A stretch of DNA of 56,042 nucleotides from a virus, in IMG/VR virus record IMGVR_UViG_3300021961_000122, positions 1-56,042 of that record; one strand, given 5' to 3'. The notes below the pieces were generated by a model. The model ran no database searches and was not told the DNA's origin. It saw only the letters and a list, made by a program, of their open reading frames with translations. Position numbers and translations under genes: made by a program. This document shows, one piece after another, positions 1-56,042 of the stretch (its first letter is position 1; each line of letters opens with the position of its first letter).

Positions 1-137
1 GGCTCAATGGAAGATGGGAATTCATCTCCAGCACCAGCATTACGTGTTTCGTAAACAATGTTGTGGTGATCCAACCACGTTTTCAAATATGCGGGCCGGT
101 CAGGAGTTTGATGCTGAAGTATCAGTACGGGTTTCAC
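1..137 (-). CDS. Class I glutamine amidotransferase-like protein, 5' end only (runs off window)
   Basis: A GTG codon at 137-135 follows two bases after the stop of the upstream gene and opens a frame that stays open to the window edge, giving 45 residues. The start MKPVLILQHQTPDRPAYLKT, followed by a WLDHHNIVYE segment, resembles the N-terminal beta-strand and helix of GMP-synthase-like class I glutamine amidotransferases (V-L-I-x-Q-H, a polar loop, then L-x-x-W-L). The catalytic Cys-His-Glu triad would lie outside the window, so activity cannot be judged. It is the last visible gene of the minus-strand block carrying the packaged-protein candidates. No strong Shine-Dalgarno is visible, so translation is probably coupled to the gene before it. 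The fold assignment is an inference from a short piece. Confidence 0.6.
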   Translation of the reverse strand, partial: MKPVLILQHQTPDRPAYLKTWLDHHNIVYETRNAGAGDEFPSSIE

Positions 138-139
138 GG

Positions 140-538
140 CTATCGTGGATAACCCTTAAACGGTTTCACGGGACTGTTTTTTTGTATCCAATCGGCTTCG
201 TGGCTTCTATTGTCAGTAAGTTTTTTAATACGGCCCGCGCCAACCATTTTTGCAGCCGAATTAACAATGGCTAATTCTTCATCTGTGTAAGTGGCCAGAA
301 GTGGGTCTCCAGCAGTAGCACCAGCAGGATCTGTAGGATAATCTGGAGCGCCTGCCATAGCAATGCCAAAGCGCCATTGTGTGTAAGGGCTGCCGCCTTG
401 CTTGTTTTGACTTAAATCGGGCAAGCTGATCAAACCCTTTAGTGCAGAACGCTGCGACTTGGGCATTTTTTTACCAGATGCTGGAACATCAGCGGCACTG
501 CCGTATGTGGTTTCTGTAATAAATTCTCGTGCTCTCAT
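140..538 (-). CDS. Candidate packaged internal protein with capsid-targeting N-terminus
   Basis: 132 residues. The ATG at 538-536 is preferred over the TTG at 550 because it overlaps the preceding stop (TAATG) and puts MRAREFITE at the exact N-terminus. That tag resembles the T4 capsid-targeting sequence MKTYQEFIAE and ends in I-T-E, the kind of site cut by the T4-type gp21 prohead protease. The body (KKMPKSQRSALKGLISLPDL...) matches no family I know. The C-terminus, NRSHEADWIQKNSPVKPFKG then YPR, is clearly related to that of the protein at 1706-2086. Inference: carried into the prohead, trimmed to start after Glu9, and delivered with the DNA. Function after entry is unknown. Confidence 0.75.
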   Translation of the reverse strand: MRAREFITETTYGSAADVPASGKKMPKSQRSALKGLISLPDLSQNKQGGSPYTQWRFGIAMAGAPDYPTDPAGATAGDPLLATYTDEELAIVNSAAKMVGAGRIKKLTDNRSHEADWIQKNSPVKPFKGYPR

Positions 539-828
539 TAACAGTTCCAACGCTTACGTGCTTTGCATATTGCTTTGTCAGGTGTTTTAGAACAGTCAAT
601 ATTGTGCATTTTCTTTTGGCCTGCAGATCTAGCGCAATAACTTGATCTGCGTTTGGCATCTTTACTGCCTTTTTTTAGTTTACTGGGTTTTGTAGTTACA
701 GCAGTTTTTAGTTTGCTACCAGGATGTTCGCGACGATAAGCAGCAACGGCCTTTTTACTCATGCCATCAGTTTTGTCTTTTTTATTAACCTTTTGCCAAT
801 CTTCAGTAACGAATTCACTTGCTCGCAT
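538..828 (-). CDS. Candidate packaged internal protein, basic, Cys-containing (DUF6321-like)
   Basis: 96 residues, very basic. It begins MRASEFVTE, the same tag as three other small proteins in the window, ending in V-T-E. The next part (GMSKKAVAAYRREHPGSKLK, then TAVTTKPSKL) and the Cys-containing second half (YCARSAGQKK, NIDCSKTPDKAICKARKRWNC) match a small basic protein common in T4-like aquatic phages; I believe this is the DUF6321 type, but this is from memory. The ATG at 828-826 overlaps the upstream stop as TAATG, and its own stop overlaps the next start in the same way. The charge and cysteines suggest nucleic-acid binding, possibly in the packaged core. Function is inferred. Confidence 0.75.
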   Translation of the reverse strand: MRASEFVTEDWQKVNKKDKTDGMSKKAVAAYRREHPGSKLKTAVTTKPSKLKKGSKDAKRRSSYCARSAGQKKMHNIDCSKTPDKAICKARKRWNC

Positions 829-1703
829 TATAAATCCTTTAACTTCATATGGCCAAACGGTGGGTCACCTTTGGTGTTTTGCCATAGTTCTCTATTGCCC
901 AGTATTTCAACCCATACATTATTATTAGGCTGATTCAATCCCCAGAAATCAAACTTTACATGACTACTTACAGGACGGCAGTATAGCGTTTTTTCTTTTG
1001 GTACGCACAACTGCTGGCTAGTAGTTCTATATTTGTTTGCCTCAGTACTGGTTCTCATTATATTTAGCTGCGGATGATTGATATACACTTGACATAATCC
1101 ATCAACTAGATCTTCAGGTTTAGTTGCGTTTTCTACAACTGCTTGAGCTTGCAAAAATCTTGCTTCGCTGCTGATACGATCTAGAACTTCTTGTTTGTTT
1201 TTTGACGAGCGTTGAAATCCTGACCAGGGCATCCATAAGCCGTGATTGGTTCTTACTACAATTTCATCATTGGGTATTTTTTTAACATAGTATCTGTAGG
1301 GGCGAGTGCCATCTTGATCAGATGCTTCTATTAGATACATGGTGTTTTGATCAAACACCATAGTGCATCCCACTAACTTGTGCTTGAGCAATAGTTTGAC
1401 TGCATTTTTAACATTACTTTGCAACAATGCTTCAGCAATAATTTTGCCGTCGGGACTGTTTTTTGTTTTTCCTGCTGTAACGTCTGGTTCATCGTCAAAC
1501 ACATCTAAGCTGGTGTTTAATATGCTGATACCATTGCTGTTGATGCCTTCCATATAGCCAGTGACCAAGTCATGCATCATCATACGACCCACGCCGTCTT
1601 TTTCTTGTTCAATGAAATCTAATTCAGGTGTGTATTTGCGGTCGCGGTTCTTAGCACCAGCCCACCCTGTTCCCGGGAAGTATTTGGCGACTATTATGCA
1701 CAT
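828..1703 (-). CDS. Ntn-hydrolase-fold protein with N-terminal Cys (NRDE/TANGO2- or C45-like)
   Basis: 291 residues, starting MCIIVAKYFPGTGWAGAKNR-DR. Cysteine at position 2, followed by beta-strand residues and an N-R-D-R motif, is the signature of N-terminal-nucleophile hydrolases whose initiator Met is removed to expose the catalytic Cys (TANGO2/NRDE and penicillin V acylase/C45 relatives). Later segments fit the fold: GINSNGISILNTSLD, a CTMVFDQNTMYLIEASD strand pair and VVRTNHGLWM (an N-H pair typical of acyltransferase relatives). The substrate is unknown; cleavage of an amide such as an acyl-homoserine lactone, peptide or glutamine is possible. It lies between two packaged-protein candidates and probably shares their transcript, but has no targeting tag itself. 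Confidence 0.6.
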   Translation of the reverse strand: MCIIVAKYFPGTGWAGAKNRDRKYTPELDFIEQEKDGVGRMMMHDLVTGYMEGINSNGISILNTSLDVFDDEPDVTAGKTKNSPDGKIIAEALLQSNVKNAVKLLLKHKLVGCTMVFDQNTMYLIEASDQDGTRPYRYYVKKIPNDEIVVRTNHGLWMPWSGFQRSSKNKQEVLDRISSEARFLQAQAVVENATKPEDLVDGLCQVYINHPQLNIMRTSTEANKYRTTSQQLCVPKEKTLYCRPVSSHVKFDFWGLNQPNNNVWVEILGNRELWQNTKGDPPFGHMKLKDL

Positions 1704-1705
1704 GG

Positions 1706-2086
1706 CTATCTAGCGTAACCGCGGAATGATTTTACAGGACTAACCGTATTGGTATCATCAGTTTCGTGGCTGCCGTTACCAATTTTATCGCCGGGATTCA
1801 TGTCTAGTTTTTTCATGATGGCCAGCAATTTTTTGCGATCGTGTTCAGTATAAGCACTGAAAATAGGTACGTTGCCAAAGAAATTGATATCGTCGGCATC
1901 TTCAAGTTCTTCTAAATCCATGCCAGCAAGCACAGCCACACGATAGTGATCATAATAACGTCCCCAGTATGTGTCTGATTTAGATTCGGGACCAATCAGG
2001 CCAGGGTGTGCCCGCTCGAATTCATGGCGAGCGTGAGCCCTGTGAGTCCTACGTTGGCCCTCAGTAATGAATTCGCTTGCTCTCAT
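1706..2086 (-). CDS. Candidate packaged internal protein with capsid-targeting N-terminus
   Basis: 126 residues. N-terminus MRASEFITEGQRR carries the shared tag, ending I-T-E before Gly, which matches the preference of T4-type gp21 for (L/I)xE before a small residue. The middle is mixed-charge and helix-forming (HEFERAHPGLIGPESKSDTY, then YYDHYRVAVLAGMDLEELED). The end, NGSHETDDTNTVSPVKSFRG then YAR, aligns with the C-terminus of the protein at 140-538 (N-x-S-H-E-x-D ... S-P-V-K-x-F-x-G-Y-x-R). Located just after the 593-residue charged protein, 10 nt from its stop. Inferred to be a capsid-core or injected protein; no biochemical function is recognisable. Confidence 0.75.
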   Translation of the reverse strand: MRASEFITEGQRRTHRAHARHEFERAHPGLIGPESKSDTYWGRYYDHYRVAVLAGMDLEELEDADDINFFGNVPIFSAYTEHDRKKLLAIMKKLDMNPGDKIGNGSHETDDTNTVSPVKSFRGYAR

Positions 2087-2096
2087 AATTTATAAA

Positions 2097-3878
2097 TTAT
2101 GATTTGCCAAACTGTTTGTATAAGTCGAACAACTTACGCTCAAGTTCGACACTTTCTTCCATGCTAACTTGTCTACGCAACTGACTTGCAATAACAGGTG
2201 TAGTTGTTTGACCAGTTGACTTAGGCTTGTTTAGGCCGCCTGCAATAGTCTGAGTCATAAACTCAGTGTCTTGTACTTCAACGTTAGGCGAGTTAGCAAG
2301 GTCTTCTTCTACAGCTTCGCAACCACACGCACTTTCGCCGCATACTGGGCATGATGCGTTGTCGGCAGCAGGTGCTTCAGCAGAACCAATGCCAGCATAG
2401 CGTAGTAGATCAGCTAGTTTTTCAGCATCTTCATCAGTAGCGTTAATAGTAAGACTTTTCTGGTTGCCACCATTGGGACCTTGACCTACATGAAAGTCAA
2501 AATTCATCGACTCAGTGATTAACTGCTCTAGCTTTGAATCTAGTTCTTCATAAACACCTTTACCAAACTTGATTCCACCTTTGGATTTCTTTGGTTTATC
2601 TTCCTCGGGTGTGGCTTCTTTTTCGGCGCCTTCTTCTTTAACTTTCTCAGGCAAGCCTTTGTGCTTGGTCTTGGCAAAGTCTTCGGCGTCTTTCTTTTTC
2701 ATATCCTTAGCAACTTTGGCCACTTCCTTACTGGCAGGTTTTTCACCTTTTTGTGCAGCATGAACCATGCCCATAAAGCGTTGTTGCTTTTTGCTAACTG
2801 CTTTTTCGTCTAATTCTTCTTCGCCATCTTTTTCAGACTTGATATAGTCACGAGCTGTATCTAAATAATCAACAGCTTTAGTGATTTTTGCCTGTACCCA
2901 TTCTGGCAAGTTTTCATCCGAAGCCAAAATACTACGCAACTCTTCGGCTGCATCTTTGGCCTGCGACAAATCTTGCTTGGCCATTCCGGCTTCGTCATCA
3001 TACTCGTCGTCTTCGCGAGTCATTAGTTTAGAACGACCAGACGGTCCTTTGGCACCCATCTTACCGCCAGTTCCTTTTGGACGACCACGACCACGTTTTT
3101 CACCGTCAGCTGATGGTTCTTCATCAGCACCAACGCTAATGCCATCGGGACGCACACGGCGTGTAACTTTCATGCCAGTAGCTGTTTTTTCAATGTCGTG
3201 TTTATGGCCGGCCATCTTGTCGCCGGTTTTTAGTTTGGAAATATCTTGGCGGCGTTTTTCAACGCTCTTCTCCATGTCGTCCCAACCTTCTTCAACATCA
3301 TCATGTTCGATTTCGCGAACTTTATTAAGAGCATTACGCATAGCGTCAGCAGCTACGTCGCCTAACATTTCGTCAACTTCTTTTTTAGCACCGGCAATTT
3401 TGTCAGCAAAAGTAATTTTGTCTTTGGGCTCAGCCAATGCGGCAAAACTTTTTTCTTTGTCGCTCATGCCTTCTTCTTTGACAGGATACGTCTTACCGTC
3501 AACACTAAACGAATCTTTGTGTTGAGATTTAGCCTTGGCTAACTCTCCAGAAAACTCATTACCTTCTTCCATATCACCTTCAGCCATGCCTTCCTTTGCT
3601 ACATTTTGAGCAAATTGTGCCATGTGACGGAGATGTGCGTCCTTGCTGTGTGTGGCTTTTTCAATTTTGGCCTTAGGAATTTTTTCACCTTGTGGCACAT
3701 GCAATGCACGATGCAAGCCGCCTTTATTTTTTTCAACACCGGTCTTTTGAATCCACTTTTCACTATCTTCGACAATCTTTTTGAATTCACTTGTTTTGGC
3801 CTGTTCAACCGGCTGCGATTGTTCTTGTTCTTTTGCCAGCTCGGCAAATTTTTTATTTAGGTTGTAGAAAAAACTCAT
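2097..3878 (-). CDS. Large charged virion/core protein with DUF3008-like segment, AT-hook and Cys cluster
   Basis: The start at 3878 (MSFFYNLNKKFAELAKEQ) is chosen because AGAGGATAA sits just upstream; the longer frame to 3998 would overlap the previous gene. 593 residues, mostly Lys/Glu-rich and probably extended or helical. Features: GGLHRALHVPQGEKIP near residues 53-68; an AT-hook-like RGRGRPKG at about 262-269; SKKQQRFMGMVHAAQKGEKP ... KHKGLPEKV at about 362-412, resembling DUF3008; LITE near 453-456, a possible gp21 site; and a four-Cys cluster (CPVCGESACGC) at about 510-520. The C-terminal phrase DTEFMTQTIAGGLNKPKS is common to virion proteins of T4-like aquatic phages. Likely a head-core or DNA-associated virion protein; exact role unknown. 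Confidence 0.6.
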   Translation of the reverse strand: MSFFYNLNKKFAELAKEQEQSQPVEQAKTSEFKKIVEDSEKWIQKTGVEKNKGGLHRALHVPQGEKIPKAKIEKATHSKDAHLRHMAQFAQNVAKEGMAEGDMEEGNEFSGELAKAKSQHKDSFSVDGKTYPVKEEGMSDKEKSFAALAEPKDKITFADKIAGAKKEVDEMLGDVAADAMRNALNKVREIEHDDVEEGWDDMEKSVEKRRQDISKLKTGDKMAGHKHDIEKTATGMKVTRRVRPDGISVGADEEPSADGEKRGRGRPKGTGGKMGAKGPSGRSKLMTREDDEYDDEAGMAKQDLSQAKDAAEELRSILASDENLPEWVQAKITKAVDYLDTARDYIKSEKDGEEELDEKAVSKKQQRFMGMVHAAQKGEKPASKEVAKVAKDMKKKDAEDFAKTKHKGLPEKVKEEGAEKEATPEEDKPKKSKGGIKFGKGVYEELDSKLEQLITESMNFDFHVGQGPNGGNQKSLTINATDEDAEKLADLLRYAGIGSAEAPAADNASCPVCGESACGCEAVEEDLANSPNVEVQDTEFMTQTIAGGLNKPKSTGQTTTPVIASQLRRQVSMEESVELERKLFDLYKQFGKS

Positions 3879-3882
3879 TGTA

Positions 3883-4488
3883 TTATCCTCTTGGGTTGTA
3901 ACCAGTTGCTGGCTTCGGTGGTCTCTTGACCTTTGACATGGGACTTGTATTTCCCATAGGTAAACTGTTAGTGGTAACAGCAGGTGGTGTCTTACCACCG
4001 GCTACAGTGAAATCACTGCGATATGCATTTTTCAATACTGCGTGATCATCAGGTGCAGCAGAGTAATCTTTGCTTAGGGCTTTTTGTTCAGCATCGGGAG
4101 CAGGATAAGGAGACTTCAACAGATCCTTGTTTTGTGCTGCCATGTCAGCATTTAATTTGTCATTGCTGTCTTCGTAAGGCACAGTGAGCATACGCACACG
4201 ATTAGGATCCAAGCCCAATAGCTGTGCTATTTGACGAATCTGCGGCTCAATAGCTGGATAGCGAAACTCTACATCAACGTGTGTGCAGCTTTCGTTGTTA
4301 ATTTCTGGAAAGTCCGCTAACCGTGCCATTACTGGTGTGGTCTTGGGCGAAGAAATTTTAACAACGTCAAACTGTTGAAGTTTTTCTTCAAGAGCTCGAA
4401 CAAAGTCTTTAGGAGCATCACCGGCAATTTTAATGCGGTAATTGTATACTCGCTCATTTTCTAACAAATATTCTCTGAAATGTTTCAT
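3883..4488 (-). CDS. T4-like virion structural protein with possible cleaved N-terminus
   Basis: 201 residues. MKHFREYLLE-NERVYNYRIKIAG resembles virion structural proteins of T4-like phages that follow the small terminase gene. The first ten residues also resemble the capsid-targeting peptide (M-K-x-x-x-E-(F/Y)-(I/L)-x-E) and end in L-L-E, so gp21 trimming is plausible. The N-terminal half (residues 12-110) looks folded, with alternating strands and helices; the rest is a Pro/Lys-rich tail ending PKPATGYNPRG. A late promoter core ATAAATA lies upstream, with AGGGA as ribosome site in the 18-nt gap to the ATG. Related proteins are found in virions, but no precise role is known. Confidence 0.6.
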   Translation of the reverse strand: MKHFREYLLENERVYNYRIKIAGDAPKDFVRALEEKLQQFDVVKISSPKTTPVMARLADFPEINNESCTHVDVEFRYPAIEPQIRQIAQLLGLDPNRVRMLTVPYEDSNDKLNADMAAQNKDLLKSPYPAPDAEQKALSKDYSAAPDDHAVLKNAYRSDFTVAGGKTPPAVTTNSLPMGNTSPMSKVKRPPKPATGYNPRG

Positions 4489-4505
4489 GATTAATCCCTA
4501 TACAA

Positions 4506-4512
4506 TATTTAT
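4506..4512 (-). promoter_or_regulatory. Late promoter core ATAAATA for the 201-aa virion protein
   Basis: ATAAATA on the minus strand ends 17 nt before the ATG at 4488, with AGGGA between. It fits the T4 late -10 element TATAAATA; by T4 spacing, transcription would start near 4500. Confidence 0.6.
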
Positions 4513-5012
4513 GCTTGTTTACTTTTTTGGTCCCGAGCGCCGATTAGCCGTTCAAGCAAATCGTTGCGACTTAACACCTGCCCTTCGGCAGTTTCAATTA
4601 TTTCAACAGAGTCATCCTTACTGTTGACTTTTTCCTTGTCAAGATCCAGCTTGGCTTTTTGCAACTGTAGCTGAATCATTTTTAATTTCTTGTTCATTTT
4701 AGCTGTTTTAGCTGTTAGTGCGTGTCCTAACATTGTGCCGGCTACAGCAAATATTTCACTGGCATAGCGACTGTCTACTTGCATGCCCAGGTCCATCAAA
4801 TCGTTGAATGTGTCAGTAGCTTTTGTAGCCAGCTCATCCATTTCACCATCGCTTGATTCCAGTCCTCGCACAGACGGTAATGCAGCATCAATTTTGTCTA
4901 TAGTACTGTCAATTTCAGCTATAGCCTGCTTGGTTTCATCAATTGAAACCACGGGTTCATCTGAGTCCGCTGTACTTGGAGGCAGGTCGAATAGTTCTTC
5001 TAATTTGCGCAT
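4509..5012 (-). CDS. 16: Small terminase subunit gp16
   Basis: 167 residues, close to T4 gp16 (164). The segment YASEIFAVAGTMLGHALTAK followed by TAKMNKKLKMIQLQLQK corresponds to the central helical hairpin of T4 gp16 (HMEVFATLMGQM ... ILKLHKDMKDI) that oligomerises on DNA. The N-terminal half is acidic and helical. Gp16 binds DNA and recruits the gp17 large terminase, which is not in this window, for headful packaging. MRKLEELFDLPP is the only sensible start. It has no Shine-Dalgarno, and a late promoter core TAAATA ends 4 nt before the ATG, so the mRNA is probably leaderless. Confidence 0.8.
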   Translation of the reverse strand: MRKLEELFDLPPSTADSDEPVVSIDETKQAIAEIDSTIDKIDAALPSVRGLESSDGEMDELATKATDTFNDLMDLGMQVDSRYASEIFAVAGTMLGHALTAKTAKMNKKLKMIQLQLQKAKLDLDKEKVNSKDDSVEIIETAEGQVLSRNDLLERLIGARDQKSKQA

Positions 5013-5016
5013 ACTG

Positions 5017-5022
5017 TATTTA
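5017..5022 (-). promoter_or_regulatory. Late promoter core TAAATA immediately before gp16 (leaderless type)
   Basis: TAAATA-CAGT-ATG: only 4 nt separate the element from the start codon. By T4 late spacing the first base would fall on the start codon. No Shine-Dalgarno is present. Confidence 0.55.
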
Positions 5023-5045
5023 CCGTATTAACGGCTCAGGTGAGC

Positions 5046-5477
5046 TTAATTTTTACCGTTCTTGAACATATCGTGCTCATTTATAACACGAAAGGTTAGA
5101 CCGTTGCGTTTGCACCACTTGGTGGCCGCATCCCACTTGCTGTAGTTAATAGCCACGACCATACGATCTCGATTGCTCATTTTGCTTTCAATAATGCTTT
5201 GTTTTTTGGGCTTGATTTCAATCAACTCAGCAACCAGGGTATTCTGGCGTGTTTTGTATGTGATCAAAAAATCCGGAACATAAATGCTTTGCTTGCCAGT
5301 TACTGGATTGCGATAGGGTATTTGTATAGATTCACTTGCCCACTGCATAACGTGTTCGTTGTTGTCCAGGAATCGCATAAACGCCAATTCCCAACCTGAA
5401 CGATAGCGGGGAATACCCTTGCCTACATACTTGGCGGGGTTTTTAACGGTGTAGGCGCCTTGTGCAAACTTGCTCAT
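5046..5477 (-). CDS. 4: Head completion protein gp4
   Basis: 143 residues, near the length of T4 gp4 (150). YVGKGIPRYRSGWELAFMRF-LDNN ... VMQWASESIQIPYRNPVTGK ... YVPDFL is the hallmark of the T4 gp4/gp50 family, which finishes the head after packaging and has a nuclease-like fold: E in SGWE, D in VPDFL, and E-x-K in LIEIKPK form a plausible restriction-endonuclease-type core. It overlaps the upstream gene by 4 nt (ATGA), which indicates translational coupling. It lies directly upstream of gp16, consistent with a packaging and head-completion module. Confidence 0.85.
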   Translation of the reverse strand: MSKFAQGAYTVKNPAKYVGKGIPRYRSGWELAFMRFLDNNEHVMQWASESIQIPYRNPVTGKQSIYVPDFLITYKTRQNTLVAELIEIKPKKQSIIESKMSNRDRMVVAINYSKWDAATKWCKRNGLTFRVINEHDMFKNGKN

Positions 5478-5836
5478 GCTCGGACATTACGGGCGGGATA
5501 GTAGTTGGGTTGTATTGGGGTTGATACTCCCAACAATGTACTATTGCTACGCAAGTCATTGAGATAATAAGCAATAGTTATATCTAACTCTGCGGGACCC
5601 GATGCTGTTTGTATCTGCTCAAGCAATGACATAGCCGATATGCCTTGCTGGTTGGCCACTCGGAATATGGCGGTAGTAAAGTTTGTAGCCGCAGACTCTG
5701 TGGTGTAGATCGATTTAAAATAAGAAAGTACAGCGTCCCACTCATTAACTGGAACTACAGACTCAAAGCCATAGAAATCGTCAAACACACGAACAGTGAG
5801 ATCAACGTTGTAGTTTGGAGCATTAATGGTGCTCAT
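5474..5836 (-). CDS. Conserved T4-like virion protein of unknown role
   Basis: 120 residues. The pattern YNVDLTVRVFDDFYGFESVV ... YYLNDLRSNSTLLGVSTPIQ PN occurs in T4-like phages of aquatic bacteria between tail-tube-type genes and gp4. No catalytic motif is visible; the middle is helical (NFTTAIFRVANQQGISAMSL LEQIQ). It overlaps both neighbours by 4 nt and so is translated as part of the tail/head-completion string. Probably a small structural or assembly protein of the neck or tail. Family membership is from memory of such proteins; the role is inferred from position only. Confidence 0.5.
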   Translation of the reverse strand: MSTINAPNYNVDLTVRVFDDFYGFESVVPVNEWDAVLSYFKSIYTTESAATNFTTAIFRVANQQGISAMSLLEQIQTASGPAELDITIAYYLNDLRSNSTLLGVSTPIQPNYYPARNVRA

Positions 5837-6963
5837 TCAGTTTTTCCTTTGGGCGAAGTGGGAAATAACATACTGTTAGCAGAATTGGCTGCATTACGCA
5901 TTGCGCCAGGCAAGCTGTTTCGTAGTACATCCTGCTTTATAGTCTTAGCATCATTTCTAACAAGATCACCAATTGAATTTTTCTTCAATGTAGCGTTGAC
6001 GTTGAGAGCTTTTTGTACGCCACCAATAACATTAACCAAGCTGCCTTGGCCGCTTGCCAATGCTTGAATATCTTCCATAATACCCACGCCAGCATCCAAC
6101 AAGCCACCTTGCCCCAGGACAGTAGCCTGACTTCCGGGGCGAGCCAACGAACTTCTAATTTGATCGTAACGATTGGGATCAGCAAATCCTGTTACATTAG
6201 TATCTGGACGTGATGCACCAATTGCACCTGAATAATACTTAACAGTTTCATAGCGTATGGTAACTGTGTGCGTCATTATCTCGCCACCTTGACTGTAGTC
6301 ATAAGTGTCATGACGCCAGTCAGTGATCATAGGATTGATTAACACATAAGCAGCAAACTTGTGTTGATTCAAGCCATAAATTTTAATATCTTTAAAGAAT
6401 TTTGGCTTTCCAGATTGACTAAATGTACCATCAGAGTATGATTCGCCTGCATAGCCCCAATCGTTTACAAAGCGATCGTCATTATAAGTGTCGCTGTTAT
6501 TGTAACTAAAACCAGTTGGAGTGGTTGCTTGATTACCGCTGGTTCCACTGGTATTGGGTATACCTTCGTATTTGTTTACGGGATCTTTGTAATAGTAATT
6601 AAAGTATTGATACCATAAATTACGTATCAAATCGCCGCCGTCGTCATTAAAAGTAATTTGTACAGGCTGATATTCAATTTTGCTTTGAACCAGTCGTTTA
6701 CGATTGTATTGATTTAGTGTGTCAACTGAAATTTGATAACTTGGCAAATCAATTGTTTTTACTGACAGGCCGATACTGGGTATAGCATCAGTATCCAATG
6801 ATGGTATAGCAGCGGTATTTAAATTAAAATATGTGTGATATAAAAACTTGAGTCTAGGAGCAAGTTCGTATCCATTCGTACGAAAGGTTTTATCAGCGTG
6901 GTCATAATCCCTTAACCCGTTATCGCCAATAAAACCTTTTAGGAAGTCTTGCCCAAAACTCAT
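5833..6963 (-). CDS. Tail-tube-related virion protein, possibly gp54-like tube initiator
   Basis: 376 residues, just downstream of gp19 and overlapping its stop by 1 nt. The N-terminal half has tube-domain features shared with gp19/gp54: PRLKFLYHTYFNLN, then IGLSVKTIDLPSYQISVDTL and PVQITFNDDGGDLIRNLWYQ YFNYYYKD, followed by KDIKIYGLNQHKFAAYVLIN PMITDWRHDTYDYSQGG. In the gp19 superfamily the strand with L-P-x-Y and the later strand with H-x-x-x-Y-x-x-x-G form the tube barrel. The C-terminus is Gly/Ala/Ser-rich. A gp54-like role (initiating tube polymerisation on the baseplate) fits the domain and position, but plain assignment as a second tube-like structural protein is equally defensible. 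Confidence 0.5.
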   Translation of the reverse strand: MSFGQDFLKGFIGDNGLRDYDHADKTFRTNGYELAPRLKFLYHTYFNLNTAAIPSLDTDAIPSIGLSVKTIDLPSYQISVDTLNQYNRKRLVQSKIEYQPVQITFNDDGGDLIRNLWYQYFNYYYKDPVNKYEGIPNTSGTSGNQATTPTGFSYNNSDTYNDDRFVNDWGYAGESYSDGTFSQSGKPKFFKDIKIYGLNQHKFAAYVLINPMITDWRHDTYDYSQGGEIMTHTVTIRYETVKYYSGAIGASRPDTNVTGFADPNRYDQIRSSLARPGSQATVLGQGGLLDAGVGIMEDIQALASGQGSLVNVIGGVQKALNVNATLKKNSIGDLVRNDAKTIKQDVLRNSLPGAMRNAANSANSMLFPTSPKGKTE

Positions 6964-7607
6964 TAGACGCCAGTAGTTACGCCAGTAGCAACGTCTCCTG
7001 CACGACCAACTAACGTTCCTGCTGTACCAACACCACTGCCAATAATCTGATTAGCGTTGTCGAAAGTGATGTTCAAAGCAATGGTCATTGCTTCGCTTGT
7101 GCCATAATTGGCATCGCCGTAGTTTACTGATTTTAGATAGCAACCATACAACTCCCACGATTCGAGCACAATTGGCTCTACTGCACCATTACCACCATCT
7201 AACACTTCAAACTTGGTGATAAACTTGTAGTCAATACCAGCAGAAGCAGACGCCATTTCCATGAAGTCTAATTGTTTCTGTAGTTGTTCGCCAACTAGTT
7301 TCTGTACATTTGCACCAGCGTCATCACGCAAGTTGCATGTAACATCAGCCCATGTGTGCTTGCCAGCCATTTTAATTGTTGAGTTATAAATTGGCAAATC
7401 AATTTGTGCAAATTCAACACTGGGACGAGTAAAATCAATTACTTGCTTAGTTAATTCTGTTACAGGTGCTGCATTGTTTGCGGCTCCAAAATTCTCAAAC
7501 ATCACTCTAAAGCGATATTTGAGTTTGGGCATCAACACGCCCTGCGTTGAAGCACTTTGGTCACTGGCCAAAGGAACTGTCATTCTACTTAGCGATGATA
7601 CGGCCAT
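6963..7607 (-). CDS. 19: Tail tube protein gp19
   Basis: 214 residues, versus 163 in T4. MPKLKYRFRVMFENFG, TELTKQVIDFTRPSVEFAQI DLPIYNSTIKMAGKHTWADV T and the following DDAG segment match the tail-tube family: first barrel strand, the RP-S-V-E strand, and the turn that stacks rings. VLESWELYGCYLKSVNYGDA precedes the last barrel strands (AMTIALNITFDNA). Polymerises as hexameric rings inside the sheath to form the DNA conduit. Comes directly after gp18, as in T4, but separated by a terminator and served by its own late promoter (ATAAATA with AGGAGA). Confidence 0.85.
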   Translation of the reverse strand: MAVSSLSRMTVPLASDQSASTQGVLMPKLKYRFRVMFENFGAANNAAPVTELTKQVIDFTRPSVEFAQIDLPIYNSTIKMAGKHTWADVTCNLRDDAGANVQKLVGEQLQKQLDFMEMASASAGIDYKFITKFEVLDGGNGAVEPIVLESWELYGCYLKSVNYGDANYGTSEAMTIALNITFDNANQIIGSGVGTAGTLVGRAGDVATGVTTGV

Positions 7608-7629
7608 TTGCTATTCTCCTATATACTGT

Positions 7630-7636
7630 TATTTAT
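7630..7636 (-). promoter_or_regulatory. Late promoter core ATAAATA for gp19
   Basis: ATAAATA ends 22 nt before the gp19 ATG, with AGGAGA between them as ribosome site. Confidence 0.65.
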
Positions 7637-7653
7637 GCTAGTTGAGTCTGGTC

Positions 7654-7679
7654 AAAAAAGGAGTGTTTCCACTCCCTTT
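7654..7679 (-). terminator. Rho-independent terminator after gp18
   Basis: Minus strand: GGAGTG-GAAA-CACTCC followed by TTTTTT. The stem begins at the gp18 stop codon. It splits gp18 from gp19 transcription. Confidence 0.85.
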
Positions 7680-10600
7680 TAAACTGCTCCTCCAGCAATT
7701 TCTCCTGTGTTCTTAATACGAACTGGAATGTAGATAAACTCAACAGCCTTAACTGGCTCAATAGCGATATCAACATACAATTCATTGCGATCAATACGTG
7801 CTGGTGTGTTGTTAGTCAGGTCACAAACAACCAAATAGTCATACAAAGCACGTTTGGCCACCAAGTCAATCATCAAGCCATCGATAGCGTTCTTGATTTG
7901 ATTGCGGGTAATTTGATCATTGGGTTCAAACAAGTATTGCTTACCGATAATATCCAATCGTCCACGAATAAATGCCACCAAGCGTGCCACGTTAATGCGG
8001 TCCATTGCGGTGGTAAGCGTTGTGGATGTCTTGTTACCAAAGTTAGTAATACCAACACCAGGAATAAACGTAATTGGGTTGATAGAATTTTCATACAATA
8101 CATCACGCAATCCTTGACGTACACCTAAGGATTCAAACTCGCCAGTAGTTGAGTTGATATAACCTAATTGCAGTGCATTGTCAACTACACCACGGCGTGT
8201 TCCAGCTGGAGCAAACCAGGGGAACGATACTTCATCACTGCGAATAATTGTTCTAATCATCATGTGACTTGGTGCTGTTACTACGGCACTACCAGTTAGA
8301 TCAGTTGTTTGGCAACTGGGATAGAACACACCCATATACTCGTCAGCAGCGATTAGGCCGTCTTCAGTAGGCAAACCTAAACCGTTGTTGTTGCTGGCCC
8401 ATGTTAGAATGTCCTGTGGGTCTAAACGCAACGGAGTATCGCCAATAACAAAGCCTGTATTGGAGCGCTCGTTGTTGAGGCCAATCATGTTAGGTGCTAG
8501 CTCAGGATATCCAGGGCATGCCAACAAGTTAAATTGACGCTGTTCTTCACGAATATCAGTACTGGTGTCAATGCTTGACTTGAGTGCAGCAACAATGATT
8601 GCACGTTGAGCTTGACGTCCCATGTACGGAGCACCATTAGCCTTCAATCCGCTGGCTGTTACCCATGCATTTTTTTCTGCTGGTAATGTATCATCAGGGA
8701 ACGACTCAGCGTTAAAGTAGTTAACTTGGAAGCTCTTAACATTAAATCCTGAACGGCGTGTGTTAAACAACAGCATACCTTGGGGATATAGTGTAGATTC
8801 GGGCGCATCCAAATCTAGGTAATCACTGGTCAACAAACTGGTGATTGTGGGGAAGTCGCCGGTGATAGGATCTGTAGTTCCGTTAGGTGCCCAACGAGCG
8901 TCAGCAAACAACACACCGTTTGATGTGGTTTGATCGGTGTTGTCAAGTGGTACCCACTGATCTGTACCATTTACACTTTCCCAACGACTAATCACAGGAT
9001 AGTTTTCCAAGTCGCTAGTGTCAATCCACAAGTCACCATAGACCAATGGAGATTCAGATTCGTCAGTTTGTGTTGTTGGTGCTGTAGCACTGATAATAGG
9101 ACCAGTAGCGTTAGTTAAGCTAAGGTCGTAACCGCGAACGTCGTTGGTTACGTTTTGATAACCTTGCCATGTGCCGTTATCCTGAATCATAATGTCCACT
9201 TGATCAGTTGCACTATAGTACCATAGTGTACCATCTGTAGGATCCTGATCAGGAGCATCGTCACTGGCAGTATATGTAAATGTTGGAGCAGTTACCCAGT
9301 TGCTTAATATTAATCCGGACGGAGCTCCATTAGCATAGAATGTGCTAACTCCGCGGACGCTGGTGTTAAAGCCAGCAGCAGTAACTGGAGTTCCTGTGCC
9401 ATTAATCAAAACAATATTACCGCCAGTAGCGTGTGTCATAACAATGGCGCCTGCACTATTAGTAGTAGCACTGACATAAGGAATGTTAGCAGCACTAACT
9501 GCGGCAATAAAGTCAGCTACATCTGTACCTAGCAATTCAGCTGTAACAGTTGTTAGGTTAGCAGTACCAGGCTGTGTGGCAATAATGTCAAATGTGTTTC
9601 CTATTACAAACGGACCAGGAGTGTCAGTATCACCTGTGATTTCAGTAGCACCAGTAATAAATCTTTCAAATATTGTAATGCCGCTGGTAGTATTAAAAAG
9701 TGGATCAACTCGACCAAATGTTGATCCGGCAGGAATATTTGCGCCACCACCGCTAGGGTCTAACGCATAAATTGCATCCGGTTCAGTTAGGTATAATGGG
9801 CAGGCCTGTTGTACAAACAATCCTAGTGTAGCATTGTATTTTTTAACTGATAGTGCTGCGCCTTGATTGACTGCGGAAATCTTTTGCCATACACTGCCTG
9901 TAGGATGAGGTTGAGCTTGTGTAGAACCCCAACGTGGTGCCTGATAACTAGGTGCAGCCAAGAAAGCCGGAGCATAAGATTCACCTGCTGTCATACCTAG
10001 TGTGGTTAGCGGTGTACCAGTACCAGTGGCTAGTGTAACAGATCCACCGGCAGTAGTACCAGCAGACGAGTCGGCATAAATGTACAATCTGCCACCAATT
10101 GTAGCGGCATAAACGCCAGTAATAGCAGCATCATTGATTGCTGTAGCTACACCAGTTACTGTGTTGTTGGGGCTAGCTGGAACAGTAATTACTGATCCAT
10201 TTACAGTAAATGTGTCGGCTTCTGTTAGCGAAGTTGGAGCCAATGTACCGGCTACTGTGGGCCAAGCTGTTTTCCAATCGTCACTGCCAACCAATACCCA
10301 TGTGTTGTACAGATCAGATAGTGTTGTGGAACTGGTTTGTGTAGATGTTGGGCCGCCACGCTTGTAGTAGCCAGGATTAAATGTACTGGTAGCAGTTATA
10401 GCATAATCACCAATGCTGCCCACTGTTTGTAGTGGAACAGTTGTGGAAATTTCCAGTTGTGCTGTATCAGTAATTACAATAGGAGTTTTAACTGTAAAGG
10501 CAGCAGTGGTTTGATTCCACTCAAAAATTCCCCATTGTGAATTGGTTGTATCTAACCAGTATGTGTTATTATTGGGAGAACCAGTGGGACGTGACAACGA

Positions 10601-10963
10601 AGCTGTTAGCTCAGTTAAGTCAATGTCCGCACGTTGAACATAAACACGGTTACTAGCACCCAACGCTGAATAAGCAGCCAATAATCCATATTCGTTTAAT
10701 TCGTAACCGTTGATAGGAGTACCAGCGGTTGTTTTATAGAAGAATGGGTTGCCAAATGTAGCGGCTAAATCACGCTGACTTGTAATTAAATATACTCTGT
10801 TGGCGTTGGCAGCAAGTGTTCCGGGTGCTACGCCTACTCCGGCTGCACTGGCCTTGTTCTGAGCTGTTGCCAATAGAATGTATGGTACTGAGTTGGTAGC
10901 AGCAGGGATGTATTGACTTTCGTCAATGATCGTTACTTCTACGCCTGGAGATGTTAATGCCAT
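7679..10963 (-). CDS. 18: Tail sheath protein gp18 (oversized)
   Basis: 1094 residues, against 659 in T4. The N-terminus MALTSPGVEVTIIDESQYIP and the C-terminal core (NAWVTASGLKANGAPYMGRQ; CPGYPELAPNM; GVFYPSCQTTDLTGS; VTAPSHMMIRTIIRSDEVSF PWFAPAGTRRG; NRNEL YVDIAIEPVKAVEFIYIPVR) are typical sheath core domains that polymerise and contract. The extra roughly 400 residues lie between about 150 and 690: repetitive Thr/Ser/Gly-rich beta modules including one reading GDLWIDTSDLENYPVISRWE. These would decorate the outer sheath surface. The reading frame is continuous. Preceded by AAAGGA and a late promoter core CTAAATA, and followed by a strong terminator. Confidence 0.9.
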   Translation of the reverse strand: MALTSPGVEVTIIDESQYIPAATNSVPYILLATAQNKASAAGVGVAPGTLAANANRVYLITSQRDLAATFGNPFFYKTTAGTPINGYELNEYGLLAAYSALGASNRVYVQRADIDLTELTASLSRPTGSPNNNTYWLDTTNSQWGIFEWNQTTAAFTVKTPIVITDTAQLEISTTVPLQTVGSIGDYAITATSTFNPGYYKRGGPTSTQTSSTTLSDLYNTWVLVGSDDWKTAWPTVAGTLAPTSLTEADTFTVNGSVITVPASPNNTVTGVATAINDAAITGVYAATIGGRLYIYADSSAGTTAGGSVTLATGTGTPLTTLGMTAGESYAPAFLAAPSYQAPRWGSTQAQPHPTGSVWQKISAVNQGAALSVKKYNATLGLFVQQACPLYLTEPDAIYALDPSGGGANIPAGSTFGRVDPLFNTTSGITIFERFITGATEITGDTDTPGPFVIGNTFDIIATQPGTANLTTVTAELLGTDVADFIAAVSAANIPYVSATTNSAGAIVMTHATGGNIVLINGTGTPVTAAGFNTSVRGVSTFYANGAPSGLILSNWVTAPTFTYTASDDAPDQDPTDGTLWYYSATDQVDIMIQDNGTWQGYQNVTNDVRGYDLSLTNATGPIISATAPTTQTDESESPLVYGDLWIDTSDLENYPVISRWESVNGTDQWVPLDNTDQTTSNGVLFADARWAPNGTTDPITGDFPTITSLLTSDYLDLDAPESTLYPQGMLLFNTRRSGFNVKSFQVNYFNAESFPDDTLPAEKNAWVTASGLKANGAPYMGRQAQRAIIVAALKSSIDTSTDIREEQRQFNLLACPGYPELAPNMIGLNNERSNTGFVIGDTPLRLDPQDILTWASNNNGLGLPTEDGLIAADEYMGVFYPSCQTTDLTGSAVVTAPSHMMIRTIIRSDEVSFPWFAPAGTRRGVVDNALQLGYINSTTGEFESLGVRQGLRDVLYENSINPITFIPGVGITNFGNKTSTTLTTAMDRINVARLVAFIRGRLDIIGKQYLFEPNDQITRNQIKNAIDGLMIDLVAKRALYDYLVVCDLTNNTPARIDRNELYVDIAIEPVKAVEFIYIPVRIKNTGEIAGGAV

Positions 10964-10989
10964 GGTATGGTCCTTTTCCTAGTTGCTAA

Positions 10990-10996
10990 TATTTAG
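10990..10996 (-). promoter_or_regulatory. Late promoter core CTAAATA for gp18
   Basis: CTAAATA ends 26 nt before the gp18 ATG; AAAGGA sits close to the ATG. It fits the late promoter core seen before other virion genes here. Confidence 0.6.
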
Positions 10997-11048
10997 CACC
11001 TAATAACAAAAACCAGTATTATGTTGCCCTTTGGCAAAGGTTTTTTGG

Positions 11049-11054
11049 TAAATA
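11049..11054 (+). promoter_or_regulatory. Late promoter core TAAATA, plus strand (leaderless type)
   Basis: GGTAAATA-AACC-ATG: 4 nt between the element and the start codon of the zinc/HNH-like gene, and no Shine-Dalgarno. Predicted first base falls on the start codon. Confidence 0.55.
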
Positions 11055-11058
11055 AACC

Positions 11059-11406
11059 ATGAAAAGACCTATTTGCACCGCTTGTAGTCAACGACCGTGT
11101 GCTGTTAACTACTATCGTGACGGTATAGCACACTATAGAACACGCTGTGACGCTTGTATAAAGAAAAAACGTCGTATTAAACCAGCAGTGGCTCGTTGGC
11201 AAGCGGCAGGCTATAAGAAAAAAACCACATGCGATCGATGTGGTTTTAAATCCAAGTACTCGGCTCAGACGCTAGTGTATCATGTTGATGGCAACTTACA
11301 CAACACCAACATAAACAATTTAAGAACTGTATGTTTAAATTGTACCGTAGAAATCAATCGGCTGGATTCGCTATGGACTCCTGGTGACTTACTACCAGAC
11401 TTGTAG
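11059..11406 (+). CDS. Zinc-ribbon / HNH-like protein
   Basis: 115 basic residues with four Cys pairs: CTAC (6-9), CDAC, CDRC and CLNC. The last part, LVYHVDGNLHNTNINNLRTV CLNC, has the His-Asp ... Asn ... Cys-x-x-Cys layout of an HNH (His-Me finger) core stabilised by zinc. Related small proteins are common in T4-like aquatic phages; some are called endonucleases, but activity is unproven. It is the only plus-strand gene in this neighbourhood. Its 3' end overlaps the 3' end of the convergent dNMP kinase by 53 nt. A late promoter core abuts the start codon. Could be a homing-type nuclease or a nucleic-acid-binding regulator. Confidence 0.6.
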   Translation: MKRPICTACSQRPCAVNYYRDGIAHYRTRCDACIKKKRRIKPAVARWQAAGYKKKTTCDRCGFKSKYSAQTLVYHVDGNLHNTNINNLRTVCLNCTVEINRLDSLWTPGDLLPDL

Positions 11407-12016
11407 CTTGATTACACAACTCATCTATTGTGCCGTTGTTGTCAAGTATAGCATCAAACTTAGTGCCAATCCACGCTGTTTCGCTGGCATGAATTTTTAA
11501 TTTTTTAAGGCGCTCTGTGCCCACCGACCATCCAATTGTTTTTGGACCAGCGTTGGCATTTATTGCATACTGATACCAGTCAGGTTCGGGTCCCCGCACC
11601 ACACGCACTACCATGCCTCCAGCATTTTTAATGGCTGCGATTTCGTTGGGAAAGCGGCAGTCAGTGATCACTATGTTGTCTTGGCTATTGCGAAGTTTAT
11701 TTTCCAGAGAGGCAACCCAAATGTCATCGTGAAAGCCTTCTCTACACACTTCTGTGCCCCACAGTTGTAGCATCAATCGTGGTGTTAAATTAGGCATGTT
11801 AAGGCGTTTAGCCCACCATGTATCCACTTTTTCTCGCCAGGCTCGTGATTGCTTGGTACGACCTTCGAGCAACGTTCGATCCCATCCAAAAATCTGTGCT
11901 ACTGCGTCTTTAAGACTGCCGGCAAAACTTTCCCGTCTAAATTCATGAACATTTACTAAAAAATCAGCAACAGTATCCTTGCCTGTGCCAATAAAGCCTA
12001 CTAATCCAATAATCAT
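11354..12016 (-). CDS. 1: Deoxynucleoside monophosphate kinase (T4 gp1-like)
   Basis: 220 residues (T4 gp1 is 241). P-loop GFIGTGKDT at residues 7-15, then an NMP-binding part (FAGSLKDAVAQIFGWDRTLL EG and PRLMLQLWGTEVCREGFHDD IW) and VITDCRFPNEIAAIKNAGG, the Walker-B-type strand with the D-x-R-F-P-N-E motif of the phage dNMP kinase family. It phosphorylates dNMPs, including modified ones in T4, for phage DNA synthesis in the cytoplasm. GAGG precedes the ATG. Probably once sat next to the DexA-like gene, before two glycosyltransferase-like genes came between them. Confidence 0.85.
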   Translation of the reverse strand: MIIGLVGFIGTGKDTVADFLVNVHEFRRESFAGSLKDAVAQIFGWDRTLLEGRTKQSRAWREKVDTWWAKRLNMPNLTPRLMLQLWGTEVCREGFHDDIWVASLENKLRNSQDNIVITDCRFPNEIAAIKNAGGMVVRVVRGPEPDWYQYAINANAGPKTIGWSVGTERLKKLKIHASETAWIGTKFDAILDNNGTIDELCNQATSLVVSHQESIANPAD

Positions 12017-12023
12017 ATTATCC

Positions 12024-13085
12024 TCATTTGTCTACAGTGGGTGCCAGTTGTTCTGGGAGAGCTTGAATATTAAATTGATCAATTAGTTTTTTTAATACAT
12101 TTTCAGATTCTTGTGCTTGTTCTACAGCACGACGGAAGTTGTGTTCAATCTTCTGCTTAATCTGTTCAGTATTGGGCATTTCCTGCAGCCAAAATCTAGT
12201 GTTATTTACAATGCTATCAAGGCGTTGTTCACCATTTAGAATCATATCGTATGGTTCTAATAAATGCTCGTCGAATGTTTCATATCCTTCGCTACGTAGG
12301 AAAGCTAAACTTCCGGGCTGGCTAGCCATAATCCAAGGAATTCTGTTGAGCAAACTGATGTAGGTTTTTTCGCCTATCATATAATTAAAAGGAGCATGAG
12401 GTAGTGTGTTACCATACACTGATTCGGATATTACACGAAAACGATTGTTAGAAAACAATGTTACATCGTATGGAATGCCACCGTAATGAAATGACCCTCC
12501 TCTTTTAATCATGTTAATATTATCAGGATTGCGTTCCCAACTATCTAACTTGGATACTAGTTCAGCGTCGGGCACTTCGGGAATCAGTTCTCTAATAGCA
12601 TCTAGATTGTTCTTGTTATACCAAAAACTCCAGCAGCATTGATCTAACAATCTTGCTTGTTCTAATTTCCATAGCAATCGTACACGATGTTCCCGATCGG
12701 GTTTGCCAGTTAAAAACAAAAACTGCGACGAGTTAGCATTCCACGCAGGGTTAACAGTACTGCTCTTTTTGTTTATAATTTCGTTGTAGCTTCGCCATAA
12801 CTGAAAATTTATAAATTCAACACAGTCAGCACGAATGCCCGACAAGTCTTGTATTTTATAAAACGTATTAAGAACTAGTACAGTAGTAACACCACGCAAC
12901 CGCAAAGCATCAAATATGTAATTAAAACCGTCTTTTTTATCGGGAATAGTAAAATAGTCAGTAGCCATTAAACAGAACAACACCGATGCTTGGCGTCGCT
13001 CAATTTTTTTTATGGCATCTTGTAAGTATTCTTCAATAGCATTAGGAAATGCTCCTTCTAATGATATGAACACAGCCCGATTCAT
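12024..13085 (-). CDS. Glycosyltransferase-like protein of T4-like phages (family A)
   Basis: 353 residues. The C-terminal half has a pattern shared with 13140-14105 and 36977-38131: FRVISESVYGNTLPHAPFNY MIGEKTYISLLNRIPWIMAS QPGSLAFLRSEGYETFDEHL, i.e. a V-x-E/S strand, then E-K ... P-(F/W)-(I/L), G, L-x-x-L-R-x-x-G-(F/Y)-x-T-F, D-E. This resembles the donor-binding half of fucosyltransferase-like (GT10-type) enzymes. The N-terminus (AVFISLEGAFPNAIEEYLQD) is a Rossmann-like strand and helix. Inferred to modify phage or host glycans. The ATG overlaps the end of a duplicated DexA tail (AAAGGAACTGATATG), which also supplies the ribosome site. Confidence 0.5.
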   Translation of the reverse strand: MNRAVFISLEGAFPNAIEEYLQDAIKKIERRQASVLFCLMATDYFTIPDKKDGFNYIFDALRLRGVTTVLVLNTFYKIQDLSGIRADCVEFINFQLWRSYNEIINKKSSTVNPAWNANSSQFLFLTGKPDREHRVRLLWKLEQARLLDQCCWSFWYNKNNLDAIRELIPEVPDAELVSKLDSWERNPDNINMIKRGGSFHYGGIPYDVTLFSNNRFRVISESVYGNTLPHAPFNYMIGEKTYISLLNRIPWIMASQPGSLAFLRSEGYETFDEHLLEPYDMILNGEQRLDSIVNNTRFWLQEMPNTEQIKQKIEHNFRRAVEQAQESENVLKKLIDQFNIQALPEQLAPTVDK

Positions 13086-13087
13086 AT

Positions 13088-13128
13088 CAGTTCCTTTACA
13101 TTCAAGTGTCTTGGCATCAATTGTAGCA
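13088..13128 (-). repeat. Duplicated 3' end of the DexA-like gene (direct repeat copy 1)
   Basis: 41 nt matching 14166-14206 at 38 positions. In the DexA reading frame it encodes LQLMPRHLNVKELI and ends in TGA, against LQLTLRHLNVKELV-TGA in the gene itself, including the ATGA overlap with the next start. Together the copies bracket the gene at 13140-14105. Confidence 0.85.
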
Positions 13129-13139
13129 TGTGATTTACA

Positions 13140-14105
13140 TTACGCATTATACTGTTTTTTCATTAAAGATTTAAAATTTGATTTGTTGTGTTGACCAATT
13201 GTATACATTTCGTTAATCAATGCTTGTTTATTGGGACTGGTGTATAGTGCTTGAAGAGAGTTGATAATTGATCTTGTACGCAATGCTGGTGTTGATTCGT
13301 TGTCGTAGCTTTCGTCGATTATGCTGTTAAATGTCTTAAAGCCCATGTCGCGAATGCGTTGTAGGCTATGTTGTCCTGCTGCCAATAAAAACGGTTTGCC
13401 GGTGAACAAACATTTTCCCAGTTTTTCAGTAAACCACCAACTATTATATGCGTGTGTTTCAGGAACAACTTCTATATAAAAATTTGGAGCAATGGCACCA
13501 TAATGTTTTATTGAATTTTCCCAGCCGTTCATCCCAGTTACATTATTAGATTTTAAAGTCAAGTCAATATTAAATGTGTGAGTTTTTAACCAATTTATTT
13601 CAGACTCGTATAAATTATCAGTATTTTTATAAAAATTGATCACTTGGTTTATATCAAAATGATGTATCAAATATGTATCGTTTGTAAAGGCTTTTTCTAA
13701 TTCATAAAGCATTCGTAATCTTGCTGTAGAAAATCTACCAATTGTACATCCTACAAACGCAGCATTGTTTTCCGGTAAAAATGTAGCACTTGTATCATAG
13801 TGGTTTGTATTCCAAAACATGCTGAGTTGACGCTTTGATGTATTAAATCGAGAGTCAATTATGTTGGATTGAGTTTCAAAATAAATTTTGTCATAAGGAA
13901 TATTGTATGCATCACATAAATGTATAAAGAAATCTACTACACCCAACAATGTTAAATTTTCACCATCGGTTGCTTTTATTATAACACGCTGATTTGTGTA
14001 GTAGTTACTAAAAATATCCTGTAGCAATTCTCGATCATCTAAGGAAAATTGACTGCCATAGACTCGACCATTGATGCGTATTGTATCATTAATAATTTGT
14101 ATCAT
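13140..14105 (-). CDS. Glycosyltransferase-like protein of T4-like phages (family A), inserted cassette
   Basis: 321 residues. C-terminal signature: FYIEVVPETHAYNSWWFTEK LGKCLFTGKPFLLAAGQHSL QRIRDMGFKTFNSIIDESYD NE, with E-K-L-G-K-x-L-x-x-x-K-P-F, G, L-x-x-I-R-x-x-G-F-K-T-F and D-E-S-Y-D. Close in design to GT10/fucosyltransferase-like C-terminal domains; the same frame is seen in two other genes in the window. Notably AT-rich and Asn/Tyr/Ile-rich compared with its neighbours. Flanked by direct repeats made from the DexA 3' end, so probably acquired as a gene cassette. The acceptor is unknown; tail or host-surface glycans are the usual guess. Confidence 0.5.
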   Translation of the reverse strand: MIQIINDTIRINGRVYGSQFSLDDRELLQDIFSNYYTNQRVIIKATDGENLTLLGVVDFFIHLCDAYNIPYDKIYFETQSNIIDSRFNTSKRQLSMFWNTNHYDTSATFLPENNAAFVGCTIGRFSTARLRMLYELEKAFTNDTYLIHHFDINQVINFYKNTDNLYESEINWLKTHTFNIDLTLKSNNVTGMNGWENSIKHYGAIAPNFYIEVVPETHAYNSWWFTEKLGKCLFTGKPFLLAAGQHSLQRIRDMGFKTFNSIIDESYDNESTPALRTRSIINSLQALYTSPNKQALINEMYTIGQHNKSNFKSLMKKQYNA

Positions 14106-14159
14106 AATGTATAGTATTGCTCTACACTCGCTTACTAACGATCACGCTAGTGCCAATAA

Positions 14160-14684
14160 TCATACCAGTTCCTTTACATTCAAGTGTCTTAGTGTCAATT
14201 GTAGCAAATCAATTTGCCTACGGCAGTCTTCGAGTGCGTGATGGCTTGTGGGAGGTTTGGGCATTTCGGGCCACAGCCCAAACACCGTGCGGCTGTCGCG
14301 AACAGCATAAAACTGCCAAGGTAGTGCTTTGCCGTAACTCTTATATGCATGCTCAAGAATGTTCATGTCATACGTGGGACCTTGCGCCCAGATACGTTTG
14401 CTTTGCCATATTAGCTTGCCCAACTCATCCAGTGCTTGATCAAGTGGGATACGACCTTCTTCACCAAATGCTTCGTCTTTAGCAGCCAGCGGTTGAGTTG
14501 CCCACCAATCAATAGTGCCTTGCTCAACATTGCGGTCTGTTTGACTTTCTAGTTCAATGCGAGCATAGTAAAAGCGGTCGTAATAGCCGTGGCCCAGGGG
14601 GTCAAAACTTTGTGCTGCTATGGTTAGAATAGTAGTGTCAGGACCAGTACCTAGTCCCTCAAGATCAATCATCAAATCGGCCAT
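14160..14684 (-). CDS. dexA: 3'-5' exonuclease, DexA / Rv2179c-like DEDD family
   Basis: 174 residues. Exo motif I is MIDLEGLGTGPDTTILTIAA (D7-x-E9); motif II is in AQGPTYDMNILEHAY (D); motif III is SHHALEDCRRQIDLL (H-x4-D). This spacing is that of RNase-T/DnaQ-fold exonucleases of the DexA and Rv2179c type. T4 DexA is 227 residues. It would trim DNA or RNA 3' ends and add to host DNA breakdown or repair. Its last 41 nt are duplicated downstream. The stop overlaps a short ATGA-started frame (MIIGTSVIVSKRV) whose first 11 nt equal the start of the dNMP kinase gene. Confidence 0.75.
   Translation of the reverse strand: MADLMIDLEGLGTGPDTTILTIAAQSFDPLGHGYYDRFYYARIELESQTDRNVEQGTIDWWATQPLAAKDEAFGEEGRIPLDQALDELGKLIWQSKRIWAQGPTYDMNILEHAYKSYGKALPWQFYAVRDSRTVFGLWPEMPKPPTSHHALEDCRRQIDLLQLTLRHLNVKELV
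14166..14206 (-). repeat. 3' end of the DexA-like gene (direct repeat copy 2)
   Basis: Coding 3' end of the exonuclease, repeated with three mismatches at 13088-13128. The distance between copies is 1078 nt and contains one complete glycosyltransferase-like gene. Confidence 0.85.
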
Positions 14685-14716
14685 ACACGTAGTATAGCAG
14701 AAATACTGATATTTGC

Positions 14717-15004
14717 CTAGCGATATTTGTTCAAACGGCGAATCAAACGGCTGGCTGTATTGATTTTTTTGGATCGAGCAGCACGTCGGGCAGCCGGTTT
14801 GCCGGTTCGAGCACGAGTTCTTTTCATACGCTCTCTGGCGGCAATATCTGGGGGATCACTACAGTCCGCAGGAGTAGGCACTACCCGACCGCGGCGAGTG
14901 CCGCTGGTACAACGCCATTTTAGGACAGGAACACCACCACGAGTAGAGGTTTTTTTGCGTGTCCAAACCATTTTGTGTTCGGTAACAAACTCACTAGCTC
15001 GCAT
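14717..15004 (-). CDS. Candidate packaged internal protein, strongly basic
   Basis: 95 residues. Start at 15004 (MRASEFVTEHKMVWTRKK) rather than 15019, because this ATG overlaps the upstream stop as TAATG and begins the shared tag. After V-T-E the protein is highly basic: GGVPVLKWRCTSGTRRGRVV P, then C and RRAARSKKINTASRLIRRLN KYR. A similar small basic protein with a W-R-C-T-S-G-x-R-x-G-R core is common in T4-like aquatic phages. It lies about 12 kb from the other three tagged genes but is coupled to a neck-protein gene in the same manner. A packaged nucleic-acid-binding protein is the simplest reading; not demonstrated. Confidence 0.75.
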   Translation of the reverse strand: MRASEFVTEHKMVWTRKKTSTRGGVPVLKWRCTSGTRRGRVVPTPADCSDPPDIAARERMKRTRARTGKPAARRAARSKKINTASRLIRRLNKYR

Positions 15005-15774
15005 TAGCCAATTACCCACGACAGTGGTTGCGATCCATCAACATAGTTTTTAAGATCGTTAACCAGTGATTCCATTTGTGCTTGCCCTTCGGCTTTCATT
15101 GCGGCACCATTTAGTGTGGAGCCACCTTGCGGGCCAGCAATTGACGCAAATTTTTCCCGTGCTTCACCAATGATCATTTTACAGTTAGCAACCATAAAGT
15201 CGCGAATCCATTGGGAAATTTGAAAGTCTTTTAGCAGGTTAAATTCAGGTTTTAGGTTATAAGACCAAAGCAAAACATTTTCACCTGAGCCATTAGGATC
15301 ACGAATTAGTTGTAGTTTTTTGGTTACTGGATTCCAAGTAAAGTTTATATAACCACCAAACATTCGCGCGGCTAACTCTACATATTGGCTATAGAAATCG
15401 TAAGTAGCAAGGCCGCCCGATACGTTAAAGTTCATTAGATACACGCTCATTTGTGCTTGAGCAAATGGGTCAAAGTTTGTCGCAAACGGGCCTTGTGAGT
15501 TGCCAAATGTTCGACGGAATATTTGTTTAACTTGTACAATTTCTTGGGGCAAATCGTAGACGGAAACGCCATCAACCAGCTCTAGAAAACTATAGCTTTC
15601 TTCATAAGCATTTTGCGCACGTTGGCGATAAACACCAATAGTCCGTTGGTAAGCTGCTTCGTAGTGTTCAGCATCCAGCTCAAGATCAATGATTTGTGCG
15701 CCCAGTTGTAGGCGTACATACTCAATGAGATTTTGCTTTAGTGTATTGAGACTGGTTTCAACTTCAATGGCCAT
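15004..15774 (-). CDS. 13: Neck / head-tail connector protein (gp13-like)
   Basis: 256 residues. LIEYVRLQLGAQIIDLELDA EHYEAAYQRTIGVYRQRAQN begins the family of neck proteins that sit on the portal in T4-like phages; further matches are EIVQVKQIFRRTFG, YVELAARMFGGYINFTWNPV TKKL and MVANCKMIIGEAREKFASIA G. T4 gp13 (309 residues) is longer, and assignment to gp13 rather than a general connector rests on family memory. Gp14, its usual partner, is on the opposite strand 1.3 kb away. A late promoter core TAAATA lies upstream, and the predicted 5' end folds into GGAAC-GGA-GTTCC with the ribosome site in the loop. Confidence 0.65.
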   Translation of the reverse strand: MAIEVETSLNTLKQNLIEYVRLQLGAQIIDLELDAEHYEAAYQRTIGVYRQRAQNAYEESYSFLELVDGVSVYDLPQEIVQVKQIFRRTFGNSQGPFATNFDPFAQAQMSVYLMNFNVSGGLATYDFYSQYVELAARMFGGYINFTWNPVTKKLQLIRDPNGSGENVLLWSYNLKPEFNLLKDFQISQWIRDFMVANCKMIIGEAREKFASIAGPQGGSTLNGAAMKAEGQAQMESLVNDLKNYVDGSQPLSWVIG

Positions 15775-15794
15775 GTAGGAACTCCGTTCCTAGT

Positions 15795-15800
15795 TATTTA
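15795..15800 (-). promoter_or_regulatory. Late promoter core TAAATA for the gp13-like gene
   Basis: TAAATA ends 20 nt before the ATG. By T4 spacing the transcript starts near 15789, at the base of a GGAAC-GGA-GTTCC hairpin. Confidence 0.6.
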
Positions 15801-16940
15801 CCAAGATTTGACGATGATCAAGTTCTCTGTGCCACGTCCGTTAAATGCTGTTTCAGTGGTAGTTAAATCTTTGAAGATTTTTCTTGCGGCTGGCTTGCCT
15901 GCGGCGGCCATTGCTTTTACAATTTCAGACGGCTTCCGTACAGTCTTTTGTTGGCTTTCGGTAGTGGAAAATCCAATGATGCTGTTATTTTTTACAGTAA
16001 ATGTTCCCACATGCGAGTCTGCTACTACATGTATGAGCTTTCGCTTTTTAGTGTCATACAACCATGCTTCGCCTTTGTCCACCAAGCTGGATGGGGGTAA
16101 ACTTTTAAGTTTAAGATCAGCAAACTCAACTTGATGCTTGAACTTGGCCGCACGTTTTTCGGGCGTAATGGCCTTGACCTTGCGTGGCTTGCGTTCAACC
16201 TTTTTAATCTGAACATAAGCATTACAGTCATTGATCACTGTTTCGCAAAACTTGATCATGTTTCGAAGTTGGCTTTTGGTAAGATGACGATACGCTTCGT
16301 TTAGATCTTTGTCTTTGCCGTCAACAGCCGCTTCAAGCTCGGGCAGTTTTCGTTGCCAAATACTCGAAATGTCCTTGATCATTTGTGGCACAATGTTCAT
16401 ACCGCGAATTGTAGCGATGGGTTTGTAGTTAGGGCTCATTTTAGCGCCTTGCTCCATAAACTCATCAAACATGCCTTCCAGTTCGCCGGCACACTCGCCC
16501 ACTTTTTCACGCAGGCGATCTTGGATAGTGACTTTTACAGCCGCAACAGCATCGTGGTCAACTGCTACCACTTCCTGCTGTTTTGATCCAAGGATTTCGG
16601 CCAGCATGTTATCAAACTTGATAATTTCGCTTTCGGTAAGTTCCAAGCCTACCATGGTCATACGGCACAACCAAGCAGTGGTCAAGCGAATATTGCTATC
16701 GCTTACACCGCGCAGGCGGCGCACATCGTTTTTGCGTCCGTGGTGTTCCAAGTAAGCCAGGATCATGTCGCGAGCATCTTTTTTACCGTAGAAGTAGTTG
16801 TACCAATTAAATGCTGCCGACAATCGGCCTGCTCGTTGTTCATGTTCAGGTTGAACATGCCATTCAGGCTCGTGGCCCATAAATTTGGTGTCGTTGCTAC
16901 GGGGGTTAAGTGGCTTGATACGAGCCAGTGCTGCCTTCAT
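15798..16940 (-). CDS. Conserved T4-like phage protein of unknown function, sigma70-driven
   Basis: 380 residues. MKAALARIKPLNPRSNDTKF MGHEPEW and AFNWYNYFYGKKDARDMILA YLEHHGRKNDVRRL are conserved in T4-like aquatic phages, but no function is known to me. The first 250 residues are helical with many charged side chains; a Lys/Arg-rich linker (KKVERKPRKVKAITPEKRAA KFKHQ) leads to a C-terminal part with alternating strands (EAWLYDTKKRKLIHVVADSH VGTFTVKNNSIIGFSTTESQ). No catalytic motif is clear. It has AGGAG before the ATG and, unlike its neighbours, a near-consensus host sigma70 promoter, so it is probably made early. Confidence 0.6.
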   Translation of the reverse strand: MKAALARIKPLNPRSNDTKFMGHEPEWHVQPEHEQRAGRLSAAFNWYNYFYGKKDARDMILAYLEHHGRKNDVRRLRGVSDSNIRLTTAWLCRMTMVGLELTESEIIKFDNMLAEILGSKQQEVVAVDHDAVAAVKVTIQDRLREKVGECAGELEGMFDEFMEQGAKMSPNYKPIATIRGMNIVPQMIKDISSIWQRKLPELEAAVDGKDKDLNEAYRHLTKSQLRNMIKFCETVINDCNAYVQIKKVERKPRKVKAITPEKRAAKFKHQVEFADLKLKSLPPSSLVDKGEAWLYDTKKRKLIHVVADSHVGTFTVKNNSIIGFSTTESQQKTVRKPSEIVKAMAAAGKPAARKIFKDLTTTETAFNGRGTENLIIVKSW

Positions 16941-16970
16941 GTAATTCTCCTATTTGCTAATTACTGTGTA

Positions 16971-16999
16971 ATTATAGCATAATTGGATTTATTGGTCAA
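16971..16999 (-). promoter_or_regulatory. Host sigma70-type (early) promoter
   Basis: Minus strand: TTGACC, 17-nt spacer, TATAAT, pointing at the 380-aa gene (ATG at 16940, AGGAG between). Five of six -35 bases and all six -10 bases match consensus. Confidence 0.75.
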
Positions 17000-17015
17000 G
17001 TACCAAAAAATGCTG

Positions 17016-17022
17016 CTAAATA
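17016..17022 (+). promoter_or_regulatory. Late promoter core CTAAATA before gp14 (leaderless type)
   Basis: CTAAATA-ACATACT-ATG: 7 nt to the start codon, so T4 spacing predicts a 2-nt leader. No Shine-Dalgarno is present. Confidence 0.55.
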
Positions 17023-17029
17023 ACATACT

Positions 17030-18355
17030 ATGCCCCGTTTAAGTCTATATAGGCCCAATAAAACTGCTGATTATAAGTTTTTAGATAGAACTATATCTGA
17101 AATGTATACAGTTGGCGGATTGGATATTTTCATACACAAATATCTCGGCCCCTCTACAGGTGATCCTGGAGATGCAGATGCTACATTACCAGTATATGAT
17201 ACTGAAAATCCCCTGTTTATTGAAGACCTATTATTATTAGAAAATAGAGATCGTAAATATGATCCGAATGTATATGTTCAACGCGGAGTATATCGAGTAT
17301 CGGATATTGATTTTGATTTAACTCAATTTGGGTTATTTTTAAATAATGATACATTGTTTATTACATTTCATTATAATGATATGATCGATACTATCGGGCG
17401 TAAACTCATGTCCGGTGATGTAATTGAAGTTCCTAATTTAAAAGATTATCATCCATTAGATACCAGTATTGTTAAAGCATTACCCAAGTGGTATGTGATA
17501 CAAGATGCGGCCTTTGCGTCTGAAGGATTTAGTCAAACTTGGCTACCGCACTTGTGGCGGGTCAAGGCCACTCCAATGGTCAATGCTCAAGAATACAACA
17601 GCATTACCAAAGAACCATTTGAGCCCAACAACATTTGGGATCCGGGCAATTTATATCCCGCAGGCACCGTAGTCAACAATGGCGACAAGTTTTATGTGGC
17701 TACCACAGAAGTTCCTCCGGGAACACCTATAACTGATACCAACTATTGGACAGAAAAAACGCCCGATACTATTGGGGGCAAAACTTCTACACGCACCAAA
17801 GATTTAGAAATCAATGATGCTATCCTAACACAAGCGGCTGTTGAAGTGCCGCTAACAGGGTATGATACTGTCAAGTTTTATATTCTGCCCACTGCCGAAG
17901 ATGGACAGCCCTTAGCGGCTGGCCTAACTGCTGACCAAACACCACCAACTGTGGATGGCACCCAAGGTGGTCAAGGAACTACACCGCGGTCCGATGGCTA
18001 TACTGTTGGCTACCTAACTGGGGATGGTGTTGCACCAAACGGCTTACCTATAACAGCAGGTGTTGGATTCCCACAAAACCCCGCGCCTGGCGATTATGCG
18101 CTACGGTTAGACTACTTTCCCAACCGACTGTTCCGTTTCAACGGTGCATCGTGGATCAAAATTGAAGATAGTGTTCGTACCAAACCAGTATTTGAACCTG
18201 CTACTGGCTACGATGAAACTACATATAAGAATTCTTCTCTGCGTGCCAGCTTTGTCAACAACAGAGAAACAGTACAGACTAGCGACCGTGGGCCTATTCC
18301 CAGTCGTCAAAGTCTCAGCGATATACTCAAACCCGACGTGGATAACGGCGGCTAA
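17030..18355 (+). CDS. 14: Neck protein gp14 with inserted carbohydrate-binding-like module
   Basis: 441 residues, against 256 in T4. MPRLSLYRPNKTADYKFLDR TISEMYTVGGLDIFIHKYLG P, then ENRDRKYDPNVYVQRGVYRV SD, FDLTQFGLFLNNDTLFITFH and IGRKLMSGDVIEVPNLKDYH P, are diagnostic for gp14, which joins head and tail. After the conserved core (to about 190) comes WDPGNLYPAGTVVNNGDKFY VATTEVPPGTPITDTNYW at 203-240, resembling CBM5/12 chitin-binding modules (W ... Y-x-x-G-x-x-V ... G-x-x-Y-x-A ... W). Starts a plus-strand trio gp14-gp15-Nudix, divergent from the 380-aa gene. Confidence 0.85.
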   Translation: MPRLSLYRPNKTADYKFLDRTISEMYTVGGLDIFIHKYLGPSTGDPGDADATLPVYDTENPLFIEDLLLLENRDRKYDPNVYVQRGVYRVSDIDFDLTQFGLFLNNDTLFITFHYNDMIDTIGRKLMSGDVIEVPNLKDYHPLDTSIVKALPKWYVIQDAAFASEGFSQTWLPHLWRVKATPMVNAQEYNSITKEPFEPNNIWDPGNLYPAGTVVNNGDKFYVATTEVPPGTPITDTNYWTEKTPDTIGGKTSTRTKDLEINDAILTQAAVEVPLTGYDTVKFYILPTAEDGQPLAAGLTADQTPPTVDGTQGGQGTTPRSDGYTVGYLTGDGVAPNGLPITAGVGFPQNPAPGDYALRLDYFPNRLFRFNGASWIKIEDSVRTKPVFEPATGYDETTYKNSSLRASFVNNRETVQTSDRGPIPSRQSLSDILKPDVDNGG

Positions 18356-18361
18356 ACAAAC

Positions 18362-19774
18362 ATGGCAACAGAACCATCCAACACCAACCCATTTTTCTTT
18401 TATGATGAACAAATCCGTCGGTTCCTCCTACAGTTCACACGGATTTTTTCAAACTTTCAAGTGGAGTATGGCAGAAACGAAGAAGGCACAGCACATACAC
18501 TAGTCCGTGTGCCAATCCGTTATGGTGATTCAAGTCGCCAAGTACAAACTATTATACAAAATAATTCAGCCAACTTCATGACATCTGTGCCCATGATGTC
18601 ATTTTATATTTCGGGACTGGACTATGATCGCCCGCGAATGCAAGAGCCTTATTTTGTTAGCAAAATAGCCGTGCGCCAACGCACGTTTGACGACAGCACA
18701 CAAACTTACGAAACCACACAAGGCAATGCGTTTACCATTGAACGACTGATGCCAGTGCCATACAAACTAACATTAAAGTTAGACATATGGACATCAAATA
18801 CCAATCAAAAGTTTCAACTGATTGAACAAATTGCGGTTCTATTCAATCCAGCATTAGAAATACAAAGCACAGACAACTATATTGACTGGACCAGTTTAAG
18901 TGTTGTACAATTAGAATCAACACAATGGACTTCTCGTTCAGTGCCAGTTGGAACTAATGACGCAATAGATGTAACAACAATGACATTTTCCCTGCCTATA
19001 TGGATCAGCAGTCCCGCAAAAGTTAAAAAGCTGGGCGTGGTAGAACGCATTATTGCCAGCATTTATGATGCTAATGGTGACGCGGCTAACGCGGTGTTGG
19101 ACAATGATCTGCTGTTGGGTACACGAATGGTTATTACACCGTGGGATTATCAAACACTACTAATTGGTAATAAACTACAGGCTCTGCGTCCCAGTGCTGT
19201 TATTGATGAGCCTAATTCCAGTTTAGCACCACCTGACTCCCCGCAGAGCAATTTGCTATGGACAGCACTAATAGGTGCTTATGGTGTGCTGCGTCCGGGC
19301 ATTAGTCAAGTATTTTTAGAGCAAACAGATGGTACAGAAGTTGCAGGTACTGTAGCATATGACCCAAGTGATGATAGATTTTTGCTATTCACCATTGATG
19401 AAGATACTAAACCACAAAACACTCTGGCACCAGTAAGGTCTGTTATTGACCCGTTGCGCAGTGGACCCGGTGCTGGATTGCCCGCAGCAGCCGAAGGACA
19501 ACGATATTTGCTTACTGAGGCCACTGGCAGTTGGGCCGGCAATGCTGAAGCATGGCGAGGTACAGCTGGGCAGCCGTTGGTTGCCAATGCCAATGACATT
19601 ATTGAATACGCAAGTGGTTGGTGGCAAGTAGTATTTGACAACACCTCAAGCCCCGACAATGCCCAATATGTAACCAACATTACTACCAGCATCCAATACA
19701 AGTGGACTGGTGACATGTGGGTTAAGAGTTATCAAGGCCTTTATCCCGGCGGAAAGTGGCGGATAGTTTTGTGA
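18362..19774 (+). CDS. 15: Tail completion / sheath stabiliser gp15
   Basis: 470 residues, against 272 in T4. NPFFFYDEQIRRFLLQFTRI FSNFQVEYGR, then VRVPIRYGDSSRQVQTIIQN N, PMMSFYISGLDYDRPRMQEP and KLTLKLDIWTSNTNQKFQLI EQIAVLFNPALEIQ, match gp15 (T4: FRRYATLMGDLFSNI ... RVPITYASKEH ... LSIFTRYEDDMFQIVEQILP). Gp15 caps the tail tube and sheath and docks to gp14. The last 200 residues are extra, Gly/Ala-rich beta modules (GQRYLLTEATGSWAGNAEAW). Begins 6 nt after gp14; its stop overlaps the Nudix start (TGATG). Confidence 0.8.
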   Translation: MATEPSNTNPFFFYDEQIRRFLLQFTRIFSNFQVEYGRNEEGTAHTLVRVPIRYGDSSRQVQTIIQNNSANFMTSVPMMSFYISGLDYDRPRMQEPYFVSKIAVRQRTFDDSTQTYETTQGNAFTIERLMPVPYKLTLKLDIWTSNTNQKFQLIEQIAVLFNPALEIQSTDNYIDWTSLSVVQLESTQWTSRSVPVGTNDAIDVTTMTFSLPIWISSPAKVKKLGVVERIIASIYDANGDAANAVLDNDLLLGTRMVITPWDYQTLLIGNKLQALRPSAVIDEPNSSLAPPDSPQSNLLWTALIGAYGVLRPGISQVFLEQTDGTEVAGTVAYDPSDDRFLLFTIDEDTKPQNTLAPVRSVIDPLRSGPGAGLPAAAEGQRYLLTEATGSWAGNAEAWRGTAGQPLVANANDIIEYASGWWQVVFDNTSSPDNAQYVTNITTSIQYKWTGDMWVKSYQGLYPGGKWRIVL

Positions 19775-20187
19775 TGGCAGTGGGCGTTTGGTTCTACAGC
19801 GTTAGCACCCAGCGATACTTGTATCTATTACGCAACGACACACGTCATCCTGATTCGTGGGGCCTGCCCGGAGGCAAAGTTGATTCACACGAAAGCCTTA
19901 TGGAAGCAATGACTCGCGAGTGCGAAGAAGAATTGGGTATGATGCCTGAATACATAAAATTGGTTCCCATAGAAAAATTCACCAGCGCCGACGGTGGTTT
20001 TTCTTATCACACGTTTTTTTGCAGCGTAGCCGATGAATTTACTCCACGGTTAAACAACGAGCACATTGGTTGGGCGTGGATTGCCAGTGGCACGTGGCCC
20101 AAGCCCATGCATCCGGGACTATGGTCAACTGTGAATTTTGATGCTGTGCGCGGTAAGATGTCAACTATCGAAAACAGTATTACCTAA
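19774..20187 (+). CDS. Nudix hydrolase
   Basis: 137 residues. Start at 19774 (MAVGVWFYSVSTQRYLYLLR) is chosen over a GTG at 19756 because it overlaps the gp15 stop as TGATG. The Nudix box GGKVDSHESLMEAMTRECEE followed by ELGM fits G-x5-E-x7-R-E-U-x-E-E-x-G-U exactly, so the Mg-binding catalytic helix is intact. It hydrolyses a nucleoside diphosphate linked to another group; candidates include oxidised dNTPs, NAD-type or capped-RNA substrates (T4 NudE is a precedent), and the sequence does not decide. Its last 8 nt overlap a convergent gene. Expression together with gp14 and gp15 implies late synthesis. Confidence 0.85.
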   Translation: MAVGVWFYSVSTQRYLYLLRNDTRHPDSWGLPGGKVDSHESLMEAMTRECEEELGMMPEYIKLVPIEKFTSADGGFSYHTFFCSVADEFTPRLNNEHIGWAWIASGTWPKPMHPGLWSTVNFDAVRGKMSTIENSIT

Positions 20188-20848
20188 CGTCACATTGGGT
20201 AACAAAAGTTCGAAAATCTACACATTCAACATTGGGGTGTTTGCGCCACTCTACAGGCATAAGGGTTTTTTCCCCGACTAATACAAACTTAACTGTGTCA
20301 AATGCCCCAATAACAGAGTTTACATGCGCTTTCCATTCGCTTACAGTACCAGTGGCAAGATTGTTATAACCTAACATGTAAATTTCTTTGTGCCCATCAA
20401 ACGCAGCCAACCATAAAATAAGTGCTTCCAGTGCCATGAGCGTGTTGTAAGGTATAAGATAAAACTGCCCGGGATTGACCAAACAGTTCCGCGTGGTAGT
20501 GTAAACAATGTTGTCATCAGAGTAGCGGCGGTCAAGTATGTCTTTGAGTATGTCTTTGTTGATTTCTACAGCAAAGTCCAGGCGCATTTCTTTTGTTATG
20601 GATCCAAGGCCGTATGTTTGTAGTTTTTTTGAGCCTAACAACCCACCTTTGTGTCGCTGTAAGCGTGTATAATCAAAACGATACTTGTCAACATTGCTGG
20701 CAATACAAGCAGCGCGGCCACTGATATGTTGGTTGTCAATAGGATTGTCAACCCACTCGCGATTTTGCGTCTTTACGCCACCGCTCCATTTGCTTTCAGT
20801 GATAACAAACTCGCCTTCGTAGTCACTACGATACTGTGCTTTGATCAT
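20180..20848 (-). CDS. Conserved phage protein of unknown function, DUF115-like Rossmann pattern
   Basis: 222 residues. MIKAQYRSDYEGEFVITESK WSGGVKTQNREWVDNPIDNQ HISGRAACI and YDYTRLQRHKGG-type segments (here FDYTRLQRHKGGLLGSKKLQ TYG) are conserved in T4-like aquatic phages. The C-terminal half (LEALILWLAAFDGHKEIYML GYNN, then VKFVLVGEKTLMPVEWRKHP NVECVDFRTF) alternates strands and helices like a Rossmann fold and resembles 34322-34909 (ALAALDQQERIYLLGFDMG). No catalytic residue is identifiable. It directly follows a tail-fibre gene (1-nt overlap), which suggests a part in fibre or surface-glycan biology. Confidence 0.5.
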   Translation of the reverse strand: MIKAQYRSDYEGEFVITESKWSGGVKTQNREWVDNPIDNQHISGRAACIASNVDKYRFDYTRLQRHKGGLLGSKKLQTYGLGSITKEMRLDFAVEINKDILKDILDRRYSDDNIVYTTTRNCLVNPGQFYLIPYNTLMALEALILWLAAFDGHKEIYMLGYNNLATGTVSEWKAHVNSVIGAFDTVKFVLVGEKTLMPVEWRKHPNVECVDFRTFVTQCDVR

Positions 20849-22608
20849 TATAGTACTAATACTTCAATAATCTTGCCATCGCCGCTACTATTTTCTAGGG
20901 CAATAGCAAAAGTGTTATCAACACCAGCTGGCTGTTGTGCAGATGCGCACCATGCTTCGCCATTATTTCCTGCTACCAGTCTGTCACCTTTGCTAATTGT
21001 ACCACTTACCTTGCAAGGTACACGACCTTTTAAAGCAATGTATGTACCTCCAGCCAAATCCATATTCATCATGAACGCTGGTTTTGTAGAAACTACACCA
21101 ATAGCACGTTGCCCAGATTGAGCAGCAGTGACTTCTTTTTCTCCGCCAATTGCAACTACGGTACCAGCAGGATAATTCTGATCTGCTAGATATTTTTCTG
21201 CCAAGTCAGCGTATTTTGCTGAAGTAGCAACACCAACAAATGATGTGCCAGTTACTGTACTACTTGCACTGATTGCAGCAAAGTTTGCCGTACCAGTAAA
21301 CGTTGGGCTTGCGCTCAATACAGTTGAGCCAGTACCTGTGCTTGTTGTTGTGCCAGTCCCGCCATATGCGACAGCAACTGTAGTAGCATTCCAAGTACCA
21401 CCAGTTAATGTACCAACTGATGTGATATTGGTTTGTGCTGCTGTGGCCAATGTACCAGTGATATTAGTACCACTTACGTTACCAGCACTTACGTTACCTG
21501 TAACTGCCAATGATGTTAGTGTACCAACACTTGTAATGTTAGCTTGTGCAGCGCCACTTACTGTGGCAGCATAACCAGTTGTGTTTTGGTTCAATGTAGC
21601 AACACGAGCAGCCGCAATAGTGCCTGAACTGATATTACTACCATTTAAGTTAGTTAAACTTGCACCTGAACCAGTAAACAATGTTGCTGAAACATTACCA
21701 GCAGCTACGTTGCCAGTAACAGTTAAACTACCTAATGTACCAACTGATGTGACATTTGGCTGTGCTGCTGTGGCCAATGTACCAGTGATATTAGTACCAC
21801 TTACGTTACCAGCACTTACGTTACCAGTAGCGCTAATTAAACCAGTTGTTAAAATATTACCACCAGAAATATTACCAGAAAGGTCAATACCAGTACCAGT
21901 TTCAGTAACTACAGGTGCACTGTTAACAGTAAGTCCTGTTTCGGTTGCGCCTACTGTAATGCTACCCATGTGTATAGTGCTGTTTGACAGCCAAAGATCG
22001 TTCCAACGCAAGCTGGTTGATCCCAAATCATAAGTTACATTGGCTGTTGGCAAAAGAGCGCCGGCAGATGATACACCAGCAGAACTAACAATACCTAAAG
22101 TGACAATGTTACCACCAGTAACGTTGCCAGTGGCACTTATGGCCCCTGTGGTTAAAATATCAGTACTTACGGTACCACTTGAGAGATAATTAGCTACCTG
22201 AGTATTTCCATAAGCGCCACCACCACTGTTTGGCTCAAATGTTAAAGCTGTTGTACCAATATCAATTGGGTTGTTGGTTGTTAATTTCCATTGTGTGTCA
22301 GCATAGGTAGTACCTTCGGTGACCATAACAATCATACCAGCTTGAACTTCGCCGTCTTGATCGCTGTCGCTGGTGCGTACCCAAGTACCGTCAGAACCCA
22401 CGCCCAGCACTGATACTTTGTAAATGCCGTTTTCACTGCCAGTTGTTTGGCCAGTTACTAAAACTCGATCGCCTGTGGACAGCGAAACACCGTCAACACT
22501 AGCAGGTGCACCCCCAACTAGTGTGACATTAGAAACAGTGATTACACGAGTAGCTTGTTTATAATCAATGTCAAATATTTGCGAGGCACGTGGTTTGGTT
22601 AATCCCAT
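20848..22608 (-). CDS. Tail fibre protein with repeat shaft and C-terminal tip domain
   Basis: 586 residues. The N-terminal module (ATRVITVSNVTLVGGAPASV DGVSLSTGDRVLVTGQTTGS ENGIYKV ... WVRTSDSDQDGEVQAGMIVM VTEGTTYADTQWKL) also occurs repeatedly in the giant fibre next door. A shaft of Gly/Thr/Ser/Val/Asn repeats (SATGNVTGGNI, TSVGTLTSLAVTGNVSAGNV SGTNITGTLATAAQ) follows, probably a trimeric beta-helix. The C-terminus (YADLAEKYLADQNYPAGTVV AIGGEKEVTAAQ ... GRVPCKVSGTISKGDRLVAG NNGEA) is a compact domain also found at the end of the giant fibre, probably the tip or a chaperone-like trimer domain. Late promoter CTAAATA upstream. Confidence 0.75.
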   Translation of the reverse strand: MGLTKPRASQIFDIDYKQATRVITVSNVTLVGGAPASVDGVSLSTGDRVLVTGQTTGSENGIYKVSVLGVGSDGTWVRTSDSDQDGEVQAGMIVMVTEGTTYADTQWKLTTNNPIDIGTTALTFEPNSGGGAYGNTQVANYLSSGTVSTDILTTGAISATGNVTGGNIVTLGIVSSAGVSSAGALLPTANVTYDLGSTSLRWNDLWLSNSTIHMGSITVGATETGLTVNSAPVVTETGTGIDLSGNISGGNILTTGLISATGNVSAGNVSGTNITGTLATAAQPNVTSVGTLGSLTVTGNVAAGNVSATLFTGSGASLTNLNGSNISSGTIAAARVATLNQNTTGYAATVSGAAQANITSVGTLTSLAVTGNVSAGNVSGTNITGTLATAAQTNITSVGTLTGGTWNATTVAVAYGGTGTTTSTGTGSTVLSASPTFTGTANFAAISASSTVTGTSFVGVATSAKYADLAEKYLADQNYPAGTVVAIGGEKEVTAAQSGQRAIGVVSTKPAFMMNMDLAGGTYIALKGRVPCKVSGTISKGDRLVAGNNGEAWCASAQQPAGVDNTFAIALENSSGDGKIIEVLVL

Positions 22609-22629
22609 AGTTTTTCCGTTTGTTCGCTA

Positions 22630-22636
22630 TATTTAG
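22630..22636 (-). promoter_or_regulatory. Late promoter core CTAAATA for the 586-aa fibre gene
   Basis: CTAAATA ends 21 nt before the ATG, with ACGGAAA between them. It directly follows the terminator of the giant fibre unit's neighbour region. Confidence 0.6.
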
Positions 22637-22637
22637 C

Positions 22638-22666
22638 CAAAAGAATAGGACCGAAGTCCTATTCTT
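22638..22666 (-). terminator. Strong rho-independent terminator after the giant fibre gene
   Basis: Minus strand: AAGAATAGGAC-TTCG-GTCCTATTCTT followed by TT, an 11-bp stem with a UUCG tetraloop. Confidence 0.85.
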
Positions 22667-22672
22667 AGGAGC

Positions 22673-22696
22673 ATACTGGCAGTTGCCCGCCAGTAT
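22673..22696. other. Second hairpin downstream of the giant fibre gene
   Basis: 8-bp inverted repeat ATACTGGC ... GCCAGTAT with an 8-nt loop, between the giant fibre stop and the main terminator. It may protect the mRNA 3' end. Confidence 0.6.
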
Positions 22697-22702
22697 ACGT
22701 TT

Positions 22703-25700
22703 TTAGAAGCGTCCTACGACAACTTCAATTACGCCTGCACCTTCATGGTCAGCTAGAGCTTTACCAATAATTGTACCAGGTTTGGGGTTAGCTTCAGCAC
22801 GGGCTGCACCGTTACCGGCAGCAACCATCAAGTCACCTTTACGTACTGTTCCAACTACCTTACATGGTACACGACCAGTAAACGCTACAGTAACTACGTG
22901 AGCAGCAGCTAATTCACTGTTCATGGTGTAAGCAGGATGTGTAGAAACTACACCAGCAACACGCGAGCACATGTCGTGATCGCAAACAGTAACTTCAGCA
23001 CTACCACCAAACTCAACCACTGTACCAGGTTCGTAACTTGCGTCACCTGCATAGTTCTCTGCCAAGTCAGCGTATTGAGCCGATGTTGCCACACCAATGA
23101 ATGATGTACCAGTTACTGTACCACTTGCACTGATTGCGCCTGTAACATTCAAACCACCTGTATGGAATACGCCAACATTATTGGTTCCACCAATTGTAAC
23201 GTTAGCATTGCCACCAGCTGACTGAATGTCAATTGTGGTTGTACCGTTTTGGATGCGATCGCCTAGAATGTTTCCACTCAATGTAGCGTTACCAGTAACT
23301 GTTAAGTCACCAGCAATTTCAACACCAGTACCGTATATGGTAGCAACTGTAGTGCCATTAACATTAGCACGGATGTTACCATTACTAGCAATAACTGCCA
23401 AGCTACTTGTGCCATTAGCAATAGTTGTTGTGTCAACTGAAGCTGAGTCAATTGTAGCAGGTGTAGTGCCATCATTTTCAAAGAATCCGATTTGTCCACC
23501 GGTGTCTTTAATCTTGATACTGCCCAACGAAATAGTGTTACCAGCTAGATACAACTGATTCCAACGTAGTGTGTCAGAACCAAGGTTGTATGTTACATTG
23601 GCCACTGGAAGTATGTTACCTGTGATATCAACATTGCCACCTGTGGGTGTCGAAACTTTAGCAGTTGCACCACTATTCTGAATAGCAGAAACAGTAGTTG
23701 TTGTTGTCAAGATGCGGCAGTCAATAACGTCGCCGATAGCCGGAGCTTCAGTGAATGTTATTGTTGTGCCAGAAACAGCATACGCAGTTACTGGAATCTG
23801 TTGAACACCGTTGATAGCAACGATTGTACCGGCTGTTGTGGATTCTTGGCTGAGCGTAAACGCTACAGTAGAACCATCACCACTGAACTGATCATCTGTG
23901 ATAACTGTGATTTCTTGCTGACCAACTGGAGTCCACTCACTGTTAGTGTCAAACACCTCCATGGAGTTGATCTCACTGTTGAAACGCAACATACCTGTTA
24001 CACCAGTTGGACGCTGTGATGTGTTACCAACAGGAGCTAGGAACGATGTTGTAGCATTCAGCGCAAGTACAGCACCTGTAGTTTGTGTAGCACTACCGAT
24101 ACTAACTGACTCTGTGCCAGCATCAACAAAGAAGATGTTTGCAGTTGTGTCACCGTTAACAGCAAAGTTAACATCGCCGAGTGCGCCATTGATTGTAACT
24201 ACACCGTTTAGGCCAGTAATGTCATCAGCTTGTACAACAATGTTACCAAATGTACCAGAACCAGCTGTAGAAATATTACCACCTGTAATGTTACCAGTAG
24301 CACTCATTGTACCACTTGTAGCAACGTTACCCACTGTAGCAGTACCAGTTGAGCTAATTGTACCACCTGTAGCCAAGTTACCACCAGTGATTGTGTTGCT
24401 AGATGTAATAGTACCTGTAGCACTTACTGTACCAGCTGTAGCGACGTTACCACCAGTAATAGTGCCAGTAGCACTCATTGTACCACCAGAGTTAACAGCG
24501 GTAGCACCAGTTACTGTACCAGTTACACTAACACTACTACCTTCGATAGCACCAGATGTAATTAAATTGCCACCTGTTACATTACCTGTAGCACTTACAG
24601 TACCGGCTGTAGCAACATTACCAACTGTTGCAGTACCTGTTGAACTGATTGTACCACCAGTTGCTAAGTTACCACCTGTAATTGTGCTAGTAGCACTTAC
24701 TACGCCACCAGTTAGAACATTACCACCTGTTACATTACCTGTAGCACTTACAGTACCACCTGTAGCAACATTACCAAATGTACCTGTGCCAGTAGCACTT
24801 ACAGTACCACCTGTAGCCAAATTGCCACCAGTGATTGTAGCATCAGATGTGATTGTACCAGTAGAACTGATTGTACCACCTGTAGCCAAATTGCCACCAG
24901 TGATTGTGTTGCTAGATGTAATAGTACCTGTAGCACTTACTGTACCACCTGTAGCAACGTTGCCACCAGTAATAGTGCCAGTAGCACTCATTGTACTTGT
25001 AGAATTAACAACGCCACCTGTTACTGTACCGGTTGTAGAAATAAATCCAGAACCAGCATTAACATTACCTAACGTAGCAGTTCCTGTTGAACTTACAGTA
25101 CCAGCAGTAGCTAAGTTACCACCAGTAATTGTGCCAGTAGCACTTACAGTACCACCTGTAGCAACGTTACCTAGTGTGGCTGTACCAGTAGAACTGATTG
25201 TACCACCTGTAGCCAAATTGCCACCAGTGATTGTACCAGTTGTACTTAGACTTGTACCAGTCGCATCACCAATGTTAGGTGTTGTCAATTGAGCACTGTC
25301 TTTAACAACAACAGCATCACCAACAATAGCAGTTGTGATGTTGTCAACGTTAACGCTGAATGTTGTGCCTGTTAAGTCTAGACCAGCACCAGCAGTATAT
25401 TGACCAGCACCCGAGAACTGTTGGAATGTGATGTCTGTAGAACCAACTGTTACTGGAGAATCTGTTGTACATACCCAACCTGTATCAGCATTTGTTGTGC
25501 CTGTTTCAATGAATGTAAACGCACCAGGGAATTCACCACTTGGCGAGCCATTATCCATATCTGTTGCACGAGTCAACACAAACGCAGCAGCAATGCCACC
25601 TGGATTGGTAACAACATAGATACCGTTATGAGGAGCGTTTCCACCTGTTTCGTTCTTAATCAACACGCGAGCGCCTGTTGTGGGGCTTACGCCATCCATT

Positions 25701-28700
25701 GTCAATGCGCCAACACTATTAGCAGTAATTGTAGCACCTACACCCGCTGTACCGTTGGAGTATGTGTTTGATGGCAATGCACTAGTTGTAGCAGATACGC
25801 AACTGGCTTTGATATCAAGACCTTGCGCAACTGAGTCAACATAGAACTTGGTAGCAGCATCTTGTGCGTTAACTGGATCAGCAACATTAGTAATGTTGGT
25901 TGAACTAGCACTAACACTTGTACCAGCCAATGTAATTACACCAGCGGATGTAATAGATACTGTGGAACCTTGAACATTTGTAGTATTAACATTACCAGCA
26001 CTAACATTACCTGTAGCACTCATTGAGCCACTGGTTAGAACGTTACCGCCTGTTACATTACCTGTAGCACTTACTTCGCCAGTAGTGTAAACATTACCAA
26101 ATGTACCGTTACCAGTAGCACTTACTGTACCAGTTGTAGCAACGTTACCAACTGTAGCAGTACCAGTAGAACTGATTGTACCGCCTGTAGCAAGATTACC
26201 ACCAGTGATTGTGCCAGTAGCACTCATTGTAGTTGTGGAGTTAACGCCTGCACCTGTTACAGTACCACCAGCACTTACTGTACCAGCAGTAGATACGTTA
26301 CCAACTGTAGCAGTACCAGTAGAACTTAATGTACCACCAGAAACAACAGCAGTAGCACCTGTTACTGTACCAGTTACACTTACATTTGCACCAGTGATAT
26401 TGCCAGCAGTAGCAACATTACCAAAAGTACCTGTACCAGTAGCACTTACTGTACCAGCAGTAGCAATATTACCACCTGTGATTGTACCAACAGCACTCAT
26501 TGTGGTTGTGGAGTTAACAACGCCACCTGTTACTGTACCAGTTGTAGAAATAGCACCAGAACCAGCGTCTAAACTAGTAACTGTGGCTGCACCACCAGTT
26601 ACTGTACCAGCAGTAGACAAGTTACCACCTGTGATTGTACCAGTAGCACTCATTGTATCACCGGAATTAACAGCAGTACCACCTGTTACTGTACCAGTTG
26701 TAGAAATAAATCCAGTACTTGCAACATTACCTAGTGTTGCTGTACCTGTTGAACTGATTGTACCACCGGTTGCTAAGTTACCACCAGTAATAGTACCAGC
26801 AGCACTCATTGTTGTGCCTGAGTTAACAGTACCACCTGTGATTGTACTGGTAGCACTTACTATGCCGCCAGTTAGAACATTACCACCTGTTACATTACCT
26901 GTAGCACTTACAGTACCGGCTGTAGCAACGTTACCAAAAGTACCTGTGCCAGTAGCACTCATTGTACTTGTAGAGTTAACACCACCACCTGTGATTGTGC
27001 TTGTAGCACTTACTGTACCAGCAGTAGCAACGTTACCTAGTGTGGCTGTACCAGTAGAACTGATTGTACCACCTGTGGCCAAATTGCCACCAGTGATTGT
27101 GTTGTCAGATGTAATAGTACCTGTAGCACTTACTGTACCAGCAGTAGCAATATTACCACCTGTGATTGTACCAACAGCACTCATTGTGGTTGTGGAGTTA
27201 ACACCTGCACCAGTTACAGTAGTTGTAGCACTTATTGCACCGGTAGAGTTAACAGTACCACCTGTTACTGTACCACTTGTGGACATAAATCCGGTACTAG
27301 CAATATTGCCACCAGTAATTGTACCAGTTGTACTTAAAGTTTGACTTGTGGTATTTCCAGTTAAACTAATGTCGTGTAGTACAGCACCAGTTTTAACTAC
27401 AACAGCGTCAGCAACAATAGCAGTTGTGACATCGTCAACGTTAACACTGAATGTTGTACCTGTTAGAGCCAAGCCGTCGCCAGCAGTATACTGACCAGCA
27501 CCCGAGAACTGTGTCCAAATAATAGGATCAGTGCCGATTGTGCTTACGTCTTCAGTTTGTACCCAACCAGTGTCGCCTTGTGTTGTACCGTTTTGTACGA
27601 ACACAAATGTACCAGAGTTGATTTCAAGCGGTTGATCAGCGTCTGTGGAACGTGTCAGTGTTGTGGAGTTGGTGTATACATAGATACCGTTTTGTACATT
27701 ATTTGCCTGATTCTTAACCAAAACACGGCGACCAACAGTAGCAATCGAAGCACCGTCAATGCTGGTATATGTACCAGTTGTAGTCAGTGTAGCACCTACG
27801 CCAGCAGTACCGTTGTTGTATGTAACTGTACCACCTGAAGCTGCATCTAGCGTGCCTGTTGTGGCTGCATAAACAGCAGTTTTAATAATTAGACCTTGTG
27901 CAACTGAGTCAACATACGCTTTGGTAGCAGCGTCTTGTGCGTTAACTGGATCAGCCAAGTTAATGATATTAACGTTTCCAAGACTGACATTACCAGGAGC
28001 AGTCAATGTGATTGCGCCAGCTGATTCAAGTGTAAGACTTGGAGAACCATAGATGTAATCAGTTAAAACGTTTCCAGCACTAACATTACCAGTTGTAGCA
28101 ATGCTACCAGAACCAGCACTTAAATTGCCACCTGTTACATTACCTGTAGCACTTACTACGCCAGTAGTTAGTAGGTTAGCACCAGTTACATTACCACCAG
28201 CACTTACTGTACCGCTAGTAGATACATTACCTAATGTGGCTGTACCAGTTGAACTGAGTGTACCACCAGAAACAACAGCAGTAGCACCTGTTACTGTGCC
28301 AGTTACACTAACACTTGCACCTGTGATAGCACCACTTGTAACCAAATTACCACCGGTAATTGTACTTGTGGCACTGATTGTGCCTTCTGTGTCAATATTG
28401 CCGCCAGTAATATTACCAGTAGCACTAACTGCACCATTTGAATTAACAGTACCACCTGTTACTGTACCAGTTGTAGAAATAAATCCAGTACTTGCGACGT
28501 TACCTAGTGTAGCTGTGCCAGTAGAACTTACAGTACCACCTGTAGCTAAATTACCACCAGTAACTGTGCCAGTAGCACTTACAGTACCAGCAGTAGCAAC
28601 ATTACCACCTGTGATAGTACCAACAGCACTCATTGTGGTTGTGGAGTTAACAGCACCGCCTGTGACTGTGCCAGTAGCACTTACAGTACCACCTGTAGCA

Positions 28701-31700
28701 ACATTACCAACAGTGGCTGTGCCTACAGCACTCATTGTACCACCTGAGTTAACAGCAGTATCACCTGTTACTGTACCAGTTGTAGAAATAAATCCAGTAC
28801 TAGCAACGTTACCGAGTGTAGCTGTGCCAGTAGAACTGATTGCACCAGCAGTTGTTAAGTTACCACCTGTTACATTACCAGTAGCACTTACTGTGCCACC
28901 TGTAGCAACATTACCACCTGTGATAGTGCCAGCAGCACTCATTGTGGTTGTGGAGTTAACAGCACCGCCTGTAACTGTGCCTGTGGCACTCATTAAACCA
29001 GCAGTTAGAACATTACCACCAGTTACGTTACCTGTAGCACTTACAGTACCACCTGTTGCGACGTTACCAACAGTGGCTGTACCTACAGCACTCATTGTGC
29101 CGCCTGAGTTAACAGCAGTATCGCCTGTTACTGTACCAGTTGTAGAAATAAATCCACTACTAGCAACGTTACCCAATGTAGCTGTGCCAGTAGAACTGAT
29201 TGCCCCAGCAGTTGTTAAGTTACCGCCTGATACGTTGCCTGTGGCATTTACTGTACCACCTGTTGACACGTTACCAAAAGTACCTGTACCAGTAGCACTT
29301 ACAGTACCACCTGTAGCCAAATTGCCACCAGTAACTGTGCCAGTAGCACTCATTAAACCAGCAGTTAGAACATTACCACCAGTTACGTTACCTGTAGCAC
29401 TTACAGTACCACCTGTAGCCACGTTACCCAATGTGGCTGTACCTGTAGCACTTACTGTGCCGCCGGTAGCCAAGTTGCCACCAGTGATTGTGCCTGTCGA
29501 ACTTACAGTACCACCTGTGGCTAAATTGCCAGCAGTGGCTGTACCAGTTAGGCTTAAACTTGTACCTGTAGCAGTTCCAATGTTAGGATTGGTCAATTGA
29601 GCGCCATCTTTAACAACAACAGCATCGCCAACAATAGCAGTTGTAACGTTGTCAACGTTAACACTGAATACTGTACCTGTTAGATCTAGGCCGTCGCCTG
29701 CTGTGTATTGACCAGCACCTGAGAATTGTGTCCAGTTAATAGCTGTTACACCAATTGTACCACCCGAATCGGATGTACATACCCAGCCTGTGTCAGCGTA
29801 TGTGGAACCTTGTTCAACGAATGTAAACGCACCAGGAACTTGGGCCCACGTATCCATATCAGAAGAACGTGTCCAAGCACCAGAAGCTACATCATAGATA
29901 CCGTTATCTGCGGCGTTGGTTTGATTTTTAACCAAAACACGATCGCCAGCAATCAATGTTGTAACACCGTCAATGGTTTGTATACCACTGAGTGTGATGT
30001 TAGTTGTAGTGGCTGCAACTACAGATGCTTTTAGGTCAAGACCTTGAGCAACTGAATCAACATAACCTTTGTTGGCAGCGTCTGTATCGGTTGTAGGTGT
30101 AGCAACATTAGTAATACGAGAACTACTTACATCAACTGTACCTGTACCGTTGGGTACTAACACAACACTGGAATCAACGCCTTGTGCTGTGATTGTAACA
30201 CCAGTGGAACCAAACATAAAGCCTGTATTAAGATTGCCGCCCGAAATGTTACCAGTAGCACTCATCAAGCCAGTAGTTAGGAAGTTTGCACCAGTTACAT
30301 TACCTGTAGCACTTACTACGCCAGCAGTTAGAACATTACCACCAGTAACATTACCAGTAGCACTTACAGTACCAGCTGTAGCCACGTTACCTAGTGTGGC
30401 TGTACCTGTAGAACTTAATGTGCCACCAGAAACAACAGCAGTAGCACCTGTTACTGTACCAGTTACACTAACACTACTACCTGTAATAGCACCAGATGTA
30501 ATTAAATTGCCACCAGTTACGTTACCTGTAGCACTTACACTACCGCCTGTGGCTAAATTACCAACAGTGGCTGTACCTGTAGCACTTACTGTACCACCTG
30601 TAGCCAAATTGCCACCTGTTACTGTGCCGGTAGCACTTACTGTACCACCTGTGGCTAAATTACCAACAGTAGCAGTACCTGTAGCACTTACTGTGCCACC
30701 AGTAGCAACATTACCAAATGTACCTGTGCCAGTAGCACTTACAGTACCACCAGTTGCCAAGTTACCGCCTGTGATTGTATTGTCAGATGTAATTGTACCA
30801 GTAGCACTCATTGTGCCGCCAGTAGCAACATTACCAAATGTACCTGTACCAGTAGCACTTACTGTACCAGTTGTAGCAACATTACCAACAGTAGCAGTTC
30901 CGGTTGCACTTACAGTACCACCTGTAGCCAAATTGCCACCAGTGATTGTGCCAGTAGCACTTACTGTACCACCTGTGGCTACGTTACCAACAGTGGCTGT
31001 ACCAGTTGAACTTAATGTACCGTTGGACGCTAGGTTGCCGGCAGTAACTGTGCCTGTAACATTCAAAGGACTAGTTACATTGCCTGTTAAACTTAGTGTG
31101 CCGGCACCTAAATTGCCGCTGATTGTAACATCGTCGTTCAAGCTAACTTGAATGTTTGCTTGTACGTTACTAATTGCGGGGAAAACAGTTAATGTTATGT
31201 TGGTGTCGCCTTCATAACCAATGGTATCACCAGCTTCAATTGCTGCACTATCAACGCCGTCGGTAATAGTAAAGCCAGCGGCACTGACTGCGCTGTCTAC
31301 GTAATCTTTGGTAGCTGCATCTTGAGCACTAACTGGATCGGCAACGTTGCCTAACCTGTTAAGACCAAAGTCTAATGTAGATGATGCGGCTACATTAATG
31401 CCGCTAACGTTACTGGCACCAGTGACACGTAGATCACCTGTTACTTCAGAATTTAATACTTTTACACTAGCGTAACTGTCAATTGTAACAGTTGTGTTAG
31501 TTTCAGTAGTGCTTGTAAATACTGTTACAAACAAACCTTGACTTTCATCCCATACAAACGCTACGTTTGTTGATGTACCACGTTGACCTAGAAAACCAAT
31601 GTCAACTGCTGGTGCACCTGTTTGTGTTGACGCTAACAAAATAACCGGATCTTCAATGGTTGTAATGTTAGTGTCAATTGCGGTGGTATTACCTTGAACT

Positions 31701-31846
31701 GTTAAGTTACCGGTAATCGTTAAGTTAGATCCATAAACTAGATTGTTAGCGATTTTGCCTGCGCTAATCGAATAATCTTGTAACTTTGTGCTACCAACAA
31801 TGGTTGCATCAGTTATCTGATTATTCTTAATTCTGGTTACAGCCAT
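22703..31846 (-). CDS. Giant repetitive tail fibre (3047 aa)
   Basis: One uninterrupted frame. The N-terminus (MAVTRIKNNQITDATIVGST KLQDYSISAGKIANNLVYGS) looks like a virion attachment part. Most of the rest is a shaft of degenerate repeats of about 11-14 residues, e.g. GGTVSATGTITGGNLAT. Three long globular modules interrupt it at about 29540-30110, 27340-27970 and 25240-25890; each starts AATKxYVDSVAQGL (AANK in one), carries (D/G)RVLVKNQ ... NGIY ... RSxDxD ... DTGW and ends QFSGAGQYTAGDGL. A shorter related unit lies near 31180-31330. The C-terminus is a GDGSTVAFTLSQ module plus the tip domain (YADLAENYAGDASYEPGTVV) shared with the 586-aa fibre. Probably the main host-recognition fibre. 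Downstream hairpins end transcription. Confidence 0.8.
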   Translation of the reverse strand: MAVTRIKNNQITDATIVGSTKLQDYSISAGKIANNLVYGSNLTITGNLTVQGNTTAIDTNITTIEDPVILLASTQTGAPAVDIGFLGQRGTSTNVAFVWDESQGLFVTVFTSTTETNTTVTIDSYASVKVLNSEVTGDLRVTGASNVSGINVAASSTLDFGLNRLGNVADPVSAQDAATKDYVDSAVSAAGFTITDGVDSAAIEAGDTIGYEGDTNITLTVFPAISNVQANIQVSLNDDVTISGNLGAGTLSLTGNVTSPLNVTGTVTAGNLASNGTLSSTGTATVGNVATGGTVSATGTITGGNLATGGTVSATGTATVGNVATTGTVSATGTGTFGNVATGGTMSATGTITSDNTITGGNLATGGTVSATGTGTFGNVATGGTVSATGTATVGNLATGGTVSATGTVTGGNLATGGTVSATGTATVGNLATGGSVSATGNVTGGNLITSGAITGSSVSVTGTVTGATAVVSGGTLSSTGTATLGNVATAGTVSATGNVTGGNVLTAGVVSATGNVTGANFLTTGLMSATGNISGGNLNTGFMFGSTGVTITAQGVDSSVVLVPNGTGTVDVSSSRITNVATPTTDTDAANKGYVDSVAQGLDLKASVVAATTTNITLSGIQTIDGVTTLIAGDRVLVKNQTNAADNGIYDVASGAWTRSSDMDTWAQVPGAFTFVEQGSTYADTGWVCTSDSGGTIGVTAINWTQFSGAGQYTAGDGLDLTGTVFSVNVDNVTTAIVGDAVVVKDGAQLTNPNIGTATGTSLSLTGTATAGNLATGGTVSSTGTITGGNLATGGTVSATGTATLGNVATGGTVSATGNVTGGNVLTAGLMSATGTVTGGNLATGGTVSATGTGTFGNVSTGGTVNATGNVSGGNLTTAGAISSTGTATLGNVASSGFISTTGTVTGDTAVNSGGTMSAVGTATVGNVATGGTVSATGNVTGGNVLTAGLMSATGTVTGGAVNSTTTMSAAGTITGGNVATGGTVSATGNVTGGNLTTAGAISSTGTATLGNVASTGFISTTGTVTGDTAVNSGGTMSAVGTATVGNVATGGTVSATGTVTGGAVNSTTTMSAVGTITGGNVATAGTVSATGTVTGGNLATGGTVSSTGTATLGNVASTGFISTTGTVTGGTVNSNGAVSATGNITGGNIDTEGTISATSTITGGNLVTSGAITGASVSVTGTVTGATAVVSGGTLSSTGTATLGNVSTSGTVSAGGNVTGANLLTTGVVSATGNVTGGNLSAGSGSIATTGNVSAGNVLTDYIYGSPSLTLESAGAITLTAPGNVSLGNVNIINLADPVNAQDAATKAYVDSVAQGLIIKTAVYAATTGTLDAASGGTVTYNNGTAGVGATLTTTGTYTSIDGASIATVGRRVLVKNQANNVQNGIYVYTNSTTLTRSTDADQPLEINSGTFVFVQNGTTQGDTGWVQTEDVSTIGTDPIIWTQFSGAGQYTAGDGLALTGTTFSVNVDDVTTAIVADAVVVKTGAVLHDISLTGNTTSQTLSTTGTITGGNIASTGFMSTSGTVTGGTVNSTGAISATTTVTGAGVNSTTTMSAVGTITGGNIATAGTVSATGTITSDNTITGGNLATGGTISSTGTATLGNVATAGTVSATSTITGGGVNSTSTMSATGTGTFGNVATAGTVSATGNVTGGNVLTGGIVSATSTITGGTVNSGTTMSAAGTITGGNLATGGTISSTGTATLGNVASTGFISTTGTVTGGTAVNSGDTMSATGTITGGNLSTAGTVTGGAATVTSLDAGSGAISTTGTVTGGVVNSTTTMSAVGTITGGNIATAGTVSATGTGTFGNVATAGNITGANVSVTGTVTGATAVVSGGTLSSTGTATVGNVSTAGTVSAGGTVTGAGVNSTTTMSATGTITGGNLATGGTISSTGTATVGNVATTGTVSATGNGTFGNVYTTGEVSATGNVTGGNVLTSGSMSATGNVSAGNVNTTNVQGSTVSITSAGVITLAGTSVSASSTNITNVADPVNAQDAATKFYVDSVAQGLDIKASCVSATTSALPSNTYSNGTAGVGATITANSVGALTMDGVSPTTGARVLIKNETGGNAPHNGIYVVTNPGGIAAAFVLTRATDMDNGSPSGEFPGAFTFIETGTTNADTGWVCTTDSPVTVGSTDITFQQFSGAGQYTAGAGLDLTGTTFSVNVDNITTAIVGDAVVVKDSAQLTTPNIGDATGTSLSTTGTITGGNLATGGTISSTGTATLGNVATGGTVSATGTITGGNLATAGTVSSTGTATLGNVNAGSGFISTTGTVTGGVVNSTSTMSATGTITGGNVATGGTVSATGTITSSNTITGGNLATGGTISSTGTITSDATITGGNLATGGTVSATGTGTFGNVATGGTVSATGNVTGGNVLTGGVVSATSTITGGNLATGGTISSTGTATVGNVATAGTVSATGNVTGGNLITSGAIEGSSVSVTGTVTGATAVNSGGTMSATGTITGGNVATAGTVSATGTITSSNTITGGNLATGGTISSTGTATVGNVATSGTMSATGNITGGNISTAGSGTFGNIVVQADDITGLNGVVTINGALGDVNFAVNGDTTANIFFVDAGTESVSIGSATQTTGAVLALNATTSFLAPVGNTSQRPTGVTGMLRFNSEINSMEVFDTNSEWTPVGQQEITVITDDQFSGDGSTVAFTLSQESTTAGTIVAINGVQQIPVTAYAVSGTTITFTEAPAIGDVIDCRILTTTTTVSAIQNSGATAKVSTPTGGNVDITGNILPVANVTYNLGSDTLRWNQLYLAGNTISLGSIKIKDTGGQIGFFENDGTTPATIDSASVDTTTIANGTSSLAVIASNGNIRANVNGTTVATIYGTGVEIAGDLTVTGNATLSGNILGDRIQNGTTTIDIQSAGGNANVTIGGTNNVGVFHTGGLNVTGAISASGTVTGTSFIGVATSAQYADLAENYAGDASYEPGTVVEFGGSAEVTVCDHDMCSRVAGVVSTHPAYTMNSELAAAHVVTVAFTGRVPCKVVGTVRKGDLMVAAGNGAARAEANPKPGTIIGKALADHEGAGVIEVVVGRF
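23950..31080 (-). repeat. Tandem degenerate repeats coding the fibre shaft
   Basis: Imperfect units of about 33-42 nt, each encoding variants of GTVSATGT-(I/V/A)-T-(G/V/L)-GN-(L/V)-AT-G, in several blocks separated by the globular modules. Many units differ only at synonymous sites or by single substitutions, for example the near-identical stretches around 28600-28860 and 28900-29200. Confidence 0.8.
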
Positions 31847-31877
31847 ATCATGACTCCTGTTTTATACGTTTTTTTCA

Positions 31878-31900
31878 TGCACGATACCCATTATCATGCA
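31878..31900 (-). other. Leader hairpin of the giant fibre mRNA
   Basis: Minus strand: TGCATGA ... TCGTGCA, 7 bp with one G-T pair and a 9-nt loop, between the late promoter core and the start codon; a leader structure of unknown role. Confidence 0.5.
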
Positions 31901-31918
31901 GTCTGTACTACTGAACGT

Positions 31919-31924
31919 ATTTAC
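31919..31924 (-). promoter_or_regulatory. Late promoter core TAAATA for the giant fibre gene
   Basis: GGTAAATAC, 73 nt upstream of the ATG, just downstream of the previous gene's terminator. Gives an unusually long leader (about 67 nt) containing a hairpin; AACAGGAG lies near the ATG. Confidence 0.5.
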
Positions 31925-31935
31925 CAAAAGTCGTA

Positions 31936-31971
31936 GGAAAACAACACTGGGTAGTTTATTTCTCAGTGTTG
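31936..31971 (-). terminator. Rho-independent terminator after the 330-aa fibre-associated gene
   Basis: Minus strand: CAACACTG ... CAGTGTTG with a 14-nt loop, followed by TTTTCC. It lies just past the stop codon. Confidence 0.7.
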
Positions 31972-31975
31972 GAAA

Positions 31976-32968
31976 TTAAGTTGTAATATTGCTGCCGATG
32001 GCCACTTGCTTCCAAGCACCACCACTGTAAACTGCCAGGCATGGTGTGCCAGAAGCGCCGTCTGAGACATAAATCATCTGTCCCGACGCTACGTTAGTTA
32101 ACCCATTAGCCTGGCTTACTGTGTATGTAGGCAATTGAAGGCTATGGGCAGCACTGATATCCAATATGTTGGTATTGGTCACCTGTGCTACTACTGTGCT
32201 ATTTATTTCAAAATCAATATTTCCAGCACTTGTGGTGGCAACAGAGGTGTTTCCATACACATTAGTCAGCGCAGAAACTGTGGTAATTTGTGAAATAAAG
32301 CGAACTTGTATAGTATCTGTAACAATAGGAACAGTGGTAAATGTTATCTGATTGCCAGTGACATCATAGTCAACACCGGGTGTTTGATTCACACCATTGA
32401 TGGTAACTAATATACCAGTAGCAGTAGCTTCTTGATCTAGTGTGAATACTGCATCTCCGCCGTTGCCTTCAATGGTTTGATTGGTAATAACTGTTGGAAT
32501 TGATCCAGCATTTTTCCACTCAGTGCCCGTGTATATTTCTACAAGACTAGTATCAGTATTAAAACGTAGTGTTCCAGCAATTGCAGGATTAGGACGGTCA
32601 CCGGTATCACCTACTGGTATTGAAACGCCTAGCACACCTTCAATTTGGACTATCCCTGTGCCGGTAGCATCTAACAAAATGTTGCCATTAGTTAGTGTAC
32701 TGGTAAGTGTGCTGCCTGACATGGTCAAGTTGCCCACTGTCAGTTGATTGGATGTAATGTTGGCAGTGGCACTGATGTCAGAAGCACAAATGTTGCCCGT
32801 TACATCTAAATCACAGCCCGGAGTTACAGTATTAATACCAACACGTTCGTTGGTTATGTCAAAAAATACCACTGGAACATCAATGGCCGTGTCAGAAATT
32901 GCCAGATTTGCACCATCTCTTAATAGATTGTCGTACAACATCTGTCCTGCAATTTTACTAATAGCCAT
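31976..32968 (-). CDS. Fibre-associated structural protein
   Basis: 330 residues. The N-terminus (MAISKIAGQMLYDNLLRDGA NLAISDTAIDVPVVFFDITN ERVGINTVTPGCDLDVTGNI) is of the kind found in phage fibre or adaptor proteins, with a G-I-N-T-x-x-P strand repeat. The middle has FRFNTDTSLVEIYTGTEW-type sequence (here RFNTDTSLVEIYTGTEWKNA) and a module GNGGDAVFTLDQEATATGIL VTINGVNQ that also occurs in the 132-aa neighbour and in the giant fibre. No enzyme motif. It lies upstream of the giant fibre within the fibre block and is probably a hinge, adaptor or short fibre. Own late promoter CTAAATA, with AGGGGA as ribosome site, and own terminator. Confidence 0.6.
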   Translation of the reverse strand: MAISKIAGQMLYDNLLRDGANLAISDTAIDVPVVFFDITNERVGINTVTPGCDLDVTGNICASDISATANITSNQLTVGNLTMSGSTLTSTLTNGNILLDATGTGIVQIEGVLGVSIPVGDTGDRPNPAIAGTLRFNTDTSLVEIYTGTEWKNAGSIPTVITNQTIEGNGGDAVFTLDQEATATGILVTINGVNQTPGVDYDVTGNQITFTTVPIVTDTIQVRFISQITTVSALTNVYGNTSVATTSAGNIDFEINSTVVAQVTNTNILDISAAHSLQLPTYTVSQANGLTNVASGQMIYVSDGASGTPCLAVYSGGAWKQVAIGSNITT

Positions 32969-32986
32969 CAGTTTCCCCTAGTAGGG

Positions 32987-32993
32987 TATTTAG
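32987..32993 (-). promoter_or_regulatory. Late promoter core CTAAATA for the 330-aa gene
   Basis: CTAAATA ends 18 nt before the ATG at 32968, with AGGGGA between. Confidence 0.6.
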
Positions 32994-32997
32994 TCAT

Positions 32998-33396
32998 TTA
33001 ACTAGTGCTGTGAATTACGTTCACTGGAATGTCATTGGGTGGTGCACTGGTAAATGTAATGTCAAATCCACCATTGACTGTGTAATTGGTGACGGGTATT
33101 TGATAAACGCTGCCCACAAACACAATAATTTGTTCTGCTGAACTTTCTGCTTCGGACATGGTGAATATTGTGGTAACGCCGTTGCCCACAAAACTGTCAA
33201 CTGTGTAGGATACTGCACCACCTTGCGCAAGAGTAACCCAAATAGTTCCGTTAAAGTACTCTACACTTACAGTATCTGTGTTAAATCTAAACTGTCCAAA
33301 TACAGGTGCTGGGGGGCGTGTAGCCGAAGTGCCAGAAGGCATAACCACCGATGTAGTTCCGGATTCTAATCGACGATTCTTTGCCCAGTTTCCCAT
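32998..33396 (-). CDS. Small fibre-module protein
   Basis: 132 residues: RRLESGTTSVVMPSGTSATR PPAPVFGQFRFNTDTVSVEY FNGTIWVTLA, then VDSFVGNGVTTIFTMSEAES SAEQIIVFVGSVYQIPVTNY TV. The second half is the same module as in the 330-aa protein and near the end of the giant fibre (F-x-G-(D/N)-G-x-T-x-x-F-T-(L/M)-S ... I-V-x-(I/V)-x-G-V-x-Q). Its start overlaps the region next to the previous gene's stop, so it is probably cotranslated. A small fibre-associated virion or adaptor protein; the role is inferred from its module. Confidence 0.55.
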   Translation of the reverse strand: MGNWAKNRRLESGTTSVVMPSGTSATRPPAPVFGQFRFNTDTVSVEYFNGTIWVTLAQGGAVSYTVDSFVGNGVTTIFTMSEAESSAEQIIVFVGSVYQIPVTNYTVNGGFDITFTSAPPNDIPVNVIHSTS

Positions 33397-33397
33397 G

Positions 33398-33706
33398 TTA
33401 GACGCTGATTGAGCTCACTGTTACTGTAACAGAATCTGCTACGTTAGCGTCTGCTATAACAAGATCTCCGTTGTCAAGAATAAGTTTTTCTGTTGATATC
33501 ACGTAAGTTTCGTTGGCTGTTAGTTCAAGAGCCGAGTATATGGTATTGTCATCATCTGACGCTCCGCCATTGTTTACATAAACATTGGTAGAAACAGTAC
33601 CAGCTGTTGTGTTGCAAAGATACAACACTGTGATAGCTTGTTGACCAGCCGCAGTGAATACAGTTGTTGGACTAGTGGTGCTTAATCTAGTGTTAGTGAT
33701 TGCCAT
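33398..33706 (-). CDS. Small beta-rich fibre-block protein
   Basis: 102 residues: MAITNTRLSTTSPTTVFTAA GQQAITVLYLCNTTAGTVST NVYVNNGG and ALELTANETYVISTEKLILD NGDLVIADAN. All-beta, with no charged catalytic cluster. Similar short proteins with N-T-x-x-x-x-T-V-x-x-(N/H)-(V/L)-Y appear in T4-like aquatic phages near fibre genes. AAGGAAC precedes the ATG. Likely structural, perhaps a fibre or baseplate decoration; no specific role can be assigned. Confidence 0.5.
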   Translation of the reverse strand: MAITNTRLSTTSPTTVFTAAGQQAITVLYLCNTTAGTVSTNVYVNNGGASDDDNTIYSALELTANETYVISTEKLILDNGDLVIADANVADSVTVTVSSISV

Positions 33707-33715
33707 GTTTGTTCC

Positions 33716-34321
33716 TTAAAATATAATGCCGAACACAATTGCTTTGGCTCTGCTGACCAACTCGTCGTTGACAGTGGGACTGATAACGTAAACGCCAGTG
33801 CCCCCCGCTCCTTCGGCTTTGTTGTATAGTGCCGCTACATTAGGTGTAGCGGCGGGTGTTGACACTATGTTAGCCAACACCAGTTGTCCTGTGATATTTA
33901 CTTTGGCATTTCCAGCATCAAATGTAAATGCCGCGTCGCCTGAAAATGTTCCGCTGCCATTGTACTGTACTGAATTGAAGGGCAGGCCAGGATTGATGCC
34001 GCCAGTTGAAATGGGTACGTAAGGTGTTACGGGGCCACCATCAGCATCCACAGCAGGACTAATTTCCCAATCACCCGAAACGGTGTTAAAACGCAAGCCA
34101 GCCCATGTGGTTAGTGATTTTTGTGCAACCAGGCCCATGCTTTGTAAAGCACCATTGTTGTCGTAAGCAACTGTAATAAACGGATCAGTAACACGGAGCT
34201 CAGTAGAATCAATATAGGTAATGTTGCCAATTACATTTAAATTGGCATTAACAGTCATGGTACCCAGACCATCTGCTACGGTAATAGTATAATCGTCGCT
34301 GGTGTTTTTTACGGTGGCCAT
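33716..34321 (-). CDS. Fibre-block structural protein
   Basis: 201 residues. LNVIGNITYIDSTELRVTDP FITVAYDNNGALQSMGLVAQ and AGLRFNTVSGDWEISPAVDA correspond to the N-terminal part of the giant fibre (NLTVQGNTTAIDTNITTIED PVILLAST ... IGFLGQRG ... FVWDESQGLF), so both were built from one module. The C-terminal part (GTGVYVISPTVNDELVSRAK AIVFGIIF) is distinct. Late promoter ATAAATA and AAAGGA lie upstream. Probably a fibre adaptor or short fibre; inferred from module content and location. Confidence 0.55.
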   Translation of the reverse strand: MATVKNTSDDYTITVADGLGTMTVNANLNVIGNITYIDSTELRVTDPFITVAYDNNGALQSMGLVAQKSLTTWAGLRFNTVSGDWEISPAVDADGGPVTPYVPISTGGINPGLPFNSVQYNGSGTFSGDAAFTFDAGNAKVNITGQLVLANIVSTPAATPNVAALYNKAEGAGGTGVYVISPTVNDELVSRAKAIVFGIIF

Positions 34322-34909
34322 TTATAGATCCTTTTGCTTATTTATCCGCATTTGAAAGGTTGGCAAATCCTCGTGAGCCAGGTTTGATATTGATTCCAGT
34401 TCGGGCAGTCGTGCTGTAGTGGCACCGCAAACGCGGATAAATTGTGTTTGGCGAAATTCTTTTGCGATTTTTACCAGTTGTCGCATCCAATTGCCTGTGT
34501 AAGTGGGCGCTGATCCAGCAGGTTTGTAAAATTCAGTGCTTTGGTATATGTTGTTAAACTGATTGTACTTGTTTGGGCCCATGTCAAATCCCAACAGGTA
34601 AATTCTCTCTTGTTGATCTAGTGCCGCTAAAGCCACCGCAATCGGGCCTGAACTGTAGCCATAGTAAGGTTCGGGCACACGTTGGGCGCCTAACCCTTCA
34701 ACAGGCTTCCGAGTGTAAAACACATGCTGGTTAGCGTATCCGCTGGCTTGTATTGCTTTGGAAATACCTGGATCAGTTGCCACAAGAACATCGGGTATAA
34801 AGTCGCGGTAAAGAGCATTGCACCCGTAGATTTTACCTAGTGTTTGAATATGTTCTAACGGTAATCCACGTCGGCTGACGCCATTGCCCAGTACAAATGC
34901 TATAGTCAT
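34322..34909 (-). CDS. Conserved phage protein, DUF115-like (glycan/MptE-related) Rossmann pattern
   Basis: 195 residues. FVLGNGVSRRGLPLEHIQTL GKIYGCNALYRDFIPDVLVA TD is the diagnostic opening: a G-N-G-x-S nucleotide-type loop followed by G-C-N-(A)-L-Y-R-D and a D-x-L-V-A-x-D strand. It is found in phage proteins resembling DUF115/6-hydroxymethylpterin pyrophosphokinase-like or motility-associated glycosylation proteins. ALAALDQQERIYLLGFDMG recurs in the protein at 20180-20848. The ligand is unknown. The ATG directly follows the U-tract of the preceding terminator, and a late promoter sits in that terminator's loop. Confidence 0.55.
   Translation of the reverse strand: MTIAFVLGNGVSRRGLPLEHIQTLGKIYGCNALYRDFIPDVLVATDPGISKAIQASGYANQHVFYTRKPVEGLGAQRVPEPYYGYSSGPIAVALAALDQQERIYLLGFDMGPNKYNQFNNIYQSTEFYKPAGSAPTYTGNWMRQLVKIAKEFRQTQFIRVCGATTARLPELESISNLAHEDLPTFQMRINKQKDL
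34339..34345 (-). promoter_or_regulatory. Late promoter core ATAAATA for the 201-aa fibre-block gene
   Basis: ATAAATA ends 17 nt before the ATG at 34321; AAAGGA lies between. It is inside the end of the upstream coding region. Confidence 0.55.
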
Positions 34910-34913
34910 AAAA

Positions 34914-34942
34914 AATCCCCACGGTATTTAACGGTGGGGATT
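34914..34942 (-). terminator. Terminator with a late promoter in its loop
   Basis: Minus strand: AATCCCCAC, an 11-nt loop, GTGGGGATT, then TTTT and directly the ATG at 34909. The 9-bp stem is perfect. The loop contains TTAAATA, a late promoter core. It follows the 242-aa gene. Confidence 0.8.
34925..34930 (-). promoter_or_regulatory. Late promoter core TAAATA inside the terminator loop
   Basis: T4 spacing puts the first base near 34919, inside the 3' arm of the terminator stem. The new RNA would begin GGGATTTTTT-ATG, with the G-rich ribosome site unpaired. Confidence 0.5.
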
Positions 34943-34954
34943 AAAGTATTAGAA

Positions 34955-35683
34955 TTAAGTGTAACTTTCCACTTGTCCCAATTGTAATGTTTGTGCAGTA
35001 CCTTGCTCAGCACCCGAACGTACAACAGTACCTTCGTCACTAAAGAAGTTAGCAGCAAATTTTACATCATTAACAACTTCAGCTTCAGTATATCCGGGAC
35101 CACCAGTGTAGTCAAGTGCAAACTTGTTGGTTAGCTTGCTAATGCGGATATCACTGGAATCGCCAGGACTCATTGTGATGTTCATATAACCCGAAGACAA
35201 AGCACCGTCAGCAGCATCTTGTAAAACGCACTGGCCAACTTCAAAAGCTGTACCAGTAGTACCACCAGCAGAAGCAGCAGTTACATAGAAAACTGTGCCA
35301 GCAGCAGCACCAGCAGGTGCTCCCATTGATTGCCAGTCTGTATTACCTACAGTAGCAATCATCATAGAAGTACCAACCACTGCATTTGCAGGATCAATAG
35401 CAGCGTTAGTTGCTACCAAGTACTTACGGCTGCCTTTCTGACGAATAATATGTCCGTCAGCATCACCAGAAAACGAGTTTGCAATGTTTACGCGAACTTT
35501 AACTTGGGGGAATGTAGTGCTGGTAGCAGGTGAATCTATACCGCCGACTACGCCCAAGAATTCGGTTTCACTGGCGACATAGCCTGTGGGTAACACTGGA
35601 TTGGTCAACGAACCCCAGTTGGGATAGCCGACGTCAGTGTCAACGGAATTGTTGTATTTTTGTATTTTTAATGGTCTGCCCAT
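34955..35683 (-). CDS. Conserved T4-like virion structural protein
   Basis: 242 residues. MGRPLKIQKYNNSVDTDVGY PNWGSLTNP is a conserved opening of a virion protein seen in many T4-like aquatic phages. Further parts: SGDADGHIIRQKGSRKYLVA TNA, then a Gly/Ala/Thr-rich beta region and KFALDYTGGPGYTEAEVVND VKFAANFF. No enzymatic motif. It lies at the upstream end of the fibre block. Expression looks strong: late promoter, two leader hairpins, AAGGAGG ribosome site and a downstream terminator, as expected for an abundant virion protein (head decoration or fibre/whisker component). Exact role unknown. Confidence 0.6.
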   Translation of the reverse strand: MGRPLKIQKYNNSVDTDVGYPNWGSLTNPVLPTGYVASETEFLGVVGGIDSPATSTTFPQVKVRVNIANSFSGDADGHIIRQKGSRKYLVATNAAIDPANAVVGTSMMIATVGNTDWQSMGAPAGAAAGTVFYVTAASAGGTTGTAFEVGQCVLQDAADGALSSGYMNITMSPGDSSDIRISKLTNKFALDYTGGPGYTEAEVVNDVKFAANFFSDEGTVVRSGAEQGTAQTLQLGQVESYT

Positions 35684-35728
35684 TTTGTTTCCTCCTTAAA
35701 GAAGTCCAATGCGAGTTCTAGTCGCTAC

Positions 35729-35764
35729 GCGGCTGGTGTGCCGCATAAAACGCAGTATTGCGTT
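35729..35764 (-). other. Two leader hairpins before the 242-aa virion gene
   Basis: Minus strand: AACGCA-ATAC-TGCGTT (35764-35749) then GCGGC-ACACCA-GCCGC (35744-35729). The first starts where T4 spacing predicts the late transcript to begin. Confidence 0.65.
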
Positions 35765-35769
35765 ATGTT

Positions 35770-35776
35770 TATTTAT
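35770..35776 (-). promoter_or_regulatory. Late promoter core ATAAATA for the 242-aa virion gene
   Basis: CATAAATAA, giving a predicted leader of about 80 nt starting near 35764, ending in AAGGAGG before the ATG. Confidence 0.6.
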
Positions 35777-35812
35777 GCGAATCAGTATTTTTACCTGTGT
35801 TCAAATAGGATG

Positions 35813-35818
35813 TAAATA
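35813..35818 (+). promoter_or_regulatory. Late promoter core TAAATA (leaderless type) for the TPR glycosyltransferase
   Basis: GTAAATA-TTGCC-ATG: exactly 5 nt between the element and the start codon, so T4 spacing puts the first base on the A of ATG. No Shine-Dalgarno in range. Confidence 0.6.
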
Positions 35819-35823
35819 TTGCC

Positions 35824-36987
35824 ATGGACACTACTGAATTTTTCATTGCCCAAGGCAACACCTTTAGAGAACAACACCAACCCGAATTGGCGCTACAGCA
35901 GTATATGCGTGCTATGGTCAAGGACCGAAACTCCTCTAGTGCCTTCAACAATTACGGCAATGTGCTTCGTGAATTGGGTGATCCTTGGGGCTCTATACCT
36001 TTTCACCAGCGTTCCATACAGTTAGATCCGGCCAATGTTACACACCAATTTAATCTTTCAGTGGCTTACTTGTTGAGCGGGGACTTTGCTCGTGGTTGGC
36101 CGCAGTATGAAGCACGGCACAATTTTGAGCATCTTAAAGGCACGCTGCCCAACTATCCGTGGCCGTGGTGGAATGGAACTGACGATCTAAAAGGCAAACG
36201 GTTTCTTGTCCGAGGTGAGCAAGGGCACGGGGATATTATACAGTTTGTGCGCTATGTACAAAACTTGAAAAATCTTGGTGCCAGTGTTACCGTACAAGTA
36301 ACTGATCCACTGGTTGGAATTATACAATCCAGCCCACTGGGACAAGGTGTACAGGTTCTTCGCTATGACCAAGAACCAGGTGGGCCATTTGACTATTGGT
36401 TGCCCATGATGAGCATTCCGGGACGCATCAATGTTCGAGTGGAGAACTTGCCCACTGTCATACAATATCTACAACCTGATCAGCAGTTGGTCAACAACTG
36501 GCGGAGGAACCTTGGCATTAAAAATCGTCTTCGCGTGGGTTTTGCGTGGAGCGGGCGGCGGGACAGCTGGATCAATCAGCACAAAAGCATGCCGTTTGAA
36601 TCCATTGTGAGTCTTATCAAGCGTAATCCCACTTATGACTGGTACAACTTGCAAGTGGACTGCACCGGAGAAGAGCTTGAAGAATTAAACCGCTTGGGTG
36701 TTCACAGTTATCCTGGTGGCTTGATTACATTTGCTGATACTGCGGCACTGATGACTCACCTTGATGTGATTGTAACAGTAGATACTGCCACTGCACATCT
36801 AGCAGCCGCACTAGGGCGTCCCACTTGGATCATGCTCAACAACTATGGACTTTGCTGGCGTTGGCTGCTTAATCGTGATGACACACCTTGGTATGCTACA
36901 GCGCGATTATTTCGTCAACCCACCATGGGACAGTGGGAACCAGTGCTGGATCGAATTGACCGTAACTTAAAACTGTTTAAGATTTAA
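35824..36987 (+). CDS. TPR domain protein with glycosyltransferase (GT9-like) domain
   Basis: 387 residues. Residues 1-100 hold about three TPR repeats (NTFREQHQPELALQQYMRAM, SSAFNNYGNVLRELGDPWGS, VTHQFNLSVAYLLSGDFARG WPQYEAR). The rest has KRFLVRGEQGHGDIIQFVRY VQNLKNLGASVTVQV, the G-D-x-I-x-x-x-R-Y opening of heptosyltransferase-like enzymes; RVGFAWSGRR; and VIVTVDTATAHLAAALGRPT WIML, the V-D-T-x-x-x-H-L-A-x-x-x-G-x-P-x-x-x-L donor-site motif. Likely transfers a sugar to a glycan or protein. Plus-strand gene between minus-strand virion and glycosyltransferase genes; its end overlaps the next gene's end by 11 nt. Confidence 0.7.
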   Translation: MDTTEFFIAQGNTFREQHQPELALQQYMRAMVKDRNSSSAFNNYGNVLRELGDPWGSIPFHQRSIQLDPANVTHQFNLSVAYLLSGDFARGWPQYEARHNFEHLKGTLPNYPWPWWNGTDDLKGKRFLVRGEQGHGDIIQFVRYVQNLKNLGASVTVQVTDPLVGIIQSSPLGQGVQVLRYDQEPGGPFDYWLPMMSIPGRINVRVENLPTVIQYLQPDQQLVNNWRRNLGIKNRLRVGFAWSGRRDSWINQHKSMPFESIVSLIKRNPTYDWYNLQVDCTGEELEELNRLGVHSYPGGLITFADTAALMTHLDVIVTVDTATAHLAAALGRPTWIMLNNYGLCWRWLLNRDDTPWYATARLFRQPTMGQWEPVLDRIDRNLKLFKI

Positions 36988-38131
36988 CGTTTCTTATTTG
37001 TTTTGCCATCAGGTTAGCAAAGTCTGTACTGTGAAAATGCTCTTTATTTTTAAGAAGTCGCGGGGCAAATGATTCGTGTGCCCTTAAAATATCTTGTTCA
37101 GCAGAAGGCGATAGCAACAAGCGATCTAAAAATTCCACAATCATACGAATTCGAGTTTTATGATCAGGTTCTTGGTCCCATGTACGCCATGGAATATAGT
37201 CAGAAAACATGTCTAATCCCATGTCTTCAAAAAATTTAGTTATCCCTATAGGTCCAACTATTATGGGTATTTGGTAGGCCATAAATGGTTTTGCTGTTTT
37301 TTCAGACAGTCCAATGCCATCAGTTAAGCTAGTTTCTGTTACAAGATTTATAGCGTATTCACTATATATCGGGCTGTCTATACTGGAACTTCCGCCAAAC
37401 CACATTCGATCTGGTCCAGTTGTTATCCGATCGTTGGGCAAACGTATAGGTAATAGATGCCCATAAGAAGCAGCAGATTCGCGTTCCTCTAATGATAGAT
37501 ACCTTTTTATTGAAAACATATCAAGTCGTTCTTGAAAACTAATGCTCGAATTGTATCCTGTTATAGCATGAAAACTGTATCCAATACGATTAAACCAAGA
37601 TTTTCCAGCCAGCAAAGAAAATAGATAAATCCTGTGCCACGTGGCATTCATGTTTAACGACATTAGTGTTCGAGTTTTTTTCACAAATGGTATATCGTAC
37701 ACAGTTATATTTGGAATCCAAGATAGCAGCAAATGTTTTTGGGAAACCACATATTCTTCGATTAATTTTTGACTGATAATCCACAAAATCCAGGAAAAAA
37801 ATATTATGTTAGGGTGTGGTTGGTAAAAGTAGGTATAGTCACAGACTATAAGATAAGATGTAGTTATTTGTGATAGGTCATTATGAATTTCCGCCAGTGT
37901 TAATTGTGTTTTGCGACCATCATTATCATTTATTTTTACAGGATTCCAAATGTCTAATACTATAGTTTCTACATGATTGTCAGTTACTATTGACTGAATA
38001 CGATCTAAAAATTGTTGTTGGGTTTCATAGCTTAATCCTTGAATATCTGGATCTTCAAGCAATAAAACATTTCCGGAAAAGAATTGTTCAACCCAAGGAG
38101 TAATATGCCGTGGTGTTAAAGTGTAAATCAT
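36977..38131 (-). CDS. Glycosyltransferase-like protein of T4-like phages (family A)
   Basis: 384 residues. C-terminal section SEYAINLVTETSLTDGIGLS EKTAKPFMAYQIPIIVGPIG ITKFFEDMGLDMFSDYIPWR T parallels the two proteins at 12-14 kb (V-T-E-T, E-K-T-x-K-P-x-x-x-x-x-(I/F)-P-I-I, G, L/F-x-x-x-G-(L/F)-(D/K)-x-F). This design is typical of GT10-like donor-binding domains. The N-terminal 150 residues are unlike the others. AT-rich. Its start is coupled (TAATG) to the 43-aa proline-rich ORF. Probably a surface-glycan or virion-modifying enzyme; the reaction is not established. Confidence 0.5.
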   Translation of the reverse strand: MIYTLTPRHITPWVEQFFSGNVLLLEDPDIQGLSYETQQQFLDRIQSIVTDNHVETIVLDIWNPVKINDNDGRKTQLTLAEIHNDLSQITTSYLIVCDYTYFYQPHPNIIFFSWILWIISQKLIEEYVVSQKHLLLSWIPNITVYDIPFVKKTRTLMSLNMNATWHRIYLFSLLAGKSWFNRIGYSFHAITGYNSSISFQERLDMFSIKRYLSLEERESAASYGHLLPIRLPNDRITTGPDRMWFGGSSSIDSPIYSEYAINLVTETSLTDGIGLSEKTAKPFMAYQIPIIVGPIGITKFFEDMGLDMFSDYIPWRTWDQEPDHKTRIRMIVEFLDRLLLSPSAEQDILRAHESFAPRLLKNKEHFHSTDFANLMAKQIRNVKS

Positions 38132-38262
38132 TAGCGAACTGGAACAGGTTCTTTGATTGGTGGCAGCAACGGCTTTGGTGGTTGGGGTTGATTTAGTCCT
38201 TGTGTATTCCCTACAGGACTAACAGGCTGTGGTTGACGTGAGTTTTTTATTGCGGTGATCAT
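38131..38262 (-). CDS. Tiny proline-rich protein (43 aa)
   Basis: ATG at 38262-38260 overlaps the oxygenase stop (ATGA), and the stop TAA overlaps the next ATG (TAATG), so it fills the gap exactly. The sequence begins MITAIKNSRQPQPVSPVGNT and continues with a Pro/Gln-rich stretch ending PPIKEPVPVR: 12 prolines in 43 residues, no Cys. No family is known to me. The double coupling is the main argument that it is translated. It may act as a linker peptide or only as a translational relay. Confidence 0.6.
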   Translation of the reverse strand: MITAIKNSRQPQPVSPVGNTQGLNQPQPPKPLLPPIKEPVPVR

Positions 38263-38891
38263 GGCGCCAAAGTGATTTTAAGAGTTTTTCTTGGATAAAA
38301 TCCAAAATTAGCACTACCGTGTGGCACCGTTATATGATCCCAATAAATTACATGACCTTTCTTCCAGCTAATTGAATTATTGTTAAAAAATAAACACTGC
38401 CCCGGCATTTGATCTTCTAACATAACTAGCCATCTTTTAGCTGGAACATCTCCATTTACTTTCTTTTCTTCTTTTTTTCTATCATAATGTAATGGAAACA
38501 TATCACCAGGTCGTTGTATAGTTAATCGCATTTGAGCGTTAGTTATATTGGCTATATCCCGAAAAATAGGTGACGGTTGGACAACTGTTCTCTTAAAATC
38601 AGTTGATAAATTTGGCGTTTCAAGTTGTCGTCCTGTTTCTGAGTATAATCGATCAAATTCAGAGTCAAAAATCCACTCATGTAATTGATTTAAATCAAGA
38701 TTTTCGTAGGTTTGTGTTAGTAAAGCTGAATAATATTCGTCACGAGGAAACGCTTTATTTTCTTTAAATTCCACTCTCTGTTGTTCAACCCAATGGTTGA
38801 CAGCATCTACTAAGTCAGTATCCGGTCCAAGAATCTCAACACCGTTGTCTTTATGATATTTTTTTGCACACCATTCAAACCATTTTTTCAT
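38259..38891 (-). CDS. 2-oxoglutarate / Fe(II) oxygenase-like protein
   Basis: 210 residues. The C-terminal half carries a double-stranded beta-helix pattern: AQMRLTIQRPGDMFPLHYDR KK with H135-x-D137 as metal ligands, then AKRWLVMLEDQMPGQCLFFN NNSISWKKGHVIYWDHITVP HGSANFGFYPRKTLKITL with the distal His191 and Arg201, which would bind 2-oxoglutarate. This matches the aspartyl/asparaginyl-hydroxylase-like and cyanophage 2OG-Fe(II) groups. All key residues are present. The substrate is unknown; modification of a virion protein, tRNA, nucleobase or sugar is possible. TATAAT lies 24 nt upstream but without a -35 box. Confidence 0.7.
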   Translation of the reverse strand: MKKWFEWCAKKYHKDNGVEILGPDTDLVDAVNHWVEQQRVEFKENKAFPRDEYYSALLTQTYENLDLNQLHEWIFDSEFDRLYSETGRQLETPNLSTDFKRTVVQPSPIFRDIANITNAQMRLTIQRPGDMFPLHYDRKKEEKKVNGDVPAKRWLVMLEDQMPGQCLFFNNNSISWKKGHVIYWDHITVPHGSANFGFYPRKTLKITLAP

Positions 38892-38942
38892 AATATAGTT
38901 TTGCGTTTTACTTAATTATACAGCAAGTGCTAATTGGATAAT

Positions 38943-39686
38943 TTATTTATTGGTAGCGCAGTTGACGCCGTGCCAACGGGCGTAGCCATTGACTGCTACC
39001 AGTTTGTTGCAGTGGGGGCACAGTTTCTTTTCACGCTTTTTACCTGTAGTTGCTTCTATTTTTTTTCTAATAGTTTCTTCACTTTGCTTGCGGCCTGTAG
39101 CTTTGGCGGACATTTTAGCAAGTGTTTCTTCTGAATGAGTTCTGCCATACATACCATTTCCTTCACCTTTGCGTAATACAGATAGTTTTGCTTTATGTTC
39201 TTTAGACAATGGTGGTTTCTTTTTGCCTTTGGTATTCGCTACTAACTTAGCGTGTTGTTCAGGTGTTAGTTTATTACCTAGATTCTTTTGTCGTATTTTT
39301 TCTCTTGCTTCAGGTGTATGTGTTTTTCCAAAAAAACCATTTCCTTTGCCTTTTAGTTTTATGCTTTGTAATTCAGCATACTCTTCTTTAAGAGTAGCAT
39401 ACACTCTTGATGTAATTTTAGTTTTATATCGCGTTTGATTTTGATTTTCAGCTTTCATCATCCATAATGCTTTGAGTAACTGATGGCGTTCTTTACCGTA
39501 ATAGATCTTGGTTAGTAACCAGTGACATATAAAATGTTCTCGCAATGTTACATTAGTTAAATTGCTTGCGTCATCAGTACCGCCCAGACATTTAGGAATA
39601 ATATGATGAGATTCTGTTCGCTCATCAGTACTTCGAATTTGTCCGCGAGTGGTAATATCTTTATACCATTTTTCATACTTGTTCAT
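38943..39686 (-). CDS. HNH homing endonuclease with NUMOD3-like repeats
   Basis: 247 residues from the ATG at 39686; the longer frame to 39896 would overlap gp23 and lacks homology. HNH core: TESHHIIPKCLGGTDDASNL TNVTLREHFICHWLLTKI with His27-His28, Asn42 and His51. Then three DNA-binding NUMOD3-like segments: GFFGKTHTPEAREKIR, GMYGRTHSEETLAKMS and GRKQSEETIRKKI. A C-terminal CPHCNKLVAVNGYARWHGVN C may bind zinc. A free-standing endonuclease gene beside gp23, the usual kind of site for such genes in T4-like phages; it would cut related genomes that lack it and spread by recombination. ATAAATA ends 5 nt from the ATG, with no ribosome site. Confidence 0.85.
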   Translation of the reverse strand: MNKYEKWYKDITTRGQIRSTDERTESHHIIPKCLGGTDDASNLTNVTLREHFICHWLLTKIYYGKERHQLLKALWMMKAENQNQTRYKTKITSRVYATLKEEYAELQSIKLKGKGNGFFGKTHTPEAREKIRQKNLGNKLTPEQHAKLVANTKGKKKPPLSKEHKAKLSVLRKGEGNGMYGRTHSEETLAKMSAKATGRKQSEETIRKKIEATTGKKREKKLCPHCNKLVAVNGYARWHGVNCATNK

Positions 39687-39691
39687 ATGTT

Positions 39692-39698
39692 TATTTAT
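39692..39698 (-). promoter_or_regulatory. Late promoter core ATAAATA before the HNH gene (leaderless type)
   Basis: ATAAATA-AACAT-ATG: exactly 5 nt to the start codon, so T4 spacing predicts the first base at the A of ATG. No Shine-Dalgarno. Confidence 0.6.
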
Positions 39699-39741
39699 GT
39701 TAGTTAGTTCAACAATAGCATATTTAGATACAATAGTCAAC

Positions 39742-39769
39742 AAAAAAGGCACTCGAAAGTGCCTTTTTG
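39742..39769 (-). terminator. Strong rho-independent terminator after gp23
   Basis: Minus strand: AAAAAGGCACT-TTCG-AGTGCCTTTTT, an 11-bp stem with a TTCG loop followed by T. It isolates the capsid operon from the HNH gene. The symmetric A/T flanks could let it act both ways. Confidence 0.9.
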
Positions 39770-39801
39770 TTCCTTCCCATCCCTGAGAAAAGAAAAACGG
39801 A

Positions 39802-41010
39802 TCAGCTGAACGAGAGGTTCTGGACAGCGATTTCTCCGACATAGTCAGCAGCATTACCAAAACTGCTGGCCGTGTTGGTGAGCTCGACGAAGCCATAACG
39901 CGTCATAAAGCTGACGACTGGTTCGAATGTCGAAGGATCAAGAACAACACCACTGCTCATCAATGGAATGTAGGGGCAGTAGAATGCAGCAGCATCAGCT
40001 TCGGAGGAGCCTTTGTAGCCAACCAATACTGGCGAGCTGTCATTGGCGTAGCTGTTTACAAACACACGCATAGCGCCATTTAGTGTACCAACAAACTTGG
40101 TGTTTGTGGGTGCTTCAAATGTGCCTTCTGTTGTGCGAGCAAAAGCGGAAGTTGTAGCAGATTGCAGAACTGTCAACGAAGCTGGAGAAACAACAGCCCA
40201 GTTACCAGCGCCACGACGTGTACGCTGAGCGATCAAGTTAGCAACACGATTGATTAGAACAGCTAGAGCAGCGTGTTCGTCACCAACGAATGTAGCAGTA
40301 CCGGATACAGTAGCTTGGTTGTATGTGTACTCTGTAGCAGCCAACGAGCTCAAGCTCAACAAGATCTCTTGGTCAATCTCAGCTGTAATCTCTTGTGCGA
40401 GAGCAGCCATGATTTCAGCTTCAACGTCAATGCCATGCATGGCTTGTGCGTCTTGAGCCGATTCAAATGTCCAACGAGCTTGTAGCTTACGTGTTTTGGC
40501 TTCAACAGCTTGTTTCAGAATCTGAACACTAACTGTCTTACCGCCGTTACCTTCCATGGATGCTGTAGAAGCACCTTGATAGTTGGAAGTTGTTGTAGCG
40601 CCATTGTTAGCAGCAGCAGGACTCGAAGAGTATGCTGTAGCAATTGTGAATGGGCTCAATGCTTCTTGACCAGCAGCAACCGATGTAGCAGCAGCCGAGT
40701 TGTCAGTTAAAGCACTAGCGTAACGTACACGTAGAGTGTGAATTTGACCAACGGGACCTGTCATGGGCTGTACGCCTACCAACTCGTTAGCAATAACGGT
40801 GGGCATAACACGTCGAATCACTGGCAGAATCACACGGTTTAGTGTGGCAATGTTGCCGGATGCTGTAGAACCAGCACTGGCGTTTTCTTTCAAGTACTTG
40901 CGTGTATTCTCAAGAATAACGTTCATACTGTTGCGCTTGGAACCACTTAGACCTTCAAGTAGTGCTTCCTTGGTCTCGTCCCAGCGACCTTCTAATAATT
41001 GTTGTGACAT
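39802..41010 (-). CDS. 23: Major capsid protein gp23
   Basis: 402 residues, shorter than T4 gp23 (521). LNRVILPVIRRVMPTVIANE LVGVQPMTGPVGQIHTLRVR Y is the gp23 signature; AKTRKLQARWTFESAQDAQA MHGIDVEAEIMAALAQEITA EIDQEIL and GYKGSSEADAAAFYCPYIPL MSSGVVLDPSTFEPVVSFMT RYG confirm it. The HK97-type N-arm contains RKYLKE-NASAG: cleavage after Glu42 (L-K-E) by gp21 fits the T4 consensus and would give a 360-residue mature subunit. Last gene of the gp20-to-gp23 head operon, with AAGGAG before the ATG and a terminator 33 nt after the stop. Confidence 0.95.
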   Translation of the reverse strand: MSQQLLEGRWDETKEALLEGLSGSKRNSMNVILENTRKYLKENASAGSTASGNIATLNRVILPVIRRVMPTVIANELVGVQPMTGPVGQIHTLRVRYASALTDNSAAATSVAAGQEALSPFTIATAYSSSPAAANNGATTTSNYQGASTASMEGNGGKTVSVQILKQAVEAKTRKLQARWTFESAQDAQAMHGIDVEAEIMAALAQEITAEIDQEILLSLSSLAATEYTYNQATVSGTATFVGDEHAALAVLINRVANLIAQRTRRGAGNWAVVSPASLTVLQSATTSAFARTTEGTFEAPTNTKFVGTLNGAMRVFVNSYANDSSPVLVGYKGSSEADAAAFYCPYIPLMSSGVVLDPSTFEPVVSFMTRYGFVELTNTASSFGNAADYVGEIAVQNLSFS

Positions 41011-41028
41011 TTAATGTCTCCTTTTAAA

Positions 41029-42129
41029 TTAATTTAACCCGGCCAGTCGCTTGATGTCGATTACATTGCTGGTTTCAGCAGTTTCTTCATCATAATGGCT
41101 ACGGGTAGATTTATCGCCAGTGACTTCGGACACGGATTCTGTAATCACTTTTTGGGCTTTTACAGAGCGGTCTGTTAGAACAGCTGGAAGATACTTTTCG
41201 AATGCGCCTTTCAGACGGGATGTCTGTACGCTTTCGAGTAAACTACTCATGACTTCGGCTTTTTCCTTGTTTAATGGTGCCAGCAAATCGTCCATAATGC
41301 GCTTGCGCTCATTGGATTCTTTGATCATGCGTATTTCACGCTCTTTTGACTCGTTAAGAACTTTTGCTTTCTTAACAAGGTCGATGGCTTCAGCCAACTT
41401 AGCATCTTTTTGTGCAATAGTGTCGTGTAATTTACGTACTTCGGCTTTCTCGTTGAGATGCGTAGCACCAAATTCTGCGGCATATGCTTCAAAAATACGA
41501 CGGCCAAAATTGTTCTCGCGAGCAACTTTGATGTCTTCATGCAATTGACTGAGTTCAGCTTTAAGATGTTGGCTTACAGCTTGACTCATTTTCTTGGCCG
41601 ATTCTGTTACGAAACGACTTTTCAATGATTCTAATTGGCCACGGGCTTCACGTACTAAACGAACCTTGGTCTCTACGACGTCACGTTTGTCAGCAGCGAA
41701 TTCTTGTATTTCGCGGGCCAATGCATGCACAATAAAGCCTTCGAGTTTTTCGAGACCTTCATTGTGCTGCTTCCGATCCTTGCGCAATTCACCAATTTCT
41801 TCGGCTAATTTAGAAACCATAAAGTTGTTAAACTTAGTGGCGCTTTCTTTCATTTTGCTTTGGAACTTGACGCGATCTTCGGCCAATGCTTGCTTTTCAG
41901 CAGCTACGGCTTGAATCTCTGCGGTAAGACCATCTGTTACCATACGATCTAGGGCTTCCACCATCACTGTCTTATCATGCTCATAGCGTTGTGCAAACTC
42001 TTCGCGTAGTTCTGCACGTACTTGTTCACGAGCTTCTGTCATCTTGGCTTCCCAAGCTTCAGAGATCTCCTGGCGAGTTTCCTCGGTGATCAAATCGCTA
42101 TCTAGTAACGGTTTAATAGCATCTAGCAT
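41029..42129 (-). CDS. 22: Prohead scaffold (core) protein gp22
   Basis: 366 residues, almost wholly helical and highly charged, with long coiled-coil stretches (AAEKQALAEDRVKFQSKMKE SATKFNNFMVSKLAEEIGEL; VRKLHDTIAQKDAKLAEAID LVKKAKVLNESKEREI), as expected for T4 gp22. KLAEEIGELRKDRKQHNEGL and SSLLESVQTSRLKGAFEKYL PAVL are family features. It forms the inner prohead core and is chopped by gp21 at L/I-x-E sites, several of which occur (DLITE near the N-terminus). It follows gp21 by 2 nt and precedes gp23, as in T4. Confidence 0.9.
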   Translation of the reverse strand: MLDAIKPLLDSDLITEETRQEISEAWEAKMTEAREQVRAELREEFAQRYEHDKTVMVEALDRMVTDGLTAEIQAVAAEKQALAEDRVKFQSKMKESATKFNNFMVSKLAEEIGELRKDRKQHNEGLEKLEGFIVHALAREIQEFAADKRDVVETKVRLVREARGQLESLKSRFVTESAKKMSQAVSQHLKAELSQLHEDIKVARENNFGRRIFEAYAAEFGATHLNEKAEVRKLHDTIAQKDAKLAEAIDLVKKAKVLNESKEREIRMIKESNERKRIMDDLLAPLNKEKAEVMSSLLESVQTSRLKGAFEKYLPAVLTDRSVKAQKVITESVSEVTGDKSTRSHYDEETAETSNVIDIKRLAGLN

Positions 42130-42131
42130 GC

Positions 42132-42779
42132 TTATTCCTCCCTAATTTTAAGATCCTTGATCAGCTTTACTACTTCGCTTCTCAAGTATCTTTGTACCTT
42201 GTTGTCCGCACCGGCTTCCCTTGCTACTTCTAACAATCTATGTCCGTACTTCATATTCATGAGTCCTTCGTAAATTGCTGTGGGATAAGCATTTGGAGCA
42301 CTGGGTTGTGCAACTACATCTACAGTGACAATTTCAAAATCACTGACATGTCCTGTTCGGTCGTCGACATTTCCGGATCCACGACTTGAAACACCTAATT
42401 TAACACCGCTGTCCAACATGGTTTTAACCAGTTGTCCCATGGGTGTTGGTAATATTCTTAATTTTCCATAACCTATTGCGCCATCACACCACATTTTATC
42501 AATGTTGTGGCTAACACGATCTAAGTTAATTTTGAGATCATCGGGATGATCTACTTCGCCTAATACCGAGTTACCATTTTCAAGTTGTTCGTTGATAGTG
42601 GCTACCGCTTTTCGTATTTCATGGGCGGGATATATTCTTTCATTGGCATTACGCTTATCGCCTTCAATGCAAATTCCTTGCATATAAAGGGTCTTACCAG
42701 AACCATCGGCAGCTTCCTCCGACAGCACTTTTACTTGTGCCTGGTGGAAGCTGAGATGTTCTTGTAGATAACGAGCCAT
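42132..42779 (-). CDS. 21: Prohead protease gp21
   Basis: 215 residues, matching T4 gp21 (212). MQGICIEGDKRNANERIYPA HE, then SVLGEVDHPDDLKINLDRVS H with catalytic His78, and LDSGVKLGVSSRGSGNV with the nucleophile Ser at about 132, show the intact herpesvirus-assemblin-like serine protease core (peptidase U9/S80). It processes capsid and core proteins after (L/I)-x-E and presumably cleaves the tagged small proteins in this window. In the order gp67-21-22-23, with short gaps. Confidence 0.9.
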   Translation of the reverse strand: MARYLQEHLSFHQAQVKVLSEEAADGSGKTLYMQGICIEGDKRNANERIYPAHEIRKAVATINEQLENGNSVLGEVDHPDDLKINLDRVSHNIDKMWCDGAIGYGKLRILPTPMGQLVKTMLDSGVKLGVSSRGSGNVDDRTGHVSDFEIVTVDVVAQPSAPNAYPTAIYEGLMNMKYGHRLLEVAREAGADNKVQRYLRSEVVKLIKDLKIREE

Positions 42780-42785
42780 ATTCTA

Positions 42786-43565
42786 TTATACCGGAGATTT
42801 AGCATTTACACCAGCAGCTTGTGTTGTCACAGGCTTAGGTGCGGGACCTTGCTTGGGGCTAGTTGTCATACCCATGTCTTTTACAGACGGAGCAGGACGG
42901 CCTTGAGCTGTGTCACCAGTCATTTTAACGGGACTAGCTGCCATACCTTTGGCACCACTGTTAGCAGCAACAGTAGACTTGCTGTTTGTACCAGCAGGCT
43001 CAGACGTTACTGGCTTGGGAGCAGCTTTAAGGTCAACGTTTTCCATCATACCCATTTCAGGCATAATTTCTTCTGTGTCGTCAACTTCAACAGCATCACC
43101 ACCAGCGTCCATGTCAAACTCTTCTTCGTCACTGGCCATTTCGTCGCCGCCCATCATGGCTTCAAATTCAGCCATTAGTTCGTCTAACTTGTCTTCTAGG
43201 TCAACTACGCGGTCTTCGAGGTCTTCCTCTTCGTCTTCAGCGTCGTCCATGTCAGCGCCGAGTTCATCAGCAGCGTCCATTTCTTCGTCGCTTTCTTCGC
43301 CTTCGCTCATGCCTTCTTCTTCAGTTTCCACATCAGTAATAAGGTCATCAGCAGCGTCGCCGTCATTCATGCTTTCGTCGACTTTGTCTTCATCAGACAT
43401 GTCATCTTCTTCAGCAACAGCTTCTTCAGAAACTTCTTCTTCGGCCATTAGGTTTTCATAAATTTCGCGAGATTTCTCAACTACGATTTCATGAAATAGC
43501 TCTTTGGCCTTTTCGGGTTGATCGTTAATTACGTATTCAATTAACTGTTCAAATTGTGATGTCAT
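42786..43565 (-). CDS. 67: Acidic prohead core protein (gp67-like)
   Basis: 259 residues; T4 gp67 has 80. The N-terminal helix LIEYVINDQPEKAKELFHEI VVEKSREIYENLM corresponds to the opening of T4 gp67 (LVAARKLFAEAMAARTIDLI). It is followed by a roughly 120-residue Asp/Glu/Met-rich stretch and a Pro/Ala/Lys-rich tail with two related phrases (KAAPKPVTSEPAGTNSKS and GPAPKPVTTQAAGVNAKS). An acidic core protein between gp20 and gp21 fits the PIP role in head-core assembly. GGAGG ribosome site. The extension makes it three times the T4 length, so it may include a gp68-like part. Confidence 0.7.
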   Translation of the reverse strand: MTSQFEQLIEYVINDQPEKAKELFHEIVVEKSREIYENLMAEEEVSEEAVAEEDDMSDEDKVDESMNDGDAADDLITDVETEEEGMSEGEESDEEMDAADELGADMDDAEDEEEDLEDRVVDLEDKLDELMAEFEAMMGGDEMASDEEEFDMDAGGDAVEVDDTEEIMPEMGMMENVDLKAAPKPVTSEPAGTNSKSTVAANSGAKGMAASPVKMTGDTAQGRPAPSVKDMGMTTSPKQGPAPKPVTTQAAGVNAKSPV

Positions 43566-43631
43566 AATTTTTCCTCCAGAGGTTATGGCTCATGTTATTA
43601 CTTACACAAAAAGAATAAACTTAGCACATTT

Positions 43632-43650
43632 AAGCCCCAAAATTGGGCTT
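43632..43650 (-). other. Hairpin between the 73-aa and gp67-like genes
   Basis: Minus strand AAGCCC ... GGGCTT stem with A-rich flank and weak U-tract (TTAAATG). On the plus strand the same hairpin has a better T-run, but no gene leads into it. A weak or processing structure. Confidence 0.35.
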
Positions 43651-43663
43651 TTTGAGGCAAAAA

Positions 43664-43885
43664 TTAAAGATTTGCTGGTTGAGCAGGAGGAGCGTACTGT
43701 TTCCGAATATCTTTGAGCTTTTCTTTATACTCATAATTTCTAACATCTTGCATTTGACGTAGCTTGGAAAGCTGCTTGAGTGTCAAACGAGTTTTGCGGA
43801 GTTGTCCGCGTTGGGGCTGACTGTTGTCTTGAGCAACATCTTGATAACCTTCGGGTTGACGCTGGAACAGTTCAGTTAGGATCAT
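43664..43885 (-). CDS. Small head-cluster protein with possible gp21 cleavage tag
   Basis: 73 residues between gp20 and gp67-like. MILTELFQRQPEG opens like T4 Alt (MELITELFDED), whose N-terminus is cut by gp21 after L-I-T-E; here L-T-E precedes L-F in the same way. The rest is helical (TRLTLKQLSKLRQMQDVRNY EYKEKLKDIRKQY) with a PAQPANL end. Small proteins of this pattern accompany gp20 in T4-like aquatic phages. Likely a prohead core component. Late promoter ATAAATA ends 5 nt before the ATG, with no Shine-Dalgarno. Confidence 0.6.
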   Translation of the reverse strand: MILTELFQRQPEGYQDVAQDNSQPQRGQLRKTRLTLKQLSKLRQMQDVRNYEYKEKLKDIRKQYAPPAQPANL

Positions 43886-43890
43886 ACGGT

Positions 43891-43897
43891 TATTTAT
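43891..43897 (-). promoter_or_regulatory. Late promoter core ATAAATA before the 73-aa gene (leaderless type)
   Basis: ATAAATA-ACCGT-ATG: exactly 5 nt; predicted first base is the A of ATG. It overlaps the gp20 stop codon region. Confidence 0.6.
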
Positions 43898-45717
43898 GCT
43901 GTCGGGGGCGGAGGAACGGCACCGGGTGCTACAGGTATGCTGCCCGGAGCGGATGTTGGCCCGATACCACCAATATCCGGAGAGCCTTCAGGTGGCAATG
44001 CAGACAACTCGTCCCCAGTTTCAATGTCGCTTTCCATGCCAGCAGGCGTAATACCGATACTTCGCAAGTCTTGTCCTTGTGTGGTTTCAAGGTTGGGCTG
44101 ATCGCGTTCTTCTTTCCACAACTTGGAGTTTTCAGTGATTTCTTCTTCACTCAGTCCCAAATAACGCTGCATTAGAAAACGCTTGCTCATATAGGGCAAC
44201 TGCTCTAGTTGCGCAAAAGTACCTACACGGCCGGTGTCCATTTCAGCTTGACGATAGCTGGCAAAGTTTTGCGGGGGACCCAGTGTAATGTCAAACAAGC
44301 TGTTGTCAATGTTAAAACCGCGCCATTTCATAAACATCTTAAACTCGTCGTCGAGTTTTTGTATAATCAGTCGCTGTAGACGTTCGCAGTACTGGTTGAA
44401 ACGATACTCCTGAATAAGGGCTGTGCCTACTTTTCCGTCGTTTAATGCACGGTCTGAGTCGTCGGGACCAGTGGGCAAATAGCTGGAAGGCACACGCAAA
44501 CCACGGGCCATTTTGTTGTTAAAATACTTCAAATCGTCAATTTCGCCCAGTCCAGTACCGCCGGGTAGTGTGTCTACAGAGCTGCCGCGACCGTCGGAAG
44601 TTTGGGGGAAGAAGTAGTCTTCGTTGATGCTTAGTGGGTTGTAAGCAGCGTCCATCATGTTAGCGCCACCGCCTGATACAGTGGGGATACGGCGTTGGTG
44701 CATTTCGTTCTTTACTCGCTCCACAAAAGCCATTGCCATGTGGCTGGGCATGTTGCCCACGTCAATCTTAAACACACGCCGCTCCGGTGCACGACTTACA
44801 CGATAAATCAACACTGAATCTTCTAGCAGTTCTTTCTGCTTGTAAACTTTGAAGATGTTTTCTAAAATACTTTGTCCAAAGGGCCAGAAAAAGTCTAAGC
44901 CTTCATTCAAGCTCAAATGCACCACGTGTTTAGCATCAATAGTGGTTTCATTCATAGCTTGTGTGAAGCGGCTGTTGCCTTGTGTGCCACCATAACCGCC
45001 GCCACCACCCCCATTGGGCGCTGTATAATTGTTTTGTCCCACAGAGCCAGTAGCACGGCTTACATAGTAATCAGCAGTGGTTTTGGGAGCAATGCTTAAA
45101 TTTTGAAAATTGGGGTTGATGTCACGGATAACATACTGCTCGGGACGCTTGCCTTCGCTTTCGTTTACAATTACACGGCTGACTTTGACCATGTCAACCC
45201 AGTACATTTCAAATGTTTCGGGGTCGCGCACAAACACTTGATCGCCATACTTGATAGTATTCCGAAACAGTTTGAACATCCGCTGATCAAGTTTGTTTAA
45301 TTTGGTCCACTGTTGCAGTTGTTTTTTGATAATTTCCACTTCGTGATCAGTGGGTTTATCTTTAAATTGTATGTCAAAGGGTGTGTTATTATCTTCGTTG
45401 TTTTGTGTGCTAAACTCAGCAATAATGTCTAAACATGCGTTAATTTCTGAATCCATGTCCATGTTTTCATATTGATTATAGCGTTCAATACGATTAGGAT
45501 GGCCCGAATACACTTCGGGTAGTCGACTGGCATAGTTGCGAAAGGCAAAATCATTAGCGGTAGACGTGCTGCCCGAGCCGTTTTGACGACCATAGCCCGG
45601 AAGGCCGTTGGCATTGTTTCCGGATATAGGGCTGAGTTGTCCATTTACGGAACCGTCGGCAACTTTGAAATATTTTCTCCAGCCTCGGCCGTTTCTACTG
45701 TTGGTTGGTTCAGCCAT
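43894..45717 (-). CDS. 20: Portal vertex protein gp20
   Basis: 607 residues (T4 gp20 has 524). NRIERYNQYENMDMDSEINA CLDIIAEFSTQNNEDNNTPF, VSRAPERRVFKIDVGNMPSH MAMAFVERVKNEMHQRRIPT and YFNNKMARGLRVPSSYLPTG are diagnostic gp20 blocks: portal wing, stem helix and crown approach. Twelve copies form the vertex through which DNA is packaged and on which the neck sits. A Gly-rich insert (NGGGGGGYGG) and the Pro/Gly-rich C-terminal tail are extra. Late promoter GTAAATA and AAAGGAAA lie upstream. First gene of the head operon. Confidence 0.95.
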   Translation of the reverse strand: MAEPTNSRNGRGWRKYFKVADGSVNGQLSPISGNNANGLPGYGRQNGSGSTSTANDFAFRNYASRLPEVYSGHPNRIERYNQYENMDMDSEINACLDIIAEFSTQNNEDNNTPFDIQFKDKPTDHEVEIIKKQLQQWTKLNKLDQRMFKLFRNTIKYGDQVFVRDPETFEMYWVDMVKVSRVIVNESEGKRPEQYVIRDINPNFQNLSIAPKTTADYYVSRATGSVGQNNYTAPNGGGGGGYGGTQGNSRFTQAMNETTIDAKHVVHLSLNEGLDFFWPFGQSILENIFKVYKQKELLEDSVLIYRVSRAPERRVFKIDVGNMPSHMAMAFVERVKNEMHQRRIPTVSGGGANMMDAAYNPLSINEDYFFPQTSDGRGSSVDTLPGGTGLGEIDDLKYFNNKMARGLRVPSSYLPTGPDDSDRALNDGKVGTALIQEYRFNQYCERLQRLIIQKLDDEFKMFMKWRGFNIDNSLFDITLGPPQNFASYRQAEMDTGRVGTFAQLEQLPYMSKRFLMQRYLGLSEEEITENSKLWKEERDQPNLETTQGQDLRSIGITPAGMESDIETGDELSALPPEGSPDIGGIGPTSAPGSIPVAPGAVPPPPTA

Positions 45718-45740
45718 TAGATGTTTCCTTTAACATACAG

Positions 45741-45747
45741 TATTTAC
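45741..45747 (-). promoter_or_regulatory. Late promoter core GTAAATA for gp20
   Basis: Ends 23 nt before the gp20 ATG; AAAGGAAA lies close to the ATG. Starts the head operon. Confidence 0.6.
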
Positions 45748-45751
45748 CGCA

Positions 45752-47758
45752 TTACTGTGCGTACTGTAAAATCTTCTGGGACACATTCAGCTGATTTTGC
45801 ATCACACGCACAATGTCATCTAAGCGGGACAGTTGTGCTGACATCAAGCCCATTTGCTGTTCAGCGCCCACAAACTCCACTGGAATAGTACGACCATCGG
45901 GTAGTGGTACCACAGCTTCAGTGCCGTGTAGTGTGGTTTCGTATCCTTCTTCGGGACCAGAAGCAATGCCACCAAATTTATATCCTTCACTGGGTCTGCC
46001 TGCACTAGTTGGGCTAGAGTTAAGTAACTTATCTAAACGTTTTTGTGCTGATTGCAATTCAGTGCTTATATACAAACGGCGATCTGACTTTTCGTCACGT
46101 GGAATACGACTTAATTCTCGAGTTAAACCTGCAATATCATCTTGTGCAAGTGTAATTTGATCTTGTAAGGATGTTGGTGCTCTAGGTACTGCTGTTCCAA
46201 CTGCTCTAGGCGCTGCTGCTTTAGGCGCTGCTGTTCCAACTGCTCTAGGCGCTGCACCAACAAATTCAGATGGGGCAGTATACGCTCCTGTGCCACCGGA
46301 TAGTGCTGCTGCTCCACGCTCTTGAACTGTAACACCCATTGCTTGGGCAGCTTTTTTAAATCCTTCTATAACTGTATCGGTTCCGCTGGCCAACGCTTTC
46401 ATAGCATTGGTAACTGGTACAATACCAGCATTCAATAAGTCATTTAGTGTGTCACGTGAGCGACGCTGTGCATCGCGTAAATCAGTTTGTGATTTAGTTG
46501 ATTCGTCGGTTATATCTTGATTTCTTTCAGCCGCTTTCTCACGTTCATCATATGAGCCCAGTTCGCTCATACTTTTCAATTTTATCAAGTCTTGAATACG
46601 TATAAACGACTGATTGTTTGCTCCAATTTTACCTAGATCTTTTGAAAATCCATTGAGCGCAGCATTGGAGTCTTTAAATAGTGCTGCAAAAAATTCAGTT
46701 TCGGTAAAAAATTGTTTACCAGCAACCGCAGCGGCATTAGGTAATGTTAACAACAGTTTTGATGCTTCTGGTGTGTCCAATGTACCCGACAAAATATTCA
46801 AAAATCCCTTGCGAACTTCTGGTGCTTGTTTATCAAGCATCTGCTGAACGTTATTCAACGTTTTTAACTGAGCTTCGGCGGCTTTATCACCCATTGCAGC
46901 ACGTTGTTGCAATTCAGTTTGAAGAGCAGCAAAACGCTCTTCTTCCATTGCACTTTCACGAGCAGCTTCTTGCTCACGTCTAGTTTGACCCGTAAGTTTG
47001 GTTATTAAATCTACTTCTCTAATGTAAGCTGCTGTAGATTTTGTTAGTTCTTCAGTAGTCATTCGCTGACGGCCGCCCGTCAACTGTTGCATTTTTATAA
47101 AACTAGCAATACCTTCATTGATACCATCAACACCAATGCCCATTTCACGGAATTGGCGTCCGATATCACTGCGTTGTATTTGATTGGCTACATTAGCAAA
47201 TTCAGTAACACCACTGTTAACCGTTTTGCCAAACAGCGCAAATGTTTTTGCATTTTCATTAACAATAGTGTTAAACTTAGCTAATCCTTCGGCAGTTGCA
47301 GCGAGATTGAGATTCTTTAAATTAGCATAAACACCTTGAAGACCTTCGGCACCTGTAGCACCAGCACGAGACATTTGTTCGTAAGCATCGTACAAAGCAT
47401 CTGCTTGCTGATTTACTGCTTTAACATAGCCAACTACCGCTTGACCGGCAAGTCCAAATGCTTTACCAAGAGGACCTAATGTGCTACTTACAGTAGATAC
47501 AGTATCAGCTAATGCGTCAAGACTTTCATTAAATACCGAACTACCAACAACACCTTGGTTTAGCTGTTTGCCTAAATTAATAGCCGCGTTTCCAAGGCCT
47601 TTAAAATCTTTAGTTAAAGTTGCTGTAAAATCTCTTACGCCAACTTTGGCATCTACAAAGGCTTTGGTTGTTTCGGGCGTTGCTTGACCCAAGCGACGTA
47701 GCTCGTCGTAATACCGATTGGATATTTCTTCTTGTTCTTCGGGAGTATAATCAGCCAT
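45752..47758 (-). CDS. Tail tape-measure-like protein
   Basis: 668 residues. Long helical N-terminal region with tape-measure character: Ala/Thr/Gly-rich amphipathic segments (DTVSTVSSTLGPLGKAFGLA GQAVVGYVKAVNQQADALYD AYEQMSRAGATG) and heptad stretches (QTRREQEAARESAMEEERFA ALQTELQQRAA). The C-terminus YKFGGIASGPEEGYETTLHG TEAVVPLPDGRTIPVEF is a phrase typical of tape-measure protein ends. Equivalent to T4 gp29 in likely role, though similarity to T4 gp29 is not obvious. Residues 525-550 contain AAPRAVGTA-type repeats. Located upstream of gp20, driven by TATAAATA. Gp26 diverges on the other side. Confidence 0.65.
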   Translation of the reverse strand: MADYTPEEQEEISNRYYDELRRLGQATPETTKAFVDAKVGVRDFTATLTKDFKGLGNAAINLGKQLNQGVVGSSVFNESLDALADTVSTVSSTLGPLGKAFGLAGQAVVGYVKAVNQQADALYDAYEQMSRAGATGAEGLQGVYANLKNLNLAATAEGLAKFNTIVNENAKTFALFGKTVNSGVTEFANVANQIQRSDIGRQFREMGIGVDGINEGIASFIKMQQLTGGRQRMTTEELTKSTAAYIREVDLITKLTGQTRREQEAARESAMEEERFAALQTELQQRAAMGDKAAEAQLKTLNNVQQMLDKQAPEVRKGFLNILSGTLDTPEASKLLLTLPNAAAVAGKQFFTETEFFAALFKDSNAALNGFSKDLGKIGANNQSFIRIQDLIKLKSMSELGSYDEREKAAERNQDITDESTKSQTDLRDAQRRSRDTLNDLLNAGIVPVTNAMKALASGTDTVIEGFKKAAQAMGVTVQERGAAALSGGTGAYTAPSEFVGAAPRAVGTAAPKAAAPRAVGTAVPRAPTSLQDQITLAQDDIAGLTRELSRIPRDEKSDRRLYISTELQSAQKRLDKLLNSSPTSAGRPSEGYKFGGIASGPEEGYETTLHGTEAVVPLPDGRTIPVEFVGAEQQMGLMSAQLSRLDDIVRVMQNQLNVSQKILQYAQ
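46180..46265 (-). repeat. Short in-frame repeats (APRAVGTA) in the tape-measure-like gene
   Basis: GCTGTTCCAACTGCTCTAGG-type units occur in tandem, encoding PRAVGTA, PKAA, PRAVGTA, PRAPT. Possible slippage site between folded segments. Confidence 0.6.
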
Positions 47759-47794
47759 AATTTTATTTGCCCAGGTGATTTTTTGCCATAATTA

Positions 47795-47802
47795 TATTTA
47801 TA
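47795..47802 (-). promoter_or_regulatory. Late promoter, full TATAAATA consensus
   Basis: Perfect match to the T4 late -10 element, 37 nt before the tape-measure-like ATG at 47758. The best example in the window. Confidence 0.7.
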
Positions 47803-47814
47803 CAGGAAAATTTC

Positions 47815-48651
47815 ATGCCAAATAACCCTTTAGCACAATACTTTAGGCAGCCGTCAATTTATGTCAAGTTGCCTAGCGGCGGGAAATACTATCCCGAAAC
47901 AGCTATAGACATGCCGGCTAACGGCGAGCTGCCAGTTTATCCAATGACTGCCATTGACGAAATTACCTATCGAACGCCAGACGCACTATTCAACGGCAAT
48001 GCAACAGTTAATGTTATCAAAAGTTGTATTCCTGCTATACAGGATCCGTGGTCTATTCCAGCAATGGATGTAGACACAATACTAGTTGCTATACGCATTG
48101 CCAGTTATGGGCACAATATGGAAATTTCAACTACTTGTCCGCACTGTCAAAACGAAGCTGATTACGGACTTGACCTAAGAACAGTATTGGGACAGATGCG
48201 AGCACCTGATTACTCTAAATCAGTACACGACGGTGATCTTGAGATTTACTTTAAGCCCATGACTTATAAAAATCTTAATGACAATAATCAACGTCAATTT
48301 GATGAGCAAAAACTTATTCAAGTGCTGCCCGACACTGACATGCCTGATGAACAGCGTATGTCAGCACTAAGCGAAGCGCTGGTAAAAATTACCAATATAA
48401 CTGTAGGTGCTATTGCACAAAGTATCGCCGCAGTAAAAACACCTTCAGCAGTGGTTAGCGAGCCCGAGTATATTGAAGACATGTTAAAGCATTGTGATCG
48501 TCGACTGTTCAACAAGATACGTGATCACATTATCAACACCAAATCACAAGGTGAAATACAGCCAATGAAACTCAAGTGTGCTGCCTGCTCAAAAGAATAT
48601 CAGCAAGCAATTACACTTGACATGACAAGTTTTTTCGCGGACGCCTCTTAG
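47815..48651 (+). CDS. 26: Baseplate hub protein gp26-like
   Basis: 278 residues (T4 gp26 is 208). NPLAQYFRQPSIYVKLPSGG KYYPETAIDMPANGELPVYP MTAIDEITYRTPDALFNGNA TVNVIKSCIPAI is the conserved first half; CPHCQNEADYGLDL and a second pair, CAACSKEYQ, near the C-terminus may bind one zinc ion. Such proteins take part in building the central baseplate hub. AGGAAAA ribosome site. First gene of a plus-strand operon continuing into metabolic genes, divergent from the tape-measure-like gene. Confidence 0.8.
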   Translation: MPNNPLAQYFRQPSIYVKLPSGGKYYPETAIDMPANGELPVYPMTAIDEITYRTPDALFNGNATVNVIKSCIPAIQDPWSIPAMDVDTILVAIRIASYGHNMEISTTCPHCQNEADYGLDLRTVLGQMRAPDYSKSVHDGDLEIYFKPMTYKNLNDNNQRQFDEQKLIQVLPDTDMPDEQRMSALSEALVKITNITVGAIAQSIAAVKTPSAVVSEPEYIEDMLKHCDRRLFNKIRDHIINTKSQGEIQPMKLKCAACSKEYQQAITLDMTSFFADAS

Positions 48652-48653
48652 TC

Positions 48654-48866
48654 TTGAACTCTGATCAAATTTCCAAGTGGGTTGATCAGATGGAAAAAGA
48701 AGTTAAAGAAATCAAGCAAGAGGCGCTCAAAATGGTTTGGTATATGCGGGGCGGATTATCATACGAAGCAGCACTTAATCTCAGTCCCGATGAGCGTGCG
48801 TCAATATCAAAAATTATCAAAGATAACTTAGAAACCACAAAAAAGAGCGGCCTTCCTTTCTTTTAA
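48654..48866 (+). CDS. Small gp26-associated protein
   Basis: 70 residues. EKEVKEIKQEALKMVWYMRG GLSYEAALNLSPDERASISK IIKDNLETTKKSGLPFF matches a small conserved protein found straight after gp26 in T4-like aquatic phages; its position resembles that of tail-assembly chaperones. The listed start is a TTG at 48654, which includes the conserved ISKWVDQME segment; an ATG at 48690 gives 58 residues and cannot be excluded, because neither has a good ribosome site. It is 2 nt after gp26 and so probably coupled. A hub- or tape-measure-assembly role is an inference. Confidence 0.65.
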   Translation: MNSDQISKWVDQMEKEVKEIKQEALKMVWYMRGGLSYEAALNLSPDERASISKIIKDNLETTKKSGLPFF

Positions 48867-48868
48867 AA

Positions 48869-49372
48869 ATGTTAGATTTAGAAACAGTAAAACAAGACAT
48901 ACTGGCTTGGTCTGAAAACTTTGTGGAAGTTCCACACCCAGCACTAGGAGGCTGGCCACCTTGTCCTTTTGCACGCCGCGCACGTTTGTCGGGCACAGTT
49001 CAAGTGGTAGTAGGCAGTGATCCTTACTACGATTTAAAAAGTCGAGCACGGCATGGTATGGGCGCATATGAAGTTATTGTTTATGCGTATGATCCTGTGG
49101 AGCACCCTTATGAGCGTTTTCATCGTGCGTTAGAAGATGCTAACACTGAATTTTTATTGCCAAATGATTTATTGGCGCTTGAAGATCACCCCACAGACGT
49201 AGAGTTAGTCAATGGTGTTTGCATGAACCAAGGTAAGTATGCACTGGCATTGGTACAACGTTTAAGCAAGTTAAATGACAGTGCAGCACAAATGGCTGCC
49301 AAAGGCTTTTATCATACCTGGCCCGAAGAATACTTAAAAACGCTGTTTCACAATCGGAAGGATCCGAGATGA
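48869..49372 (+). CDS. Conserved protein of unknown function (PHPALGxWPPCP family)
   Basis: 167 residues. DILAWSENFVEVPHPALGGW PPCPFARRARLSGTVQVVVG SDPYYDL contains a short H-P-A-L-G-x-W-P-P-C-P-(Y/F)-A-R motif that I have seen in proteins of aquatic phages and bacteria. The middle (YEVIVYAYDPVEHPYERFHR ALEDANTEFLLPNDLLALED HP) is alpha/beta, and YALALVQRLSKLNDSAAQMA leads to the end. The conserved His, Cys and Trp may form a metal or cofactor site. Function unknown. It sits between hub genes and the GNAT-like gene and overlaps the latter by 4 nt. Confidence 0.5.
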   Translation: MLDLETVKQDILAWSENFVEVPHPALGGWPPCPFARRARLSGTVQVVVGSDPYYDLKSRARHGMGAYEVIVYAYDPVEHPYERFHRALEDANTEFLLPNDLLALEDHPTDVELVNGVCMNQGKYALALVQRLSKLNDSAAQMAAKGFYHTWPEEYLKTLFHNRKDPR

Positions 49373-49800
49373 CTTACCAATTTGCTCGCATTGATCTTGC
49401 TAGAACCACTTATGAAGAGAGTTGTGATTGGTATTACATCACCAAGCCTGACATTGATCAACTGAATGAAATTTACAAAAGATACTGCATCTACAAGCAT
49501 TTTGCCAGTGTTATGCCTATCTTTGAATATCGTTATCGTGCGCCAATGACTGATGTAATTGGTTATCGGCATGGGGGAGAGTTAGTGGCGTTTAGTTTAA
49601 TTGAACGCTATGACAACAAGAACGCATTGTGCGCTCAGTTTGCTTGGGATTATCGAACACCAAGATTACGGCTTGGTATCGAAAGTTTGCAAACTGAGTG
49701 TGCAATTTATCGCAAGCGGGGCTTTGACTACTTGTACTTAGATCAGGCACACTTGTACAAACAAAGCATGCAAGGCTTTGAAATATTAGGACCACTATAA
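49369..49800 (+). CDS. GNAT-like acyltransferase (ATE C-terminal-like)
   Basis: 143 residues. DVIGYRHGGELVAFSLIERY DNKNALCAQFAWDYRTPRLR LGIESLQTECAIYRKRGFDY LYLDQAHLYKQSMQGFEILG PL: the strand 'G-E-L-V-A-F-S-L-I-E', a beta-bulge region, then a helix with L-x-x-E-C-x-x-Y and a G-(F/Y)-x-Y-L-Y-L strand. This fits the GNAT fold and resembles the arginyl-tRNA-protein transferase C-terminal domain. Might transfer an acyl or aminoacyl group. Starts inside the end of the previous gene (ATGA) and ends 1 nt before the amidinotransferase. Confidence 0.55.
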   Translation: MTYQFARIDLARTTYEESCDWYYITKPDIDQLNEIYKRYCIYKHFASVMPIFEYRYRAPMTDVIGYRHGGELVAFSLIERYDNKNALCAQFAWDYRTPRLRLGIESLQTECAIYRKRGFDYLYLDQAHLYKQSMQGFEILGPL

Positions 49801-49801
49801 C

Positions 49802-50938
49802 ATGTATTCAGTTTATCAACATTGGGACCCTTTAAAAGTATGCGTAGTAGGACGCAGTTATCCTCCTGAGTTTTATTCTTGGATTGCCGTACCACACGTA
49901 AGAGAGTTATTTGAACGTATTGCTATTGAAACAGAAGAAGACTATCAAAATATTATTAAAAAACTAGAAGAATTTGGTGTAGAAGTATTAAGACCAGACT
50001 TGCCTGAAGAAACATTTTTAGATGGTAGATTTGTACAACCACCAATGACTCCTAGAGATTATACAATTATGATTGGAGAGAATTTTTTTAGCAACTATTT
50101 GATTCGTGACTTTGGACATTTTTACTGGAATTTTAAGCAAGAAGATTGGCCATGGTGTAATTCAGAAGAGGACTTATACATTTTACCTAAAGATATTCAA
50201 GTTAGTTGTCAAGAAGCATATAAACTGTATGATTTATATACTAAGTCTGTTAATTGTTACGATAAAATATTGCAGCATATTAAGGACCAAGGTAACAAAT
50301 TATTTACAGAAAATAGTTTTAGTCAGACTAACGGTGCAATGGTAACAAGAATAGGTAAAGATTTGTATTTTGGTACAAACAGAAACATTCAAGATATAAC
50401 TGAATATAAAAAATTAATCAACAACAAGTTTACTACCACTCGAAATCACATTGTTAATACCAATGGTCACAGTGACGGAACATACTGCCCAGTTTGTCCT
50501 GGATTGATTATAAGTTTAAATGACGTACCAACATACCAAGATACTTTCCCAGGTTGGGAAGTGGTATACTTACCTGGACAAAGTTGGGATGCTGTAAAAC
50601 CATTTTTGAATCTTAAAATGAAAAATGCTGGTAAGTGGTGGATACCAGGATTTGAACACGATCAATCAGTAATCGACTTAGTCGAAACATGGTTGGGTCA
50701 TTGGACTGGCTACGTTGAAGAAACTGTATTTGATGTTAACATGCTAATCATTGACCCTAAAAATGTTATAGTATTCAATTACAACAAACAGGTATTTGAT
50801 GCATTAGAACGTTATGGCATTACCCCACACATTGTACCATTTCGACATAGATATTTTTGGGATGGTGGTATACATTGCATAACAAGCGATCTAGATAGAG
50901 AAGGTACAATGCAAGATTATTTTCCAGAAAGAGGTTAA
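49802..50938 (+). CDS. Glycine/inosamine amidinotransferase-like enzyme
   Basis: 378 residues, the usual family size. Opens YQHWDPLKVCVVGRSYPPEF Y (the W-x-P-L-x-x-x-V-V-G start of the family). Active-site features are present: NGHSDGTYCPVCPGL with His223-x-Asp225, and WDGGIHCITSDL with the nucleophile Cys359 (compare G-G-F-H-C-x-T-C-D in animal AGAT). It would move an amidino group from arginine to an amine such as glycine, giving guanidinoacetate, or to an amino-sugar. More AT-rich codon use than its neighbours (TTA, AAA, AGA) suggests later arrival. Followed after 1 nt by the DUF6614-like gene. Confidence 0.75.
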   Translation: MYSVYQHWDPLKVCVVGRSYPPEFYSWIAVPHVRELFERIAIETEEDYQNIIKKLEEFGVEVLRPDLPEETFLDGRFVQPPMTPRDYTIMIGENFFSNYLIRDFGHFYWNFKQEDWPWCNSEEDLYILPKDIQVSCQEAYKLYDLYTKSVNCYDKILQHIKDQGNKLFTENSFSQTNGAMVTRIGKDLYFGTNRNIQDITEYKKLINNKFTTTRNHIVNTNGHSDGTYCPVCPGLIISLNDVPTYQDTFPGWEVVYLPGQSWDAVKPFLNLKMKNAGKWWIPGFEHDQSVIDLVETWLGHWTGYVEETVFDVNMLIIDPKNVIVFNYNKQVFDALERYGITPHIVPFRHRYFWDGGIHCITSDLDREGTMQDYFPERG

Positions 50939-50939
50939 C

Positions 50940-51275
50940 ATGGCAGACTTATATACAATTTGGGCAAACAAAGAAGGCAATATTACTGACTTAGAATGGG
51001 TCAACGGAATGAAAAGTTTCTTTGATCATTTAATCTCCGAAGGCAAAATGGAAAGTTATCGCATCACTCGTTGTAAAATGGGATTCCGATCAATTGCTGA
51101 CATGCCGGAATTTATGATTTTGATGGAGTTCAAAAACATGGGTCAAATGGATGAAGCATTCCGCCGTGTTGCTCCACTTGAAGGCGAACTTGAAGTTAAG
51201 CACAAATCATTCAATCAGTTTGTTGCCGGAGACATTCAGCACGCACTTTTTAGGGACTGGCCCGACCAGTTATGA
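50940..51275 (+). CDS. DUF6614-like small alpha/beta protein
   Basis: 111 residues. MADLYTIWANKEGNITDLEW VNGMKSFFDHLISEGKMESY RITRCKMGFRSIADMPEFMI LMEFKNMGQMDEAFRRVAPL EGELEVKHKSFNQFV has the strand-helix-strand layout of a dimeric ferredoxin-like (alpha-beta barrel) protein; I recognise the DUF6614 type, which occurs next to amidinotransferase genes in aquatic bacteria and phages. Function unknown; a binding or regulatory partner for the amidinotransferase product is a guess from context. AGAGG ribosome site inside the end of the previous gene. Confidence 0.65.
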   Translation: MADLYTIWANKEGNITDLEWVNGMKSFFDHLISEGKMESYRITRCKMGFRSIADMPEFMILMEFKNMGQMDEAFRRVAPLEGELEVKHKSFNQFVAGDIQHALFRDWPDQL

Positions 51276-51820
51276 ACGATATTATACTATTGGCGCTGGC
51301 TGAAGAAGCGCCTGGTTTGTCTCAGTATGGTAATGTATTTTTTACGGGTGTAGGCAAAGTAAATGCCGCAATGACTACAGCAGAGTTAATCGAACGCCAC
51401 AAACCTAAACGAGTTATTAATTTTGGTACAGCAGGTGGTATTACTGTGGGCACCGGCTTACACTTAGTATCACGCTATGTTCAACGTGATATGGTCTGTT
51501 GCGAATTGGGCAGCAAACCCGGTCAAACACCCTTTGAAGATTTAGGTGTAGTGTTAGACTTAGGCGGAGATGGATTAACTTGTAGTACAGGTGACAACTT
51601 TGTTACTAATCCAGAGTTAGAAATACCCGCTGACATAGTAGATATGGAAGCATACGCAATCGCAAAGACATGCTATCGAAAAGGCGTTGAATTTGTTTGT
51701 TATAAATTTGTAAGCGATAGTGCTAATGAACATTCATATCGTGATTGGCGTGAAATGGTATCAGCGGGAGAATCACTGTACATCGAAAAACTAAAAGAGT
51801 ATGATATAATCATACTTTAA
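51272..51820 (+). CDS. 5'-methylthioadenosine/S-adenosylhomocysteine nucleosidase-like
   Basis: 182 residues, shorter than cellular MtnN (about 230). LALAEEAPGL carries the N-terminal Glu region; VFFTGVGKVNAAMTTAELIE RHKPKRVINFGTAGGI has the G-x-G-K-x-x-A and N-x-G-(T/S)-A-G-G motifs; DIVDMEAYAIAKTCYRKG the D-M-E-(A)-(Y)-A ribose site; YKFVSDSANEH the S-D-x-A catalytic Asp. It cleaves adenine from MTA or SAH, or a related nucleosidase reaction. The missing segment lies in the middle. This would relieve product inhibition of SAM-using enzymes, such as the radical-SAM proteins nearby on the other strand. Last gene of the operon, followed by a terminator. Confidence 0.7.
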   Translation: MNDIILLALAEEAPGLSQYGNVFFTGVGKVNAAMTTAELIERHKPKRVINFGTAGGITVGTGLHLVSRYVQRDMVCCELGSKPGQTPFEDLGVVLDLGGDGLTCSTGDNFVTNPELEIPADIVDMEAYAIAKTCYRKGVEFVCYKFVSDSANEHSYRDWREMVSAGESLYIEKLKEYDIIIL

Positions 51821-51870
51821 GATCTCTGCGAGATCTATTGATTTCGCTGCGCTCATCAATTTTTGTTTTC
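51820..51870 (+). terminator. Probable terminator of the metabolic operon
   Basis: AGATCTC-TGC-GAGATCT (7 bp) directly at the stop codon, then ATTGAT ... ATCAAT followed by TTTTTGTTTT. Two stacked hairpins with a U-run on the plus strand. Confidence 0.65.
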
Positions 51871-52213
51871 TTAGTATTATCTAGATTACGCAGTCATAAT
51901 TCACCGTAAGCACGGTGAATTGGTTCTACAGCATTATCTGAGTGTAGCAGCCTTTATTATCAAGAGATTGTAGATTCTACGCAGAGGCGGTTGACCGGTA
52001 CCCCTTACTCTAGCTTCACATATCAACGGAACCCTAGTGACCCCATAATAAATCGAAGTCCTATAAGCATGGGTTGTATCTTTTTCACAGAGCCCAAATC
52101 GTTTGTTGCCTTAAGTTAGCATTGTTCTTTGACACCCAAGCATCCGGACCGGGTATTCCACCGTTCCTCAAAGGGGTTGAGCCATGTCACTCAACACAGA
52201 GTCGTAATTGATT
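51871..52213. other. Hairpin-rich gap with no visible gene (possible structured RNA)
   Basis: About 340 nt between the operon terminator and the stop of the GIY-YIG gene. No frame of convincing length on either strand, and stops are frequent. Contains a perfect 9-bp hairpin AATTCACCG-TAAGCA-CGGTGAATT (51898-51921), GTAGATTCTAC, CCGGACCGG and, on the minus strand, CTCAA-CCCCT-TTGAG. Less AT-rich than other gaps in the window. No tRNA, tmRNA or group I intron core was recognised. May be the 3' region of the GIY-YIG transcript or a non-coding RNA. Confidence 0.5.
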
Positions 52214-52642
52214 TTAAAGTTTGTTTTTAATGTGATTACCGTGTACTTTTACACTGATTATCCCATTGTAATAATCGTCTGATTCTAATACTTTTCTATT
52301 GAACTGTTCACGAGCTTCAATGTATGAACACGCCGCTTTTGAACTGCAATAGTATAGTATTTCTCTGGAGAAATTTTCGGTGCCTAGTTTTAAGATGTCA
52401 GCTGCCAGTTCAAGACTTGAACCATAATACTCACGCCAATCGCTGTCGATTCGAGTGCGTATTCGCTTTTTCTTTTTGATGCCGTTCTTTTGTTTTACTA
52501 CTTTTACTGTGGTTTTTGAGAACTTTGCTAATTTTTTGCCTATGTACTTGCGTCCGGAGAGATTATTAGTGATTAAGTATACAAATCCAACACATTCTTC
52601 GGGTAGTGTCTCAACTGGAGTGTCTTGATAGTACCATGTCAT
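52214..52642 (-). CDS. GIY-YIG nuclease-like protein (Seg-type)
   Basis: 142 residues. GFVYLITNNLSGRKYIGKKL AKF carries the motif pair: F-V-Y at 20-22 in place of G-I-Y, and Y-I-G at 33-35. It is followed by a Lys/Arg-rich loop, DSDWREYYGSSLELAADILK LGTENFSREILYYC with the conserved Arg region, and SYIEAREQFNRKVLESDDYY N with the Glu. Proteins of this pattern in T4-like aquatic phages are called GIY-YIG or Seg-like homing endonucleases. No separate DNA-binding domain is visible. It is alone on the minus strand, flanked by the hairpin-rich gap. Nuclease activity is likely but unproven. Confidence 0.7.
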   Translation of the reverse strand: MTWYYQDTPVETLPEECVGFVYLITNNLSGRKYIGKKLAKFSKTTVKVVKQKNGIKKKKRIRTRIDSDWREYYGSSLELAADILKLGTENFSREILYYCSSKAACSYIEAREQFNRKVLESDDYYNGIISVKVHGNHIKNKL

Positions 52643-52686
52643 GTGTTGTATTCAATTGTGTGCCTTTTGCTGTGTAGTTATATCAA

Positions 52687-53697
52687 TTACCAGGCGGTGG
52701 CATAATTTTTGTCAACCACTAAACTTTTACATTTAGTTTGACATTCTTGCCACCGAAATGTTTGAAATTCTGTGTTCCAAAACTGATCTGCTAACACGCT
52801 GGTTAAAGATTTATTGTTTAAATTGAAATTTTCTGCTATTTGTTGCCAGTCTGAGTTGTGATTGTATCTGTTTGCTACCCAGCAGCAAGGAAATAGCCTG
52901 CCACGAGCATCAATATACAACCCTTTGTTACCTATTTCGCATAAGGGTGTAATACCATCACGAGATTTAATTGTTTTGTATAATTCAATATTAGTAGGAG
53001 AAATTTTGTCTTCTCCCCCGCGCTTAGTTAAAATGTCTATTTCTCTCTCAAAACGATAGGTACTACTGATAAATCGAATGCTAGGTTCCAGTGGGTCATT
53101 TGCCCCATAGCTAGGATAAACACTGCCAAATTTGGTACTTTTTGTTAGTTGAAAAACGTCTACACCTAATTGACGAGCTTGATTTCTCATATTGTCAATT
53201 TGATTTTCATTAAACTTAAATGCAATTGCTGCCCAAGTAATTTTACAATCTGAATGCTCCCTTACTGTTTTTATTCCTAGCATAATGCTGTCATAGTCGC
53301 TATTAACACGGTATAAATTGTTTGACTCATTATTATATCCGTCAATGCTAAAGTGTATGCTATCATTGGCGTCTAACGATTCGGCTAGTTCTTTCCACCA
53401 AGCCTCCTTTTTATGACTTCCATTAGTAACAATTACAATTTCAACAGGTTTAACACTTTTGATATATTGTATAACTGGAATTAAATCATGGGCATAAATT
53501 GGATCGCCGTCATCACCACAGAAGGTAATTTTTTCCAAATTGGTTAGTATAAATTCTGGTGTAAAATTTCGTTTAAAAAAATCTAAATCTAATTCAGTAT
53601 TAACTAATCCATTAGGTACTTCTTGCCGCGCACATCTAGGGCAAGCAAGAGTACACTTACTTGAAATTTCAATATGAAAATGCCAAGTTGCTAACAT
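52687..53697 (-). CDS. Radical SAM protein with SPASM-like C-terminus (second of a tandem pair)
   Basis: 336 residues. SKCTLACPRC has the C15-x3-C19-x2-C22 cluster ligands for the SAM-binding [4Fe-4S]. TFCGDDGDPIYAHDLIPVIQ YIK resembles the GGE-type region, FSIDGYNNESNNLYRVNSDY DS the later strands. The C-terminal CEIGNKGLYIDARGRLFPCC W ... ECQTKC has enough Cys to hold an auxiliary cluster (SPASM/twitch type). Such enzymes often modify peptides or transfer groups by radical chemistry. A paralogue lies immediately upstream (7-nt overlap), and gp46 comes before that. Target unknown; no precursor peptide was identified. Confidence 0.8.
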   Translation of the reverse strand: MLATWHFHIEISSKCTLACPRCARQEVPNGLVNTELDLDFFKRNFTPEFILTNLEKITFCGDDGDPIYAHDLIPVIQYIKSVKPVEIVIVTNGSHKKEAWWKELAESLDANDSIHFSIDGYNNESNNLYRVNSDYDSIMLGIKTVREHSDCKITWAAIAFKFNENQIDNMRNQARQLGVDVFQLTKSTKFGSVYPSYGANDPLEPSIRFISSTYRFEREIDILTKRGGEDKISPTNIELYKTIKSRDGITPLCEIGNKGLYIDARGRLFPCCWVANRYNHNSDWQQIAENFNLNNKSLTSVLADQFWNTEFQTFRWQECQTKCKSLVVDKNYATAW

Positions 53698-54554
53698 AAT
53701 TGACTATTTCTCTGCCATTGATTAGTAAAGCTAGTTTTGTTTTTATTAGTTGAACAAGTAGCTTTGCAAACTGGATTGGGTGTATCTGTTTTCCATGACT
53801 GCTTTATTTCAACGAAATTGTGCTCAAAGTTTGATTGTCTAGATCCTAACCAGCAGCAAGGGCTGACATTCCCTCGAGCATCAATGTACATACTTTTTTC
53901 TTCTAAAATGTAGCACTTAATTTTACCAGATTTAACTGTAGCCGACTGCCACCCAATCGGAAATTCTAGTCGATTGGTAAATCCACGCTTGCTAACCTTA
54001 GCACGAAACCATGTAAATCCCATATCGCGTGCTAGTTGTTCACATGCATCAACTTGATGTTGATTATGTTTGTATACCAACATATCCCAGTGTGCTGACC
54101 CGCCTGCTGATATGTATGCTTCGACATTGGCCATTAGTTTACGCCAATCAGAGTTGACTCGATAAACAGGATTAGTATCTTCTAAACCATCAATGCTGAA
54201 TACTACATAGTCTCGTGGCTGATTAAACATCTTGCCTAATTCGTTCCACCAAAATGTATTTTGTAGTGCTCCATTGGTGTTCATTCCTAATGTTATGTTA
54301 GGATTAACTTGGCGGAAATATCTATAGATGTCTAGCGTATATTTGCCCGCAGCTGGATCACCATAATTGCCGCACATGAACATCTTGTCAAGACCAGCAA
54401 TTGTTTTGTCAGAAAAATGCTTCTGTATTTGACTTAGTCTTAAATGATGTTTTAATTCTTTTTTAAATTCTGGATCAGTTTCTCGAGCACACAACGGACA
54501 AGCTAGTTGACAAACATCAGTTGGCTCTACGTGTAATACTTTTATTTTACGCAT
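53691..54554 (-). CDS. Radical SAM protein with SPASM-like C-terminus (first of a tandem pair)
   Basis: 287 residues from the ATG at 54554, which overlaps the gp46 stop (ATGCGTAA); the longer frame to 54620 would lie inside gp46. C15-x3-C19-x2-C22 in TDVCQLACPLCARE. MFMCGNYGDPAAGKYTLDIY, FSIDGLEDTNPVYRVNSDWR and KSMYIDARGNVSPCCWLGSR align with the paralogue downstream (both have YRVNSD and YIDARGxxxPCCW). The C-terminus adds CKATCSTNKNK. Two similar but diverged enzymes in tandem suggest either a heterodimer or two related substrates. The substrate cannot be told from the sequence. Confidence 0.8.
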   Translation of the reverse strand: MRKIKVLHVEPTDVCQLACPLCARETDPEFKKELKHHLRLSQIQKHFSDKTIAGLDKMFMCGNYGDPAAGKYTLDIYRYFRQVNPNITLGMNTNGALQNTFWWNELGKMFNQPRDYVVFSIDGLEDTNPVYRVNSDWRKLMANVEAYISAGGSAHWDMLVYKHNQHQVDACEQLARDMGFTWFRAKVSKRGFTNRLEFPIGWQSATVKSGKIKCYILEEKSMYIDARGNVSPCCWLGSRQSNFEHNFVEIKQSWKTDTPNPVCKATCSTNKNKTSFTNQWQRNSQLC

Positions 54555-56042
54555 GATCAATGTCAGTGTTGTAACTGGTAAAGCCACCTTCTTTGACCAC
54601 ACGAAGAATATTTTCAACACGCCCAGCTAACTCATCACGATGGCTAACCAACCAAATGGATTTGTGCCGTTCACGACTCATGTGCTTGAGTAGAGCCAAA
54701 CTGTTTTCAACGCCTTGTGTGTCTAGCCCCGAATCAATCATTTCATCAACAAACAGGACATTAATTGGTTGATATAAACTTTCATAAACATCACGGAATG
54801 CCCACGACATTGACAGTATCAATCGATTCCGCTCACCACGACTTAAATTGTCAAAATCAAGTTCACGGCCTAGTTCCTCAATGCTAACGGTTAAATCATT
54901 CTGAAACACCACGGTATGGGGCAGTCCAATGCGATCAAGATAGTAAGTTAATCGTGCGTTTAGATAGCTGAGATTTTGCTCAATAATCTTTTTACGAATA
55001 AACGAATCTTTGCTGGTTAGCAGTTTTAACAAAAACTCTTGATGCTCTTGAAGCCGCGTTAACCCATTTAGTGTATCGTAGTTGACTTCTTGTAGTGCCT
55101 GCGACTGCATTTCGTCAATTTGTTCACCATAAGGATCAGCTTCGCCCGATTTTGATTTGATCTGCTGCTCTAGACCAGCAAGCGTGGTTCTATGCGAAAT
55201 AGCATCTTCTTCACGATCATAATACATCTTTGGTGGTTTGCCAATATCCCCAATGGCATCGCTGGCTTCTTGCAGTTTAGTCAGCGTATCGCTGTGCAAA
55301 GCCACTTGATCTGTTGCTTCATCTAACTCTTTTTGTTTAGCAGCTAGTACAGCAGTTTGTTTAGCATCATGAAATGGTTGTCCACAAGTGTGGCAAGTGT
55401 GCGATTCAAGCGTGGCAATTTCCTTGGACAACTTGTCAGCTGATTTTTGCTCGCGTTGTAGATCTAGCTTGGCTCGACTGATTGCAGTGGCTAATTCATT
55501 AAATTCTTTTCTTTGCAAATCCCAGGACGCATGATCTTTGTGTGCTTGAATTTCGGCAGCAATGTCAATTTTTTGTAGCTCGTCTAATCCATTTTGGAGT
55601 TGATCCAGCTCTTCTTTGTGTTTGGTTACCCATAAGGTTTGTCGACGCTTTAAACTTTCAATTTGCTCTTCAATACGTTTGTTGGCCTCTTGTACAGCAC
55701 GAATGCGAAATTCTTCTTGTGTAATGCCATCTTTGGTTTCACGATTAAGTTCTTTGATACGTTCGGCACGCTCACTGAGTAGTGTAATACCCAGTAGTTG
55801 CTCAATTATAGTGCGTTGATCATTGGCCTTTAAACTTAAAAACGGTTCAGTGTAAGTGTTTAGTGCCAGAATGTGTTTGAACATGTCATGACTAAGTCCT
55901 AACACATCCTCAATTGCAGTTTGTGTTTCTCGGCTGTCACCTTGAGCATTGTCAGCAACTTCTTGCTCGTGGTTGTCAACATAAAACTTCAGTATGTTTG
56001 GCTTACGTCCACGTTCAATTCTGTAAGCGGTACTGCCTACAG
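54547..56042 (-). CDS. 46: Recombination endonuclease subunit gp46 (SbcC/Rad50-like), 5' end outside window
   Basis: The frame is open to the window edge; the ATG at 55905 is internal, because the upstream codons continue the family sequence (GRKPNILKFYVDNHEQEVAD). 498 residues are visible of about 560. It includes MFKHILALNTYTEPFLSLKA NDQRTIIEQLLGI, a coiled coil, the zinc hook CHTC, a second coiled coil, the signature region DNLSRGERNRLILSMSWAFR D, Walker B (NVLFVDEMIDSGLD) and the H-loop (WLVSHRDE). Gp46 with gp47 resects DNA ends in T4 recombination-dependent replication and host DNA breakdown. Walker A lies outside the window. Confidence 0.9.
   Translation of the reverse strand, partial: VGSTAYRIERGRKPNILKFYVDNHEQEVADNAQGDSRETQTAIEDVLGLSHDMFKHILALNTYTEPFLSLKANDQRTIIEQLLGITLLSERAERIKELNRETKDGITQEEFRIRAVQEANKRIEEQIESLKRRQTLWVTKHKEELDQLQNGLDELQKIDIAAEIQAHKDHASWDLQRKEFNELATAISRAKLDLQREQKSADKLSKEIATLESHTCHTCGQPFHDAKQTAVLAAKQKELDEATDQVALHSDTLTKLQEASDAIGDIGKPPKMYYDREEDAISHRTTLAGLEQQIKSKSGEADPYGEQIDEMQSQALQEVNYDTLNGLTRLQEHQEFLLKLLTSKDSFIRKKIIEQNLSYLNARLTYYLDRIGLPHTVVFQNDLTVSIEELGRELDFDNLSRGERNRLILSMSWAFRDVYESLYQPINVLFVDEMIDSGLDTQGVENSLALLKHMSRERHKSIWLVSHRDELAGRVENILRVVKEGGFTSYNTDIDHA

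Follow-up and report, generated by a model that had tools for sequence, protein, structure and literature searches.

The DNA analysed, called here the window in its whole length, is a 56,042-bp virus fragment from IMG/VR that carries a T4-superfamily head module (coding gp20, gp21, gp22 and gp23). Four of its genes, all on the minus strand, begin with variants of one nonapeptide, MRAxEF[IV]TE: MRAREFITE at position 538, MRASEFVTE at 828, MRASEFITE at 2086 and MRASEFVTE at 15004. They code for a 132-residue protein (140..538; tag 512-538; pI of 9.5 in the mature form), a 96-residue protein (538..828; tag 802-828; mature pI 10.3), a 126-residue protein (1706..2086; tag 2060-2086; mature pI 6.4) and a very basic 95-residue protein (14717..15004; tag 14978-15004; pI 12.0). 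The first-pass annotation had described tagged starts whose codons differ and whose peptide is kept, and this is confirmed at all four positions. Codon choice varies at several synonymous positions of the tag among the four copies, the peptide remains constant, and the 20 bases 5' of the tag are unlike from copy to copy.

The bodies that follow the tag had been considered largely unrelated, which holds for five of the six pairs. The proteins encoded at 140-538 and 1706-2086 are full-length paralogues (27% identity, E about 2e-7) and have the carboxyl terminus SPVKxF[KR]GYxR in common, so that one of the six pairs of bodies is homologous. The 1706-2086 protein belongs to a large tagged family with the end SPVKxFKGYxR, and the family of the paralogous pair is the most abundant of the tagged families. 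No Pfam or PHROG domain was found in the 140-538, 1706-2086 and 14717-15004 proteins. The number of tagged proteins without a recognisable domain, given before as two, is thus three of the four. The exception is the 538-828 protein, in which the tag is immediately followed by DUF6321 (PF19846, E=4e-11). The AF2 model of the 1706-2086 protein is of low confidence (pTM 0.51); its fold has no match in the PDB, and the one viral protein that it matches, weakly, is uncharacterised. Note that the minus strand also codes, between tagged genes (828-1703), for an untagged 291-residue protein with the start MCIIVAKYFPGTGWAGAKNRDR. Its Cys at residue 2 resembles the start of Ntn-hydrolases, and the protein has no Pfam or PHROG match.

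The genes of the head module are on the same strand. They code for the gp20 portal protein (43894..45717), the gp21 prohead protease (42132..42779; Peptidase_S77, PF03420, E=3.6e-24), a gp22-like scaffold (41029..42129; phrog_10922) and the gp23 major capsid protein (39802..41010). The scaffold is a homologue of 121Q gp602, 'T4 gp22-like scaffolding', and its nearest cultured relatives are those of the jumbo T4-superfamily phages PA5oct, Atu_ph07, 121Q and GAP32. A gene for a 73-residue protein with the amino terminus MILTELFQ lies between those of the portal and the protease (43664..43885, minus strand), an interval that in T4 is occupied by the core protein gp67. In another tagged genome, G015, the portal-protease interval codes for a tagged protein (MKSTEFITE). 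A T4-type tag (10 residues, 4-residue spacing) is found at the start, MKHFREYLLE, of a 201-residue protein of the window (3883..4488, minus strand), whose homologues start MKTFAQYLTE in genome G018 and MKTLQDYLTE in Atu_ph07. In PHROG this protein weakly matches 'virion structural protein, head and packaging', and the gene order formed by it, a protein of roughly 590 residues and the tagged genes is conserved between the window and G018. As far as its start and its homologues allow a prediction, it is a probable fifth targeted protein. A 3047-residue open reading frame occupies positions 22703-31846 of the minus strand.

The carboxyl end of the tag bears on its relation to gp21. The motif F[ILV]TE is found five times in the window proteome, vs 0.5 times expected from shuffles, and its occurrences are limited to the four tags and to residues 173-176 of the gp22 scaffold (FVTE; 41602..41613, minus strand), a candidate gp21 site. 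The shorter [ILV]TE is mildly enriched (22 vs 13); the four-residue F[ILV]TE, rather than counts of [ILV]TE, is the informative motif. Across T4, F[ILV]TE is not over-represented (3 vs 1.9). The propeptide of T4 gp23 ends with FLTE at residue 65 and mature chains in the PDB start at residue 66, and in T4 IPI the sequence STITE ends at residue 19 and the solved structure (2jub) starts at residue 20. As the solved mature chains begin at residues 66 and 20, the T4 gp21 cleavages are placed behind FLTE-65 in gp23 and ITE-19 in IPI. The tag end, [IV]-T-E, equals these sites (FLTE/A in gp23, ITE/A in IPI) except for the choice of I, V or L, and on account of these two cleavages it is of the sequence type used by the T4 protease. 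The Val found in some tags lies outside the strict I/L consensus of gp21 sites, and residue 10 (P1') that follows the tag is broad (Q, S, G, R, A, D, K). T4 gp22 contains NFVTE, a site at which cleavage is not established. Conserved [ILV]xE sites of gp22 homologues were also considered as evidence of cleavage and were rejected, there being too many of them in the coiled coil. Mutagenesis of the T4 capsid-targeting sequence (CTS) assigned targeting to residues 4 and 7 and processing to residues 8 and 10 (PMC9026906). Residues F6, I/V7 and E9 of the tag align with F7, I8 and E10 of the T4 CTS; the aromatic residue 4 of T4 (Tyr) is without counterpart.

The tag is widespread in viral sequences. 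A 27-base degenerate pattern back-translated from it matches at least 120 IMG/VR loci, and a codon-permuted control of that pattern has no match in IMG/VR. In 257 Gb of cellular genomes (bacterial and archaeal) the pattern has 22 matches, nearly all of them internal to longer reading frames or carrying Ser as residue 2, and almost none a gene start. A chance origin of the tag is excluded. A control with random contigs, which were mostly short, was little informative. In the loci that were fetched, the looser motif [KR]xxEF[IVL]xE is found after a Met 150 times and not after a Met 14 times, a ratio that is maybe inflated because an ATG-anchored pattern was used to select many of these loci. In G018 (locus L452, 70297-74596) consecutive genes start with MKIKDLILKE, MRSQEFIRE, MRAQEFITE, MRAQEFVTE, MKAQEFITR and MRWREIMEN, a run of tags and tag-like sequences that suggests variation of the form M[KR]xx[ED][FIL][ILMV]xE.

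Throughout the tagged loci the synonymous codons of the tag vary freely. Such variation with conservation of the peptide argues that selection acts on the peptide. The common amino terminus might in principle be a feature of the DNA rather than a peptide signal, namely a recombination hotspot, a translation-initiation element or a copied gene start, and the grouping of tagged genes in tandem islands is what would be expected where genes are exchanged. This origin is scarcely tenable in view of the free choice of codons around a fixed peptide and of the dissimilar 20 bases upstream of the window copies. T4-type late promoters (TATAAATA/ATAAATA) were considered as supporting evidence and rejected: they are depleted directly upstream of tagged genes relative to other ORFs, and the tagged genes are often found within gene runs.

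The bodies attached to the tag form about 116 sequence clusters (greedy clustering, 60% coverage criterion). Independent families are fewer, because some clusters merely combine the same modules in different ways. Matches to Pfam or PHROG comprise GNAT, NUDIX, lysozyme, GH19, LysM, ADP-ribosyltransferase (PF03496), zeta toxin, HD and DUF6321; sigma-70 region 4 (L393), Phage_lysozyme (L320) and NUDIX (L117) cargoes were checked individually, as was the match of a tagged protein of locus L016 to the T7 gp0.7-like kinase. Tagged genes with unrelated bodies often adjoin in tandem islands, with a maximum of seven per locus. Untagged homologues of the DUF6321 protein are encoded by a Microcystis phage and by the Pelagibacter phages HTVC027P and HTVC100P, and Salicola phage SCTP-2 encodes one of the 14717-15004 protein.

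The presence of lysozyme, GH19 and LysM among the tagged proteins would suit a tag that directs proteins to the tail, baseplate or neck, for instance for delivery of a wall hydrolase, as would the position of the tagged genes of the window downstream of a structural gene run. Such a destination is improbable, considering that the motif is that of T4 gp21 sites on head proteins, that the head scaffold has the sole other F[ILV]TE of the window, that G015 codes for a tagged protein between portal and protease and that the equivalent group of T4 proteins are internal head proteins. The wall-hydrolase cargoes do count against delivery to the host cytoplasm, because the substrate of these enzymes is not in that compartment.

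Modularity was also assessed without reference to the motif, by grouping gene starts with at least 6 of 10 amino-terminal residues alike and then checking the homology of the bodies, in six genomes. In T4, the sole group of more than two genes without homologous bodies is formed by ipI, ipII, ipIII and 61.1 (0 of 6 pairs homologous). Applied to the window, the procedure returns its four tagged genes, and it returns eight tagged genes in G018 (2 of 28 pairs homologous) and seven in G015 (0 of 21); it identifies no such tag in PA5oct and 121Q. T4 gene 61.1 (AF158101, 18966-19130) codes for a hypothetical 54-residue protein, gp61.1, whose start MKTFKEFIKE is near the T4 CTS; going by this start and by its grouping with ipI-III, gp61.1 is possibly packaged too without having been recognised as such. 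In G015 the procedure returns a further group, of five proteins (L468 and L481; 22670-24167 and 286666-287629) that bear a second candidate tag, MNEI[NT]QLKxL[MV]E; the bodies of its bearers are non-homologous and it ends in LxE before A or S. G015 also codes (168788-185595) for several homologous proteins with the repeat W-Y-x-N-G-x-x-H-R-x-D-G-P-A-[VI]-E and the common start M[NS]TAQ, which are unrelated to the tag.

The tag occurs together with head genes. In a first set of 34 tagged contigs, gp21 and gp20 are found together in the same ten, which include all nine contigs of at least 140 kb. Genomes selected only by homology to gp22 are tagged in five of five cases, with 2-6 tags each. A second set includes three tagged contigs (199-262 kb) without gp21. 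The T4 portal gene is missing from them as well, for which reason they seem to be fragments that miss the head module, which is not proven. An equal occurrence of the tag in genomes without gp21, which according to the first-pass annotation would have refuted its proposal, is therefore not what is found, since the gp21-less tagged contigs tested are also those without the T4 portal gene. A search for the tag in T4-like phages that encode gp21 had been proposed too, and its outcome is divided: the tag accompanies gp21 and gp20 in the clade of the window and is absent from the 12 other named T4-superfamily phages tested, all of which have gp21. This implies that gp21 is insufficient for the tag, which is a clade feature. 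Co-occurrence with gp21 is by itself weak evidence, because gp21 is present in every large T4-superfamily phage checked and many of the tagged contigs are fragments.

The MRAxEF[IV]TE-type pattern, with its 3-residue spacer, is found in the tagged genomes and absent from all 13 named phages in which it was searched, and tblastn with two of the tagged proteins identified no cultured carrier of the tag. Among 24 records, the T4-type pattern with a 4-residue spacer, M[KR]xxxEF[IVL]xE, was found in T4 only (ipII, ipIII and 61.1); the window tags are of the 3-spacer type. A short amino-terminal peptide is also capable of directing a protein, once synthesised, within the infected cell, to the membrane, to degradation or to the replication site, without any role in the head. 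Yet the tag tracks gp20, gp21 and gp22 and its end matches the sites of the head protease, which leaves intracellular sorting highly improbable.

The nonapeptide MRAxEF[IV]TE is very likely a capsid-targeting sequence, by which proteins would bind the core, become enclosed, be cleaved by gp21 after Glu-9 and be ejected into the host. The proposal of capsid targeting made in the first-pass annotation is thus largely supported, having passed all the tests at the level of sequence that had the power to discriminate: gp21 and gp22 are encoded in the window, F[IV]TE is found only in the tags and in gp22, and the gp22-selected genomes are all tagged. The tag itself, its modularity, its position at gene starts, the selection at the peptide level, the co-occurrence with gp21, gp22 and gp20 and the match of its end to T4 gp21 sites are direct observations. 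Core binding, cleavage, retention and injection are inferences, none of which was observed, and for core binding, retention and ejection the inference is by analogy with T4. No virion proteome was found for any tagged phage. The broad P1', the depletion of late promoters upstream, the lack of an aromatic residue 4 and the 12 gp21 phages without the tag are points against capsid targeting. The resemblance of the tag end to the sites of the T4 head-maturation protease indicates that tagged proteins are most likely loaded in the head and injected. In the assembly pathway that is envisaged, the amino-terminal nonapeptide would bind the gp22-containing prohead core and the tagged protein would be enclosed as the gp23 shell assembles. 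Cleavage by gp21 after Glu-9 would then free the cargo, which would remain with the packaged DNA and be ejected into the host at infection. The cargo proteins would be numerous and exchangeable, with roles in host takeover or counter-defence, and the four proteins of the window may be uncharacterised members of this set. Two of these four are very basic, like the internal proteins of T4.

The tag could alternatively be a true signal for prohead-core targeting and processing on window proteins that are structural or DNA-condensing and stay in the head, without being effectors. No tagged family is more abundant than that of the paralogous pair, whose genes stand beside head genes in the window and in G018; two of the four window proteins are very basic, and T4 can do without its abundant IPIII (PMC9026906). 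Against this stand the host-directed enzymes that carry the tag elsewhere (sigma-70 region 4, gp0.7-like kinase, NUDIX, ADP-ribosyltransferase) and the tagged IPI-III of T4, which inhibit GmrSD enzymes after injection (PMC12373910). Retention of the proteins in the head is, on balance, rather unlikely. That the four proteins encoded in the window serve the head itself, structurally or by binding DNA, has to be kept as a serious alternative.

Beyond the window, there is a reasonable, though not compelling, case that an uncultured jumbo clade of the T4 superfamily uses modular delivery, in which one tag is carried by more than 100 proteins (sigma-70 region-4, gp0.7-like kinase, NUDIX, GNAT and ADP-ribosyltransferase among them) encoded in exchangeable tandem islands. 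If this is true, the tag predicts the injected 'effectorome' of a phage from sequence alone. Injected phage proteins act ahead of phage gene expression, include anti-restriction factors and are hard to recognise outside the T-evens. A tag that can be read from the sequence would make many hypothetical proteins of uncultured jumbo phages candidate injected effectors, and the T4 capsid-targeting system would prove to be a variable and widely used delivery route. Such a tag also offers a simple assay, which is to package a tagged reporter and look for cleavage at F[IV]TE. Much is known about the CTS and the internal proteins of T4. In the literature searched, with most subscription journals outside its scope, neither MRAxEF[IV]TE nor its cargo set was found described.

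Several known systems have features in common with the tagged proteins. T4 Alt is a packaged and injected ADP-ribosyltransferase with a 7-residue propeptide and the amino terminus MELITELFDE. The likeness lies in an enzymatic cargo for host takeover that enters the head by means of a short propeptide, and cargo of the ADP-ribosyltransferase type (PF03496) is also found with the tag; the amino terminus of Alt differs and no ADP-ribosyltransferase can be recognised among the four window proteins. In phiKZ and SPN3US the propeptides are mostly long (about 80-127 residues) and have A/S-x-E sites (PMC5694885). These phages similarly have amino-terminal propeptides cut after Glu by the prohead protease and many ejection proteins, but the length of the propeptides and the cleavage motif are different and they form a separate phage group. 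Atu_ph07, one of the gp22 relatives, has a candidate tag MRWxQLTE on ten mostly homologous proteins and a MRLIDLLE-like candidate tag on five non-homologous ones. Nine tandem MRWxQLTE paralogues (MF403008, 41844-49507) are gp54-62 in the numbering of the publication and the tenth is distant; the three of these paralogues that were tried have no Pfam match. They fall inside CDS 31-76, a region for which virion mass spectrometry identified 29 proteins, of which just two were predicted to be structural (PMC6102473); whether gp54-62 are among these 29 is not established. Atu_ph07 thus resembles the window in having an amino-terminal tag that ends in LxE on several proteins, and differs in the tag sequence and in the mostly homologous bodies behind MRWxQLTE.

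The closest parallel is the T4 CTS, whose 10 residues are enough to package foreign proteins; its use by T4-like phages as a means to package varied proteins is an idea already published (PMC9026906). Both systems attach a short amino-terminal peptide with an EF[IV]xE core to sequence-unrelated proteins that are small and often basic, the peptide ends at a gp21-type signal, and gp21 and gp22 are encoded. The comparison with T4 MKTYQEFIAE made at the outset holds for the kind of end and for the core; it does not extend to the length (9 residues instead of 10, with one residue fewer before EF and hence a 3- rather than a 4-residue spacer), to the Arg at position 2 or to position 4, where MRAxEF[IV]TE has no aromatic residue. 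The range of cargo differs as well, with about 116 tagged clusters vs about 10 internal proteins in the T-evens (PMC12373910). As read from its sequences, the system is a divergent and much larger version of the T4 capsid-targeting system.
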